64,000 bases of DNA, taken from Conchocele bisecta. Taxonomy: Eukaryota; Mollusca; Bivalvia; Lucinida; Thyasiridae. The stretch's first letter is position 1. Every line of letters starts with the position of its first letter. The position numbers and the translations under genes were made by a program. The DNA lies in NCBI GenBank assembly GCA_029237695.1, contig CM055265.1, forward strand, positions 78,238,447 through 78,302,446. Reading direction: 5' to 3'. Of the stretch, positions 1 through 64,000 are shown piece after piece. The notes below the pieces were generated by a model. It saw only the letters and a list, made by a program, of their open reading frames with translations. It ran no database searches and was not told the DNA's origin.

Positions 1-420
1 CAATGATAATACTTCATAATCTGTTGAAAATATTATTTTTTTCAGGTGACGCATTTAATTAGTATAAATAATTACAAAATACCATGCCTCATTTGCATAT
101 GAAAATAGCCCGTTACCACCGCCAGTCACTATCAGTATAATCATTGCACACCAAAAAATAAATACCGAGAATAAATAGTAATGTCCGTTAACAATTTAAG
201 GAAACACGTTTATCGCCCCTGATATCAGTGTAGAAATTTACGTCTGATATCAAATGTATAGTAATGTCAATTAGTACGTGGGGTAATGGTTAATGAATGT
301 TTATTTTGCTAGAAAATGTCTCAGAAGATGGTCTCTGATATAAAGAACATTTTGTGCACTGAGTGGGCATGTACCTTTAATGTTGGGGGAAATTCCCACT
401 AAGCAAACATTAAGGTCAAG
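1..420. other. Non-repetitive AT-rich stretch, no gene seen
   Basis: No ORF or repeat recognised. A POU-type octamer ATTTGCAT is visible at about 91-98, and several GATATCA and TAATTA-like words occur. It is either intron or 5' flank of the + strand gene proposed further right. Regulatory function is only a possibility. Confidence 0.3.
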
Positions 421-451
421 GTCACAGACTTTGTTCACAAACCTTTTTTTA

Positions 452-508
452 GTTTTAGGCCTTAAATGACCTTAGCTGTTGATAGGCCGTTAAACCCCAG
501 CAAACAAA
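452..508 (+). repeat. SINE-like 3' tail fragment
   Basis: Carries the motif ATGACCTTAGCTGTTGATA followed by GGCCGTTAAACCCCA. Almost the same string recurs at 5273-5310, and a decayed form at 6430-6480. The A/C-rich tail after TTAAACAC(C)A suggests a SINE 3' end. Confidence 0.5.
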
Positions 509-571
509 GAAATTAGTTTTAGGAAAATTTGTGTAACTCATGTTTCGTCTCAGTGATCATATTTCACACAT

Positions 572-808
572 ATGTGGTTGTGACTGGAGAAATTGGGCAT
601 ATGTAATTTGCGACCAGTGTAGATCCAGATCAGCCTGTGCATCCGCACAGTCTGATCAGGATCTGCCCCATTCGCCATTCCTTTAATGAAATACCCGTCA
701 TGCTTCAAACAATATAGATGATTATCAGGCTACAGGAGTGTGCTATTTGATCAGGAGCTACACTTGTTACAAAACCCATAAGTCCCATTCCTCCAGTCAC
801 TGCCACAT
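572..808. repeat. Palindromic element, family E
   Basis: Terminal inverted repeats read GTGGTTGTGACTGGAGAAAT on the left and the complement of CTCCAGTCACTGCCACAT on the right. The core holds TGATCAGGATCTG-type words in both orientations. Other good copies start near 33226, 40617, 52907 and 55336. The superfamily is unknown to me. Confidence 0.65.
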
Positions 809-840
809 GTATTGTACATTCCTCTGATCCAGACTTCTCA

Positions 841-920
841 GGTGGGGGACAGGTGAGACTATGCAATGGGTAATTTAATGATCGGGGCTCATCCTCACCG
901 GAAATCCGACTGGAGACCTG
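841..920. repeat. Duplicated flank of family C insertion
   Basis: The words GGGTAATTTAATGATCG and GACTGGAGACCTG recur in the same order at 4207-4286, each time directly left of a family C element. This shows that an older repeat already carrying the C insertion was copied, or that C inserted twice at one site of a repeat. Confidence 0.5.
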
Positions 921-1055
921 GGGGCCGTTTCACTAAACTTCCTATGACTAAAATGTTCGTAAGTGCAAAATTATGATAGTCTGTAAATTTCACATTAACA
1001 ATGTTTTTTTGTAAACAATTATTGGATTTACATTTATTGAGCATAGGCTGCATAT
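921..1055. repeat. Family C MITE, left half only
   Basis: Begins GGGGCCGTTTCACTAAACTT and runs to the central GAGCATAGGCTGCATAT, then stops where family M sequence starts. The complementary right arm is missing. Confidence 0.65.
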
Positions 1056-1061
1056 TTGCAT

Positions 1062-1457
1062 ATTCCAGATAAGCTGCGTATTTGCTTAAATACCCAATTC
1101 AAATTGTCAAAAACCCAATTGAAATCAGTAGTAGCGAGTATCAAAAAGCAATAAAAAAGTTATTGTACATTTATCATGCTGTAGAAAACAATAAACATAC
1201 CACAAATATAGCATATTTTTCTTTATTTTCCATGAAAACAAATCTTGGAATTTCATTAGAATTGTCTCCAAGGAGACGATTCTAATGAAATGCCAAGACA
1301 TGTTTTCATTTTGAAGCAAACTATTCAATAATTGCTGTCTGTGGATGTGTAAACAGTAGTGTGATTTCATTTTACCCAATAAAAATGGAAATACCCAATT
1401 GCTTCAGAAATTATGGAGTGATAATACTCAATTACTAATTCCTTATCTGGAGCCCTG
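1062..1457. repeat. Family M (hAT-like) MITE, old copy
   Basis: The left end CCAGATAAGCTGCGTATTTG and the right end CTTATCTGGAGCCCTG match the terminal repeats of the cleaner copy at 30232-30599. An internal hairpin around 1238-1314 pairs TTTCATTAGAATTGTCTCC with its complement. The left tip is lost into the neighbouring family C fragment. Confidence 0.55.
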
Positions 1458-1979
1458 ACCTTGTATATGATCCTGGCTGCCAATACCGGTAGGTGAGCTT
1501 CGTTAACTTCTTACTTTAAATTGGAGATGCTTCGACTGTGCTCCTATAACATGCTTTTGTATGCACAATATTGAAGGTAGTGAAAAGTCAAAAGAAACAA
1601 ATCATCAGGTTTCAGAGAATTAGTAGAGAATCTGCTGAAATTGTTTAATTTTGTTGAAATTTTACTTGTTTATATGTTTAGCACTGTCTGATGTCACATA
1701 CGTTTATTTGTTATGTCATGACACCATCGTGAGCAACGATTGTACCTGATGAAACTTATACAAAGCGACATACAATGTATATGTAATGTCTGTGTCTGAC
1801 ATTTTTATTTCATTTTATCAATATTTTAGTAATACCGTATTTCACTGGGCAAATATAGTTAGTTGGTCATATACCAGCAAGGGGCGTGCAAGCCGTATCA
1901 ATAGATAGATAGATAGATATTGCAAATTACAACACGACGAGTGATGGCCAGGCAGTGATTCGCAGGCAGTGATTCGCAG
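1458..1979. other. Unassigned stretch
   Basis: No gene and no repeat family recognised apart from a short GATA microsatellite at about 1902-1919 and a near-tandem duplication of GCAGTGATTCGCA at about 1951-1978. Confidence 0.3.
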
Positions 1980-2044
1980 ACAGTGGGTCCATTGTGGAGG
2001 CTAGACTAAGCCAGGATTACTTGGACAGTGCTTTCAGCCTCAAT
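1980..2044 (+). CDS. Tentative internal exon of + strand gene
   Basis: Read in the frame set by the downstream exon, this 65-base segment is open and gives a helical-looking stretch containing VEARLSQDYLDSAFSLN. A strong donor GTAAGT follows at 2045. It ends on a codon boundary, which is the phase the exon at 5383 needs. The acceptor is weak: CGCAG at 1975-1979 lies in a short direct repeat and lacks a pyrimidine tract, and an in-frame TGA at 1970-1972 prevents a longer exon in this frame. The alternative acceptor at 1982-1983 would shorten it by four bases. No product is recognised. It could equally be a chance match to a donor consensus. Confidence 0.3.
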
Positions 2045-2139
2045 GTAAGTATATTTCACATATACAGTAAAACCTGTATAAAATAGCCCATTACATTATA
2101 GGCTAAATACTCAAAAATTACAGGACAGTAGTATGAAAA

Positions 2140-2300
2140 TTGAGATTTTCCCCACGCTATTTTCTCTATTTCTGTTCGAAAGTACAATGTAAGTGTTGTT
2201 ACCACTGATATGAACCGTCTTGTTGAGACGGTTCAAATGAGTGGTAACAACATATACTTTTATTGAGAAATAAACAAAATAATCAGATTTTTTTAAATAA
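2140..2300. repeat. Family I palindromic element, core
   Basis: The hairpin ATATGAACCGTCTTGTTGAG with its complement, followed by GTGGTAACAACATATACTTT, is the diagnostic family I core. The outer TTAA ends cannot be found here, so the copy is degraded. Confidence 0.6.
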
Positions 2301-2330
2301 AAAAGTATTGTATACATAGTCTTCAATATA

Positions 2331-2467
2331 GGAATGAATGACCTTTTTGTGGAATTTATCGGGGTATAAACTTGGAAAAGTCGCGGGAATACTGGACGAG
2401 GCCTTCCGGCCTTCGTCCAGTATTCCCGCGACTTTTCCAAGTTTATACCCCGATAAATTCCACAAAA
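2331..2467. repeat. Family F hairpin, copy 1
   Basis: A near-perfect inverted repeat. GGAATGAATGACCTTTTTGT leads to TCGCGGGAATACTGGACGA, turns at GGCCTTCCGGCC around 2400, and returns through the complement to CCACAAAAATG. Copies recur at about 35530, 38511 and 49741. Confidence 0.75.
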
Positions 2468-2601
2468 ATGAAAAGTCGCGGCAATACTGGACGAAGGGAT
2501 AAAAAATTACAATTTTTTTTCGAAAATTGTAATTTTGTTAAGGCCTCGTCCAGTATTGCCGCGACTTTTCCAAGTTTATATCCCCGATAAATTCCACAAA
2601 A
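2468..2601. repeat. Family F hairpin, variant with A/T loop
   Basis: It repeats the AAAAGTCGCGGCAATACTGG arm, then has an extra inverted AAAATTACAATTTT loop before the complementary arm. The copy at 49741 has the same loop type, so two sub-families exist. It abuts the previous hairpin directly. Confidence 0.65.
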
Positions 2602-2703
2602 GAAATTAGAAAAAATTGTTTCAAGTTGTTATACCCTGTTTATGGGTATGAACTGTTTGGTTGATTTTAAAGGGTTTCACACTGTTGTTTATTTCTGTTG
2701 TTA

Positions 2704-3145
2704 ACATGCGTTCATGATTGCAAAGCACACAGACATGTATAGTGCTCATGTGCCTGAATTACGGTGGAGTCTCTAAACCAGACACCCTGGGGACCTCCCA
2801 GGGTCACAGGTGGAAGACTCGGACCTGTGACACACAAAAAATTACCATTAAAGAAATCCCAGCACCCCACCCACCTGGTCTCATACTGTACATTACGTTT
2901 ACTATATACATGTATATAGTGAACACAATGTACAGTACGAGACAAGGTGGGTGGGGTAAGGGGATTTTCAATGGGCATTTTTTGTATCACAGGTCCGAGT
3001 CTTCCAACTGTACACAGGGTGTCCAGTTTAGAGAGGTTTTACTGTCATATGTTGATGGAGTACTCATGTACCTCAATCACATTGAAATCTTTCTAAACCG
3101 GACACCCTCCCCAGAGTGTCCAATTTAGAGAGGTTCCAGTGTCGT
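2704..3145. repeat. Family G (pogo/Tigger-like) copies, interrupted
   Basis: Words such as CTCTAAACCAGACACCCTGG and its partner GTGTCCAGTTTAGAGAGG mark this family. The left and right parts are split by a family J hairpin at 2805-3011. A further G arm with CTAAACCGGACACCCT follows at about 3094-3143. Confidence 0.6.
2805..3011. repeat. Family J hairpin nested in family G
   Basis: The inverted arms CACAGGTGGAAGACTCGG and CCGAGTCTTCCAACTGT enclose complementary ACCCCACCCACC and GGTGGGTGGGGT segments. Removing it rejoins the CCCAGGGT and CAGGGTGTCC halves of the family G hairpin, which shows J is the younger insertion. Confidence 0.65.
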
Positions 3146-3425
3146 GTTTATATCTCATTGTTTTGCATGATCGTTTATTTATTTGCTGTTTTAACTAAAC
3201 ATTGTGGCTTAATGTTTGGTATTACATTTTGTAACTACGTTGTTTTATTATCAACATAAAACATGATTTGAACATTTGCACATTTGTGCATATTTTGCCA
3301 GTATTAATTTTGTCACATTTACAGAGTTTTACTTAAGTTGGTGCTAGGAGGCGTTCATGTCATGAAACTGACTGACTACTTCCATGCATGGACTGACAGT
3401 CCTTCACACAAATTAACATGTGAAC
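3146..3425. other. Unassigned stretch
   Basis: No gene or named repeat seen. AT-rich intronic-type sequence. Confidence 0.3.
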
Positions 3426-3680
3426 TTAACCCTTTCACCCCTAATTAACTGCAATGGAATTTGATATGTTAATTTTGCAACCAATCCAACCGGCACAGAA
3501 TGATATTCAGACTAGTCCATTTATGAAAAGGGTGTGTTTTTGTTCTCAAAAATATGAAAATTACATTATTACTTGCAAAAAGTGCAGATCATGATGAGAC
3601 AGCTTGTCATGAGCTGGCTCATCTGGATCTACACTGTTTGCTATTACCACTATACAGGCCTGTGGTGTTGAAAGGGTTAA
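3426..3680. repeat. TTAA-flanked MITE, family B
   Basis: Starts TTAACCCTTTCACCCCTAAT and ends GTTGAAAGGGTTAA. The core GATGAGACAGCTTGTCATGA with its complement is a mutated version of the family palindrome GACGGCTCGTTACGAGCC. Confidence 0.75.
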
Positions 3681-3689
3681 ACAACACAT

Positions 3690-4155
3690 GCAATGCACGT
3701 TTTTTGTGCCCCACAAAAAAGATTTTGGGGTACATATAGTTGCCACCCTGTTCGTCTGTCTGTTTGCCTGTCCGAGATGTTCCAGCTTCATACCATCTCT
3801 GTTATAGTAAGTCAGATGGGCTTGAAACTTCATATACTTATTTGTCATCATCCATATTTTCATTCTATAGCCCATCCATACGTCTCGTGTGCTCAACGTC
3901 AAGGTCAAATGACTTTGAAATTTGTTCTAAAGTTTTTGCAAATTTGCGTTAAGTTTCTGAGGGGTACATCCGGTATCTTGTTCTGGTTGTCATTTTCGGT
4001 GATCGTCGTGAATTTCGCTGTCACGCTGTCCGTTACAAATATTTGTCATTGTTCATTGATGCATGTACAATTGTCACAGTCAACCCATATTCAAAAATTA
4101 CTGATGTTTCAATGGTTGGACGATTTCATTTGTTGTATGTCGAGACTCGTTTGTT
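3690..4155. repeat. Decayed interspersed repeat
   Basis: Contains GCTTGAAACTTCATATACTT and TCATCATCCATATTTT. Both recur in degraded form at about 42409-42455. The ORFs across it share no protein motif I know, so I read it as noncoding repeat. Confidence 0.4.
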
Positions 4156-4206
4156 AAATCAGTAAACATGATTAATAATAACATAATGAATTGTCACTCA
4201 TATAAA

Positions 4207-4286
4207 GTGGGTGGCAGGTGGGAGAATGAGATGGGTAATTTAATGATCGTGGTTCATCCTTATCGGAATTCCAACTGGAGACCTGA
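4207..4286. repeat. Second copy of family C flank
   Basis: Matches 841-920 in order and spacing (GGTAATTTAATGATCG, then CCAACTGGAGACCTG). Confidence 0.5.
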
Positions 4287-4527
4287 GGGCCGTTTCACTA
4301 AACTTTGTAAGACTAAAATGTTCGTAAGTACAAAATTATGATAGTTTGTAAATATCATATTAACATTGTTTTCCTGTAAACAATTGTTGGATTTACATTT
4401 CTTGAGCATAGGCTGCATATGCAGCCAATGCTCAATAAATGTAAATCCATCAATTGAAATTTCCTGACGATTCTAAAATTGCGCTTACGAACATTTTAGT
4501 CGTACAATGTTTAGTGAAACGGGCCCC
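4287..4527. repeat. Family C (PIF/Harbinger-like) MITE, full copy
   Basis: The termini GGGCCGTTTCACTAAAC and GTTTAGTGAAACGGGCCC are inverted repeats. The centre is the perfect turn GCATAGGCTGCATATGCAGCC. CTG-type words flank both sides, consistent with a 3-bp duplication. Confidence 0.75.
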
Positions 4528-5335
4528 TGGTTTGGCCCTCACATTACGTCTTTGGCATTTTGTATGCAACAGTTGAATCTGGTTATACCCCTTATGTGAG
4601 TATTACGATTATTCGTAATCCTATTTTAGGGGAAGGGCCAAGTGATTTGGACCTGGCACCAGGTCAGGTCATCTAATTTCAGGGCTGAATATAGGCCCCG
4701 TGCAGGCACCGGGGCGGGATCAACTGATCCTGAGAATAGTGCTGCAGTAGCCATTGCTTGTCGTAAAAGGCGACTAAACTGGCTTAACGATTGGGTTCAT
4801 ACTTTCCAGAACCCACTATACCGGATTTGGCCCTCATGTACATTTTTGGCTTTCTTGTATGTGAGAGTTGAGTCGGGCTATGCCCCATATATAAAAGTAA
4901 GATTAGCGCTAATCCTATTACTTTTAGGGGATGGGATAAATGATGCTGGTGTGGCGAGGGCCTGGCACCAGATCAGGTTGTTCTAATTTCAGGACTGAAT
5001 ATATATTTTGATTGTAAATATTGAGTTCTGAAGTTGGGATTTACCCCCCTTGGACAGGTGGATATGGGACTCGACCCCGTTGACCCATCTGCGTGTAGAC
5101 TCCCTGAGGCTTGTACCTCTATGTCAGAAAAGCGGACGTTAAACCCTATTCACTCACTCACTCACTCAGGGCTGAATATAATTTTTCTCGATGTACATAT
5201 TCCGTTCTGATTTTGGGAATTTACCCCAATGCAGCAGGTTAAAATGGGATTGAACCCGTTTGCCCGGCCTTACATGACCTTAGCTGTTGATAAGCCATTA
5301 AACACCAATCAACAAACAAACAAACAAACACTCAT
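4528..5335 (+). repeat. SINE-like compound repeat, partly tandem
   Basis: Two similar units can be read, at about 4529-4690 and 4805-5000. Each carries TTTGGCCCTCA, a short AT palindrome around TAATCCTATT, CCTGGCACCAG(G/A)TCAGG and TTTCAGG(G/A)CTGAATAT. A CACTCACT microsatellite and the tail ATGACCTTAGCTGTTGATA with a CAAA-rich end follow. Related units lie at about 43640 and 51995. The word GCTTGTCGTAAAAGGCGACT looks tRNA-related, but I could not fold a cloverleaf. Confidence 0.5.
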
Positions 5336-5382
5336 ATAAAATCCTCTACATAGCTGAATACATTGTGTTTTGTAACTTACAG

Positions 5383-5567
5383 CAATACAGAAGACTTCTG
5401 AGGACACGGGTGGAAATGTTTGAGAAGTCCCAGTCGCTTCTTCTCCTTGGCATGGAAAGGTCAAGGTCACCAACAGAGGTCAATGAGGGGTCAAAAAGGT
5501 CGAGATCAGAAACCAGGAGAGAAGAATCGCCTGGCAGGAAAAGAGAGAACACGAAGAAGTTGAAAAA
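5383..5567 (+). CDS. Internal exon, basic SR/SP-rich protein
   Basis: This 185-base open segment is flanked by TTTTGTAACTTACAG on the left (acceptor AG 5381-5382) and GTAAGA on the right (donor 5568). It codes 61 residues and two left-over bases. The first half (QYRRLLRTRVEMFEKSQSLL) is amphipathic and helical-looking. The second is highly charged, with SRSP, KRSRSE, EESPGRKR and a C-terminal KKLKK that would suit a nuclear localisation signal and proline-directed phosphorylation. Base composition is richer in G and purines than the surrounding AT-rich repeats. The left-over AA joins the first base of the exon at 60195 to give Lys, so the two can be consecutive. A SINE tail lies only about 50 bases upstream of the acceptor. 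I do not recognise the gene; a nuclear protein is an inference from charge alone. Confidence 0.55.
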
Positions 5568-5665
5568 GTAAGATTGTTTATGCTATGCTGCCATAAACTG
5601 GTCCTTACCCATTTCCCGTCCACCCTAAAATAATGCTATATGCTTCTGCTTCTGCTTCGTTAACC

Positions 5666-5879
5666 TTAACCCTTACTACGCTGAATTAAATGTAGCCGTC
5701 TGCTGGAAATGTTTTATTTTCAATATTTCTCGACAAAAACCTGGTTTTGACAGCACATGAGAATCGTCTCCAGTGGAGACGATTCTCATGTGCTGTCAAA
5801 ACCAGTTTTTTGTTAAGAATTAAAGCAAAAATGAAAAACAGCAGACGGCAATTTCCATCAACAGCGTAGGAAGGGTTAA
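5666..5879. repeat. TTAA-flanked MITE, family A
   Basis: TTAACCCTTACTACGCTGAA at the left and GCGTAGGAAGGGTTAA at the right. The central hairpin GAGAATCGTCTCCAGTGGAG with its complement and the sub-terminal pair GCCGTCTGCTG / CAGCAGACGGC identify the sub-type shared with 28865 and 41379. Confidence 0.8.
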
Positions 5880-6057
5880 TACACCGCTAGGTAACTAGAA
5901 TTGACACTGTCATTGTTATTTTTTAGAATATACCATTTAGCAGAAAGGAGTATTGTCTTTTGCAAAATATCTGCAAATGGTGCAGATCCTGATGAGATGG
6001 CTCGTTACGAGCCGGCTCATCTGGATCTACACTGTTTGCAAAAGTACATTCTTTGTT
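5880..6057. repeat. Family B MITE, decayed
   Basis: Has ACACCGCTAGGTAACTAGAA, then GATGAGATGGCTCGTTACGA with its complement. No clean left TTAA flank. Confidence 0.6.
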
Positions 6058-6265
6058 AACCCTTACACCCCTAAGTATTAACTAGAATGGACACTCCCAT
6101 GTTATTTTGCAGACTATTCCATTCAGCAGAAAGGGGTATTGTTTCTAGAAAAAAAAAATCTGCAAATAGTGTCGGTCCTGATGAGACGGCTTGTTACGAG
6201 CCAGCTCATCTGGATCTACACTGTTTGCAAAAGTTATGATAGAGGTCTGTAGTGGAAAGGGTTAA
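6056..6265. repeat. TTAA-flanked MITE, family B
   Basis: TTAACCCTTACACCCCTAAG at the left, GTGGAAAGGGTTAA at the right. It starts at the TTAA where the previous copy ends, so the two are back to back. Confidence 0.7.
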
Positions 6266-6667
6266 AAAGAGTTGTTTTCTAAATGCTCTAGCACATGTTT
6301 ATAGCTGGCAGGCTCCGAAAAAATCTAACAAATGGTCTGGTCATGATCTACAACTGTTGAAAATGTCCTTAGGTTAGTTTTCTCAACTGGTAGCCCACAT
6401 GTAACTATTATTTTCTTATTCACCTAAATTGCTTGGCCCTAAATGATACTCTTTTGTGTTGATGGGCCGTTAAGCACCATTCCATTCCCACATGTACCTT
6501 CAGAAATACCTCAGAATAATGTACCCAGTTTACTTTACAAATTTTTGTGACTTTGTATAGGCATTGTCATTATATATATTCAACTGAAATTTCAAACTGA
6601 AAATAATTGTTTTTTACTGACATTCAACAGTTTTTACGCTGATGGAAATTTACTCCTATTAAAAATG
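6266..6667. other. Intronic filler with SINE-tail remnant
   Basis: No gene. A decayed SINE-like tail (TGTTGATGGGCCGTTAAGCA) is at about 6455-6478. The rest is AT-rich and unassigned. Confidence 0.3.
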
Positions 6668-6859
6668 TTTTGCACGGTAAATGTGCCAGTTTTTCAATGT
6701 TTTACACGCTAAATGTTCCCCTTTTTCTATGTTTTACATGCTAAATGTTCCCCTTTTTCAATGTTTTAAATGCTAAATGTTCCCCTTTTTCAATGTTTTA
6801 CACGCTAAATGTTCCCATTTTTCAATGTTTTACATGCTAAATGTGCCCTTTTTTTTAGC
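6668..6859. repeat. 32-bp minisatellite, six units
   Basis: The unit contains TTTTACACGCTAAATGTTCC followed by CCTTTTTCAATG. Six units occur in register, differing by single bases such as CACGC/CATGC and TTCCCC/TGCCC. Confidence 0.8.
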
Positions 6860-7295
6860 CTTACCATGCCTCTTTTTAATACTGCGGAAACACTTAAAAT
6901 ATGGGTGAAAAATAAACCATGTAATTTTCATATTGCTCTAATTGTAGCCTGCTTGTAATTGGTTATGTCAGGGGTGGGTGTGCGTAGGAAATTGGTAATA
7001 TGGGGAAGGTTTGCACAACTCATAAATCTGCAATTGCTCTTCAAGTTAAAGTACTTAACCGTTACATCACAGATTTCAGATACAGGCTTAAACTTTTACA
7101 TTTTATGGTCTGTTAATTTTATGGTGTTTATTTTGCCATATTAAATGTTGGCGGCGTAGTTTTGTCATTTTATGATGATGTGTTGGGGGTAAACCATGCA
7201 ACACTGATCATACTACAAACTGTGTGACTTGTGATAACAAAAAGTGGCTTAGCCATCTCAACTCTAAGTTACTGGAATGGACTGTGATATAAATA
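6860..7295. other. Unassigned stretch
   Basis: No gene or recognised repeat. ORFs here are short and without motif. Confidence 0.3.
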
Positions 7296-7369
7296 TTAAC
7301 CCCTTACACCGCTATCTTAATTTTGTTGTTGTCTGCTGTTTATTTTCTATTTTCCATTTTTATCATCAC
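7296..7369. repeat. Left part of family A MITE split by retrotransposon
   Basis: TTAACCCCTTACACCGCTAT through TTTTTATCATCAC is the left arm of a family A element. Its right arm resumes at 16761, after the LTR retrotransposon. The last five bases, ATCAC, are the target duplication. Confidence 0.85.
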
Positions 7370-9891
7370 TGTCAAGGTCATTACCAAGGTCAGGAATGAT
7401 CGAGACAAATTGTCTCCCCCAATTATCATATGAACCAAGTATACTTCAATTGTTATGACGTTATGGCCAATATAGCTTGATCTGACGAACGAAAAGTGGT
7501 AACAATGCAGTTGAAGTGTAAGGGATAGGCCAGAGTAGATAAGTACACGTAGTCACTTAATCACTTATAATGTACACTATATTACATGGGGAACACACAG
7601 GAATACATGATACATTGATATGCGAACATCACTGTACTGTGCATGATACTATTCAATTACTACAAGGTTGTAAGCCAATCGACTGTTATACTTTAACGCA
7701 ACTTAAAAGCTACAGACGAATAAACTCGGTATGTGGTATCTCAATGGTCCCGTAGTGGACAATAGTATGAATGCACAAGTACTTTGATGATCGCTAATCA
7801 AAGTGAAATAACATACAAGTATAACATGGCATAACGAACATTGGAAGACAAATGACAATCATCTGAGCTACCCCAGTGCTGGCGTATCTCAATAGATAGT
7901 GTAACCTCTGAGTATCAAGGTCCCAAGGTCTGCCTCACCCGCAATATGAGGTCTAGTCAACAATATGGCTATAATCCAACTTCAAGTGGATTAATCCATA
8001 AACAATATATGTAGTCTTACTACAATCCTTTAGCCATGATATGCCATGATAGGAGTATTACCATACACTATCAAAGTATACATATGTATTGCCTATGCAA
8101 TATATTTCCAAAGTATGAATGTCAAAGTCAAAGCCGGATGTGGTTACATCACATGATAGTCAATAACGATAATGTTCCGGAAGCTGGTTCCCGGAAGTAA
8201 AGTTCCACAGGTAGTGTTATCTCCGGAAATGGTGGACCAGATGTAAAGTTCCTATGGTATCACTCGACTGTAGCAACCCGGATGTGGTAGACCGGATGTA
8301 AAGTATCCATGGTGAATCAATGGGTTGTAATACCAAGAGTGGTAGACCGGATGTAAAGTTCCGATATAATACAAAATGGCGATTTTCACGTTGGCTAAGA
8401 CGCCGGGAAAAGTTTCACTTAGGTGACATTCAACTCGGTGGTAGTATAATGATATGATATGTGTGTATGGCGTTTCACTTCACTAAACTATGGCTGTGAC
8501 TGTCTGCTGAACGCGAGGTAGCTATCACACACTGCTCTATACAGGCCTGTACCCGGAGCTGCTACACACACTGCGCCAGACAGACGTACGGACACTCGGA
8601 CGACCCGATACTCTGCACTGACTGGGGTCTGCCCTCAAACGAGTGGACCAAAACGTCCAATGTGGCTCGCTGGAGCGTTCTCAAGAGGCTACAAAAATGA
8701 AATGAATCTCCAATTACTGGACGAATACGCACAGACAGACAGACAGGATGCACAACAGACTAAAACGGGAATCGAACAACGGCAAATCACAGCTGAAATA
8801 AAATGTTCTAGGTACATACCAAAATCCTCCGTGTCACTGGTGAATACAGTACTAGTCTTCTGTAACCAGAATATATGTGTCCCGCCAACACATAGCGAGA
8901 CATCGCTTATATACGCACCAGTGAAACCATGCACGGAATAATGGATATGCCTACCCCTCGTACGACATCTCACATAAATACTACAAAACCATGGCTTTTG
9001 CCATGTCACCCGTGGGTTATTTTTGGCATAAATATATGTTCCCACGCCTTAAATTCAACCAAACCAGTGTACAGCCCTCGTGGAATAAATACCATCCAAC
9101 ATGGTATACCCCACACTACCATAAATCTGCACACTGTAGACCCAGATCTCATAATCCGAAATCTACTCGACTGGTCTCGACAATGCAAAGGTCGCTTCTT
9201 GGCCCCGCCAAACCCCTCCATAACGGTCCTACGGCTATACACTCAAATGAGAGTGTAGCACATACTAAACTCAAATATCGTGGTCATTTACGGAAATATC
9301 ACGACACAAAACATCACCATTATGGGATCTGATATATCCGTGTTGGCCAGTACCAGGCTATGATGAAACACTAACCCGTAGCATACATAACAGGGCAGAC
9401 CATGGTATGGTCTGCGCTGTATACTGGCTTCACCTACAGAAGGTCCCTTATATGGTGAAACACTGACACGCGGACAAACTCGGCTGGCACGGACAGTGGA
9501 CATCCGTAATACTAAAAGGTATCTTTTCCCTAGCGAAACCAGCACACGAGTTCTCTACCACACACATGCATAGTCTGTGGCAAATATGGCGTGACCTCAG
9601 TAAAACATTGCTCATAAAATAGACGTATATTTAAATCCGCAAATAGGACACGCATAAACGTATCTCCACCAATACAACATAAGCCCCCTTATTACACGCA
9701 CATTGTACATGGCAAATGTACATGCCAAACCACAGGTGTGCAAAAACCACAGGTGTGTGAAACCACAGGTATGTGGAATCACAGGGATGTGAAATCAATA
9801 ATATGCACAACAATACAACACAGTACCACACATCACAAATATACAATTATACGGATTCCAGAATGTACAAGAATACACGTGTCACGCGACA
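7370..9891 (-). repeat. 3' LTR of the retrotransposon
   Basis: 2522 bases. In element orientation it begins TGTCGCGTGACAC and ends CCTTGACA. It differs from the other LTR by a handful of substitutions and by small indels, including TATGTTCCC against TAATTATGTTCCC near 9035, and a missing six-base CAGTCA-type insert near 9550. The small ORFs inside it occur in both LTRs only because the sequence is duplicated; I see no coding signal. It is unusually long for an LTR. Confidence 0.93.
8177..8366. repeat. Imperfect tandem repeat inside 3' LTR
   Basis: About four units of roughly 50 bases, each with a form of GGTAGACCGGATGTAAAGTT. The same array is at 15034-15227 in the other LTR. Arrays like this in LTRs often act as enhancers; that role is an inference here. 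Confidence 0.6.
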
Positions 9892-9903
9892 TATCTCCCC
9901 CCT
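9892..9903 (-). promoter_or_regulatory. Polypurine tract for plus-strand priming
   Basis: Directly next to the inner edge of the 3' LTR. On the - strand it reads AGGGGGGAGATA and then the LTR start TGTCGCG. The position and purine run are as expected for the second-strand primer of an LTR element. Confidence 0.75.
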
Positions 9904-9961
9904 AAACAAAAAGTGTTTACACTTTCGTGCATAATCGCGAGACACGTTGGCACAGCTGAAT

Positions 9962-10544
9962 CTACCCCGATATCCTGCTCAGGTGGTCTGCCCCCAGATT
10001 GTCGGCCTCTTTTATCGCAACAATACGCATTCTGGCTGACTGTTCCCCTGACCTTAAATGGGATAGGGTACCCCTTAATTCTTAAAGGGTCTTGCGTTGA
10101 CAACTTTATCTCATGTTTCCCTATATGGGTGTGTCCTGGTGCGTCCCTCAGGACATGGGTGAACTCCCGTAAGATCTCTTTGACTTGCGTCTTTTGTTTC
10201 TTGCCTAAATCAGGCGACATGTCAACTTTGCTCTCCGTATCGGACTCTAATCCCCTGGGACATAACATGTTTTCTTCGGCACTACACCCACTTGGACTAG
10301 GATCCCCCTCTACTGTGTCTTCTATCACGGCCGCATTTATTACAGTGAGTATTCCCTTCCCCGGGTGCTCAGGCCTAGTCTCGTACCTCTTTAACATGTT
10401 TGCATGAAAGGTTTTCAACTTCCCTCCCATGTCAACTCTATAGTCCCACTCATTAACTACCTCTGTTATGGGGTATGGTCCCTTCCACCTAAGAAGCAAT
10501 TTGTTGTTGTCTGTCGGTAGTAGTACAAGTACCTGATCTGCCAT
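9962..10544 (-). pseudogene. pol 3' part: GPY/F, RT start, RNase H end
   Basis: The open frame from 10544 starts just before the integrase C-terminal GPY/F module (LRWKGPYPITEVV). It continues into a segment typical of the extreme N-terminus of a gypsy RT, with REFTHVLRDAPGHT, HEIKLS and YPIPFKVRGTV. Around 10020-10055 this similarity stops. From there a different frame reads NLGADHLSRISG and then a stop at 9962-9964, which resembles the C-terminal end of RNase H. I infer one internal deletion of the whole RT-RNase H catalytic core: no YxDD motif or RNase H active-site residues are present. The frame preceding 10544 is broken from the integrase ORF. The product cannot be functional. Confidence 0.8.
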
Positions 10545-10565
10545 GCATACTGCCTACTACGAGTC

Positions 10566-12680
10566 TTACGGTTGTAGTACTTTGCATACTTTTTGGACGC
10601 ACTCTTCAAGTTCTCTCTGCGCGATTTCGCACGTTTTCTCGAGCCGTTCGCGCAAGTCTAGGACGTACTGATACGTCGTTTTGACGTTGTCCTCTATGTC
10701 CTTTTCGGACCACAGATCTCTTAGTATGCTCATCGGACCTCGAACGGTCCTTCCGTACAATAGTTCAAACGGTGAGAAAGCCAAACTTTCTTGAGGGACT
10801 TCGCGATACGCGAATAAAAGCGCGTTAATGTATTTGTCCCAATCTTTGGGACGTTCGCTTGCCATTCTACGAAGCATTTGCTTTAACGTACCATTGAACC
10901 GTTCCACGAGACCGTTACACTGTGGGTGGTACGGTGTCGTGGTTAATTGTCTCAGCGATAACAATCTACTAACTTCCTCCATGACTGCCGACGTAAATTG
11001 ACTACCCCGATCGGTGAGCATCTCCTCGGGGATACCCAGTCTACTGAACATATCCACGAGAGCTTCCGCGACTCGTTCGGCCTCGATGCCTGGTAGTGGT
11101 ACCGCTTCTGGGTACCTAGTTGCATAATCAACTAACGTTAGTATGTAACGATTCTTCCGATCGGTAGCTGGAAAAATTGGCCCTACAATATCAACTGCGA
11201 CTCGTTTGAACGGAGTGTCTATCAACGGCATAGTTCCTAACGGAACCTTGGTGATGTGTCCCTTTGACACAGTCTTTTGACATATGTCACAAGACCTACA
11301 AAACCGTGTAATGTCACTGCCCACGCCTGGCCAATAAAATTCTGATAACACTCGATCAGTTGTCTTCTTAACCCCTAAATGGCCCGCCATGATTGATTCA
11401 TGTGCCACTTTCATCACGGTAGTCCTAAGTGTTTTTGGGACTACCAGCTGATGGTACATCCTACCTGACCCTATCGATTCGAAATTACGATACAACAAGT
11501 CTTTTCGGTATGCGAATTTCGATTTGTTTCCGTTCTTACTTGACCGTACCGTTCCGTCTTTTGCATTATTTCGAACTGACGTCAATGTGACGTCATGTGC
11601 CTGCGCCTCTTTGAATTCATCGCGTGATACGTTCGCGATTGCGGTAGGGACTTTGAGGGTCTTATAGGATTCGTCTCGGGCTGTCGTTTGTGACCTAGTT
11701 TCAACTGCGCACGATTTAGCGCCTCTAAAATCGGATATCACCGGTAACTCTGACCCGTCTACATTCCCTATGGTAACATCATACATTGTATCTGTCATGC
11801 AAAGGGCTTCTACCTTACCTTTGAAAAAAGGTGTATCTAGATCTACCCGGGCGGTAGGAATTCCACTCATTTTGCTCCTATTTACCAGCATGCATGTTGA
11901 AACTTTGCTTAAAAACTGATCTGGTTGTACTAAGCTTTCCCTGACGACCACCCCGGTACACCCAGTATCTCGCATTACTGTGACCTTTTTCCCATTTAAT
12001 GTGCCCTCTGCTACGGGTAGCCTATCCATACCAAATGTACATCCGTTAATCAACTCCGGCTGTATCTCGCTACCTGAACATACAATAGTGGTGTCGGTAT
12101 CAACCACACAGAAATGTCCTTGGTTTTCCCCTGGTTGTTCCGTGTTTTGCCATCTACCTCTACCTCTGCCTCTAGTGTGCCTTCCACTTCTACCTCTATT
12201 TCTACCTCTGTACCGACCGCTCTGTTCTTTATCTGCAAAACTTACATGTTTCTCTTCCTCGACTGCTGCTGCTTTGTAAGCTGAGGACCGGTCACGCTTA
12301 GGACAATCGTAGGACATGTGACCTTCTTTGCCACAATGGTAACATGTCCCGCGATGCCTATCATAGCCGTTCCTGCTGGTACTTCTATCATAACTACCTC
12401 TACTCGGGCTTCTATCATAACTACCCCTACTTGGGCTTCTATTGTGGTCTCTATTCTGATATCTGTCCCTATCTCGACTCCTATCTCTGGATCGATTATC
12501 CGCACTACTTACCTTGCGCCTCTGGTTATCTACTGACCTGTACTCAGTTCTGTTGCTAGTACTGTTCCTCTGAACTACATACTTGCTACCTCCTCTAGCT
12601 TCTGCAAAGTAATCTGCCTGAACCGCCATCTGATCTAATCGAGTCAAATGTTTTCTCTTTGAGAAATAAGTAGAGCTCAC
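10566..12680 (-). CDS. gag zinc knuckle, protease and integrase ORF
   Basis: 704 codons. The first 110 residues are the gag C-terminus: a short helical part, then an Arg/Ser/Asp-rich tract. A nucleocapsid knuckle CYHCGKEGHMSYDC is at 113-126 and an RG-rich run (RGRGRGR) near 170. An aspartic protease follows with the active-site triplet DTG at 238-240. Integrase then follows directly, with no RT between: the zinc-binding motif has H427, H434, C464 and C467, and the catalytic core has D497 (VDIVGP), D557 (LTDRGSQF) and E593 (NGLVERFNG), a DD35E arrangement. The ORF ends early: near 10620 the similarity passes into another frame, which restores KKYAKYYNRKTRSR and leads toward the GPY/F module. 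The start codon is not native, since gag sequence continues upstream in other frames. The gag-protease-integrase fusion in one frame is as expected for gypsy elements; the missing RT between them is the notable point. Confidence 0.9.
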   Translation of the reverse strand: MSSTYFSKRKHLTRLDQMAVQADYFAEARGGSKYVVQRNSTSNRTEYRSVDNQRRKVSSADNRSRDRSRDRDRYQNRDHNRSPSRGSYDRSPSRGSYDRSTSRNGYDRHRGTCYHCGKEGHMSYDCPKRDRSSAYKAAAVEEEKHVSFADKEQSGRYRGRNRGRSGRHTRGRGRGRWQNTEQPGENQGHFCVVDTDTTIVCSGSEIQPELINGCTFGMDRLPVAEGTLNGKKVTVMRDTGCTGVVVRESLVQPDQFLSKVSTCMLVNRSKMSGIPTARVDLDTPFFKGKVEALCMTDTMYDVTIGNVDGSELPVISDFRGAKSCAVETRSQTTARDESYKTLKVPTAIANVSRDEFKEAQAHDVTLTSVRNNAKDGTVRSSKNGNKSKFAYRKDLLYRNFESIGSGRMYHQLVVPKTLRTTVMKVAHESIMAGHLGVKKTTDRVLSEFYWPGVGSDITRFCRSCDICQKTVSKGHITKVPLGTMPLIDTPFKRVAVDIVGPIFPATDRKNRYILTLVDYATRYPEAVPLPGIEAERVAEALVDMFSRLGIPEEMLTDRGSQFTSAVMEEVSRLLSLRQLTTTPYHPQCNGLVERFNGTLKQMLRRMASERPKDWDKYINALLFAYREVPQESLAFSPFELLYGRTVRGPMSILRDLWSEKDIEDNVKTTYQYVLDLRERLEKTCEIAQRELEECVQKVCKVLQP

Positions 12681-13130
12681 GACTGCATATACTTAACATC
12701 TGATCTCTATCATGTAGTCTAATACTCCTTCATATGTTCTATTCACCTTACCTAACTCAAACCATCTATCTAAATAGTTCTTTGACCGACTGACATATTG
12801 CACAAATGATTCACTGTGATCAGGTTTGGTGTTTTTGAACATGCGTCTGAACCCATCTTCCGTTAGATCAAAACATTTCAACAATGCGGATTTCAACTTA
12901 TCATAGTCAAGAGCATCATCAATAGGTAGTCTAGAATATACATCTAATGCCTTGCCCTTCAATAAAGCACTCAAGTGTAGTGACCACTTATCTCTACCCC
13001 ACCTTTGAATTGCTGCGTACCTCTCAAATCTAGCTAAGTAGCTATCCATGTTGTCATTATTCTGATCAAAATGTGGCAGCTTCGGACCGAATGCTCTGCC
13101 ATAGTCCCTATCATGTCTATCTTCATCTAC
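12681..13130 (-). pseudogene. gag capsid region, frame-broken
   Basis: The open part (12693-13049) carries a retrotransposon gag domain: SYLARFERYAAIQRW, WSLHLSALLKGKALDVYSRL and FVQYVSRSKNYLDRWF are typical helices. Reading continues upstream in the same frame to about 13125 (YGRAFGPKLPHFDQ). At the downstream end the frame breaks twice within about 60 bases (around 12700 and 12650) before the knuckle-containing ORF resumes. Another break near 13130 separates it from the coiled-coil part. The capsid forms the particle shell in which reverse transcription takes place. Confidence 0.8.
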
Positions 13131-13572
13131 TACTTCTCCCCTCTACTTTTGCCATTTCTACCTGATGCTTAGTGTCGAGTTCTCGCAATTTAAATTCTAG
13201 ATCTAACTGTGCTTCATTGGCTAACCGATGTGCTTCCTTATCTAACCGCGCAGCATCTAATCTATCTTTCTCCATCTGTCGCTCAACTTCCTTAGCTAAC
13301 TGCTCAGCATCTAACCTATCTTTCTCAGCCTGTCACTCAACCTCCTTAGCTAACCGCTCAGCATCTAACCTATCTTTCTCAGCCTGTCGCTCAACCTCTT
13401 TAGCCAACCGCTCAGCATCTAACCTATCTTTCTCAGCCTGCCTAGCCTCTAGTCTTTCCTGTCTTTCTCTCTCCTGCTCTTCCTTTACAAAGGCCCTTAA
13501 CTCTGAATCTGCTAGCCCTAAGCTTTTGCCTATGTCCATTAGCTCCTTAATGGACGACATTCTCACTCTCAA
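13131..13572 (-). pseudogene. gag N-terminal coiled coil with stop
   Basis: Begins with a short helix (SSIKELMDIGKSLGLADSEL) followed by a long charged coiled coil. The 18-residue unit AEKDRLDAERLAKEVERQ is repeated about four times. An in-frame TGA at about 13330, where sister units have an Arg codon (CGA), truncates it after 79 codons. The coiled coil carries on beyond the stop to about 13150. Such N-termini are usual in gag of animal gypsy elements. Confidence 0.75.
13259..13440 (-). repeat. 54-bp tandem repeat within gag
   Basis: Three to four in-register units, each containing CTCAGCATCTAACCTATCTT on the + strand. They code the 18-residue coiled-coil unit, so copy number can change without shifting frame. 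Confidence 0.8.
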
Positions 13573-14210
13573 ATCAACTCCGGATTATCGATTTACACGC
13601 TTTACCCGACGGTACACAAGGTCTCTAGCACTCAAATCACTTGGTGATTTGTGCGAGTCTCTTGCTTCAAGTCTATAAGGTTAAGGTAAATCAATCCGGT
13701 CTCTACTCTAACGACGGTATAAGTTTCTCAATCGGGTAAGTCAATCCGGTATATGTATAGTCTAATGTAATGGTATATTTACCATTCCCTCTCTAAGGTA
13801 CTGGACACAAATATTGGGGACTGGTTATAGACACCTGGCAGGATATAGTATTGTTCATACACAATATAATAGTGGTAGTAATCTCGCCTCAGATGCAGAA
13901 GTGTCTAGTGCTAACCTAGAACACCCGCTGTGCCATCATCACAGGGAGGTACTATTCAACAAATCCAAGGTTACAATGACCCTTACATCCACTATCTCAC
14001 CAGATCGTCTCAACTCTATACTTCTGTACCTAGGTAGTCAAATCATGTATGTGGTGATGTATTAGTGCCTAAGTGTTGGAGTGCATCTTACATTAACTCC
14101 CAAGGCAAACAAATACAAGATTGAATTTTTGACGACACTAGGGGTACAGCTATTCTAGCCTCCTTACTTCAACTGCTTTGAAGAAACTGATTATAAAAGA
14201 GGAAACAAAA
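13573..14210 (-). other. Retrotransposon leader (5' untranslated)
   Basis: Lies between primer site and gag. No long ORF on the element's strand. It would hold the packaging signal if the element is mobilised in trans. Confidence 0.55.
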
Positions 14211-14227
14211 CCCCACTTCTGACACCA
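14211..14227 (-). promoter_or_regulatory. Primer-binding site, tRNA-Leu type
   Basis: On the - strand, one base inside the 5' LTR, the sequence is TGGTGTCAGAAGTGGGG. Its complement on the + strand, CCCCACTTCTGACACCA, matches the 3' end of animal tRNA-Leu acceptors (CCCACT-CTGACACCA) from memory of the tRNA consensus. This sets the priming tRNA and confirms the element's orientation. Confidence 0.85.
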
Positions 14228-14228
14228 T

Positions 14229-16760
14229 TGTCAAGGTCATTACCAAGGTCAGGAATGATCGAGACAAATTGTCTCCCCAATTATCATATGAACCAAGTAT
14301 ACTTCAATTGTTATGACGTTATGGCCAATATAGCTTGATCTGACGAACGAAAAGTGGTAACAATGCAGTTGAAGTGTAAGGGATAGGCCAGCGTAGATAA
14401 GTACACGTAGTCACTTAATCACTTATAATGTACACTATATTACATGGGGAACACACAGGAATACATGATACATTGATATGCGAACATCACTGTACTGTGC
14501 ATGATACTATTCAATTACTACAAGGTTGTAAGCCAATCGACTGTTATACTTTAACGCAACTTAAAAGCTACAGACGAATAAACTCGGTATGTGGTATCTC
14601 AATGGTCCCGTAGTGGACAATAGTATGAATGCACAAGTACTTTGATGATCGCTAATCAAAGTGAAATAACATACAGTATAACATGGCATAACGAACATTG
14701 GAAGACAAATGACAATCATCTGAGCTACCCCAGTGCTGGCGTATCTCAATAGATAGTGTAACCTCTGAGTATCAAGGTCCCAAGGTCTGCCTCACCCGCA
14801 ATATGAGGTCTAGTCAACAATATGGCTATAATCCAACTTCAAGTGGATTAATCCATAAACAATATATGTAGTCTTACTACAATCCTTTAGCCATGATATG
14901 CCATGATAGGAGTATTACCATACACTATCAAAGTATACATATGTATTGCCTATGCAATATATTTCCAAAGTATGAATGTCAAAGTCAAAGCCGGATGTGG
15001 TTACATCACATGATAGTCAATAACGATAATGTTCCGGAAGCTGGTTCCCGGAAGTAAAGTTCCACAGGTAGTGTTATCTCCGGAAATGGTGGACCAGATG
15101 TAAAGTTCCTATGGTATCACTCGACTGTAGCACCCGGATGTGGTAGACCGGATGTAAAGTATCCATGGTGAATCAATGGGTTGTAATACCGGAAGTGGTA
15201 GACCGGTATGTAAAGTTCCGATATAATACAAAATGGCGATTTTCACGTTGGCTAAGACGCCGGGAAAAGTTTCACTTAGGTGACATTCAACTCGGTGGTA
15301 GTATAATGATATGATATGTGTGTATGGCGTTTCACTTCACTAAACTATGGCTGTGACTGTCTGCTGAACGCGAGGTAGCTATCACACACTGCTCTATACA
15401 GGCCTGTACCCGGAGCTGCTACACACACTGCGCCAGACAGACGTACGGACACTCGGACGACCCGATACTCTGCACTGACTGGGGTCTGCCCTCAAACGAG
15501 TGGACCAAAACGTCCAATGTGGCTCGCTGGAGCGTTCTCAAGAGGCTACAAAAATGAAATGAATCTCCAATTACTGGACGAATACGCACAGACAGACAGA
15601 CAGGATGCACAACAGACTAAAACGGGAATCGAACAACGGCAAATCACAGCTGAAATAAAATGTTCTAGGTACATACCAAAATCCTCCGTGTCACTGGTGA
15701 ATACAGTACTAGTCTTCTGTAACCAGAATATATGTGTCCCGCCAACACATAGCGAGACATCGCTTATATACGCACCAGTGAAACCATGCACGGAATAATG
15801 GATATGCCTACCCCTCGTACGACATCTCACATAAATACTACAAAACCATGGCTTTTGCCATGTCACCCGTGGGTTATTTTTGGCATAAATATAATTATGT
15901 TCCCACGCCTTAAATTCAACCAAACCAGTGTACAGCCCTCGTGGAATAAATACCATCCAACATGGTATACCCCACACTACCATAAATCTGCACACTGTAG
16001 ACCCAGATCTCATAATCCGAAATCTACTCGACTGGTCTCGACAATGCGAAGGTCGCTTCTTGGCCCCGCCAAACCCCTCCATAACGGTCCTACGGCTATA
16101 CACTCAAATGAGAGTGTAGCACATACTAAACTCAAATATCGTGGTCATTTACGGAAATATCACGACACAAAACATCACCATTATGGGATCTGATATATCC
16201 GTGTTGGCCAGTACCAGGCTATGATGAAACACTAACCCGTAGCATACATAACAGGGCAGACCATGGTATGGTCTGCGCTGTATACTGGCTTCACCTACAG
16301 AAGGTCCCTTATATGGTGAAACACTGACACGCGGACAAACTCGGCTGGCACGGACAGTGGACATCCGTAATACTAAAAGGTATCTTTCCCTAGCGAAACC
16401 AGCACACGCAGTCAACGAGTTCTCTACCACACACATGCATAGTCTGTGGCAAATATGGCGTGACCTCAGTAAAACATTGCTCATAAAATAGACGTATATT
16501 TAAATCCGCAAATAGGACACGCATAAACGTATCTCCACCAATACAACATAAGCCCCCTTATTACACGCACATTGTACATGGCAAATGTACATGCCAAACC
16601 ACAGGTGTGCAAAAACCACAGGTGTGTGAAACCACAGGTATGTGGAATCACAGGGATGTGAAATCAATAATACGCACAACAATACAACACAGTACCACAC
16701 ATCACAAATATACAATTATACGGATTCCAGAATGTACAAGAATACACGTGTCACGCGACA
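14229..16760 (-). repeat. 5' LTR of the retrotransposon
   Basis: 2532 bases, containing the element's promoter by position. It shares all landmarks with the other LTR. Compared with that copy it has TACCGGAAGTGG instead of TACCAAGAGTGG near 15190 and an extra CAGTCA-type insert near 16410. Confidence 0.93.
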
Positions 16761-16942
16761 ATCACAAACCTGCTTTGACAGCACTTTAGAATAATTTACA
16801 ACATGCTTTGACAATACCTCAGAATCATTTCCATTGGAAATGATTCTGAAGTGCTGTCAAATCATGTTTTTTATTGAGAAATAAGGCAAGATATAAAAGC
16901 AACAGCAGACGACAATTGTTGTGTGTAGGGGTCTAAGGATTA
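16761..16942. repeat. Right part of split family A MITE
   Basis: After the duplicated ATCAC the sequence resumes with CTGCTTTGACAGCACTTTAG, the TTTCCATTGGAAATG turn and AGCAGACGACAATTGTTG. The final flank has decayed to AAGGATTA instead of AGGGTTAA. Confidence 0.85.
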
Positions 16943-17020
16943 TTTTGTTTACCAATCTAATCGTCACAAAATGATTTTCAGACGATAAGGGGTATTTTTT
17001 TTCTAAGAAAATTAATTACC
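16943..17020. repeat. Family B fragment
   Basis: CAATCTAATCGTCACAAAAT and TTTTCAGACGATAAGGGG match the left arm of family B. The core is missing. Confidence 0.5.
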
Positions 17021-17029
17021 AATAGAAAA

Positions 17030-17294
17030 TGTGTTCATGACCCACCTATACCGCTTTGATAGTAAACACGTTCAAACAAAAACTTTAACCAAGGGCAATA
17101 ACTATGTAAATATTGCAATTATATGTCAAGGTCACACAAAGGTCATTTGGTTCACAGTGGGTTGCGGTGCATATCACAGTTATCACTGGCTTATGATAGT
17201 GTGCAACTATGTGGTTCCAGGCCTAATCATGTAGGTCAAGGCTCAAAGAAAAGCTTTAACCTTGTGGCATACGGGACGGAAGGACGAGGGTAAC
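17030..17294. repeat. Interspersed repeat fragment
   Basis: Carries GTCAAGGTCACACAAAGGTC, then AGCTTTAACCTTGTGGCAT and a GGACGGAAGGACGAGG tail. The GACGGA tail is shared with several long repeats in this window (52258, 58250, 59716). No protein motif. Confidence 0.4.
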
Positions 17295-17455
17295 ACTTTA
17301 CTCTTTGCATGCTGGGAAACTTGTGGACTATAAATAGTTCAAAACTAGCGGACAATAATTCATCATATTTTCTTGTATTTCTCCCCGTAAATTCTAATGA
17401 AATTTCAAGACGTATTTACAGAGAGAAATAAAACATACACTCCTAATTCGTTTGG
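17295..17455. repeat. Family H fragment
   Basis: CTCTTTGCATGCTGGGAAAC through TACACTCCTAATTCGTTTGG. The inner palindrome is partly deleted and the right terminus is replaced by family B sequence. Confidence 0.6.
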
Positions 17456-17540
17456 CAGATCCTGATAAGACTACTCATCAGGATCAACACTGTTTGCAAA
17501 CACCCCCATAGAGGGATGTAGTGTTGACAGGGTTAAGCCA
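17456..17540. repeat. Family B right fragment
   Basis: AGATCCTGATAAGACTACTC through GTTGACAGGGTTAA, joined to a family H fragment in mid-element. This is a recombinant or deletion junction. Confidence 0.5.
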
Positions 17541-17775
17541 TGATTTGTGACAATTTTACTACCAGAGTGTGTAGCTACTCTGTGATCACATCAGTGTACC
17601 TGCTGCGCTTCTGATGATCATGCACATTCACAATTCCAGTTTTCATTTCTTTCCTAATTACCTTATTTATGCTAATAGTTATTGTCATCGGGGCTAAGCA
17701 ATGTTTTTATTGAGGTGCAAAACATGGCAAATTTGATGATGTCAGATTTGTACTATTGGTACCTGAACAACTATT
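17541..17775. other. Unassigned stretch
   Basis: No gene or recognised repeat. Confidence 0.3.
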
Positions 17776-18009
17776 TTAACCCTTACACCGCTACACACAG
17801 CAATTGTCGTCTGCTGTTGCTTTTATATCAATACAAACATGTTTTGACAGCACTGCAGAATCATTTCCAATGGAAATGATTCTGAAGTGCTGTCAAAGCA
17901 TGTTGTAAATTATTCTAAAGTGCTGTCAAAGCATGTTTTTGATGATAAAATGGAAAATAGAAAATAAACAGCAGACGACAAAAAATTAAGGTAGTGGTCT
18001 AAGGGTTAA
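17776..18009. repeat. TTAA-flanked MITE, family A
   Basis: TTAACCCTTACACCGCTACA at left, GTGGTCTAAGGGTTAA at right, with the TTTCCAATGGAAATG centre. Confidence 0.8.
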
Positions 18010-18091
18010 TGAATTTCTGAATAAAATGGGTTTTAGAAGTGGGAGGCTTTTATTTTCTATATTTTATTGTATGAAAGTAGTGTAAATAATA

Positions 18092-18337
18092 TTAACCCTT
18101 ACACCGCTATCTTAATTGTTTTGTCATCTGCTGTTTATTTTCTATTTTACATTTTTATCATCAAAAACATGCTTTGACAGCACTTTAGAATAATTTACAA
18201 CCTGCTTTGACAGCACTTCAGAATCATTTCCATTGGAAATGATTCTGAAGTGCTGTCAAACCATGTTTTTATTAAGAAATAAGGCAAGATATAAAAGCAA
18301 CAGCAGACGTGTTGTGAGTAAGCGGTCTAAGAGTTAA
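18092..18337. repeat. TTAA-flanked MITE, family A
   Basis: TTAACCCTTACACCGCTATC at left and AGCGGTCTAAGAGTTAA at right. Opposite arm order to the copy 80 bases upstream, so the pair forms a larger inverted repeat. Confidence 0.8.
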
Positions 18338-18640
18338 GTTTTATATTTCTTTTAAAATATATACAAAATGGCAAATCAAATAAAACTTTATTTTAGTAAT
18401 GTGTGGTGATGGGTAACTGAAAATTTATTTTCTCTGGTGCCAATATTAGAATGAATATGGTATGTTTTATTTCCCGATAAAGGTATATGGTGTGTTCATT
18501 TGAACCATGTCATTGAGATGCTTCAAATTGATGTCTTAACATATTCTTTTGAGGATGTCTAAGGAAATTATACATAATTTTTCAACAATGGGTATTCAAT
18601 TTTCTGTGGGATACTGAGTAGCAAGCCTTGAGTAGCAAAA
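18338..18640. other. Unassigned AT-rich stretch
   Basis: No gene or named repeat seen. Confidence 0.3.
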
Positions 18641-18649
18641 TTTCAGAAT

Positions 18650-18795
18650 ATTTTTTTTTTATATTTTCTTTATTTAGCAACGAAAGTATATGTTGTTACC
18701 ACTCATTTGAACCGTCTCGATGAGGCAGTTCAAATGTGTGGCAACAACATATACTTTTGATGAGTAATAATAAATAAAAAAATTATATAAAAAAA
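18650..18795. repeat. Family I core
   Basis: ATATGTTGTTACCACTCATT, the CGTCTCGATGAGGC turn and the return arm GGCAACAACATATACTTT. No clean TTAA ends. Confidence 0.6.
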
Positions 18796-19215
18796 AATGG
18801 GTATCCCGAGCATTATGACATGGATTAATCCTGATGTGAAGTGACAATTAGGAGCAACACTGGCCAACAATGCTCTAAAACCTGTTTTCTCGGCTTGTCT
18901 CCCAATTTTTTATACCACTTTTATGGCCTTTGACTGGGAACAGTTTTGATATCAAGCTGATTTTATTGCACAAGTTTGAAATTGTTAAATTTTACTTCTG
19001 TTGTTCGAAGCTCAATTAGGTATGAAATTTACATGACAATTTTGATGTGACAACAAAGACAGTTTTCGGCTTGAATCTAACAAAGCGGCAATATTATACC
19101 ATAGTGTCGAGTTTCCAGTTTTACGAATTCTAGAGAAATAATTCTTGTACCCTTGTGGATGCGTGACATCTGGTGGGTGATGTCCATAACACATATTTGT
19201 ACATTCAGGCTCTGA
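18796..19215. other. Unassigned stretch
   Basis: No gene. A 60-codon - strand ORF at 19012-19194 has no recognisable motif. Confidence 0.3.
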
Positions 19216-19512
19216 TTAACCCTTTCAACACTACAGATCATGGGCCCGTTTCACTAAACTTCTTACGACTAAAATGTTCGTAAGTGCAAATTTATGATAG
19301 TCTGTAAATTTCACATTAACAATGTTTTCTTGTAAATAATTATTGGATTTACATTTATTGAGCATAGGCTGCATATGCAGCCTATGCTCAATAAATGTAA
19401 ATCCATAAATTGAAATTTACAGACGATCTTAAATTTGCACTTACGAACATTTTAGTCGTAAGTAGTTTAGTGAAACGGCCCCCATGATCTTGCAAACAGT
19501 GTAGATCCAGAT
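19216..19512. repeat. Family B fragment interrupted by family C
   Basis: Left TTAACCCTTTCAACACTACA and, after the family C element, TTGCAAACAGTGTAGATCCA. The rest of the family B element is missing. Confidence 0.6.
19242..19483. repeat. Family C MITE nested in family B
   Basis: GGCCCGTTTCACTAAACTTC to GTTTAGTGAAACGGCCCC with the GCATATGC centre. ATG flanks both sides, giving a 3-bp duplication as at 61742. Confidence 0.75.
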
Positions 19513-19797
19513 TAAAATATCGTTTGACAGTTCCATTGAAAATGATTCTGAAGTGCTGCAAATCCATGTTTTTGTTGAGAAATATGGAAAATATAAAATA
19601 ATCAGGAAAACTGTTGTCTGCTGTTTTTTCCAAATTTTGTCTTCTTTCTCCATTAAAATATGGTTTGACAGCACTTTAGAATCATTTCCATTGGAAATGA
19701 TTCTAAAGTGCTGCCAAACCATGTTTTTGTTCAGAAATATGGAAAATATAAAATAATCAGCAGACGACAAAATTTAATTCAGCGTTGTAAGGGTTCA
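19513..19797. repeat. Two overlapping family A elements
   Basis: A first partial copy (TTCCATTGAAAATGATTCTG, then AATATGGAAAATATAAAATA) runs into a fuller copy with TGTTGTCTGCTG, the TTTCCATTGGAAATG turn and AGCAGACGACAAAATTTAAT. It ends GTAAGGGTTCAA, a mutated TTAA end. Confidence 0.65.
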
Positions 19798-19813
19798 ATA
19801 ATACTCATACATC

Positions 19814-19867
19814 GCGATTAAATGTAATTGGCGATTAAATGTAATTGGCGATTAAATGTAATTGGCG
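19814..19867. repeat. 17-bp tandem repeat, three units
   Basis: Unit GCGATTAAATGTAATTG, three perfect copies, then GCGGGAG. Confidence 0.85.
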
Positions 19868-20040
19868 GGAGATCACCACGATGGTGGGAGTAGTTACCTG
19901 GAATCGCGCGGCAGGTCGGCGAGTCACAGGTGAGGTGTCATTACCATATACACCACTTACCTGCCGGGATGATCACACGCGCTTAGAGCCTGGGCTGTCG
20001 TGGGCAAAATTACACACGTGGCTGTGAGATAATGTGGGGG
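19868..20040. other. CAGGT-box cluster, possible regulatory DNA
   Basis: Four or more CAGGT/ACCTG words lie within about 90 bases (TTACCTGG, GGCAGGTCGG, CACAGGTGAGG, TTACCTGCCGG). GC content is clearly above the flanks. No repeat family is recognised. A binding cluster for a CAGGT-reading factor is an inference. Confidence 0.3.
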
Positions 20041-20121
20041 CGACGATCTGACAAAATCAGGCTGGCTTCATTTGATTGGGAGAATGTGAGGGGGGTGCAG
20101 TGTTGTACATTGTAACTACAG

Positions 20122-20185
20122 TCTGTTTCATGAAACCTGCCCACATTTCACGGGTATATAAACAATGGAAAAATAATGGGATTAA
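20122..20185. repeat. Family L arm fragment
   Basis: CAGTCTGTTTCATGAAACCT then GGGTATATAAACAATGG resembles one terminus of the 23677 element. Confidence 0.35.
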
Positions 20186-20715
20186 TTTGAAGCTGGCTAA
20201 TTATCTAACATGTAGCAGGCTCATTTGCATATTTATTACACTAGTGTATTATGATTTTTATGACACTGTTATTAAACTGTGAAAGCTCATTTTATTCAAT
20301 AAAATATAACTTCTTTTTTTTAATTTCATTTTTTGCTGTTAAAATGCAAAAATAAATCTGTGACATGTTGTAATACCGGTAGCTGTAAAAGTTAAATATC
20401 AATGTTTGTACATAAATGTTATGACACTAATTGGACATGTAAATTTACCAACATAATAGACAACCTCAAAGGAAACTAATCTTATCTCTAAAGTGCTCAT
20501 AAAACAGCAACTTCTAAGCAAAATAGATAGTATTTTATTACGATTTTATGATTTAAACTGTTCATCCAATCCTATCATACAGACCAACGGCTGAGTAAGT
20601 TACATTGCTACATTTACGAACCCTCGTCTGGTCAGCTGCAGTATTTGTCATTTTCAAGATTTTGAAAAAAAATTAACTTAATAATCATTGAATTTATGAC
20701 ATGATGTCGGACTTA
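20186..20715. other. Unassigned AT-rich stretch
   Basis: No gene or named repeat. An octamer-like CATTTGCATAT is at about 20222. Confidence 0.3.
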
Positions 20716-20936
20716 GACATACCGTATTTATTCTAATAAACACCCCCGGGGCGATGCAATTTGTGGGGATCAAAACATGGAAAATAGGATCACAATATGT
20801 TATTTTCACCTACAAAAGCCATTTAAAACGATGTTTTAAATGGCTTTTGTATGTGAAAATAACATAATTAGAATGCAAATATGTGAGGGCGGTTACTATT
20901 AGAGAGGCGGGGCTACTATTAGAATAAATACGGTAA
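20716..20936. repeat. Family K palindromic element
   Basis: CGTATTTATTCTAATAAACA and its partner ATTAGAATAAATACGGTA bound it. The core hairpin is AAAGCCATTTAAAACG with its complement. A second copy lies at 62103. Confidence 0.75.
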
Positions 20937-21756
20937 TTGACCACAGATAAATGGATGGGTGATTGGATGTATGGACTTCAAAAGCAAAACATTATTCGCA
21001 ATTGCTAATGCTTAGGGCGAATAAAAAGACCTAGGAATTTATTCTATTGGTCACCGTGCGACAATCACAGCAAAGCATACAAACGTCACTCATCACAGAT
21101 AATCACGTTATAAGTTGGTAGGATTTGCCCACTGTCACGGGCGATACATTGTACATCAATCACGGCTTAAACTGGCCATAAGCCTGGGTATTGGGTGTCA
21201 GACCACGGCGGGCGGCCGCTTTATGGTCATTTACCCTCCAGCCGCCCACACACTGCCCCATCCCACTGAACACTCCATGTCACTGCAGGTGCTTGCAGAA
21301 AACAATCACCCGTGTGATGCAGATGCAAGACAGTGATGCATGAGTCAAGCAGTTATTGCATATCGCATAATCGCCCATTGTGTTCTAATGACGGGTCAAC
21401 GGTGATTACATCGCACCCGGAACACCGGGTACAATGGGCAGCCGTATCGCGCGCGTGACCCCCTTCACATCGATAATTCCTGTTTTAACCTCAGGCGCAA
21501 TAAGACAGTACGGTCGTGTGCAGGGATGTAATGACCCGATGACCACCATCATTGCAGCTTCACCCTCAGTCAGTCAAGCATATTGATAAAAGAAATTACG
21601 ACCATCCGTTGTCACTGACACGACTTAGCGTAATTCGCATAATTATTGCCTGCTATTCGCTAACATTTCAGCCACTGACATGCTCTGCCATGTTATCGAG
21701 CAGAATAAAATGGGCCTTATTGAATATTTGGTCAGTGTAGACCACCTTATTGAATA
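20937..21756. other. Repeat-free CpG-containing island in big intron
   Basis: About 800 bases with no repeat family, no tandem structure and a GC/CpG content above the surroundings. Motif-like words include TGATTACA (about 21413), ATCAATCACGG, GATAATCACG and ATCGATAATTCC. The small + strand ORF at 21115-21336 shows no domain and has no splice context. In a window otherwise filled by transposons such a gap suggests selection against insertion. Enhancer is my guess, not shown. Confidence 0.35.
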
Positions 21757-21758
21757 GT

Positions 21759-22004
21759 TTAACCCTTTCCCCCTAAGTAACTGGAATGGATTTTGATATG
21801 TTAATTTTGCAACCAACCCAACCGTCACAAAATGGTTTTCAGACTAGTCCATTTATGAAAAGGGTGTGTTTTTGTTCTCAAAAATATGAAATTTACTTGC
21901 AAAAAGTGCAGATCCTGATGAGATGGCTCGTCACGAGCCGGCTCATCTGGATCTACACTGTTTGCCAATACCACTATACAGGCCTGTGGTGTTGAAAGGG
22001 TTAT
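21759..22004. repeat. TTAA-flanked MITE, family B
   Basis: TTAACCCTTTCCCCCTAAGT to GTTGAAAGGGTTA, with the good core GATGGCTCGTCACGAGCCGG. Confidence 0.75.
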
Positions 22005-22109
22005 TGAATATTTTGATCGGTGTAGATCTCAATCCCTGGGGATTGCGAACGACAAGAAATGATACTATGGATCCTCTCAAAACACCATTTACATTTAAAA
22101 CTTTAGAGG

Positions 22110-22338
22110 TACAGTAAAACCTCTCTAATCCGGACACATTGGGAGGTCCCCAGGGTGTCCGGCTGAGAGAGGTTTCACTGTAAATCAGGCATTTGGTTAT
22201 TCTGAGCCTTAGTTGTGTGCTTTGCGATGGCGAACAGACATTATCACCAGAGATAAATGACCAAGAAACTCATAAAATATAAGATCACAGGTGTTTTCTT
22301 GATGTCCGGTTTAGAGAGGTTCTACGGTACTTCAATGC
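22110..22338. repeat. Family G (pogo/Tigger-like) element
   Basis: ACAGTAAAACCTCTCTAATC and the return GGCTGAGAGAGGTTTCACTG form one hairpin. A second arm ends GGTTTAGAGAGGTTC. Similar to 49427-49645 along its whole length. Confidence 0.65.
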
Positions 22339-22516
22339 ATTAAATTTTGCCGTAGCTTCGACTGCAATTTATCTGTAATTTATTATGCATGTTTATGATT
22401 ACAAAGCACACAAAAGCATCTTGCAGTGCTCAGATACTACAATTAAAGTGAGACATCTCTAAACCGGACACCCTGGGTACCTCTCAGGGTGTCCAGTTTG
22501 GAGAAGTTCCACTGTA
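22339..22516. repeat. Family G element, second unit
   Basis: ATTACAAAGCACACAAAAGC, CATCTCTAAACCGGACACCC and its complement ending GAAGTTCCACTGTAC. Confidence 0.6.
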
Positions 22517-22829
22517 CATGAACTAAAAGCCGATGAAACTGTGTGAAGACATAGTCCATTCGGAACAAGGACGTCTGGTGGTACAAATTATAAATGCAAT
22601 AATCCCAATTCTTTGGCCCACCACATTACAAATGACCACTAACAAGATATGAAAAGCTGCATCTTGTGTTGGCAAAATAAATACATTTCAGCCTAATTTA
22701 TTTATAATAAAACAAAATAAATACATTTCAGCTTTTCCATATAGAGCTGATAGGATGGGCTAACTTATGGGCAGCCAATTTCCCCACCCATGGAATACTG
22801 TTGAATTCCACGTCTGGCCCAGGAAGACA
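22517..22829. other. Unassigned stretch
   Basis: A short direct repeat (AAAATAAATACATTTCAGC, twice at about 22674-22732) is the only structure noticed. Confidence 0.35.
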
Positions 22830-23085
22830 TTAACCCTTTCAACACTACAGACCTGTATAGTGATATTGGCAAACAGTGTAGACCCAGATGGGATCATCTG
22901 GAGTTTTCAATTGATGGATTTACATTTATTGAGCATAGGCTGCATATGCAGCCTATGCTCAATAAATATAAATCCGATAATTCCTTACAAGAAAACATTG
23001 TCAATGTGCAATTTTCAGACTATCATAATTTTGCACTTGATTGGTTGCAAAACTAACATATCAAAATCCATTCCAGTTACATAGG
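22830..23085. repeat. Family B MITE with family C inside
   Basis: TTAACCCTTTCAACACTACA and GGCAAACAGTGTAGACCCAG are the left arm. A family C middle part (22909-23039) replaces the core, and GGTTGCAAAACTAACATATC resumes family B. Confidence 0.65.
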
Positions 23086-23500
23086 GACGAAAAGGTCGAT
23101 AGATGCATACAAAGAATGTTGTCTATTATCTCACGAACCATCCCAGCTAACAATGCATGTCCAGTTGACAGTTGCAGTTCTATTTCATGGATGTTTGCCC
23201 GCGGGTATCCGGGTCACGTGACCTTCGCAGTCGGCCAGTCAATGGAGCAATAATTTCCCCATTACCTGTTCAATATGACGACTGTTTCGGATAATTTCAT
23301 TACGGGTCAGTAAGGCAGAAAAAATTAGTGTGATAAGAAAAACAGAAGTGTCAAATGGGCTGACTTGCCCGCATTGACTCTCCAGTCTGTCAGTGTCACG
23401 GGCCTGGGCTGCCATATGTTTTGCAATTAAATTTCTGACAGTGCTGTCATGGGCATAAACACTGATATTTGTTTAGTGCAACGTCTCTGGGATAATGTTA
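23086..23500. other. Repeat-free stretch with CACGTG palindrome
   Basis: No repeat or ORF of note. GGTCACGTGACC at 23212-23223 is a perfect 12-bp palindrome with the core of bHLH-ZIP sites. ATTACCTG, CAATAATTTCC and several CTGTCA/TGACAG words are near. Possible regulatory DNA by inference only. Confidence 0.3.
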
Positions 23501-23535
23501 GGTATGGTAGGGAAATGTTTTAGTTTTCGGGCCTT

Positions 23536-23676
23536 TTATTATCCCCTCATCGATAGACAAAAGGGGATTATAGCGTTACTCCATGTACGTGTGTGCGTAA
23601 CACCTTTCATTTTTCAATAACTTATGAAGAACTTCACCGATTTTGATGATATTTGGCCACAGTGTTTGTCTATAGT
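23536..23676. repeat. Interspersed repeat fragment
   Basis: TATTATCCCCTCATCGATAG and GGGGATTATAGCG, followed by TTCACCGATTTTGATGATAT. Style of a dispersed mollusc repeat; no coding signal. Confidence 0.4.
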
Positions 23677-24243
23677 CTGTTTCACGAAAGCTGCCAAAAT
23701 TTTACGGCTATATAGACAATTCAAAAACAATATTATTTTCGATAATATTAAATTAAAGGAAAATTTAAGAATGAGCCTTCTTTTTATTTCGTGAAATTCG
23801 GTCAAATATTGATTTTATTACGAAAAATTGATTTGTCTATGGGAATTTAACATGGGGGAAAAAGTGGTAAGGAAGTGTGGGAGTAGTCAAAAAACGAAAA
23901 AAATTGGAAATTGACTCCGAAACCTGACTAGATAGCTTGGATATGATCTAACTAAGAAAACAAAAGTTAAATTTTAAAAATCGGTCCAGTATTTCTAAAA
24001 TTCAAAAAGATTTCCCCATGTTAAATCCCCATAGACATCTTCACTCCGTGAAGATGTCTATGGGGATTTAACATGGGGAAATTTTGTTTTCGCAATAAAA
24101 TCAATATTTGACCAAATTTCACGAAATAAAAAGAAGGCTCATTCTTAATTTTTCTTTTAATTTAATATTATCAAAAGAAATCTTGTTTTTGAATTGTTTA
24201 TATAGCCGTAAAATTTGGGCAGCTTTCGTGAAACAGACAGTAA
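23677..24243. repeat. Family L element, long terminal repeats
   Basis: About 565 bases. The left arm runs from TCTGTTTCACGAAAGCTGCC and the right arm returns to it, each about 155 bases. An inner palindrome holds GATTTAACATGGGG words and a TTCACTCCGTGAA turn at about 24039. The GTTTCAC terminus resembles families C and D. Confidence 0.7.
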
Positions 24244-24845
24244 GCATGATGCTTTGTTTGGCGTACGACCCACGTCCAACCACCCAATGACAAGGTCACT
24301 GAGGAATTATGTTCACCTTATTTGTTAGGCAAATGCGTGAAAGTTGTTTTGTTTATTCAACTTATTTGTTATCAAGGCTTCTAGCGAGGGGATTAGCTTA
24401 GTGATAATGATAATGCTGGATCTGCCCCTGGTGTAATTTTGGCTTATTTAGAAGTGTAACATGTAGAGAATGGCTATTTTCCTTTAGCATTGCCAGTAGT
24501 ATGCATGCAGAGTGAATGAAGTTGCAGTGATATTAAGATTTAGTGGTGTTGGAAACTACATTTACACAAATTTCAAGTGATATAACAAATTGATTCTTGT
24601 TGTGTTGTAATTATTCAACACTACTTCTTGCAATAGCGAAGTCAGTGCATCTTTTCTTGCAATGGTTAAAACAGGAACAATTACCTTGCAGTCGCCTCAT
24701 ATTGACTTGTTAAAATGTCAATTAAAACATCTTTATTACTTAACAGTAATGTCATTAGTGGGAGATGGAGTCACCCTTCTGCATGGCATATCCATTGAAA
24801 TTGGAGAAAATCCCGATTAGTGGTTTGATGGACGAATGATAAATT
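24244..24845. other. Unassigned stretch
   Basis: No gene or named repeat recognised. Confidence 0.3.
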
Positions 24846-25135
24846 ATAAAAAACTGGAATGTGTCCATATGTGACACGGCATGCGATTTTGTACCTAAGA
24901 ACATGTGTGATTTTCATGAAATGTATTTACAGAAAATGCGATATTTTCTGTAAATGAAGTCGAAAGATGACGAAATTGTCATAGCAAATGCGGAATACTA
25001 TTCCGCATTTGCTATGACAATTTCGTCATCTTTCGACATCATTTAGGGGAAATATTGTAAATTTTGTAAATATTTTTCATGAGATATCGCACATGTTCTT
25101 AGGGACAAAATCGCATGGCGTGTCTCATATGGGGT
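24846..25135. repeat. Long palindrome, unnamed family
   Basis: Outer arms ATGTGACACGGCATGCGATT and the near complement AATCGCATGGCGTGTCTCAT. The inner arms GACGAAATTGTCATAGCAAA pair perfectly around GGAATACTATTCC. A related fragment is at about 43570. Confidence 0.7.
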
Positions 25136-25540
25136 TATCACCTGGTAAAATGACCTTGTGATCTTTGTTTCCACCTTAGTCACAGATCAGTCGGAAAAAG
25201 CACAAGCCTTAAGCTTTTCAGGATCCTGGATTGTTCGCGATTCCATCAGTGATATCTCTATTCCTGCTCTGATTATAGAAAAGATACAGATGGTGCTTGC
25301 ACAGTACATGTGTGCCATTTGATCAAGAACTACACTGTTTTGTATATTTTGATACAACATTTTTTTGCCAGGCTGACATATTATACCATGAATGTGTCTG
25401 TAGTAATCGGCAGGCATCACATCTGTTACATCTGTCACTCAGGTGAATTAAAAATATGTGCTGATAAAAATGGTCAAAGTGTCTTTGCAACTAGACTGGA
25501 GAATCAGATCAGACTGCGCATCAGGGTCTAGCACTGGTCG
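25136..25540. other. Unassigned stretch, faint family E traces
   Basis: CAGGATCCTG, GTGCCATTTGATCAAGAACT and GAATCAGATCAGACTGCGCA suggest a very old family E copy. No gene. Confidence 0.3.
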
Positions 25541-25748
25541 TTAACCCTTTCAACACCAAGTAACTTAATAGGATGTTCCATGCCAATGTTTCACGCTATT
25601 CCATTTATAAAAAGGGGATATTTTTTGTTCTCAAAAATATGAAAATTACTTTCAAACAGTGCAGATCCTGATGAGACGGCTCATTACGAGCCGGCTCATC
25701 TGGATCTGCACTGTTTGTATATAGCGGGCTTTCGGGTTCAAAGGGTTA
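25541..25748. repeat. TTAA-flanked MITE, family B
   Basis: TTAACCCTTTCAACACCAAG to GTTCAAAGGGTTAA, core GACGGCTCATTACGAGCCGG. Confidence 0.8.
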
Positions 25749-25754
25749 ACAGTA

Positions 25755-25994
25755 TTAACCCTTTCAACACCAAGTAACTTAATAGGATGTTCCATGCCAA
25801 TGTTTCACGCTATTTCATTAATTTTGTTCATTCAAATTATCCCATTCTTCTAAAAGGGTAATCTGTACGACGTTTAAAATTATTAACAAACAGTGGAGAT
25901 CCTGATGAGGCGGCTCGTTACGAGCCGGCTCATCTGGATCTGCACTGTTTGCAAACATTGTCTCTATAGAGGTATGTGGTGTTGAAAGGGTTAA
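25755..25994. repeat. TTAA-flanked MITE, family B, young copy
   Basis: 240 bases from TTAA to TTAA. It differs from the copy at 56151-56390 at only about two positions (GAGGCGGC against GAGACGGC, GGTATG against GGTCTG). The left arm is also shared with its neighbour at 25541. Confidence 0.85.
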
Positions 25995-26218
25995 TAATAC
26001 AATGCAGCCTTCTGATTGGTTATGAGGAACAACATAGGTATGTGGGCAGTCAATCAGGATTGTGGTAACTGGTTCAAATCTCAATTTTATAGTCTTTTTT
26101 TGTCATGACGTGTTACATATCAGATAATCACCACTGACTGAAAAAGAAACTGTCCATGATGTGCCACAAATGTAGATTCTGATACCCATGCCCTGTTATA
26201 TGATGGTAGGTGGTGGTA

Positions 26219-26468
26219 TTAACCCTTAGACCGCTACACACAACAATTGTCGTCTGCTGTTGCTTTTATATCTTGTCTTATTTCTCAATAAAAATATGGT
26301 TCGACAGCACTTCAGAATCATTTCCAATGGAAATGATTCTCAAGTGCTGTCAAACCATGTTGTAAATTATTCTAAAGTGCTGTCAAAGCATGTTTTCGAT
26401 GATAAAACTGGAAAATAGAAAATAAACAGTAGACGACAACAAAATTAAGATAGCGGTGTAAGGGTTAA
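26219..26468. repeat. TTAA-flanked MITE, family A
   Basis: TTAACCCTTAGACCGCTACA to AGCGGTGTAAGGGTTAA; the two terminal repeats are still well paired. Confidence 0.8.
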
Positions 26469-26530
26469 AGCAGAATTCCATGTCTCATCATGTATAGCAA
26501 ATAGTATCGGCCCTGATCAGACTGCGCTAC

Positions 26531-26672
26531 TGGAGGCCGCTTCACTAAACTTCCTACAACTAAAATGTTTGTAAGTGCAAAATTATGATAGTCTGTAAAT
26601 TTCACATTAACAATGTTTTCTTGTAAATAATTGTTGGATTTACATTTTTTGAGCATAGGCTGCATATGCTTT
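26531..26672. repeat. Family C half element
   Basis: GGCCGCTTCACTAAACTTCC to GCATAGGCTGCATATGC. The right arm is missing, the same kind of breakage at the centre as at 921-1055. Confidence 0.6.
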
Positions 26673-26722
26673 TTTAGTCGAGATCCCATATTTAGAACCT
26701 ACCCTCTCTGACAACCTGCAAC

Positions 26723-26936
26723 TTAACCCTGACAATGTTGAATTACAATTTGTCGTCTGCTGTTTGTGTTTTATTTTCCATTTTTCACATCAAAAGCATG
26801 GTTTGTCAGCACTTTAGAATGCTTCCCAATGGAAATGATTCTAAAATGCTACCAAACCATGTTTTTATTTAGAGAAAATACAAATTAAGAAACAACAGCA
26901 GACGACAATTTTTGGTTCCCGCCTTCTCAGGGTTAA
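26723..26936. repeat. TTAA-flanked MITE, family A variant
   Basis: TTAACCCTGACAATGTTGAA to CTTCTCAGGGTTAA with GTCGTCTGCTGTTTG and its complement. Confidence 0.75.
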
Positions 26937-27048
26937 TGATGTTGTAGATACAGAACAAGTTGCTTACCTGTTATAAATGAAAAATACCGGTCTGCAATGT
27001 TTGCCTGTCACATAATCATACAGCATAATAGCAACAATGTAGACCTGT

Positions 27049-27338
27049 AGCCTATTTCACCAACATTGCAAAGTATACTTTTCTAGCAAAGAGGAACCAT
27101 TTATTTTTCCTGAAATGCATTATTTCATATAGAACTAACAAATGCATATATTTCATGATTAAAAGTATGCAGAATTATTATACTGAATTTATTACATTAT
27201 CACAGCCAAATTGGCTGTGATAATGTAATAAATTCAGTATAATAAAAATTAATAAATTTATCCTAAAATTGAAAATTTCTCCCTCAAAGTATACTTTGCT
27301 AGATAAGTATACTTTGCAATGTTGGTGAAACGGGCTAC
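27049..27338. repeat. Family D (PIF/Harbinger-like) MITE
   Basis: TAGCCTATTTCACCAACATT to GGTGAAACGGGCTA, flanked by CTG on both sides. Centre ATCACAGCCAAATTGGCTGT with ATTACATTATCA arms. Its right terminus GCCCGTTTCACCAA is the form closest to family C. Confidence 0.8.
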
Positions 27339-27340
27339 TG

Positions 27341-27828
27341 ATCGGTGTGGATCCAGAAAGAAGGATGCATATTGTATCATATAACAGCCACCGTTAATGA
27401 CACTTGATCTAATGCGTTAAGTATTGACCTCGGATCATTCGCCACAGTGTTTGTATTCAATACGGATTAAATTGAAGGTTATACCCTTTCATATTCATTA
27501 CAATACCTTATTTTTTCTTAAACGTGTCTTTAACGCTGTTGAAAAGAAAGTTATTCTTGCAAACTGTCGGTCGTGTGGAGAAGAGATTCGTTAGCCCTTT
27601 GTAATGAAATTTTGACATTAATTTTTTTCTCACAAGTACCGTTCTAAACTTTATTGTAATCACACACCTTCGCACTCGACATACGTTTTGTTACTGCATC
27701 ACTCTTTCACTGGCGTTGTACTGGACTGGGTTGAGCAACATATGGCTTACTGGGTTTTTATTGCACAAAATGGCCTTTCACTGTGTTTAATAACACAGTC
27801 ATAATACACTAGTTCAATAGATATGTAC
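27341..27828. other. Unassigned stretch
   Basis: No gene. A GATCGGTGTGGATCCAGAAA word at 27338 looks like a family E remnant. Confidence 0.3.
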
Positions 27829-28004
27829 GGAGCCCCGCAGGGGACGTAGAATTCTTTTATATTAATTTGTTCCCACAAAATAACAATTCGTTCCCACAAT
27901 TTAACAATTCGTTCCCATAAATTAACTTAATTCGAGGGAACGAATTGTTAAATTGAGGGAACGAATTAATAAACAAAAATCCATGTCCCCTGCGGGGCTC
28001 CGTA
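27829..28004. repeat. GGAGCCCCGC palindromic element
   Basis: The terminal repeat ACGGAGCCCCGCAGGGGAC is almost perfect at both ends. The inside has several GGGAACGAATTGTTAA words in both orientations. Only one copy in the window. Confidence 0.7.
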
Positions 28005-28095
28005 AGTATGAGACCGCTACAGAAAACATGCTGCGTCATCAGTACAGCTTCAATTAATGCTTCTTGGCTTATGCAATAAATAGAATTTAACATTT

Positions 28096-28220
28096 GATTG
28101 ATTTAATATGATATATTTATTAAATGAGTTTACTGATATATATTTATTAAATGAGTTTACTGATTTCATAGTTTCTTATGAAATCAGTCAACGAGTTCAA
28201 TAAATATCATATTCAATCAT
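28096..28220. repeat. Small AT-rich palindrome with tandem unit
   Basis: ATATTTATTAAATGAGTTTA occurs twice in tandem, then GATTTCATAGTTTC turns into its complement and returns to GAATATGATATTT-like sequence. Confidence 0.5.
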
Positions 28221-28369
28221 TAGATCATCACTCATGTTTTTGTATTTTCTTTATCTCTTTTTAAATGGAAATATATGCTGTTGCCATGTGAACAATTTCG
28301 GTGAACACTAAGGTTGGAAATAAGCAAATATAGGCATCAAGACATGCCAGTTTTAACTTTAACCTTTTC

Positions 28370-28560
28370 ATTTCTAAATATCCAACATTGGATAGTCTCT
28401 GCTATTTTTGTAGCACTTTCGACTCTAAGTAACTGGAATGGATTTTCGACGAATTCAATTGTCACAAATTGATTTTCAGCCTCGTCCATTTATGAAAAAT
28501 GGGTGGCTTTTTTTCTAACATAATTATATGACAATTACTTGCAAAACCTTCATAAAGTCA
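28370..28560. repeat. Family B, very old copy
   Basis: CTAAGTAACTGGAATGGATT and TTTTCAGCCTCGTCCATTTA are readable. Ends and core are lost. Confidence 0.4.
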
Positions 28561-28864
28561 GCTGTGAAACATTGGGGATGGGCAAAAAACATATTTGCAA
28601 CGATAGTTATTTTTCAATATTACAAACATGTTTTTCAATTAACTAAAGTTGATATAGTATTATCATTTCACAACAAAAAATAAAGAAATTTCACAATTGT
28701 TTTTATTGTACTGTATATGTATAGTGAAAATGCAATAGTATATGCCAAGCCAAATTACAGTATATCATATACTTGAATGTGATCAAATTAAACGGTGCAT
28801 TGTTTTTATATGTCATGTATGAATAAAAGCAATTTGCATATCTGAGTCATCATCTGAGACACAG

Positions 28865-29058
28865 TTAACCTTTATTATTCTGAATTAAATTTTATTTTCA
28901 ATATTTCTCGACAAAAACCTGGTTTTGACAGCACATGAGAATCATCTCCAATGGAGATGATTCTCATGTGCTGTCAAAAACCAGTTCTTTGTTAAGAATG
29001 AAAGCAAAAATGAAAAACAGCAGACGGCAATTTCCGTCAACAGCGTAGGAAGGGTTAA
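28865..29058. repeat. TTAA-flanked MITE, family A
   Basis: TTAACCTTTATTATTCTGAA to GCGTAGGAAGGGTTAA; same sub-type as 5666. Confidence 0.75.
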
Positions 29059-29391
29059 GTTCCATCAGCAAAATTATATTAAAGTCCTACTGTGCAAGAG
29101 GACGAAGATCTTCAATTGTTCAAATCTTCAAAAATGCAATAAGGTCCCTTTTCTTAGTCCGGGTGGCCCAAATAATTCATACTATAATCTACCATTATCC
29201 TTACCTTATTCCACAAAGCTGCGAGGGCGGAATAATGCAAAGAAGTGTTACCCATTTATTTACCCACAATGCATTTCTTCCCACACCTGATTGATGATAA
29301 ACGTTCACTATTTGTGTTTTATGTTACTGAATTCTCCATCAATAAAATAAATAGAGGATCTTACATAAGTAGTCATGTAATATGATATTTA
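29059..29391. other. Unassigned stretch
   Basis: No gene or named repeat. Confidence 0.3.
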
Positions 29392-29611
29392 TTAACCCAT
29401 TTCATGCTGAGGATATGCCGTTTTGTTTGTGGAAAATCCTAGATGCTTTCTTTATACGAGCGTAAAAATATATGTCGTGACCACCATTTGAACCGTCTAA
29501 CGAGACGGTTCAAATGAGTTGTCACAACATATACATGTACTTTCATTGAGAAATAACAAAAATAAAAATAAAATATTTTTAAACAATTATACCCGTAAAG
29601 ATGTGGGTTAA
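29392..29611. repeat. TTAA-flanked MITE, family I
   Basis: TTAACCCATTTCATGCTGAG to AAGATGTGGGTTAA. Core TTTGAACCGTCTAACGAGAC with its complement. Confidence 0.8.
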
Positions 29612-30223
29612 TATGATATTTATTTTAAACAAGTTTAGTGATACAAAATGAGACTATGTAAATATGAGGCTGGCAATTGAACTGTGTCTATGCTGGTTAA
29701 ATATAAAAGACACTTTATCTCATGTCTGAAATTTGTATCAGTATGTCTCACTGACCAGTAATGATTTGTTAAGAATGTGAGAAGTGGCCAAAATAACCAT
29801 CCATTTAATAATGTACAATTGCCGCATTTTTGTGTGGGTGGACATTTCAATGACTTAATTTCGGCCAGTATTTTATTAGAGAGTTGTCCAGCTAATTTCA
29901 ATAATAGTGATAGTACTATAGTTCTATGCATGTATGGGAAAACCAGCATATTGTATATAATGTACATGATAACCAGTCAGCACAAAATATGTCTGTAAAT
30001 TCACATATTTTTCTGCGGATTACTCTTGAACAGGTCTCAAATTTACTGATATATTTTTATATTTGTATTTCTGTATTATTTTTGTAGCAACATGTACTTA
30101 CAAAACCTGAGTGCCAACAGTGGCCCAACATATAATAAGACAATTATTGTAATACTTGAAATTGAAACCTATACATATGTTTAGATATACATACAGTATT
30201 GACATTGAAAACATGTTGCCGAT
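29612..30223. other. Unassigned stretch
   Basis: No gene. ORFs on both strands (29635-29998) show no domain and no splice context. Confidence 0.3.
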
Positions 30224-30231
30224 GCCAGCAG

Positions 30232-30599
30232 CAGAGCTCCAGATAAGGTGCGTATTGGCATATTTTACGCAATTATTTTAGCTGAATACGCATTGATTAT
30301 CAAAAGTGGGAGTACAAAATACGCACAGCAATGTGAAAATACGCATTGATTTTCAAATTGAACAGTGAAAATACTATCATAAAGTTGAAAATTCACTTAG
30401 TTGAGCTGCAAAAAGCAAACAGTGTTTGCTTTTTGCAGCTCAAATAAGTGAATGTTTATATTATATTTTGTATCATTTGTTCCCTATTCAGTAATGAAGA
30501 CAATCAATAATTCATAAATTTTGTAAAAGTAAAATACGCAATGATTTTGAAATCAGGGGGTATAGTACGCTTTAGACACAAAGCTTATCTGGAGCTCTG
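30232..30599. repeat. Family M (hAT-like) MITE with 8-bp duplication
   Basis: The ends CAGAGCTCCAGATAAG and CTTATCTGGAGCTCTG are perfect inverted repeats. GCCAGCAG flanks it at 30224-30231 and 30600-30607, an exact 8-bp target duplication. The length of the duplication and CAG(A)G ends are hallmarks of hAT elements. Inner hairpin GAGCTGCAAAAAGCAAACAG with its complement; ATACGCA words are scattered in both arms. Confidence 0.85.
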
Positions 30600-30702
30600 G
30601 CCAGCAGTCCAGCTTCCAAAATACCATTATTCAGAGGTTTGACAAGCAGTCTGGTGGATCAGGGGAGGGTGGAATGAGGTTATTGTCAGTAAGCATTGAA
30701 TA

Positions 30703-30946
30703 TTAACTCTTTGCATGCTAGCGGCGAAAATATCCGCCAAACGAATTAGGAGTGTATGTTTTATTTCTCTCTGTAAATATGTCTTGAAATTTCATTAGTA
30801 TTGAGTCCTCAGGACTCAATTCTAATGAAATTCCAAGACATATTCATGATATTTACGGGGAGAAATACAAGAAAATATGATGAATTTTTGTCCGCTAGTT
30901 TTGAACTATTTATAGCCCACAAGTTTCCCAGCATGCAAAGAGTTAA
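30703..30946. repeat. TTAA-flanked MITE, family H
   Basis: TTAACTCTTTGCATGCTAGC to GCATGCAAAGAGTTAA. Centre GAGTCCTCAGGACTC with TTTCATTAG arms. Confidence 0.8.
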
Positions 30947-31385
30947 TTGTATATTGTGGACATAACATCAGTATTTGTCAATATCGGGACACCCGCTCAT
31001 AATTTAGCAATAAAATGACAGGACTTGGACAGCATTCACCTTTAGTGGACTTACAATTAGTGTGTTTTATTAGAGGCCACCTCATGCATAAATCACCATC
31101 CCTTTCTTCCCCTTTGCAAATAATTCATTTTGACCATAATCTGATAAATCCGTCCCTGGTTTATTTCTGGCTAGTGTAGATGCTGATCGGACTATGTAGC
31201 TTATGCCTGATAAATAAACAAACAATTTGCTGGAGGTTTAACATTTATATTATTAATGCATTGGCCATCAGTGAAGATCTAGATCAAACGACTCAAATGC
31301 TCTCGAGTTTGATCTAGGTCTGCACTGATCGCAAAGGCAATAAGCCTGTTTTTTAGGAGAATACGCCTCACATGAGGCTGTGAAA
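30947..31385. other. Unassigned stretch
   Basis: No gene. A GATCTAGATCAAACGACTCA palindrome at about 31275-31325 may be an old family E or B core. Confidence 0.3.
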
Positions 31386-31915
31386 AGAGAAATGGGTTTG
31401 ACATTTGTGACCGGTGTAACTCCTGTAGCCTATTTCATCAACATTGCAAAGTATACTTTACTAGCAAAGTATACTTTGAGGGATTAATCATTTATTTTTA
31501 CTGAAATGCATTATTTCATATAGAACTAACAAATGCATATATTTCATGATTAAAAGTATGCAGAATTATTATACTGAATTTATTACATTATCACAGCCAA
31601 ATTGGCTGTGATAATGTAATAAATTCAGTATAATAAAAATTAATAAATTTATCATAAAATTGAAAATTTCTCCCTCAAAGTATACTTTGCTACTAAAGTA
31701 TACTTTGCAATGTTGATGAAATAGGCTACTGATCAAATAACACATCCCTGCAGCCTTATTATGGTCTACACGCCTTGTTAGAAGCATGATGGGTGTTTCA
31801 GTGATGTACACGATGAACGGTGCAGATCCTGATCAGACTGCGGGTGCACAGGCTGATCTGGATCTACACTGGTCGCAAAACCCATAAGCCCCTTTTCCCC
31901 AGTCACAGCTATGTA
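31386..31915. repeat. Family E element split by family D
   Basis: The left end (AAATGGGTTTGACATTTGTG) and the part after 31728 (ATCAAATAACACATCCCTGC to CCCCAGTCACAG) rejoin to a continuous family E sequence when the family D insert and one CTG are taken out. Confidence 0.75.
31426..31725. repeat. Family D MITE nested in family E
   Basis: TAGCCTATTTCATCAACATT to GATGAAATAGGCTA with CTG on each side. Removing element plus one CTG gives the intact family E words GTGTAACTCCTGATCAAAT. Confidence 0.85.
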
Positions 31916-32227
31916 TTATTTTGATGCTTTAAGGAGGAGTCTGGTCAAACAGTCGCCGTATGGTATTAGAACTATTGTATCGCCCCACGTCACATATTAA
32001 AGCTATTATACGATTCTCTTTGTGGTATTGTCCACCTTTTGTCGAAAGACTTTTTGTCGGTCACCGTCAATACTTTAATATAAGCAGATGTTTGATGGAC
32101 GAATTAAAGGTGATAAGATCATACAAAGATGCTGAACAGTGGCTTGTGGGCAGGAAATATTATGTGGTTTCTTCTTTGGGATTGTCTACAAATCCCCAAC
32201 CAAGATGAAATAATAATAGGCTGCGTT

Positions 32228-32345
32228 TAACCAATTTCATGCTGGGGTATGAAACAAATTGAAATAATATTCGCTATTTTCATCCTTTTTCTCAAAAGTA
32301 TATGTTGTCACCACTCATTGGAACTGTCTCGACGAGACTGCCGTG
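32228..32345. repeat. Family I half element
   Basis: TAACCAATTTCATGCTGGGG to ACTGTCTCGACGAGAC. Right arm missing. Confidence 0.55.
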
Positions 32346-32458
32346 CATTATTAAGATTTCTTTTTCTTTTTGTCAGTTAACTAAGCCGCAGAATGTACTG
32401 TGAAAAATATTTAAATAAATATTTTCTGTAAATTACCATAAAATTACAGAGAAGTATG

Positions 32459-32701
32459 TTAACCCTTTGACCGCTATCATATTTTTTTTGTCGCCTGCTG
32501 TTTATTTTCTATTTTCCATTTTTATCATCAAAAACATGCTTTAACAGCACTTTAGAATAATTTACAACATGCTTTGACAGCACTTCAAAATCATTTCCAT
32601 TGGAAATGATTCTAAAGTGCTGTCAAACCATGTTTTTATTGAGAAATAAGGCAAGATATAAAAGCAACAGCAGACGACAATTGTTGTGTGTGTAGGGTTA
32701 A
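32459..32701. repeat. TTAA-flanked MITE, family A
   Basis: TTAACCCTTTGACCGCTATC to TGTGTGTAGGGTTAA. Confidence 0.8.
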
Positions 32702-32784
32702 ACTAGAAAATGTATTTGAAGAACAGAGAATCCCCAGCTACCGCTTTGACACCGGTTCTAAGACGAGGCAAAATTGCAAAATTC

Positions 32785-33142
32785 TAAGTCCACAAGGGGG
32801 AGATTAATCTATGACCTGGGGGTCGAATCCAAAATCGAGATTCACTTTGCGCATCTACACACCATACGGAAGCTATTTACCAATGATCATGTCTCCACAT
32901 CAGTGTCTAAAAGTCCATAAGGGGGAGATAATCCATGACCCAGGGGGTCAAATAAAAAAGGAAATTCACTTTGCACATGCACATACCATAAGGAAGGTTA
33001 CACACCAAGCTTGACACGCCTCTAAATATTACGTTTAACATTTTTACAAGTTACAAGGTTTGTGATGGACAGATGGGACGTACAGAAGGACAGACAAGGG
33101 TACCACTATATGCCCCCTCCACTAGTTATTGTGGTGGGCATA
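32785..33142. repeat. Interspersed repeat with internal duplication
   Basis: GTCCACAAGGGGGAGATTAA and GTCCATAAGGGGGAGATAAT start two similar units, each followed by CATGACC-GGGGTC-type words and ATTCACTTTGC. It ends with a GGACAGATGGGACG tail and a TGGTGGGCATAAAA word. Confidence 0.5.
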
Positions 33143-33225
33143 AAATGTGCACATGCTCATGCACATAAATGACTCAAAACTGAGCACCTTGGAGTTTCCA
33201 GGGTAATTCCAATGATAAATGTGAC

Positions 33226-33452
33226 TGTGACTGTGACTGGAGAAATGGGGCTTATGGGATATGTGACCAGTGTAACACCTGACCAGATAGCACACTCTTG
33301 TAACCTCATAACAATCTATATTGCTTGTTAGAAGCATGACAGGTGTTTCATTGCTGGAATGGCGAACAGTGCAGATCCTGATCAGACTGTACACAGGCAC
33401 AGATCTTATCTGAAACCCATAAGCCCCATTTCTCCAGTCACAGCTACAAATT
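33226..33452. repeat. Family E element
   Basis: GTGACTGTGACTGGAGAAAT to ATTTCTCCAGTCACAGCTAC; the core GCAGATCCTGATCAGACTGT is intact. Confidence 0.75.
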
Positions 33453-33464
33453 TGCAACCTGATA

Positions 33465-34000
33465 TGTAGCGGTGACTGGAGAAATGCGACTTATGGGATT
33501 TGTGACCTGATCAAATAGCACACCTGTAGCCTATTTCATCAACATTGCAAATAGTAGCAAAGTATACTTTGAGGGAGAAATCTTCAATTTTATGATAAAT
33601 TTTTTAATTTTTATTATACTGAATTTATTACATTATCACAGCCAATTTGGCTGTGATAATGTAATAAATTCAGTATAATAATTCTGCATACTTTTAATCA
33701 TGAACTATATGCATTTGTTAGTTCTATATGAAATAATGCATTTCAGGAAAAATAAATGATTACTCCCTCAAAGTATACTTTGCTAGTAAAGTATACTTTG
33801 CAATGTTGATGAAATAGGCTACAGTAGCCTGATTTATAATGATATATAATGTTTGTTAGAAGCATTACAGGAGTCTTTCATTAATTGAATGGCGAACAGT
33901 GCATATCTTGATCAGACTGGGCAGACACATAGGCTGATCTGGTTCTACATTGGTTGCAAAACCCATAAGCCCCATTTCTCCAGTCACAGCCACATTTATG
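33465..34000. repeat. Family E element split by family D
   Basis: GTGACTGGAGAAATGCGACT and, after the insert, TAGCCTGATTTATAATGATA to ATTTCTCCAGTCACAGCCAC. Confidence 0.75.
33527..33820. repeat. Family D MITE nested in family E
   Basis: TAGCCTATTTCATCAACATT to GATGAAATAGGCTA with CTG at the left and CAG at the right. It sits at a different point of family E from the 31426 insertion. A short deletion in the left arm is visible against the 47249 copy. Confidence 0.8.
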
Positions 34001-34138
34001 TTTGTTTGTTGTGCAATCATGAACAGCTATTTATTATAAGAGTTAAATGACATTTAAGCCATCAAAACTGTCATGTTTGTAAGGACTGTGCTTTAAATGT
34101 GTAATCAAACTACAAATTTTCTTTTGATTGTGTCATAA

Positions 34139-34375
34139 ATTAAATCTTATTTTATTTGTCGTCTGCTGTTTATTTTCTATTTTCAATTTTTATCATCAAA
34201 AACATGCTTTGACAACACTAGAATAATTTACAACATGCTTTGACAGCACGTCAGAATCATTTCCATTGGAAATGATTCTGAAATGCTGTCAAAACATGTT
34301 TTTATTGAGAAATAAGGCTTGATATAAAAGCAACAGCAGACGACAATTGTTGTGAGTAGCAAGGACTATTAGCAT
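34139..34375. repeat. Family A MITE, ends decayed
   Basis: GTCGTCTGCTGTTTATTTTC, the TTTCCATTGGAAATG turn and AGCAGACGACAATTGTTG are clear. The outer CCCTT/TTAA parts are lost. Confidence 0.65.
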
Positions 34376-34485
34376 GTTTGCAAATGTTGTATAAAAATAT
34401 ATAACTGATGATTCCATGAAATTGTTGAAATTTGTAGTTAGTCACCTAACATTTTATGGAAGGTATGTGTGCGTGCTTAGCCCAT

Positions 34486-34630
34486 TTTAGGAGGATACAC
34501 CATTGTGTTTGTGGAAACCCTTAACCATTTTCTATTATTATGTGCTTAGAAATGTATGTTGTAACTACCAGTTGAACCATCATGTCGAGAGGGTTAAAAT
34601 AAGTGGTTATAACATACACGAGAAATCTGA
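34486..34630. repeat. Family I, old copy
   Basis: CATTTTAGGAGGATACACCA and AAATGTATGTTGTAACTACC with a mutated ACCATCATGTCGAGAGGGTT core. Confidence 0.5.
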
Positions 34631-34829
34631 TGTATGTACCCTCAAAAACTATTAACAAAAAAATTGTTTATGCTATGTCGTTTGACCTTGACTGCATGGG
34701 ATATAGAAATGAAAATATGAATGATGTCAGATGACAAATAAGTATATGAATGAAGTTTCAAGCCAATCTGACTTACGGTAAACGATAGTAGGTAGCCGAA
34801 AACTGTACCCAATATTTATTTTGGGTTAC

Positions 34830-35077
34830 TTAACTCTTTGCATGCTGGGAAACTTGTGGGCTATAAATAGTTCAAAAATAGCAGATGACAATTCATTATA
34901 TTTTCTTTTATTTCTCCTTGTAAATATCATGAATATGTCTTGGAATTTCATTAGAATTGAGTCCTGAGGACTCAATTCTAATGAAATTCCAAGACATATT
35001 TACAGAGAGAAATAAAACATATACAAGTACTCCTAATTCGTTTGGCGGATATTTTCTCCGCTAGCATGCAGAGTTAA
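34830..35077. repeat. TTAA-flanked MITE, family H
   Basis: TTAACTCTTTGCATGCTGGG to GCTAGCATGCAGAGTTAA, in the opposite orientation to the 30703 copy. Confidence 0.8.
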
Positions 35078-35369
35078 TAAAATAAAGGTGTATCCCAAAG
35101 GTAATTGATTAATGATAGATAATGTAAATGTGGTGAATTCTACACACTCCCAGCTCTTGCTGTGGTTGTAATCAGATCTGAACTGAGACAGTGGCATATG
35201 CAGCAGCTTGTAAAATGGACCTCTAGGTATGCACTATATATACTGAGCAAAAAAAGAAACTTTACTGTCATTAATGTGTCGTAACTTTTTCATTTCTACG
35301 TGTATATACACGCTACCTGTGTCAAAATGTCGGTCAAGAGTGCCCCTATCTTGTCTGTATCTGATTTGT

Positions 35370-35692
35370 TATGGCCCCGTAGCAAGTCTCTGTCCAAAAT
35401 TTATATCCCAGTAAACTCCCACGCCGAACTAATTTCCGTAACCGTGAGGCGCAGTTAAAATAATTCTTAAGAAAACGAAAATAAACACATTTTCTTGATG
35501 AATTTATTTCAAATGCTGGATTTATAAGGAATTATAATGGCCTTTTTGGTGGAATTTATCGGGGTATGAACTTGGAAAAGTCGCGGGAATACTGGACGAA
35601 GGCCTTTCGGCCTTCGTCCAGTATTCCCGCGACTTTTCTAAGTTTATACCCCGATAAATTCCACAAAAAGGCCATTCATTCCTACAATGATT
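35370..35692 (-). repeat. Family F element inserted in the Tc1 copy
   Basis: It contains AGCAAGTCTCTGTCCAAAAT (tail part) and then the hairpin TCGCGGGAATACTGGACGAA. The order is reversed relative to 38511 and 49741, so the family F unit is hairpin plus about 200 bases of tail and here lies in the opposite orientation. Confidence 0.7.
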
Positions 35693-35740
35693 GAACATTC
35701 GGTACAAAGTCCAAAACATACACAAATTTGTTTGACAGAT

Positions 35741-36746
35741 ATGCCGCGTTTATCACAAGCGCATAAAAATCAGGCAATTGGGATGCTTTGAGCTGACGTT
35801 GCTCCCGTTACCGTCAGTAGGGTGTTTGGTTGCAGCCGCATAGCCATTTTCAATTTGATTATGCGTATGCAGCAAACTGGGGATGTGGCTGATCATCCTA
35901 GGGCAGGGCGACTGCGTGTTACAACGCTGCGTCAAGATTGGGCAATCCGACTGGTTCCAGCGGGCAACCGTTACGGCACGCCAATACCGCGTGTCCCGGC
36001 AGACGATGTGTAATCTTCTAAGACGCCAGGAATGACCTGTAAGGGTGTACGGCCATACACCGGCAGTATTTTGACGAATCGTCACCGCCGTGCCAGACTG
36101 CAATCGTCATTGGCGTCGACGTGACTGGGGTACCATACTGTTCAGCGACTAGTTGTGCTTCAATCTCAGCCACGCCAACGGCCGGCAGTCAGTGTATCGC
36201 CGTAAAAGTGAACGCTACGCACAAATGTGCATTCGTGGAAACATGAATGCCACTCGCTACATAAACAAAATTCTTAGTGCAGAGGCGATCCCTTTTCTGG
36301 AGAGACACGGCGCAGGAACATTCCAACAGGACAATGCGTGTCCGCATACGGCTATCGCCACTCGAAACCATTTGGCCGCTAGCAACATCAACATTTTGCC
36401 GTGGCCAGCTGTCTCCCAAGACTTGAATCCCATAGAACATATATGGGATGAGCTGATGAGACATGTGCGACAACGGCATGTGCCGAACAATGTGAACGAG
36501 CTGGCCAACGCACTAGTCAGGAAATGGAACGCTGTTCCCAACGCCGTGGTCCAAAATTACGTCAATTCCATGCAACGTCGCGGCAATGCACTAATAAACG
36601 TGGTGGACACAACAGATATTAAACAGATATCAGTTCAATTTCGACCTAACAGAAAACATTATCTCATTGATAACATCAACCAGAAATGCAAAAATGGAAA
36701 CTTGTGTTTTTCAGTTTTGCACCTTGTTCCCTTAATTGTCACTTGA
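35741..36746 (+). pseudogene. Tc1-type transposase pseudogene
   Basis: The start MPRLSQAHKNQAIGML is followed by TGA at 35789 where an Arg codon (CGA) is expected. The helix-turn-helix part follows (TVSRVFGCSRIAIFNLI, then GRLRVTT). A frame change occurs near 35955. Further in-frame stops precede the first catalytic Asp (ILFSD, followed by TAG). From 36153 a clean 197-codon stretch carries FNLSHANGRQSVYRRKSERY, then a deletion near 36235 removing roughly forty residues, then the second Asp in FQQDNACPHTA and the Glu in DLNPIEHIWDEL, 34 residues apart (DD34E, Tc1 group). Several lesions are C-to-T changes at CpG, the signature of methylation-driven decay. Not functional. Confidence 0.88.
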
Positions 36747-36841
36747 CATATATATATCAACATCATTGATGTATCTCTTGAAATGACCTAGATATGAACA
36801 AAATAGGTACAGTAAAGTTTCTTTTTTCGCTCAGTATATAA

Positions 36842-37044
36842 CGTAGCCCTAGATCAGCATGTACATCTGTACTGCAGTCGTGTCCTTGTCTATACCGTTT
36901 GTCTGTAGTCAAAGAGACAACACTGTTTACAGGTCTTATGTTATACTGGTAACTTTTCAATAATACATTAATGAGAAATAAGGAAAATATTTGGTATTTT
37001 CCATCGGTACAAAATGGAGAATTCGGAGAATGCAATTACAATAT
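36842..37044. other. Unassigned, weak family I traces
   Basis: ATGAGAAATAAGGAAAATAT and ATTTTCCATCGG resemble family I/A arms. Nothing else. Confidence 0.25.
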
Positions 37045-37440
37045 AGTGAAACCTCTCTAAACCGAACAACCTTGCGACATCGAAGTATTAAATTATGACC
37101 GATTTCATTATCAAATATCGCTGAGTGTTCATGATTGCAATGCACACAGTCATGTATTTCAGTGCTCTTACATCGGAATTACAGTGGAACATCTCTATAC
37201 CGGACACCCTGTTTAGAGATGTTCCACTGTAGGACCTCTCTAAACCGGACACCCAGCAAACATGAGTATGCTTAATTTTAATTAAATTAATTGTGACTTT
37301 CTCAGATTATAATGCATGCTCATGATTGTAAAAATACACATGCATGTCTTGACAAGCTCATCTGTCTTACGGTGGAACATCTCTAAACCGGACACCCTGG
37401 GGACCTCCCAGGGTGTCCGGTTTAGAGAGGTTCCACCGTA
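37045..37440. repeat. Family G cluster, three hairpin units
   Basis: Repeated CCTCTCTAAACCG(G/A)ACA words in both orientations. The last unit (37370-37440) is a near-perfect hairpin around GGGGACCTCCC. GATTGCAATGCACACAGTCA matches the spacer in the 2704 and 22339 copies. Confidence 0.65.
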
Positions 37441-38261
37441 GTAAAAACTTAAATTATTTGCTTTTGTCCCGTAGTAGCTCCAATTTGGAATTGCATGTTT
37501 AATAGGCAAAAGAAAATTAATTTGCAGATGCTTAGCCGTATACCCACCTCTAAAGTATATATTACTGACAAATTATTATTTTATTTAGATTTTTTAAAAT
37601 ATAGAAAATGTGTGTACATGTATTTCGCCCCCAGTCTTGCTAGAGCCGACATGCATATAGTGTTTGGACTGTATGTGTCCGTGTGTGTGTGTCCGTGGCT
37701 CCATGGCATTGTGTGCCAACAGGCCACATTTTCTTGTTTATACTACGTTTACTCGTATTTCAATATATATAAACAATAAATAGTATAAAAGAAAATATTT
37801 AGGATTTTGCACAAACAAAAAGGTCTTAGCATGAAATATGTTAACTGGTCCAAACTAGCATATCAACCCTTTTATCACAGGCAGCCCCAATGTGGAATTG
37901 CATGTTTATCCAGGAAAGGGATGGTGTAGTCTGAGTGGCCCCTTACTGTGAGAGGGAGCGGAGGAATTTGCTGGTAAATTTATTTCATGTTAAGATTGAT
38001 TGTCGGAAGTCAGATCTGTGGTCAGATAAACAGCTAAAGACCTGGGACAGGTGAAAGCTGAGGTCACTGCAGTCAGTGGGAGACCACCAACAGCAGCTTG
38101 TTGGTTAGTCATTGTGACTCTAATCTGACTAATGCTTCTCACTAACCAGACAAAGATTGCACTTACAGTGTTACATATGGCATGTACTACACCAAAGCAG
38201 GGTTTATGGGATTTGTGGTTAGCATAGCCCCAGATCAGCCCGCACGCATGAATAGTGTAAA
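37441..38261. other. Unassigned stretch, one family E trace
   Basis: No gene. GGGTTTATGGGATTTGTGG at about 38200 then CCCAGATCAGCCCGCACGCA is a family E scrap. The ORF at 37495-37779 has no domain. Confidence 0.3.
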
Positions 38262-38436
38262 ATTGCTTTTTCAAAATAAAATCAATATTTGACCAAATTT
38301 CACAAAATAAAAGTCTAAGGGCTCATTCTTAAATTTTAAAAATGTAATGTTATCAAAAAAATAAATATTGTTTTTGCATTGCTTATATAAATATAGCCGT
38401 AAAATTTGGGTATGTTTTTATTGAAACAGACAGTAG
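38262..38436. repeat. Family L right arm
   Basis: AAAATCAATATTTGACCAAA to ATTGAAACAGACAGTA parallels the right arm of the 23677 element. Confidence 0.55.
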
Positions 38437-38510
38437 TTATTGGATCTGCTCAAATAAAATGGTGCATTTGGTGAATATAGATCATGTGCAAATCATTATA
38501 GGAATGAATG

Positions 38511-38856
38511 GCCTTTTTGTGGAATTTATCGGGGTATAAACTTGGAAAAGTCTCTGGAATACTGGACGAAGGCCGGAAGGCCTCGTCCAGTATTCCCACG
38601 ACTTTTCCAAGTATATATCCCCGATAAATTCCACAAAAAGGCCATTCATTCCTTATAATTCCAGCATTTGAAATAAATTAATCAAGAAAATGTGTTTATT
38701 TTCCGTTTTCTTAAGAATTATTTTAACTGCGCCTCACGGTTACGGAAAGTAGTTCGGCGTGGGAGTTTACTGGGATATAAATTTTGGACAGAGACTTGCT
38801 ACGGACCAATCAAATGTTAGGGAATTGTGTAAATATTTTTGTGCTGGAATTATTAC
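38511..38856 (+). repeat. Family F element, hairpin plus tail
   Basis: The hairpin GGAATGAATGGCCTTTTTGT to AAGGCCATTCATTCC, then a tail bounded by TTATAATTCCAGCA and TGCTGGAATTATTA containing CGGCGTGGGAGTTTACTGGG. Confidence 0.7.
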
Positions 38857-39328
38857 ATATTAAATATCTGAGGTACAGTTAGTAATAATCCAATCATACT
38901 AATGTTTTTATTATGCGTTGCTGGAATTAATGAACTCCTGGAAAATGTGGTTGTTTGTTGTTCGATTTAAGGGTCCCAATTGGCTCTTATGCCTTGAATA
39001 CCTGCGGTCCAAGTCGCTACAGGCACACCTGGGTAGAACCAGCTGGTAGAGCGAGAAATACAATTGTATTTCAGTAACTCAAGTGCCGGGATCCAGGGCC
39101 TGCCGAGTGACAGATAGAGGTTGTAACCTCTCAGCTATAAACTCTGGAAAATGTGGCCAGCCAACAGTCCTAGTTCAAAACCCCTATGTTTTGCACGGAC
39201 TGGAGAAATTGGGCTTATGGCATTTTGGGTCAGCGCAGATCCTGATTTTCAGGCACATTCAAGCAGTCTGATTATATGTACTGTTTGTAGTACACAAATA
39301 TATCAGGACATGTGATTTACTGACTGAA
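38857..39328. other. Unassigned stretch with family E scrap
   Basis: GGACTGGAGAAATTGGGCTT at about 39198 and GTCAGCGCAGATCCTGATTT are family E remnants. No gene. Confidence 0.3.
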
Positions 39329-39432
39329 TGTTTTGTTTGTTTGTTTGTTTGTTTGTTTGTTTGTTTGTTTGTTTGTTTGTTTGTTTGTTTGTTTGTTTGT
39401 TTGTTTGTTTGTTTGTTTGTTTGTTTGTTTGA
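39329..39432. repeat. (TTTG)n microsatellite
   Basis: About 25 uninterrupted TTTG units. The - strand Thr-Asn-Lys-Gln ORF across it is an artefact. Confidence 0.95.
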
Positions 39433-39639
39433 GAATCACTTGGCCCTCCCAAAAGCTGTAGGATCAGTAATAATCTTACTACTTTTATAATGGGCAATAA
39501 CCCAATTCAACTCCCAGGTAACTAAAGAGCCAAAGATAAAAACGTACCTGAGGGCCAAACCAAGCAAATCGTGATTCCTATAAGGTGGAACCCATACCGT
39601 TAATTTACGCCGTCTCATTCGTCCGACCACCACCCATGC
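39433..39639. other. Unassigned stretch
   Basis: Nothing recognised. Confidence 0.3.
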
Positions 39640-39740
39640 AGGGCCTGATCAGACTGCGCGGGTGCTGCACAGTCTGATCTGGGGCTACACTGGTCGAATA
39701 ACCCATAAGCCCCATTTCTCCAGTCACAGCCACATATACT
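39640..39740. repeat. Family E right half
   Basis: GGGCCTGATCAGACTGCGCG to TTTCTCCAGTCACAGCCACA. Confidence 0.6.
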
Positions 39741-40225
39741 GGCCTTGACAAGGATATAATGGGCATGGTCAGACAGTCGGAGGTCATGTGAAAAACACCC
39801 TACCCTGATGGACATCTGAATTAATTAGTCCCTGGTATACAAGCTGATCAAACCACACAGGTGCGCACAAAATTGACCTGTGATCCGTTTTCAAATGTGG
39901 TATCGAATTCAATGACTTTAATTCACATATTGCGGTATCTACAAATGTAGTGAAAACTGGCTACTGTGTAGTTTCTGGTTATCATGATCTTCAGCATAAA
40001 TACAGGAATGTCAGAGGAGTAGAAAGGTCATTGAGGTTAAACTCAGGAACAGGTAGGGAAATCCCCTTCTCTTTTGCCTGGTATGGCGGTCAAATTCCGA
40101 CCAGGGCAGGTATATTTATAGGTACTGTTCTCTTTGTTTAGAAAGTCGCCTTATCATGTTCCGCACTAGCTGGTTCATGTCAATAGTAACTCAGCTGTTG
40201 TTATTCTTCTGGCTTCATGACTACT
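39741..40225. other. Unassigned stretch
   Basis: No gene or named repeat. Confidence 0.3.
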
Positions 40226-40470
40226 TTAACCCTTTCAACACCACAGGCCTGTATTGGCAAACAGTGTAGATCCAGATGAGCCGGTTCGTAACGAGCCGTC
40301 TCATCAGGATCTGCACTTTTTGCAAGTGATTTTCATATTTTTGACAGCAAAAACAGCCCCTTTTCATACATAAATGGACTGGTCTGAAAATAATTTTGAA
40401 TCAGTTTGTGATGATTGGATTGGTTGCAAAATTAACATATCAAAATCCATTTCAGTGAGAAAGGGTTCAT
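40226..40470. repeat. Family B MITE, right TTAA mutated
   Basis: TTAACCCTTTCAACACCACA, core CGTAACGAGCCGTCTCATCA, end GAGAAAGGGTTCA. Confidence 0.7.
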
Positions 40471-40616
40471 TTGTGGTACTAAGTACTATTTCAGTTCATG
40501 TAAAATTACATTTTCTAACTTAGTTATTATATTTTAGACAAGTACAGGCACATGGAGGTGATTTACTTGTTTATTGTTGTCTATGTGGTTGACACATTGC
40601 GTTTTAGGATGTACAT

Positions 40617-40858
40617 ATGGCTGGAATTGGAGAAATGGGGCTTATGGGTTTTGTGACCAGCGTAGCTCCTCAGATCAGATACCACACTCATGTAGCCCGA
40701 TAATGATCTATATTGAGTGTTAGAAATCTGACAGGTGTTTCATTGATGTAATGGCGAATAGTGCAGATCCTGATCAGACTGTGCGGATGCACAGGCTGAT
40801 CTGGGTCTACACTGCTCGCAAAACCCATAAGCCCCATTTTTCCATTTACAGACACATA
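40617..40858. repeat. Family E element
   Basis: TGGAGAAATGGGGCTTATGG to AAGCCCCATTTTTCCATTTA. One of the fuller copies, with CTGATCAGACTGTGCGGATG in the core. Confidence 0.75.
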
Positions 40859-40907
40859 TCTGTTGAAGCAGGTACTAAAACCTTTTAATGAATTCAGCAA
40901 TTACACT

Positions 40908-41133
40908 TTAACCCTTCTCATGCTGAGGATACGCCTTTATTATGTTTGCGGAAAATCCAAAATATTTTCTTTCTATGTGCTCAGAAGTATATCTCTTGAC
41001 CACCATTTGAACCGTCTTGTTAAGACGGTTCAAATGAGTGGTCACAACAGATACTTTCATTGAGAAATAACAAAAATAAAATATTTAAAAAAGTTCATAC
41101 CCATAAAGGTGTATTCCGCATGTAATGGGTTAA
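40908..41133. repeat. TTAA-flanked MITE, family I
   Basis: TTAACCCTTCTCATGCTGAG to GCATGTAATGGGTTAA, core GAACCGTCTTGTTAAGACGG. Confidence 0.8.
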
Positions 41134-41378
41134 TAGACAATCCCAAGTGGCGTATAATTTGCTAGATTATAATCCACTTGACAATACACTGTACTTGTAT
41201 TATGTAATATGAATACCAATAGAATTCTATTTCAAATGTCACCAGATGGCCCGTTAGATGTACGTGTAATGGAGCATTACGTGGTATTAGGATGCGTATG
41301 CCTTCATAATGTAAAGGAAGAGTGTGTGGGTGGGTATTATTATGAGCGTGCAGCTAGATGTGTACATGCGCAAAATGC

Positions 41379-41593
41379 CTTGACCCTTCCTACGCTGTTG
41401 ACGGAAATTGCCGTCTGCTGTTTTTCATTTTTGCTTTAATTCTTAACAAAAAACTGGTTTTGACAGCACATGAGAATCGTCTCCGCTGGAGACGATTCTC
41501 ATGTGTTGTCAAAACCAGGTTTTTGTTGAGAAATATTGAAAATAAAACATTTCCAGCAGACGACAACATTTAATTCAGCGTAGTAACGGTTAA
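41379..41593. repeat. Family A MITE
   Basis: TTGACCCTTCCTACGCTGTT to GCGTAGTAACGGTTAA; centre GAATCGTCTCCGCTGGAGAC. The left flank is TTGA, one base off TTAA. Confidence 0.75.
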
Positions 41594-42067
41594 GCCCACA
41601 ACATGCACTGTCGCAATATATTGTTAATTTGCATATAAGATTGTGACAGAGAGCACCATTTACATCTGCATATGTGCTATAGACAAAATTGTTACCCCGC
41701 TCCATACCTCTCGCAATGGTAGCAATTTAACCCCATCTCTTTAATGTAACACATGGAAGAGTGATTTTTGCAATCGGTTATCTGGCGTGTTTGATATGTA
41801 TCGATATACAACTGTCAACGCTGTATCAATAAATTATTAATAAAGAACATACACATGCAGAAATTGGTTATTTTACCGTGTCAAAGTGTTTAATATCTGA
41901 CATTTACATGTATATCTTGTAAATTTGAAATCTTCATTTCGTTATGTTGAATGTTGAAGAACAACTAGAGAAAAGATGACTTCCACGGGAAAATGTTTCC
42001 TCTGTTCTATTATTGTTGGTAATTTACTAGTTCTACATCAAATATTATTTGTTTAAAGGTATAAAAC
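41594..42067. other. Unassigned AT-rich stretch
   Basis: No gene or named repeat. Confidence 0.3.
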
Positions 42068-42212
42068 ATACAGTTTACTAAACATCAACAGTTTACATAA
42101 CATCAACAGTTTACATAACATCAACAGTTTACATAACATCAACAGTTTACATAACATCAACAGTTTACAATCAACAGTTTACATAACATCAACAGTTTAC
42201 ATAACATCAACA
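42068..42212. repeat. 18-bp minisatellite, about eight units
   Basis: Unit ACAGTTTACATAACATCA, nearly perfect, with one shortened unit at about 42169. Confidence 0.9.
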
Positions 42213-42374
42213 GGTTTGGGTATGCACTTCGGTTGCTCACATTTTTTGAATGGGTCAAATTGTAGCTGTAGATAACATATCGGAGGCGAATTATTGTAGC
42301 TAGATATGTGCATGTCCCGAGTGTGTGTGTGTCAAGTGCATAAGTCTGTATGTGCACCCAAAATCTGTTTTAAA

Positions 42375-42600
42375 TGCCTTGCATCTCTGCAACCGTACAT
42401 AGAATTGGCTTGAAACTGCATGTAGTTATTTATCATCATCCATATTTTTATTCTATTGCCCCCCAAGCGGCTATCATGCTCATGGTGAAGGTGAAATTAC
42501 CTAAAAATTTGTGTCAAATTTGCTATTTTTACAGAAAACACCCACGGCTCGATATGCGGGCTATAGTGCTAACTTTTGCCATCTTGTGTCCCATGATTCA
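42375..42600. repeat. Decayed interspersed repeat
   Basis: TTGGCTTGAAACTGCATGTA and CATCATCCATATTTTTATTC align with words in 3690-4155. Confidence 0.4.
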
Positions 42601-42619
42601 TATATTATATCATATCTGA

Positions 42620-42860
42620 TTGAAATGTGACTCATGGCATATGTGGCCAGTGTAGACCTGGATAAGACTGCACATCTGCACAGTCTGATCAAGATCTACA
42701 CTGTTCGTCTTTCAGAGTCTGTGAAACAACTTCTATATTCCTAGCAACCAACATACTGTAGGTACATATCGAGTTGCAGGTCAATGCTAACAGATCAAGA
42801 GCTAAACTGGCCAAAATACCATAGTCACCCTTTCTTCAGTGACAGCCATACCGTATATTA
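42620..42860. repeat. Family E, decayed
   Basis: GGCCAGTGTAGACCTGGATA, CACAGTCTGATCAAGATCTA and CCTTTCTTCAGTGACAGCC. Confidence 0.5.
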
Positions 42861-43107
42861 TGAGGTCACGATTTCCCATGTCAAGGCAATAAGACCTGGT
42901 ACGGCCAGTCTGACCTCACTCACAATGGCAGGTAATTCACAAATAGGTACTTCAATTTTGTGACTCATATCCGAATGGGCCCAAAGTAGAGATCATTATG
43001 CAGTCAAGGGTTATTTTATATTCTTTGAATCTGGAAGTTGGAATGTAAAAAATTGAATACTCAAATCAAAACGTGAAAGGTGTTAAACTTGATAAGATGT
43101 TTCAAAG

Positions 43108-43287
43108 TTAATTCTTTGCATGCTGGGAAATTTGTGATGAATATGTCTTGGAATTTCATTAGAATTGTGTCCGGAGGACACAATTCCGAGGCTAATGCAA
43201 TTTCAAGATATATTTACAGAGAGAAATAAAACATATACTCCTAATTTGTTTGGCGGATATTTTCGCCGCTAGCATGCAAAGAGTTAA
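43108..43287. repeat. TTAA-flanked MITE, family H, shortened
   Basis: TTAATTCTTTGCATGCTGGG to GCATGCAAAGAGTTAA. Part of the left arm is deleted. Confidence 0.7.
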
Positions 43288-43635
43288 TGAACCAAAAGTG
43301 AAACATATTCATAATGGGTTAAATTGGTCAAAAACCAGTCCTATGACATGTGTCGGGACAGATTATGTGGTTCATATTTTGTTGTTTTATCTCAGCCACA
43401 AACATGTGCTAGATGCATTAGTGGTAACAAAATACTTGTTTGCGTGGATTTCATGGTTAATTGAGCGTGCCGATAGTTTTTGTGGATGCTGTAATTGTGC
43501 TTAGCTAGACTATTACTGACAATACAGGCCAGTGTGTGAAACTATTTTGAAAATTTTGACTTTTTGTGTCTGTAAATGATGTCGAAAGATGTCAAATATT
43601 TCACAGCACATGTGGAATTGATATTTATTTAATTA
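43288..43635. other. Unassigned stretch
   Basis: No gene. AATGATGTCGAAAGATGTCA near 43576 matches the arm of the palindrome at 24846. Confidence 0.3.
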
Positions 43636-43905
43636 ATGGTGCTTCATGGCCTGTCCACAGCTATGGTGATTTTATGCCGGGATAACGGGGTCGAATCCCA
43701 TATTTAATCTGTACGGATGGGCGTGGGGGTGGGGTGGGGGATGCCAAAATCCAAACTGAATATTTTCATTAAAAAAATTCTTCAGCCCTGAAATTAAAAT
43801 AACCTGATCTGGTGCCAGGTGCTGCACCACACCAGAGTCACTTAGCCCCACTTGCTAAAGGTAATAGGATTAGTACTAATACTACTATTTACATGTGGAA
43901 TTGTT
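43636..43905 (-). repeat. SINE-like repeat, reverse copy
   Basis: AACCTGATCTGGTGCCAGG and TAATAGGATTAGTACTAAT are the complement of words in 4528-5335. GGATAACGGGGTCGAATCCC precedes them. Confidence 0.5.
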
Positions 43906-44052
43906 TCTGCCTGTTCTCTGAATGTTTTGTCACTTTACAGTGTTAAAGGATATGAGAATATTTCAAAATAGATGTAAAAATTCTGATTCTGATAAAATCA
44001 ATATTTTTTATCAATTTTGGCCAAAAGTTGGCAGAAATTTGAGAGCACATTA

Positions 44053-44257
44053 TGGCAAACAGTGTTGATCCAGATGAGCCGGCTCGTAACGAGCCGTCTC
44101 ATCAGGGTCTGCACTGTTAGCAAGTGATTTTCATATTTTTTGAGAGCAAAAGCCTTTTCATAAATGGAATAGTCTGAAAATCAGTTTGTGACGATTGGAT
44201 TGGTTGCAAAATTAACATATCAAAATCCATTCCATTTACTTAGAGTTGAAAGGGTTA
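44053..44257. repeat. Family B MITE, left end lost
   Basis: GGCAAACAGTGTTGATCCAG, the CGTAACGAGCCGTCTC core and GAGTTGAAAGGGTTAA. Confidence 0.65.
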
Positions 44258-44560
44258 AGATGCAATAAACACATACAGCAAATCCCATACAGGGGCCAGA
44301 GTCATTCATTATTTACCTCAGTCAACAGAGGGACACTCCCTTCCCCATTGACAACAACATGTCTGCAGAAACACTTGGCATAACGACGCTGTTGCTCTAG
44401 TTTTCTGCCACATAAACAACCCAAGGTATAAAGGACATAAACATATTAAAATCAAATCTAAACTTCAAATTTGGACTCCCCGCCGACTGAGATTATAATT
44501 ATAGGGACCTAATCCCATATCTAGCTGAATACCCCTGAGCCGGTTACGATAGAAAAAATA
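44258..44560. other. Unassigned stretch
   Basis: No gene or named repeat. Confidence 0.3.
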
Positions 44561-44720
44561 CAAATATTTTTTTTTGCATTTTTTTTAATTTCTTCTCCTA
44601 CATATATTCTGTGACCACTCGTTTGAATCGTCTCGATGAGATGGTTCAAATGCGTGATCACAATATATACTTCCATACAATGCATAAAATTAAAGAAAAC
44701 AAAATTCTGAAGAAAAAAAA
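44561..44720. repeat. Family I core, old
   Basis: ATATTCTGTGACCACTCGTT, core CGTCTCGATGAGATGG and GTGATCACAATATATACTT. Confidence 0.55.
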
Positions 44721-45024
44721 CAGGATTTTTCACAGAAAGGGTATAATAAAATTTGCCAAAAAGTAGATCCCGAACATCATACACTACTCTTCCCATGGCC
44801 CAAGATAAAAATACAAAAATCACAAAAAGTGTACATTATAAGTGCTGCTTTATTGAACCTGTGTCACTTTCTCTCACAATATTGTCATAGTCCATATAAC
44901 AGCACCGACTTGAAAGCAAAGCTCAAATATTATACCCAACGGTAAACAGAAAAACACCGCTTATATGAACTCTCTCTATGAAACTGTTCAAATGGTGATC
45001 CCAACGAATACTTCTGATGAGAAA

Positions 45025-45274
45025 TTAACCCTTAGACCGCTACACACAACAATTGTCGTCTGCTGTTGCTTTTATATCTTTCCTTATTTCTCAATAAAAA
45101 CATGGTTTGACAACACTTCAGAATCATTTCCAATGGAAATGATTCTGAAGTGCTGTCAAACCATGTTGTAAATTATTCTAAAGTGCTGTCAAAGCATGTT
45201 TTTGATGATACAAATGGAAAATAGAAAATAAACAGCAGACGACATAAACATTAAGATAGTGATATAAGGGTTAA
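45025..45274. repeat. TTAA-flanked MITE, family A
   Basis: TTAACCCTTAGACCGCTACA to AGTGATATAAGGGTTAA. Confidence 0.8.
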
Positions 45275-45334
45275 GTATGTCCAGAAACATAGTGTTATCA
45301 TTAACCTATTTCATGCTGATGATAAACATTTTTT

Positions 45335-45478
45335 TCCTTTGGAAATAATTCTGAAGTGCTGTCAAACCATGTTGTAGATTATTCTAAAGTGCTGTCAAAG
45401 CATGTTTTTGATGATAACAATTGAAAATAAAAAAAATAAACAGCAGACGACACAAAATTAAGATAGCGGTTCAAATTA
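45335..45478. repeat. Family A right part
   Basis: TTTGGAAATAATTCTGAAGT to ATTAAGATAGCGG, starting exactly at the hairpin centre. Confidence 0.6.
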
Positions 45479-45557
45479 TTTGAAATTATCCATCAGTACA
45501 ACAGTATTTTCATTATGTAATGGGAAAGACATAGAGGTTGGTTTCTCATTGACATGA

Positions 45558-45800
45558 TTAACCCATACACCACTATCTTAATCTTTTGTCGTCTGCTGTT
45601 TATTTTCTATTTTTATCATCAAAAACATGCTTTGACAGCACTTTAGAATAATTTACAATATGATTTGACAGCACTTTAGAAAATCATTTCCATTGGAAAT
45701 GATTCTGAAGTGCTGTCAAACCATGTTTTTATTGAGAAATAAGGCAAGATATAAAGCAACAGCAGACAACAATTGTTGTGTGTACCGGTCTAAGGGTTAA
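45558..45800. repeat. TTAA-flanked MITE, family A
   Basis: TTAACCCATACACCACTATC to TACCGGTCTAAGGGTTAA. Its right TTAA is also the left TTAA of the next element. Confidence 0.8.
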
Positions 45801-46023
45801 CCCATTTCAGTCTAAGGATACAATAATTTTTGTTGGAAAAAATCTAATTATTTTGTTTTATTTCTCCATGAAGGTGTATGTTGTTACCACTCATTTGAAC
45901 CGTCTCGTCAAGACGGTTCAAACATGTGGTAACAACATGTACTTTCGAGATGAAATAACGAAAATAGGAATTTCTTTCTCATAAAAGTTTCATACTACTT
46001 GATAATTGTATCCCGTCTTTAAC
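45797..46023. repeat. TTAA-flanked MITE, family I
   Basis: TTAACCCATTTCAGTCTAAG, core GAACCGTCTCGTCAAGACGG. The right end has decayed to TATCCCGTCTTTAA. Confidence 0.65.
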
Positions 46024-46137
46024 TCTTAGAATGAAACGAAAAGTGTCGTCTGCTGTTGTTTCATATTTTATCTTTTCTATCAATAAAACATGGTTTGGCG
46101 ACAAAATTTAATTCAGCATTGTAAGGCTTAATGAGTT
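46019..46137. repeat. Family A, internally deleted
   Basis: TTAACTCTTAGAATGAAACG, GTCGTCTGCTGTTGTTTC, then directly GGCGACAAAATTTAATTCAG and TTAA. Confidence 0.6.
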
Positions 46138-46379
46138 AAGCTGCAATAGCAACATGAGAAACTACAGGAATTAGCATGTGGTGCATAAATATGCCGCCAT
46201 CTGTAATAAAATGGACCTTTACAACCAACATAGCCCCAATCAGTCACATCAGGGCCTACCATTCACCGAAGCAGCAATGCAGGCGTCAGTTCAACTATAT
46301 AACATATAACAAGATGATAATAAGACTGCATGACTGATCAAGATGACCTGGGGATCACAATTTGTTACAACGTCACATG
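46138..46379. other. Unassigned stretch
   Basis: No gene or named repeat. Confidence 0.3.
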
Positions 46380-46560
46380 GCAGAGACGTCGGAAGCAAAT
46401 TAATATTGGGGAGGCGGCAGTCGACCAGAGTGAAGCGAGGGAGTGCTAGGGGGATCCGGGGGGCATGCCCCTCCCCCCGGAATATTTTTGAATTCTAGAT
46501 GGCATTTCCTGCATTCTACTGCATTTAAGAGACAACATTAGTATGTATCTCGAACACATT
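46380..46560. repeat. GC-rich interspersed repeat scrap
   Basis: GGGGGATCCGGGGGGCATGC and CCCTCCCCCCGGAATATTTT. This style of word occurs in dispersed invertebrate repeats; I saw no other copy here. Confidence 0.35.
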
Positions 46561-47226
46561 TTTGTAGCAAAAGCACTGGTAAAAAGGGGTAATTCAAAGG
46601 TAATTTTATGACAACTATTAAAAAGGTTTGTCTGATTAATCATTTGTATGAGGTCTCACCATCTACATATATTTGGAAGTGTTCAAAATTCAAATACCAA
46701 TAGTATACTTATACTATATCATTTTGCATGTGTGTAATCTGTTTTAGTATGTATACATGTACATGTATTACAAAAAAAATAAACAAACAACATATTACAG
46801 TCAGTTGTCAGGAATGGCACTGTTCCCACACTCGGTAAAGTCAATATGTTGCATTTGAAATTACATAATCGAATTAACATTTTATTACCAGGATACTCAC
46901 TACATTACACGGGATGTTTGTTTACCCAAATCACGATCATGTCCCGATCCCAAACTCACAGCCAAAAAAATTTAACAATTTGGTCCCATGCCTCTGCATG
47001 GTACATTTTCTCAGCTGGCAGGGCAAACATACACCACTTGAGGTGAGATAAACATACAGGTATAATGTTCAAGTGTGTGGGCGTGTGTGGCTATTTTTAG
47101 CATCTGGGAGTTCCCGAGGAGGAAAATAGATTACCAGTGATGAAAGATTAGCCATGAACTTGTTATAGGTGAGGCTTTAATGGAACGTTACATCACTGTG
47201 GGTGTGAATATGCACAGGTGACTGAA
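46561..47226. other. Unassigned stretch
   Basis: No gene or named repeat; short ORFs only. Confidence 0.3.
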
Positions 47227-47248
47227 TCATTCATGCTGAGGATACCTG

Positions 47249-47550
47249 TAGCCCATTTCATCAACATTGCAAATTATACTTTAGTAGCAAAGTATACTTT
47301 GAGGGAGAAATTTTCAATTTTATGATAAATTTATTAATTTTTATTATACTGAATTTATTACATTATCACAGCCAATTTGGCTGTGATAATGTAATAAATT
47401 CAGTATAATAATTCTGCATGCATTTAATCATGAAATATATGCATTTGTTAGTTCTATATGAAATAATGCATTTCAGGAAAAATAAATGATTACTCCCTCA
47501 AAGTATAATTTGCTAGTAAAGTATACTTTGCAATGTTGATGAAATAGGCT
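47249..47550. repeat. Family D MITE
   Basis: TAGCCCATTTCATCAACATT to GATGAAATAGGCTA, flanked by CTG and CAG. Best-preserved copy in this orientation. Confidence 0.8.
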
Positions 47551-47552
47551 AC

Positions 47553-47936
47553 AGGCCTGTACACAGGAATTGTTTTAGTGGGGTGCGTTATCGACGGCGC
47601 GAAGGGCTTAACATTGTTTTTGCACATCCACGGACAGACCTCGGTAGATTAACCCTTTCACCCCTAAGTAACTGGAATGGATTTTGGTTTGTTAATTTTG
47701 CAACCAATCTAAATCATCACAAAATGATTTTCAGACCAGTCCATTTATGAACATGGAGTGTTTTTGTTCTCAAAATTAATTGCAAAAAGTGCAGATCCTG
47801 ATGAGATGGCTCGTTACGAGCCGGCTCATCTGGATCTACACTGTTTGCCAATACCACTATACATGCCTGCGGGTTAAGAGTGAAAGGGTTAAGGGGGGTG
47901 CGTACGCACCCGTCACACCCCCTCTGCGTACATGCC
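47553..47936. repeat. GTGCGTACGCACCC repeat, split by family B
   Basis: AGGCCTGTACACAGGAATTG and TTTTAGTGGGGTGCGTTAT at the left; GGTGCGTACGCACCCGTC and CTGCGTACATGCCTG at the right. The two ends are inverted (CAGGC-TGTAC / GTACATGCCTG). Confidence 0.5.
47649..47892. repeat. TTAA-flanked MITE, family B, innermost insertion
   Basis: TTAACCCTTTCACCCCTAAG to GAGTGAAAGGGTTAA, core GATGGCTCGTTACGAGCCGG. Confidence 0.8.
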
Positions 47937-48125
47937 TGAATACGCCATTGCGTTTGTGAAAAATCATAAGCATTTTCTTTATATGTGATCAGAAGTTTCT
48001 GTCACAACCGCTCATTTGAACCGTCTTGTCAAGTTGTGACTCACAACATATACATTGTACTTTCATTGAGAAATAACAAAAAACAAATATTTAAAAACCT
48101 GTAAAGGTGTATTCCCAATGCAAGG

Positions 48126-48335
48126 AGCTAACCCTTATAAATCAGAAACTGAAAATGTATACCAGTTTATATTTCTATCAGCCAGCCAGGCATCTTTTCT
48201 CCTTTTTTTTAGCTATTTATAATCATCATTTGAACCGACTCATTGAACCAAGTTCAAATGTATGACCACAACATCTACTTTTGTTGAGAAAGACAAAATA
48301 AAATAGCAAACAAAATATTTACAAATTTGTATACG
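48126..48335. repeat. Family I, old copy
   Basis: AATCATCATTTGAACCGACT and ACCACAACATCTACTTTTGT with AAAATATTTACAAATTTG. Confidence 0.45.
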
Positions 48336-48950
48336 CCTAAACGCATTTTCTGAAGCGTACTTAAAACCCATTCGACTGTGAGAGTTGTTGAAGGGGATGC
48401 TGTGTTCTGTGAATGGAAGGATAGGGACAGGATATGGATCGTGAATGAAAAAAAGGCATTTGGTGCAGTTTTCATTCAAGAAGTTGCCAGTGGGAGTCTT
48501 TTCATTTTATTTTGTTGACAAGCGAGGATGTTTACCTTGCTAGACCCTATATATGTGTACACATGCCGCAAGATCAGGGAAAATATGCAAACAAAAATGT
48601 TCGCAACCAGGGTAGCCCCTGATCAGACTGCACAGTCTACACTGTTTGTTTTTAAGTGACCTCAATATAAATTACTGCTGCCAACTAAGAAATCAGAACT
48701 AATTCTGAATGTATGGTTGCAGGATCATAAAAATCTTGCTGGTCGCTAATATTGTAGCGTCCATTTTTGTTCTCTATTTCAAGCCCACATATTTGGGGCA
48801 GGTGACAGAGTCAGTTGCACCCAATACTTGCAATATAGGTGCACTTCCTGTTTATATTTACCATGTAACCTTTTTGTATCCCCACTTTTTATCCATAATC
48901 CTCTGTGAAAGCAAGGGATACATGGGTTTTATTTCTTATATGGTGTTTAA
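48336..48950. other. Unassigned stretch with family E scrap
   Basis: GGTAGCCCCTGATCAGACTG at about 48610 is family E. The ORF at 48709-48957 has hydrophobic residues but no start context or splice sites. Confidence 0.3.
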
Positions 48951-48953
48951 CCC

Positions 48954-49110
48954 TTAACATTACATGCGGAATACACCTTTACGGGTATGAAATTTTATTT
49001 TTGTTATTTCTCAATGAAAATACCGGTATATGTATATGTTGTGACCACTCAATGAACCAAATGGTGGTCACGAAATATATTTCTATGCTCACCGTGAAAT
49101 GGATTAAAAG
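48954..49110. repeat. Family I, partial
   Basis: ATTACATGCGGAATACACCT, then TTATTTCTCAATGAAAATAC and TTGTGACCACTCAATGAACC; the core is deleted. Confidence 0.5.
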
Positions 49111-49114
49111 GCTA

Positions 49115-49240
49115 CGGAACGAAAATGGTCATCTGCTGTTGTTTTATATTTTGTGTTCTTTCTCGATAAAAATATGGTTCGACAGCACTTGTGGGAATGA
49201 TTGTAAAGTCAAACCATGTTTTTTATGAGAAAAATGGCAA
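49115..49240. repeat. Family A, partial
   Basis: CATCTGCTGTTGTTTTATAT and ATGGTTCGACAGCACTTGTG; centre deleted. Confidence 0.5.
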
Positions 49241-49426
49241 CACAATTATTTTAGTTTGGGGGCGGGGGGTTGTCATCAGTCCTTAGTAAGATCCAAGAAA
49301 ATAATCCAGTACATAAAATGGTTTAAAATGTGGTATAAATAAAGTTTAAAATCCAACCTAGAAGCAAACCTCATTGCCACTGGCAAATGTGAAAAGACAT
49401 ATACACATATATGAAGATATTTGTAT

Positions 49427-49647
49427 AGTGAAACCTCTCTAAGCCGGACACCCTGGGAAGGCCCCAGGGTGTCCGGCTTAGAGAGGTTTCACTATAAATC
49501 AGACATTTGATCATTCTGAGCCATAGTTGTGCACTGTGCGATCATGAACAGACATTATCAACAGAGATACATGACCAAGAAACTCATAAAAAATAAGATC
49601 ACGGGTGTTCTCTTGGTGTCTGGTTTCGAGAGGTTCCACTGTAGTAT
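49427..49647. repeat. Family G (pogo/Tigger-like) element
   Basis: TAGTGAAACCTCTCTAAGCC, hairpin GACACCCTGGGAAGGCCCCA, and final GAGAGGTTCCACTGTA. Terminal TA/CAGTG-type ends. Confidence 0.7.
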
Positions 49648-49740
49648 ATTGTATATGTTCTAAACACTAAAGGTATATTCAATTCTAGTATGTATCCTTT
49701 CTGTCCGTCCACCCATTTGTAGATTTGAATATTTACTACA

Positions 49741-50149
49741 GGAATGAATGGCCTTTTTGTGGAATTTATCGGGGTATAAACTTGGAAAATACTGGACGAA
49801 GCGATAAAAAATTACAATTACATTTTTTTCTTATATTTTTTTTCGAAAATTGTAATTTTTTAGGGCCTCGTCCAGTATTCCCGCGACTTTTCCAAGTTTA
49901 TATCCCCGATGAATTCCACAAAAAGGCCATTCATTCTTTATAATTCCAGCATTTGAAATAAATTCATCAAGAAAATATGTTTATTTTGACAGACGGCAGC
50001 CATTTGTTTACATTGACAGCACGTACAGCGCACCTGTAGATAGTAGTTCGGCGTGGGAGTTTACTGGGATATAAATTTTGGACAGAGACTTGCTACGGGC
50101 CAATCAAATGTTAGGGAATTGTGTAAATATTTTTGTGCTGGAATTATTA
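49741..50149 (+). repeat. Family F element with A/T loop, plus tail
   Basis: GGAATGAATGGCCTTTTTGT, the AAAAATTACAATT loop, GTATTCCCGCGACTTTTCC, then the tail TTATAATTCCAGCA to TGCTGGAATTATTA. A different 60-base segment (GACAGACGGCAGCCATTTGT) replaces part of the 38511 tail. Confidence 0.7.
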
Positions 50150-50445
50150 GCTGAAATGTTTTCAAAACCAAAAATATTTTGGTATGTTTGTTGTGTCTGA
50201 TTGATATGCATGTATACATACGCCCACACATTATCACCAATTTTTATAGAAGGAAATTCCGAATGCATGAAAGCTCAAAATATAAGACTACAATGTATCC
50301 ATTTTCTCTTTGTATGGAAATGGTTACCATGAGGCACTACTTCAACATGAAATCAAGAACGACAGTATAAGACTAGACGTCTGGTATTCCCTTGTGTAAT
50401 TAACTAATCCTACCGCAACTCTATCCAGTGTTTGACATGATGGGT
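50150..50445. other. Unassigned stretch
   Basis: No gene or named repeat. Confidence 0.3.
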
Positions 50446-50657
50446 TTAACCCTTACACTAAGCGGGAGACGAAAAATGTCGTCTACTATTTTTCATTTTT
50501 TCCTTAATTCTTAAAAAACCTGTTTTGGCAGCACATGAGAATCGTCTCCAGTGGCGACGAAACTCATGCGCTGTCAAAACAAGTTTATATCGATAAATAT
50601 TGATAATAAAACATTTCCAGCAGACGACAAAATTTAATTCAGCGTAGTAAGGGTTAA
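50446..50657. repeat. TTAA-flanked MITE, family A
   Basis: TTAACCCTTACACTAAGCGG to GCGTAGTAAGGGTTAA with a mutated centre GTCTCCAGTGGCGAC. Confidence 0.75.
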
Positions 50658-50685
50658 CAGAATAAATGCCACATTGTGTCATTCA

Positions 50686-50842
50686 CAGGTAGAAGACTCC
50701 GACCTGTGACACAAAAAATGCCCATTACAAAAAATCCATTACCCCACCCACTTGGTCTCACTGTATGAGACCAAGTGGGTGGGGTAATGGATTTTTTTTG
50801 TAATGGGCATTTTTTGTGTCACAGGTCTGAGTCTTCCACCTG
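50686..50842. repeat. Family J hairpin, clean copy
   Basis: CACAGGTAGAAGACTCCGAC to GTCTGAGTCTTCCACCTGTG. Arms are almost fully paired (TACCCCACCCACTTGGTCTC with its complement) around CACTGTATGAGA. Confidence 0.75.
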
Positions 50843-51159
50843 TGGTATCATTATGTTGTCATATATCAACAGATGCGAAATCAGGCAAACCACATGGAAT
50901 GATAACAGTGTGCTGATTGATGTCTGTCATGGTTCATTTGTCAGGGCAAATTTACCCTTTCACATAGCAGGTAGGTGGTAGCCAAAACCTTCAACATAAA
51001 TCTCCGACACAAACAGATGGACAGATCAACAGGATGACAGGGTGGTTGCATATGTAACCCTAAAACAGTTTTGAGATACATACATTTTTTTGAGAAATGG
51101 CTGTAGAATGTAAAAATATTCGTACAAACAGCCTTCAATAGAATAGTCCAAACATAAGG

Positions 51160-51420
51160 TAATAGACCACATGTGGAAGACTTGGACATGTGACGTACAT
51201 CATGCCAAACAAAAACATACCATTACCCACCCACCTGCTGTCGTACTGCACATTACATGATTTTTTATGTAAAATATAACAACAGGTGGGTGGGGTAATG
51301 GGATATTTTGGGGGGGGGGGGTGGTTGGTGTTCAGGGTGGGGATGGCGGGGGGGGGGGGGGGTGGGGGGGGGACATTGCCTTTTTTATGTAACAGGGCTG
51401 AGTCTTCCACCTGTGGAATA
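51160..51420. repeat. Family J hairpin with G-tract expansion
   Basis: CACATGTGGAAGACTTGGAC to GCTGAGTCTTCCACCTGTGG. In the right arm GGGTGGGGTAATGGG is followed by several pure G runs (51310-51372) that the left arm lacks. Confidence 0.65.
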
Positions 51421-51609
51421 GCATACAAACAAATGTATGTGATGTTTAGTGGTGAATCTGAGTGCACAATTTGATCTAGACATAGTAACCCAATATTACA
51501 ATTTTATATAACCACAATTACCACAGACAGGCAAGGTCAGTATATCACAGTGAAGATACAATAGTATCAGCTGCCTACCGTATATATATATTAAACTGTC
51601 TATATATAT

Positions 51610-51757
51610 ATATTAAACCATTACATTCGGAAAACACCTTTACGGGTTCAAACTTTTGAAAATATTTTATTTTTGTATTAACATATATACTTCTAGAAGC
51701 ACATATTATAAAGGAAATATTTCGGATTTTCCACAAACAAATTTTGTATCCTCAGCC
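51610..51757. repeat. Family I half element
   Basis: ACCATTACATTCGGAAAACA, TTTACGGGTTCAAACTTTTG, to ACAAATTTTGTATCCTCAGC. Confidence 0.5.
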
Positions 51758-51991
51758 TTAACCCTTACACCACTATCTTAATTTTTTGTCGTCTGCTATT
51801 TATTTTCTATTTGCCATTTTCATCATCAAAAACATGGTTTGACAGCACTTAAGAATAATTAACAACATGGTTCGACAGCACTTCAGAATCATTTCCAATG
51901 TGCTGTCAAACCATGTTTTTATTGAGAAATAAGGCAAGATATAAAAGCAACAGCAGACGACAATTGTTGCGAGTAGTGGTCTAAGGGTTAA
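51758..51991. repeat. TTAA-flanked MITE, family A
   Basis: TTAACCCTTACACCACTATC to AGTGGTCTAAGGGTTAA; the central turn is partly deleted (TTTCCAATGTGCTGTC). Confidence 0.75.
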
Positions 51992-51994
51992 ATG

Positions 51995-52255
51995 GGTGAT
52001 TGTTTGTTTGTTTGTTTATTAGTGTTTAACGGTCTATCAACAGCTAAGGTCATGTAAGGCCAGGCAAACGGGAACGATTCCGTTTTAACCTGCTGCATTG
52101 GGGGGAAAATCCCAAAATCAGAACAGAATATTTACATCGAGAACAAATATATTCAGCTCTGAAATTAGAATAACCTGACCTGGTGCCAGGTCCATACCAC
52201 ACCAAATCACTTGGACCCTTCCCCTAAAATAGGATTACGAATATCATATTAAATG
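51995..52255 (-). repeat. SINE-like repeat, reverse copy
   Basis: TTAACGGTCTATCAACAGCT and AACCTGACCTGGTGCCAGGT are the complement of the 4528-5335 words, with a TTTG tail at the 51996 end. Confidence 0.55.
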
Positions 52256-52257
52256 GG

Positions 52258-52425
52258 TGAACTAGAGTAATGTGAGCAGACGCTCATGGATATCCCCGGC
52301 CGCCGCCTGGATTGACAAATAAAAACTATTAATGCAAATATTACGGACGGAAGGATGGACAGACTGATGAAAACTATATACCCATCGCCATACTTTGTAT
52401 GCCGGTGGTATAATGTGAGTCGGTC
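52258..52425. repeat. GTGAGCAGACGCTC repeat, short copy
   Basis: GTGAGCAGACGCTCATGGAT, CCCCGGCCGCCGCCTGGATT, a GACGGAAGGATGGACAG tail, then CTATATACCCATCGCCATAC and GCCGGTGGTATAAT. The same parts in the same order are at 59716-60052. Confidence 0.6.
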
Positions 52426-52906
52426 GACTGTGCATGAAATTGGTTAACCGTTACATGTAAATATGTATAATGTTGATTTAAATTTTGTTGTCTACTCATT
52501 ATTTTTCACAATGAAAATATCTCGACAGTGCATGAGAATCTGAATATTAAAATCACTATTAGAATGAAAAAAAAATAATTTTTGAATCATTCTACCAAAA
52601 ATGTAATATTCCGATGTAGAATATTAAATATATGCGAATGAGAAATTAGACACAAGTTATGCGATAACGGAGCATGTCAGCATCAGATCATATGCATTAC
52701 GGCAAATTTCCCATAAATAGGTACAAAAGAATGTCTATTGAATGACATGCTTTAGTCCGGTTAGCTAGTACTGTACGCGGTAACTGGCTGTGTTTTGATA
52801 TATATCTGATCGCTGTGCTATTGTACCAGCATAACCTGTGACCAATGTACCAATTACACCGCCGATTGAAGAAATGCTCATTGTGCATACGGCCACAAAG
52901 ATGAAA
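52426..52906. other. Unassigned stretch
   Basis: No gene or named repeat beyond a weak family A/I trace near 52490-52545. Confidence 0.3.
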
Positions 52907-53135
52907 TGTGGCTGTGACTGAAGAAATTGGGCTTATAGGCTTTGCGACCAGTGCAGATCCAGATCAGCCTGTGCATCCGCACAGTCTGATCAGGATCTGC
53001 ACTGTACGCTATTCCGTCATGCCTGTCATGCTTCTAACAAGCAATATAGATCGTTATCAGGCTACAGGTGTGTGCTATTTGATTATGAGCAACACTGGTT
53101 ACAAATCCAATAAGCCCCATTTCTCCAGGCACAGT
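52907..53135. repeat. Family E element
   Basis: GTGGCTGTGACTGAAGAAAT to CATTTCTCCAGGCACAGTCG, core GATCAGGATCTGCACTG. Confidence 0.7.
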
Positions 53136-53458
53136 CGCAAATAAGTTGAAAAAATAAGTGCATGAAACAAATTGGGTATATCAACTTGCGACCAAAGTAC
53201 ACCCCGATCAGCCAGGGCCTGCCTATACTGTTCGATAAAAGAACGATATACGTTTCACTGTCAGTGAAATGTACGCCATGCTTCTTTCGAACAGTATATA
53301 AGGGTGCAGGAGTGTTGAAACAGATCAGGAGCTAGATTGGCCATAAATGCTATAAGCCCCATTTACATTTAAATATGAAGTCATTGTGCCTGTGACCACA
53401 AAATTACATATTTAAATATATCCATTAGATTCACATAATTTGCAATATATGGACAATA
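53136..53458. repeat. Family E, very old copy
   Basis: ATTGGGTATATCAACTTGCG, CGATCAGCCAGGGCCTGCC and ACAGATCAGGAGCTAGATTG, then ATAAGCCCCATTTACATT. Confidence 0.4.
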
Positions 53459-53460
53459 TA

Positions 53461-54291
53461 TACTGAACAAGTAAAGAAACGCTACAGTTTTCAAATTCCT
53501 AACATTTGAATTATGTGCATTAACCACTACACACAACAATTGTCGCCTGCTGTTGTTTTTATATCTTGCCGTATTTCTCAATAAAAACATGGTTTGACAG
53601 CATTTCAGAATCATTTCCAATGGAAATGATTCTGAAGTGCTGTCAAAGCATGTTGTAAATTATTCTAAAGTGGAAAATAGAAAATAAACAGCAGACGACG
53701 AAAAATTAAGGTAGAGGTGTAAGGGTTAATATGCATAATGGGTGTATATTCTGAGACGGGCCGAATCGCTTGAATAATTTGGCGAATAAGAAATAAACGT
53801 ACGATGTTTATATTACACACGTGCGAACATGCATTCGTTGGTGGAGTACAGTAAGATATTCCGACAAATTCTGATTTCTGCTACATCAAGCGGATGAGTT
53901 TGAGGGTACTTTCAAGATTATCGGATAGACGCTTACGTCAATGACGCCAACAGCCAGAGACGTTAGATTTGTGACAGACACTTGTCATTGACTGGTGGAA
54001 CACATCCCACAACGTGCTATATGTCGGTTGGTTGGGTCAATGTGTAGATAAAGTCCAATGTTAATAAATTCCACACAAGTTTGTGCTATAAATTGAAACT
54101 TGAATTTTTCAACCCCCATGGTATTCAACGACACATACAGAGCAAATTACGTCAGTTAACAATAGTGTTTTGTATGGTTATAGAGGGATGGTACACCAAC
54201 AATAAAATATCCAATTGGAATAAAACACGGTTATTGATTTGATAATAATATAGTATAATTATGTATGTAGCATTACTTTTTTTGTTCAGTA
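53461..54291. mobile_element. Mariner-like TIR element without transposase
   Basis: The left end TACTGAACAAGTAAAGAAAC and the complement of the right end (TACTGAACAAAAAAAGTAAT) match each other and resemble the ends of the Tc1 copy at 35241. TA flanks both. The interior has no ORF and no DDE motif, so it is a non-autonomous derivative. A family A MITE sits inside. Confidence 0.65.
53520..53729. repeat. Family A MITE nested in the mariner-like element
   Basis: TTAACCACTACACACAACAA to TAGAGGTGTAAGGGTTAA; part of the right arm is deleted. Confidence 0.75.
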
Positions 54292-54379
54292 TATATTTCG
54301 TGAAAATTATTTTAGATTTTTTTGTTTGCTAAATTATAAATATAATGTTGGTGTGATTTTTCACAACGACTTCTCTTTG

Positions 54380-54520
54380 AAATATGCAACAATTTTAATA
54401 GACAAATAACAAAAATATCGTCTTTTAAAAAATGTGTACCCATAAAGGGTAACATTTTTTAAAAGACGTTATTTTTATTTATTTATTTTATTATTAAAGG
54501 TGTATTCCGAATGTAAGAAA
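54380..54520. repeat. AT-rich palindrome, family I related
   Basis: ATCGTCTTTTAAAAAATGTG and its complement surround CCCATAAAGGG; AAAGGTGTATTCCGAATGTA at the end is the family I right arm. Confidence 0.5.
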
Positions 54521-54865
54521 TTTATCAAATCATCATTTTCTGTAATGTTTCAACTACATGTACTTGTCATAGTGTATGGTATCCCACAAACTGGCTCAAA
54601 TGATGTTTGGTCATGAAACACAATACCTTGGAGTACCTGTATTAAGCATTGTTGTGATCTAAGTTTGCGATCGGAGCAGTCGACGAGTCTATAGTCATTG
54701 AATAATATGTCTCCACTTGGTCTGAATTTGTGCGATTAATCACATTAAATAGTATTGAAGTTTGGATGAGATGTATATTTGAATGATTTTCAATTTTATA
54801 TTTCCGGTTGCTCCCACCCATGACTGGGACTGGAGCTTCTCCCTGTGTAATACAATAAGGGGATT
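54521..54865. other. Unassigned stretch
   Basis: No gene or named repeat. Confidence 0.3.
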
Positions 54866-54867
54866 TG

Positions 54868-55115
54868 AAATTGGCCGTGATTTGAGAAATAGGGCTTATG
54901 GGTTTTGCGACCAGTGTAAATCCAGATCAGCCTGTGCTTTCGCACAGGCTGATCAGGATCTGCACTGTTCAGTATTCCATCAATGAAACACCCGTCACGC
55001 TTGTAACAAACAATATAGATAATTATCATTTTATTATAGATATTTTATCAGGAGCTAAACTGGTAACAAATGCAATAAATCCCATTTCTGCAGTCACAGC
55101 CACAAATGTGCAAGA
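54868..55115. repeat. Family E element
   Basis: GATTTGAGAAATAGGGCTTA, a perfect CAGCCTGTGCTTTCGCACAG hairpin, to CATTTCTGCAGTCACAGCCA. Confidence 0.7.
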
Positions 55116-55159
55116 ATGCTGTTGTACCACGTTTCTTCGATCACCATATTCTTCTATTT

Positions 55160-55300
55160 ATTTCTTTGTTTATTGTGATAAATGGGACTTACAATGTCTG
55201 TGGCCAGTGTAGCTCCTGATCTACTGGCACACACCCCTGTGATATATTACACTGTTAGAAGCATGAGGAGTGTTACACTGACTGAATGGCAAACAGATCT
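55160..55300. repeat. Family E left part
   Basis: GATAAATGGGACTTACAATG, GGCCAGTGTAGCTCCTGATC, to GACTGAATGGCAAACAG. Confidence 0.6.
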
Positions 55301-55335
55301 TGGGGTTTTACATTCATTTAAGATCAAGGTCATAT

Positions 55336-55515
55336 ATGTGGCTGTGACTGGAGAAATGGGGCTTATGGGTTTGCGACCAGTGTAGATCCAGATCAGACTG
55401 TGCTTTCGCACAGTCTGATCAGGATCTACACTGATCGCCATTCCATCCCACCATGATTCTATCACGCAATATAAATCGTTATCAGACTACACGAGTGTTC
55501 AATTTGATCAGAAGC
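55336..55515. repeat. Family E element, right end cut
   Basis: GTGGCTGTGACTGGAGAAAT, a CAGACTGTGCTTTCGCACAG hairpin, then GATCAGAAGCTACATTGAT. Confidence 0.65.
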
Positions 55516-55524
55516 TACATTGAT

Positions 55525-55652
55525 CCCCAATAGTCGTCTGCTGCTGTATTATGTTTTGGCTCTTCTCTCAGTAAAAACATGATTTGTCAGCATTTTAGAA
55601 TCATTTCCAATAGAAAGTGCTGTCAAATTTCTATTGAGCATTGTAAGGGTTA
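55525..55652. repeat. Family A, internally deleted
   Basis: GTCGTCTGCTGCTGTATTAT, TTTAGAATCATTTCCAATAG and GCATTGTAAGGGTTAA. Confidence 0.6.
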
Positions 55653-55751
55653 ATATATGTAATATTCTTAACACATCTTTGATACATTTTCGAGTTTTGT
55701 TTCTGCATTTACACAGCACATGGGCAATGTATGGAGATGAGGATGTGATAA

Positions 55752-55830
55752 CACAGTTAGATCACATTCGTCGATAAAGCTCGCGGATTATCTCCTCGTA
55801 TATGGCGGACGAACCGTGATCTAACTGTGG
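55752..55830. repeat. Short inverted-repeat element
   Basis: ACACAGTTAGATCAC and GTGATCTAACTGTG enclose about 50 bases with CTCGCGGATTATCTCC and ATATGGCGGACGAA. One copy only. Confidence 0.5.
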
Positions 55831-56044
55831 CATGAACAAATTGCATAAGAAACTCTGCATAGCCTCAATAAGGTATTTAGTACGGTGTAGGTACAAAATA
55901 TCAGGTACGCATGACAAACATTACCCACCATGGTATATTGGCCAACATTGTTTGGCAATGATACATCACCTGACCCCAGGCCGTCTTTGTGGTCAGCCAA
56001 GGTCTCCATAGGTGCAAGATTATCTTTATTACAAGGTAGCAGAA

Positions 56045-56525
56045 GTATGTATGTGACTGGAGAAATGTGGCTGATGGGATTTGTGCCCAGTGTAGCTCCT
56101 GATCAAATTGGACTCATGTAGCCTGGCAATGATGTATGTTGCTGGTTAGATTAACCCTTTCAACACCAAGTAACTTAATAGGATGTTCCATGCCAATGTT
56201 TCACGCTATTTCATTAATTTTGTTCATTCAAATTATCCCATTCTTCTAAAAGGGTAATCTGTACGACGTTTAAAATTATTAACAAACAGTGGAGATCCTG
56301 ATGAGACGGCTCGTTACGAGCCGGCTCATCTGGATCTGCACTGTTTGCAAACATTGTCTCTATAGAGGTCTGTGGTGTTGAAAGGGTTAAGAAGCATGAT
56401 GGATGTTTTTGATGGAATTGCGAACAGTGCAGATCCTGATCAGACTGTGCGGATGCACAGGCTGATCTGGATCTACACTGGTCACAAAACCCGTAAGACC
56501 CATTTCTCCAGTCAGTCGCATATCA
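56045..56525. repeat. Family E element split by family B
   Basis: GTGACTGGAGAAATGTGGCT and, after the insert, GAAGCATGATGGATGTTTTT to CATTTCTCCAGTCAGTCGCA. Confidence 0.75.
56151..56390. repeat. TTAA-flanked MITE, family B, young copy in family E
   Basis: 240 bases, nearly identical to 25755-25994. It opens the family E sequence between GTTAGA and GAAGCATG. Confidence 0.85.
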
Positions 56526-56692
56526 AAATATAGCGGCCAACTTCCTGTTCACTTTCCACTCACAATCCCTACCCATGTTAGTCGGGTGTAATAATTATTT
56601 GAATTTCTTGGTATGTATGCAGTATATGCATGTAATAGTGTCACCCCTGCACCCTGATCAGTTTCCGCTTACATGGATGTAGTATATATATA

Positions 56693-56995
56693 TAGACTAT
56701 TTCACCAACATTGCAAAGTATACTTGTCTATCAAAGTATACTTTGAGCGAGAAATTTTCAATTTTAGGATAAATTTATTAATTTTTATTATACTGAATTT
56801 ATTACATTATCACAGCCATTTTGGCTGTGATAATGTAATAAATTCAGTATAATAATTCTGATTACTTTTAATCATCAAATATATGCAGTCGTTAGTTCTA
56901 TATGATATAATGCATTTCGGGAAAAATAAATGATTACTCCCTCAAAGTATTCTTTGCTAGATAAGTATACTTTGCAATGTTGGTGAAATAGGCTA
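56693..56995. repeat. Family D MITE
   Basis: AGACTATTTCACCAACATTG to GGTGAAATAGGCTA with CTG following; the left TAGCC has mutated to TAGAC. Confidence 0.75.
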
Positions 56996-57196
56996 CTGGT
57001 CTGGGAGTAGATTGATTCCGTTATGGTGATTTTCTCACAGGGTTGTGAATCTGTGAGTAACACAATAGGTATTCCACAAATATTCGTGGTATTTAAAGCC
57101 ACCTTTATTTGAATGATTCTATACCGTGGTTAATCAATGATAGTAATTTCCAAAATGTTGTCCCATATACCCGAGAAATATCAAGTACACAAGCAT

Positions 57197-57575
57197 TTTA
57201 ATAGGTTGTCAAAAAACAGGGGCCCGTTTCACTAAACTTTGTACGAATACAAATGTTCGTAAGCGCAAATTTAGGATCGTCGGAAATTTTGATTGATGGA
57301 TTTACATTTATTGAGCATAGGCTGCATATGCAGCCTACGCTCAATAAATGTAAATCCAATAATTGTTTACAAGAAAACATTCTTAATGTGAAATTTACAG
57401 ACTATCATAATTTTGCACTTACGAACATTTTAGTCGTACAAAGTTTAGTGAAACAGCCCCCAGGATGCTTGTATTCTTGATATTGCTCAGATATATGGGA
57501 CACCATTTTGTCTACAAGCATCCTGTTTTTTGACAACCTATTGAAAAACGGGATGCTTGTATACTTGAAAATAAA
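57197..57575. repeat. Palindrome interrupted by family C
   Basis: AATAGGTTGTCAAAAAACAG at the left pairs with CTGTTTTTTGACAACCTATT at about 57522-57541, and GGATGCTTGTATTCTTGA with its complement. It was one hairpin before the family C element opened it. Confidence 0.6.
57219..57462. repeat. Family C MITE with CAG duplication
   Basis: GGGCCCGTTTCACTAAACTT to GTTTAGTGAAACAGCCCC. CAG stands on both sides, and removing the element plus one CAG restores AAAAAACAGGATGCTTG, the sequence of the other arm of the host palindrome. Confidence 0.85.
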
Positions 57576-57622
57576 AAATAAACAGCAGACGACAACATTT
57601 AATTCAGTGTAACTGTAACAGT
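57570..57622. repeat. Family A right end
   Basis: AAACAGCAGACGACAACATT and TTAATTCAGTGTAACTG to TTAA. Confidence 0.5.
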
Positions 57623-57890
57623 TAATCACAAGGAAGATGTTCTTACGGTATGCTGAATTTTGATTGACTATAACACATTAGGCGAAATATCTAAATATTT
57701 AGGTTTAAATATCAAAGACCGAGATCAAAGTTTACGCTAACCACAAGAATTTCACTAACATATTTCATTATTCCATTGTCTGCTGGTGGTGCATCACTGT
57801 TCTTTCTTTAGCTTCTAAATACCGATGTCAGCTAACTGAAGTAAAAAAAAAAAATTCCGAACAAATGTGGGGACATTTTAATCCTCTCGA
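57623..57890. other. Unassigned stretch
   Basis: No gene or named repeat. Confidence 0.3.
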
Positions 57891-57961
57891 TGATTTTATT
57901 TCTCCATGAAGGTGTATGTTGTTACCACTCATTTAAAGTCTCGTTGAGATGAGATGAGACA

Positions 57962-58240
57962 CTTTAACCCTTAGAATGTGGGAAATATTATTGTCGTCTA
58001 CTGTTGTTTTTATAATTTGTCGCCTTTCTGAATACCAGATGGCCGCGGCCCGCATGTCGAGCCCGCTGAGGCATTTGATGGTATTTTTAAAAACTTTAAC
58101 GCAGATTTCGGACGGACGGACGAACGCACGGACACCCGGACATCATTTTGATCACTATGTCTCGCTTTCCGCAAGCGGTCTCGACAAAAATCATGGTTTA
58201 ACAGCACTTTAGAATCATTTTCATTGGTATTTTAATATTA
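57962..58240. repeat. Family A MITE opened by another insertion
   Basis: TTTAACCCTTAGAATGTGGG and GTCGTCTACTGTTGTTTTTA at the left, then about 150 bases with CGGACGGACGGACGAACGCA, then ATGGTTTAACAGCACTTTAG. The insert carries CTCGCTTTCCGCAAGCGGTC near its right end. Confidence 0.55.
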
Positions 58241-58249
58241 TTTTTATTT

Positions 58250-59238
58250 TTAGCTCACCTGAGCGAAGCTCATGAGAGCTATTGTTACCACAATGTGTCT
58301 GTCGTCCGTCGTCCGTGAACATTTTCAAACGTCTTCTCCTCGGTAACCATTGGGCCTATAGTCACCAAACTTCATGGTCATGGTCCTTAGGTAGGGGGAT
58401 TACAAAATTGTTAAAATGACGTCATTACATAATCCAAGATGGCCACCATCTAAAAATAGCACAAATTCTTAAAAAATCTTCTTCTCAAGAACCGCCAACC
58501 GGATTTCAACAAAACTTGGTAGGAATGATCGATGTACAATGCTCTTTCAAAGTTGTTAAAATGGTGACCCCGCGGTCAAAAATGGGCGTGGCCCATGGGG
58601 TCAAATTTTATTTTTGACCGAATATGGTCATGTCATATATCAAATCGAAGGTATCAACGAGGCGATCACTCTGGTGCATTTTTTGTCGAAATCGAATGGT
58701 TATGTCATCCAAGATGGCCGCCGAAAGGTCAAAAGGTGGTTTTTTTATTAGAGATTTTTAAATTCTTCTTCACACAAACCGCTTGGCCCATGGTGGCCAA
58801 ACTTCACAGTTATGGTCCATGTGACCCCGAGGTCAAAAATGGGCATGGCCCGTGGGGTCAAATTTTATTTTTGACCGAATATGCTCATGTCATATATCAA
58901 ATTGAAGGTATCGGTGAGACGATTGCTCTGGTGCAATATTTGTCGGAATCTGATGATTATGTCATCCATGATGGCCGCCAAAATGTCCATTTATTCAAAT
59001 TTTGAACGTCTTTTTCTCAGGAACCACATGGCCGATGCTGGCCAAACTTCATAGTAAGTTAAGATCCTTAGGTGAAGCATTTTCAGATTTGGTAAAATGA
59101 GTCATCGCTTAATCCAAGATGACCGCCATCTAAAAATAGCACAATTTTTTTAAAACGCATATGAACTCAATGTCACATTCTCCTCTGGTGTTCATGGAGT
59201 CAGGTGAGCGAATTAGGGCCATCATGGCCCTCTTGTTG
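58250..59238 (+). repeat. AGCTCACCTGAGCG interspersed element
   Basis: About 990 bases bounded by TAGCTCACCTGAGCGAAGCT and GTCAGGTGAGCGAATTAGGG, with GGGCCATCATGGCCCTC at the end. Internal units recur: GGTCAAAAATGGGCGTGGCC at 58575 and GGTCAAAAATGGGCATGGCC at 58831, each followed by ATTTTATTTTTGACCGAATA, so there is an internal duplication of about 256 bases. The + strand ORF at 58595-59005 crosses this duplication and has no domain. It is of a type I associate with bivalve genomes. Superfamily not known to me. Confidence 0.65.
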
Positions 59239-59239
59239 T

Positions 59240-59315
59240 TATTTCTTAACGACAGTATATGTTGTGACTATTCATTTGAACCGTCTCGACAAGATGGTTC
59301 AAATGTATTGAACGC
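59240..59315. repeat. Family I core fragment
   Basis: ATATGTTGTGACTATTCATT and CGTCTCGACAAGATGG. Confidence 0.5.
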
Positions 59316-59329
59316 CAAATCTACATAAA

Positions 59330-59715
59330 ACTCAAATAATTAATGCTAGCTGATTTAGAGAGCTCTTCAAATGTAATAGAGCTAGCTTGAAGTGAATTAG
59401 AGCTAGCATTAAATCAATTAGAGCTAGCTCTAAATTATTTGGAGAGATCAAAAAGACATATACTTAATGTTCTCTTAAAATCAATTTGAGCTAGGTCTAA
59501 TTCACGTCAAGCTAGCTCTAAATGATTTAAAGAGAGCATGAATTAGACAGGCTTTTAGAGCTAGCTCAAATTGATTTAGAGATAGCTCAACATTAATTTG
59601 AGAGCTCTTCAAATGAATTGAGCTAGCTCCAAATGTATTGTAGCTAGCTATAAATAAATTTGAGCTAGCTCTAAATAATTGAAGCTAGCTCTAATTATTT
59701 AGAGATAGCATTAAC
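59330..59715. repeat. AGCTAGCT palindrome array
   Basis: About 18 occurrences of AGCTAG(C/G/A) words joined by AAATNAATT-like spacers, in both orientations, with units of roughly 20-24 bases (for example TTAGAGCTAGCTCTAAAT). Spacing is irregular and units are diverged, so it is not a simple minisatellite. Confidence 0.75.
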
Positions 59716-60052
59716 TAGAGAAAGTGAGCAGGCGCTCGCCTTTATCCCCGGCCGCTGCCTCGAGCGACAAATAAAATTTTGAACGCGGACGGACAAACGG
59801 ACAAACGGACAAACGGACGTACCAACATTTTGGGTTGATGGGGTATTTCCATTGTTTGAAGAACAAAGAAAAAGCCCCTAAACATCAATATAATTTAGGA
59901 GCTTACGGAATAAATCAAAGGAATCTTTTGTGTTAGGCCACGCCCCTAACCTCTTAAACCGCTGGACGTTGGCCCGGACAGACGGAAGGACGGAAGGACG
60001 GAATTACTAAAACTATATACCCATCGACATACTTCGTATGTCGGGGGTATAA
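59716..60052 (+). repeat. GTGAGCAGACGCTC repeat, longer copy
   Basis: AGTGAGCAGGCGCTCGCCTT, CCCCGGCCGCTGCCTCGAGC, a GGACAAAC triplicate at 59790-59815, then GGACAGACGGAAGGACGG and CTATATACCCATCGACATAC, ending GGGGGTATAAT. Confidence 0.6.
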
Positions 60053-60054
60053 TT

Positions 60055-60166
60055 ATTTGAGTTTATGTATATTTGTCGCGGCATATATTTCTAAGCACAT
60101 ATCAAGACAGATATTTAGGATTTTCCACAAAACAAAATGGGTGTATCCTCAACATCAATGGGTTAA
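60055..60166. repeat. Family I half element next to splice acceptor
   Basis: GGCATATATTTCTAAGCACA, AGGATTTTCCACAAAACAAA, TGTATCCTCAACATCAATGG, then GTTAA. It ends 28 bases before the exon at 60195. Confidence 0.65.
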
Positions 60167-60194
60167 TCTATTAATTGTTTGTTTTTAATTGCAG

Positions 60195-60708
60195 GTCGGA
60201 AACAGAGGTGCAGGTGCCCGTTCCAGTAAAACCATACATCGCAAACAGCAGTCTTCCTGTCAACAGCAGTCTCGCAATGAATAATCTCAACAGGAGTCTC
60301 ATAGCGAATAATCTCAACAGCAGTTTCGCAATGAATAATCTCAACAGTAGTCTCGCAGCGAATAATCTCAACAGCAGTCTTGCAGTTAACAGGAGTGGCA
60401 GTCTCGCAGTGAATAGTATTACCAACAATCTTGTTAATAACAGAAACACTAGTCTTGGAGTGAATAACATCGCGAACAGTTTCACAGCAAATAACAACCT
60501 TGCACTGAACACTAGTCTTGCCTTTGCGCGAAGTTTAGGGAGCGGACTGGTACCGGGCAGCCATCGCGTCACGACGCCCAGTCTACTGGTGAACAGCGGC
60601 ATCGTGGGATTCCCGGTGCACAGTCTAACAGGAACCAGCAGCAGTCTGGGCGTACAAAGAAATCCTGTAAAATTATATCCATGGAAACCAAATATGTATA
60701 TTTTATAA
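60195..60708 (+). CDS. Terminal exon, Asn/Ser/Leu-rich protein tail
   Basis: The acceptor is TTTGTTTTTAATTGCAG, with a good pyrimidine run. One base completes a Lys codon with the AA left by the exon at 5383-5567; then 170 codons follow before TAA at 60706. The start SETEVQVPVPVKPY is followed by a low-complexity stretch built from a nine-residue unit (LNSSLAANN, LNSSFAMNN, LNRSLIANN). A more mixed segment (AFARSLGSGLVPGSHRVTTPSLLVNSGIVGF) and the end VKLYPWKPNMYIL complete it. There is no membrane segment or recognisable domain. NSS/NRS triplets look like glycosylation sites but are a by-product of the repeat, and a nuclear or cytosolic place fits the preceding basic exon better. The codon repeat and ordered flanks look genuinely coding. 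I do not recognise the protein. It could be a lineage-specific tail of a known one. Confidence 0.6.
60257..60390 (+). repeat. 27-bp coding minisatellite in the terminal exon
   Basis: Unit AATAATCTCAACAGCAGTCT plus CGCAGCG-type bases, about five units in frame. Unit variation is mostly at the third to fifth residues. Confidence 0.75.
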
Positions 60709-60801
60709 CTATAAGGAAACGATGACATATATATTTTTTGCACTAATATACTAGTATACATGTAATTGATAGTGAGGGGAGAGGGCAAGGGCTTGTATTG
60801 A
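60709..60801 (+). other. Start of probable 3' untranslated region
   Basis: Follows the stop; AT-rich. No AATAAA signal occurs before the family A MITE. Candidate AATAAA signals appear inside the MITE (about 60960) and at about 62315 and 62356. Confidence 0.35.
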
Positions 60802-61013
60802 TTAACCCTTAGAATGCGGGAACCGAAAATAGTCGTCTGCTGTTAATTCATATTTTGTCTTTTCTCTCAGTAAAAACATGGTTTGGCAGCATTTTAGAAC
60901 CATTTCCATTGGAAATGATTCTAAAGTGCTTCCAAACCAAGTTTTTGATGAGAAAAATGGAAAATAAAAAATATTCAGCAGACGACAAATTAATTCAGCA
61001 TTGTAAGAGTTAA
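60802..61013. repeat. TTAA-flanked MITE, family A, possibly in the 3' UTR
   Basis: TTAACCCTTAGAATGCGGGA to GCATTGTAAGAGTTAA; a strong TTTCCATTGGAAATG hairpin is retained. Confidence 0.75.
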
Positions 61014-61740
61014 AATGCTCTCTAGCCCTTGTAAATGAGGAGCATCATTATTTCAAAACTTGCACAAATGATTATTGACTGCACATAGGTCCTTCTTGTT
61101 CTCAAGTGATGAGTATTATTTACATTTCCCCTTTGTTTAACACATTCCATGTAGAATGCACATGTACCGCCATGTCGGCTAATTCTGCACATCGGCTAAT
61201 GTGCAATTCACGTCAAATTTAGCCTTGCGTATGTCATAATAATATATCTGATTTTGGAATAAACAAGCTGATCAATTGTTACACTGTGGCACAATTTTAT
61301 CACATTCCAATAGTTTGGTAAAAAGTTATTCCGAATATACTGGTTGTCAAAATGTGTAAAATCCTCAGACCCTGCTGATGGAATAGCTGTATTAGTCATA
61401 CATCATACAATTTACATCACTTATTGACGTCCGAACGTTGCGTTTACCTGCACAGACTTCGTTGAATTTCGTTGAATATTCGGGGAATTTTTACTGATTA
61501 TGGCAATGTTGACGAGTTAAATTTGTTTGGAAAGCAGGTGTGCATAATTAGCCGACACCATTGTATGGGTAGAAACTTTCTAAATCATGTTTTTCTGAGA
61601 CATTTTATAATAACATCCATACAGATCCTATAAGGCCATCTTATTTTTTATATGCTCTTTTGAAAGAAAAAGCGGGACTTTTTGCTCACTGAAAGCACAA
61701 ATGTATATTGTTCACACTTACTTGAATAGTCTCGTGGAGA
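61014..61740. other. Unassigned stretch downstream of the gene
   Basis: No gene or named repeat. CATGTCGGCTAATTCTGCAC and GTGCATAATTAGCCGACACC (about 61171 and 61539) are near-complementary, so they may be distant arms of an old element. Confidence 0.35.
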
Positions 61741-61742
61741 TG

Positions 61743-61953
61743 GGGCCCGTTTCACTAAACTTCTTACGACTAAAATGTTCTTAAGTGCAAATTTAAGATC
61801 GTCTGTAAATTTATGGATTTACATTTATTGAGCATAGGCTGCATATGCAGCCTATGCTCAATAAATGTAAATCCATTAATTATTTACAAGAAAACATTGT
61901 TAATTGTGCACTTACGAACATTTTAGTCGTACAAAGTTTAGTGAAACGGCCCC
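61743..61953. repeat. Family C MITE with ATG duplication
   Basis: GGGCCCGTTTCACTAAACTT to GTTTAGTGAAACGGCCCC with ATG on both sides. Confidence 0.8.
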
Positions 61954-62102
61954 ATGGTTTCTATGAATACGTATTAATTGAGAAGAAAATGGAAACAAGA
62001 AAATGTGACCTGTTGCCTATACAAATGCGCCGTTGGTAGACTGGAGCAACTCCAGCCAACTTCTTAACCGGACCCACAGATGGACACACAGTCCAAACAC
62101 TA

Positions 62103-62328
62103 TATTGTATTTATTCTAATAAACGCCCCTGGGGCTATGCAATTTATGGGGATCAAAAACGTCGAAAATGGGATCAAAATATGTTATTTTCACATACAAA
62201 AGCCATTTAAAACAATGTTTTAAATGGCTTTTGTATGTGAAAATAACATGTATAAAACATTGTTTTAAATGGCTTTTGTATGTGAAAATAACACATTTAG
62301 AATGCAAGTATTAGAATAAAGACAGCCA
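62103..62328. repeat. Family K element with duplicated arm
   Basis: GTATTTATTCTAATAAACGC at the left and ATTAGAATAAAGAC at the right. TTTTAAATGGCTTTTGTATG occurs twice in tandem, so one hairpin arm has been copied. Confidence 0.75.
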
Positions 62329-62970
62329 GTCTCGACCGAGATTGGGGGCGTACAAAATAAAGTTGATGAATTTTGATATACATGTATGTGAATTGGCATC
62401 CTACATGAAATGAATTGTCTTTCTAGTCATGTACCGTCTGTACATAAGCTTTAATTTATTTGACTTGTAAATAATAACTACATGTCTGTAAATATTGTAT
62501 AGAACATAATTGCTTGAGCATGTTGTGCATACTGTATATAGACAGACAATATTGCAATTTTCATCGTACAATCTGATTTATAATTTAATTTATAAATGTT
62601 CCATTTCAACTCTCAAATACAAGCCAAAAATGTACCCGAGGTATCGGGTATCGGGGATACCTGGATTCATGCAAGGATGAATCCCATTGTTCAATTGCAG
62701 CCCATGCTTAATAGAATAGACTCAATAGTTTGAATTTGACATGAATAGATCCATTCTAGCCATGTATGGGTGTGAGGATTAATTTATCAGTCACCTGAAT
62801 TTTCTAGTGGGACAGCCGGAAAATTCACGTTATATTCTAATGCACTCTATAAATATCACACAATCTGATTGGCTGATGGTCATACATTACAGGTATATCA
62901 TTGTTGATGAACGGTCGCAAATTATTTCAATATGTATTCCTACGCCAGTCGTAAAGGAGTGCATTAGAAA
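62329..62970. other. Unassigned stretch, 3' UTR-like motifs
   Basis: TGTAAATAATA (about 62467) and TGTAAATATTG (about 62488) match the Pumilio-site form TGTANATA, and AATAAA occurs at 62356. If transcription runs this far it could be untranslated region. Not demonstrated. Confidence 0.25.
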
Positions 62971-62974
62971 TAGG

Positions 62975-63132
62975 TTAACCACATTGTAATTTTGAAATTT
63001 GCGGCGTATATCAGAAAATGATAGGTCGGAAAACATGTTTAATGTCTCCGCTAGCGCGTCGCCATTAAACAGATTTTCCGACCTATCATTTTCTGATATA
63101 CGCCGCAAATTTGAAAATTACAATACAGTTAA
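62975..63132. repeat. TTAA-flanked palindrome, single copy
   Basis: TTAACCACATTGTAATTTTG and its complement ending ACAATACAGTTAA. The arms TATCAGAAAATGATAGGTCG pair without visible mismatch around a loop with CTCCGCTAGCGCGTCGCCAT. Clean arms suggest a young copy. Confidence 0.75.
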
Positions 63133-63133
63133 C

Positions 63134-63316
63134 CCTATAGTGGAACCTCTTTAAACCAGACACCAAGAAAACACCTGTGATGTTATTTTTGATGAGTTTC
63201 TTGGTCATTTATCTCCGGTGATAATGCCTGTTCGTGATCGCATAGCACAAAACTATGACTCTGAATGATCAACTGCCGGATTTACAGTGAGAGGTTTAGA
63301 GAGGTTCCACTGTAGT
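63134..63316. repeat. Family G (pogo/Tigger-like) element
   Basis: TAGTGGAACCTCTTTAAACC to TTAGAGAGGTTCCACTGTA; interior TGAGTTTCTTGGTCATTTAT matches the 49427 copy. Confidence 0.7.
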
Positions 63317-64000
63317 ATAATCTAAGATGCCGTCATAGAATATCAAATCTTGAAAATGTGTCGAGCCGTGTGATCAGTCGGCTGCGACTGAACAGGTAGG
63401 CCAGACCGAATAATGGGATCACGTTAACCTCACGGGTATCCCATTGTACTCCCTAATTGACCCTTCTCGTTTGATGGGACCCCTGAACACTAATCCAATC
63501 AAATACAGCACAAATTACCGTTCCAGCATTTCATTAGGCAATCTGTGCAATAAGGCCGACAGAACTTTGGGCGATAATCAACACATGAATGGTGTTTGAT
63601 TTCCGCACGATTTGCACGAATGACAGAAAATCTCAAACGCGTTCATTATACACTTAACATTTCAAGTGGCTCTATGATAATTATGATATGCAATTCGCCA
63701 TGGCAATAATAACTAGAGCTATCACAGGAGTGATCATAATACCCTCACACAAACATCACTTTGACACTTTAACAGGTTTAAAGAGTTTCATAAAGCGGAA
63801 TCAAAATTTTATGCCTATTTTTGAACCTTGACCGACAAGCTTGACCTTGACATTTGATGTAGGTAATTGGGTATTGAGCACAGCACAGCATCTCATCATC
63901 GCGACCATTTGTGGCAATCATTTGAAAATCCATTCATCGGTTTAGAAGACATAGAGCAGAAACAAAATTTCATTAGCATTTTTTACATTTTACCTGGTAC
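63317..64000. other. Repeat-free stretch at the window end
   Basis: No ORF or repeat recognised over nearly 700 bases. Motif-like words include TTTGATTTCC, GAATGACAG, ATAATTATGATA and ATTAGGCAATCTG. With 20937-21756 and 23086-23500 it is one of few long gaps free of elements. Downstream regulatory DNA is possible. Confidence 0.3.

What the first reader, a model, noticed from the sequence alone, without database searches (positions are those of the whole stretch)
9962..12680. gypsy element with integrase upstream of reverse transcriptase
On the - strand the order is knuckle, protease DTG, integrase HHCC and DD35E, GPY/F, then RT N-terminal edge and RNase H end. Normal Ty3/gypsy order has RT and RNase H before integrase. 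The copia-like order within Ty3/gypsy is known for Gmr1-like elements, described mainly from deuterostomes; a lophotrochozoan member with 2.5-kb LTRs would extend the group. The domain order is seen directly; clade membership is inference, because the RT needed for phylogeny is deleted.
Basis: partly seen in the sequence, partly recalled or inferred. Interest (0 to 1): 0.75.

Follow-up and report, generated by a model that had tools for sequence, protein, structure and literature searches.

The report
Jumping gene with reversed enzyme order
This is a recently inserted retrotransposon of a known but unusual animal group, in which the integrase comes before the reverse transcriptase; it has lost its reverse transcriptase, yet many copies with the same loss lie scattered in this genome beside copies that still have it.

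Summary
Observation confirmed. On the - strand lies a young LTR retrotransposon (7370-16760): 2.5-kb LTRs (6 substitutions in 2518), a 5-bp target duplication, and the order knuckle, protease, integrase, GPY/F, RT start, RNase H end. The order is not a rearrangement: a copy in the same genome carries an open RT+RNase H frame behind its integrase. Of the 40 closest integrase matches scored, 15 keep RT there and 25 show one of two RT deletions. An unnamed 1471-aa Gag-Pol protein, 97-100% identical upstream of RT, reads integrase-RT-RNase H.

In RT and integrase trees the sampled integrase-first elements form one branch. A SCAN-like capsid, which a review ties to Gmr1-like elements, appears in 27 of 33 scanned. 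So: a Gmr1-like element, probably from a bivalve. Crustacean and annelid members are in print, so "extends the group" is outdated.

New here: the window copy is an RT-less derivative. Its exact deletion recurs at 129 places, a second at 180, against 165 with RT. Sampled RT-less copies often have their own target duplications, and share integrase variants with RT-bearing copies. They most likely spread with RT borrowed from these.

The parts
7370..9891 (-). 3' LTR
   Evidence: 2522 bp; 6 substitutions and 7 gaps in 2518 aligned bases against the 5' LTR; TG...CA ends
14229..16760 (-). 5' LTR
   Evidence: 2532 bp
7365..7369 (.). target-site duplication, left copy (ATCAC)
16761..16765 (.). target-site duplication, right copy (ATCAC)
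   Evidence: the joined flanks align through the join to other copies of the interrupted repeat
14210..14227 (-). primer-binding site, one base inside the 5' LTR (begins TGG); likeness to a tRNA-Leu 3' end is recalled, not tested
   Evidence: sequence printed
9892..9906 (-). polypurine tract next to the 3' LTR
   Evidence: sequence printed
13235..13440 (-). 54-bp tandem repeat (3.8 copies) inside the Gag N-terminal part, coding a charged repeat, probably coiled coil (inferred)
12693..13142 (-). Gag capsid ORF piece (149 aa)
   Evidence: Retrotrans_gag 3e-5; residues 1-145 are 100% identical to Gag-Pol protein P0135
12594..12851 (-). region corresponding to the SCAN-like stretch of P0135 (residues 132-217), interrupted here by a frame break
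   Evidence: SCAN in P0135 E 7.6e-4, below Pfam's cut-off; placed through the alignment, so inferred; the window's own pieces gave no SCAN match
10566..12692 (-). ORF of 708 aa: zinc knuckle, protease, integrase
   Evidence: 97% identical to P0135 over 695 aa
11940..11978 (-). aspartic protease DTG motif
   Evidence: Pfam match below cut-off
10890..11402 (-). integrase HHCC zinc-binding domain and DD35E core
9882..10553 (-). ORF of 223 aa: integrase C-terminal GPY/F (10458-10499), linker, RT N-terminal edge (10038-10112), then out-of-frame tail
   Evidence: 96.5% identical to P0135 over 172 aa
10031..10032 (-). deletion junction A: about 1135 bp of RT and RNase H missing here
   Evidence: comparison with RT-bearing stretch L009; the junction is found at 129 places in the genome
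9965..10030 (-). C-terminal end of RNase H, in a shifted frame
   Evidence: corresponds to the RNase H end of L009 and P0135

Best explanation
The element is a Ty3/gypsy LTR retrotransposon of the Gmr1-like kind, whose polyprotein runs Gag-protease-integrase-RT-RNase H (shown in relatives; integrase followed by RT shown in RT-bearing copies of the same genome). The window copy belongs to a non-autonomous subtype: a deletion of about 1.1 kb removed most of RT and RNase H but left LTRs, primer-binding site, polypurine tract and the Gag, protease and integrase regions. Copies with this deletion, and with a second, larger one, inserted as units with their own target-site duplications (shown for sampled copies). 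The missing RT is most likely supplied by RT-bearing copies of the same family whose RNA shares the particle (inferred). Integrase variants shared between RT-less and RT-bearing copies fit template switching between co-packaged RNAs (inferred).
For: Order: L009 (part of the copy seen in L003) has one open RT-RNase H frame directly behind the integrase. P0135 shows integrase 602-774, RT 1096-1254, RNase H to 1448. Against Ty3 Gag-Pol (7q5b_A) the blocks are swapped: relative P0011's RT (810-1239) at Ty3 584-1008, its integrase (373-733) at Ty3 1088-1449. Clade: RT tree of 82 rows, the 51 integrase-first ones on one branch, support 98/98, 99% of 200 bootstrap trees. Integrase tree of 75 rows, the same split, SH-aLRT 99, the window's own integrase beside P0135. 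SCAN match at E 0.01 or better in 27 of 33 integrase-first proteins (33 of the 50 tree representatives, picked for length), 0 of 4 standard-order controls. Spread: junction A 129 places, junction B 180, intact RT start 165, reversed-pattern controls 0 each. Of the 40 closest integrase matches 12 A, 13 B, 15 RT-bearing. Matching 5-bp duplications: the window, 4 of 10 sampled A, 4 of 10 sampled RT-bearing, 2 of 3 sampled B. LTR divergence: window 0.24%, A 0.37-2.74% (7 of 10 measurable), RT-bearing 0.35-1.98% (8 of 10 measurable). Recombination: of 40 variants present in 3 or more of 37 copies, 30 occur in both classes. Alleles private to A are 5 of 6 within about 70 bp of the junction, 4 of 33 farther off (Fisher p 0.0012).
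Against: No named Gmr1 sequence was available, so clade membership rests on order, the two trees and the SCAN mark. The standard-order rows come from one pseudoscorpion genome plus two grass proteins, so other gypsy clades were hardly sampled, and the tree program warned of long branches, in the integrase tree also of long branches meeting. The 4 SCAN controls all come from that one genome. P0135's own SCAN match is below Pfam's cut-off; how many of the 27 pass it was not counted. Borrowed RT was not observed. In 6 of 10 A and 6 of 10 RT-bearing samples no matching duplication was found: an LTR end was missing from the fetched stretch, the copy lay in tandem, or the flanks differed; LTR pairs in tandem arrays may not date one insertion. 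Junction counts are places, not independent insertions, since some lie in tandem, and allow 2 mismatches in 31 bases, so old copies are missed. The RT-bearing sample was taken from exact matches beside the junction, which may exaggerate A-private alleles there; one site inside the pattern was left out for that reason. The copy tree shows no clustering by class but has no starred branch.
Confidence: 0.85

Rival explanations
1. The apparent order is a rearrangement: a normal Ty3/gypsy element (RT before integrase) whose RT scrap was moved behind the integrase.
For: In the window itself only short RT and RNase H remnants are seen behind the integrase.
Against: L009 carries an open RT-RNase H frame behind the integrase; 15 of the 40 closest copies have RT there and none had another arrangement downstream; 138 of 238 protein relatives are integrase-first and 2 RT-first.
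Confidence: 0.01
2. A gypsy clade other than Gmr1 (for example Cigr-1 or one of the mollusc MolGy clades) that has the swapped order on its own account or by kinship with Gmr1.
For: No named reference was in the trees. The mollusc survey names six known gypsy clades found in molluscs, Cigr-1 among them and Gmr1 not (PMC6238403, passages and Table 1); the annelid paper says that the Gmr1 clade includes elements from cod and the tunicate Ciona (PMC8220671, passage), so Cigr-1, recalled as a Ciona element, may be close kin.
Against: All sampled integrase-first rows, echinoderm ones included, form one branch in both trees; 27 of 33 match SCAN, a domain that a review derives from a Gmr1-like element (PMC3406341, passage).
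Confidence: 0.1
3. The RT-less copies are not mobile as such: each lost RT after insertion, or they were multiplied by segmental duplication or LTR-LTR recombination.
For: Some copies lie in tandem: five type-B junctions about 6.6 kb apart on C12, and copies whose outer flank is the element's own tract or primer site (L014, L024, L126/L127).
Against: The same junction recurs at 129 places and the second at 180, on many contigs; sampled copies with matching duplications have different flanks.
Confidence: 0.04
4. The variants shared between RT-less and RT-bearing copies come from gene conversion between chromosomal copies, or from repeated deletion at the same bases, not from template switching in particles.
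For: Gene conversion would give the same pattern; the class label is unclustered on the copy tree (13 changes, shuffled mean 13.6).
Against: Repeated deletion at identical bases with about 1 bp of overlap is unlikely for 129 places. Gene conversion is not excluded by any search.
Confidence: 0.25

Closest known systems
Gmr1-like Ty3/gypsy elements (Gmr1 of cod; LGF3 of Lamellibrachia; GyRex4/5 and Saugg1)
   Same: Integrase upstream of RT in a gypsy element; SCAN-like capsid in most relatives scanned; protostome and annelid members are in print.
   Different: Host is probably a bivalve (inferred from named relatives); LTRs of 2.5 kb; this copy lacks RT and RNase H. In the listings of the gmr1 searches (one search listed 20 of 27 papers) and the passages opened, I saw no report of a mollusc clade under the name Gmr1; a mollusc Cigr-1 clade is reported (PMC6238403) and may be kin.
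[quoted passage not shown]
   Same: Defective copies outnumber competent ones, are assumed to be trans-complemented, and recombine with competent ones except close to the defect boundary.
   Different: Those D-type elements lack functional genes; here the Gag, protease and integrase regions remain and RT and most of RNase H are gone. No new insertion was observed here.
Ty1/copia elements
   Same: Order protease-integrase-RT-RNase H.
   Different: The best solved relative of RT and integrase is Ty3 Gag-Pol, and the integrase has a GPY/F-type C-terminus.

Membership tests
Ty3/gypsy | RT and integrase of the Ty3 type | tested here: met
   Best solved-structure match of P0135 is Ty3 Gag-Pol, 5e-102; same for P0011
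Gmr1-like | Integrase upstream of RT | tested here: met
Gmr1-like | RT groups with named Gmr1 elements | not testable with these tools
   No named Gmr1 sequence at hand; the sampled integrase-first rows, deuterostome ones included, form one branch
Gmr1-like | Gag capsid related to the SCAN domain (PMC3406341, passage) | tested here: inconclusive
   27 of 33 relatives match SCAN at E 0.01 or better, 0 of 4 controls from one genome; the family's own P0135 matches below Pfam's cut-off; the window's broken pieces did not match
Ty1/copia | copia-type RT | tested here: not met
   RT best matches Ty3 among solved structures
Non-autonomous LTR retrotransposon | Lacks an essential enzyme but has transposed | tested here: met
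   RT/RNase H deletion shared at 129 places; own target duplications in the window copy and 4 of 10 sampled copies
Non-autonomous LTR retrotransposon | Helped in trans by an RT-bearing partner | not testable with these tools
   Inferred from 165 RT-bearing places and shared variants

The most novel reading that the evidence does not exclude
The swapped order itself makes a half-autonomous element possible. With integrase before RT, a deletion of the 3' part of pol leaves one continuous Gag-protease-integrase frame. The two RT-less subtypes, together more numerous than RT-bearing copies among recent junctions, would still make their own capsid, protease and integrase and borrow only RT, recombining steadily with RT-bearing copies.
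Probability: 0.25. Interest if true: 0.55.

Novelty: new member of a known kind. Interest (0 to 1): 0.4.

Why it matters
It gives a large, young family in which a gypsy element with copia-like order can be studied with RT-bearing copies at hand. It suggests that integrase-first elements are common in bivalves, which a mollusc survey did not report under the name Gmr1. The coexistence of 309 RT-less and 165 RT-bearing recent junctions in one genome makes competition and recombination between defective and RT-bearing copies testable outside mammals.

Tried and rejected
Rejected: rearrangement, copia membership, local loss or duplication as the main source of RT-less copies.

Test of whether the RT-less subtype keeps its integrase under selection: variants shared by 2 or more copies are mostly synonymous in both classes (A 22 synonymous to 6 non-synonymous, RT-bearing 14 to 2), private ones are not (56 to 112 and 37 to 60; neutral expectation about 2.4-2.9 non-synonymous per synonymous), from 18 A and 18 RT-bearing copies. 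But most shared variants occur in both classes, and those private to A are 5 to 3, not different from singletons (p 0.13). So this does not decide the novel case. Open integrase frames over 413 codons: 4 of 20 A (the window copy among them), 2 of 20 RT-bearing. Many small indels occur in the copies; decay or assembly error is not settled. A first version of this count used a reference stretch that ran past the window's own frame break; it was redone over a shorter stretch. Rows dropped from the variant counts: three copies that did not align (L055, L076, L077), and the window copy itself (L051) in the variant counts.

Tree rows: of 118 integrase-first and 14 RT-first proteins kept, 50 and 5 remained after removal of near-copies. 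The standard-order set was then remade from 157 units, 31 after removal. Fourteen pseudoscorpion predictions looked integrase-first by best hit; I read them as fused gene models, and counted units only where integrase followed RT closely and no integrase lay just upstream, a rule that would also hide a true integrase-first unit there. The host was not identified; 'bivalve' rests on named relatives only. The total number of family copies was not obtained.

Full report
What is there. The window holds, on the - strand at 7370-16760, an LTR-to-LTR element flanked by the 5-bp duplication ATCAC. The LTRs differ by 6 substitutions in 2518 aligned bases, so the insertion is recent. It sits inside an interspersed repeat: the joined flanks align through the join to at least nine other copies of that repeat in the window at 81-92% identity, the empty-site form.

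Is the order real? Yes. The copy behind L003 continues past the window's deletion point. The stretch L009 from the same copy has one open frame from the RT start to the RNase H end, directly behind the integrase. The window lacks about 1135 bp of it. A database protein, P0135 (1471 aa, no name, on a 5441-base contig), matches the window's Gag piece at 100%, the 708-aa ORF at 97% and the next ORF at 96.5%, and L009's RT-RNase H at 99%. Pfam places its integrase at 602-774 and RT at 1096-1254. Compared with Ty3 Gag-Pol, the RT and integrase blocks of relative P0011 lie in opposite order. Of 238 relatives listed (capped lists of 120 each), 138 are integrase-first, 97 show integrase only, 2 are RT-first (a grass and a pseudoscorpion protein) and 1 shows RT only. 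Named relatives come from bivalves, a gastropod, a nemertean and echinoderms; the nemertean protein's order was not established.

Clade. In an RT-RNase H tree of 82 rows the 51 integrase-first rows lie on one side of one branch (98/98; 99% of 200 bootstrap trees), with L009 beside P0135. An integrase tree of 75 rows gives the same split (SH-aLRT 99) and places the window's own integrase beside P0135. The program flagged long standard-order branches in both trees and long branches meeting in the second. The standard-order rows are one pseudoscorpion genome's families plus two grass proteins, so the test is one-sided. A review states that the SCAN domain came from the capsid of a Gmr1-like retrotransposon (PMC3406341, passage; the original paper is not held). 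P0135's own SCAN match is weak.

What is in print. Gmr1 as a gypsy clade with integrase upstream of RT is established (PMC6238403 and PMC8220671, passages). Crustacean members were called the first in protostomes (PMC3587641, passages). The annelid Lamellibrachia has a Gmr1 family (PMC8220671, passages), and Gmr1 is named among five gypsy clades present in several phyla (PMC8556966, passages). The mollusc survey PMC6238403 holds the word Gmr1 once, in its background, and its Table 1 lists no Gmr1 clade but does list Cigr-1. Because the annelid paper counts a Ciona element in the Gmr1 clade and I recall Cigr-1 as a Ciona element, a related mollusc clade may already be in print under that name. 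In the gmr1 searches (20 of 27 papers listed) I saw no mollusc clade reported as Gmr1; subscription journals are mostly not in that library. The relatives found here suggest that such elements are common in bivalves.

How it spreads. The window copy's deletion junction occurs at 129 places (up to 2 mismatches in 31 bases), a second, larger deletion at 180, the intact RT start at 165, with no hits for the reversed patterns. These are places, some of them in tandem. Of the 40 closest integrase matches scored (of 954 candidates) 12 are type A, 13 type B and 15 RT-bearing. Besides the window, 4 of 10 sampled type A copies and 4 of 10 RT-bearing ones have matching 5-bp duplications, as do 2 of 3 type B. 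The rest lacked an LTR end in the fetched stretch, lay in tandem, or did not match. The six type A flanks printed differ from each other and from the window's. LTR divergence overlaps between classes. RT-less copies therefore transposed, which needs RT from elsewhere; [quoted passage not shown] Of 40 variants found in 3 or more of 37 copies, 30 occur in both classes, and alleles private to type A crowd near the junction, as in the cattle ERVK case, where defective and competent elements recombine (PMC10924933, passages). One site inside the search pattern was left out of that comparison, because the sampling fixed it in RT-bearing copies.

Verdict. The additional finding is that RT-less derivatives that keep the integrase region outnumber RT-bearing copies among recent junctions. 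Whether they still supply Gag, protease and integrase is open: the selection test was not decisive.

Noticed in passing
window 16767-16830, 17874-17937, 18166-18229, 26331-26394, 32533-32596, 34201-34262, 45137-45200, 51831-51893: An interspersed repeat with an internal 33-bp duplication recurs through the window on both strands; the retrotransposon is inserted into one copy.
   Followed up: partly
window 4382-4455, 19338-19411, 22909-22982: Near-palindromic elements of about 74 nt, possibly small non-autonomous DNA transposons.
   Followed up: no
window 13235-13440: 54-bp tandem repeat within Gag; the alignments hint that its copy number varies between copies.
   Followed up: no
window 6664-6854 and 39332-39431: A 32-bp tandem repeat (6 copies) just outside the element and a (TTTG)25 microsatellite.
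   Followed up: no
G000:C12:60505617-60532037: Five type-B junctions about 6.6 kb apart, as expected of a tandem array of elements sharing LTRs.
   Followed up: partly
P0106, P0123, P0124, P0234: Retrotransposon proteins of this kind filed under bacterial symbiont MAGs (Sedimenticola, Thiodiazotropha); most likely host DNA left in the assemblies.
   Followed up: no
L084 and several other copies: Some copies carry many one-base indels in the integrase region; decay or assembly error, unexplained.
   Followed up: no
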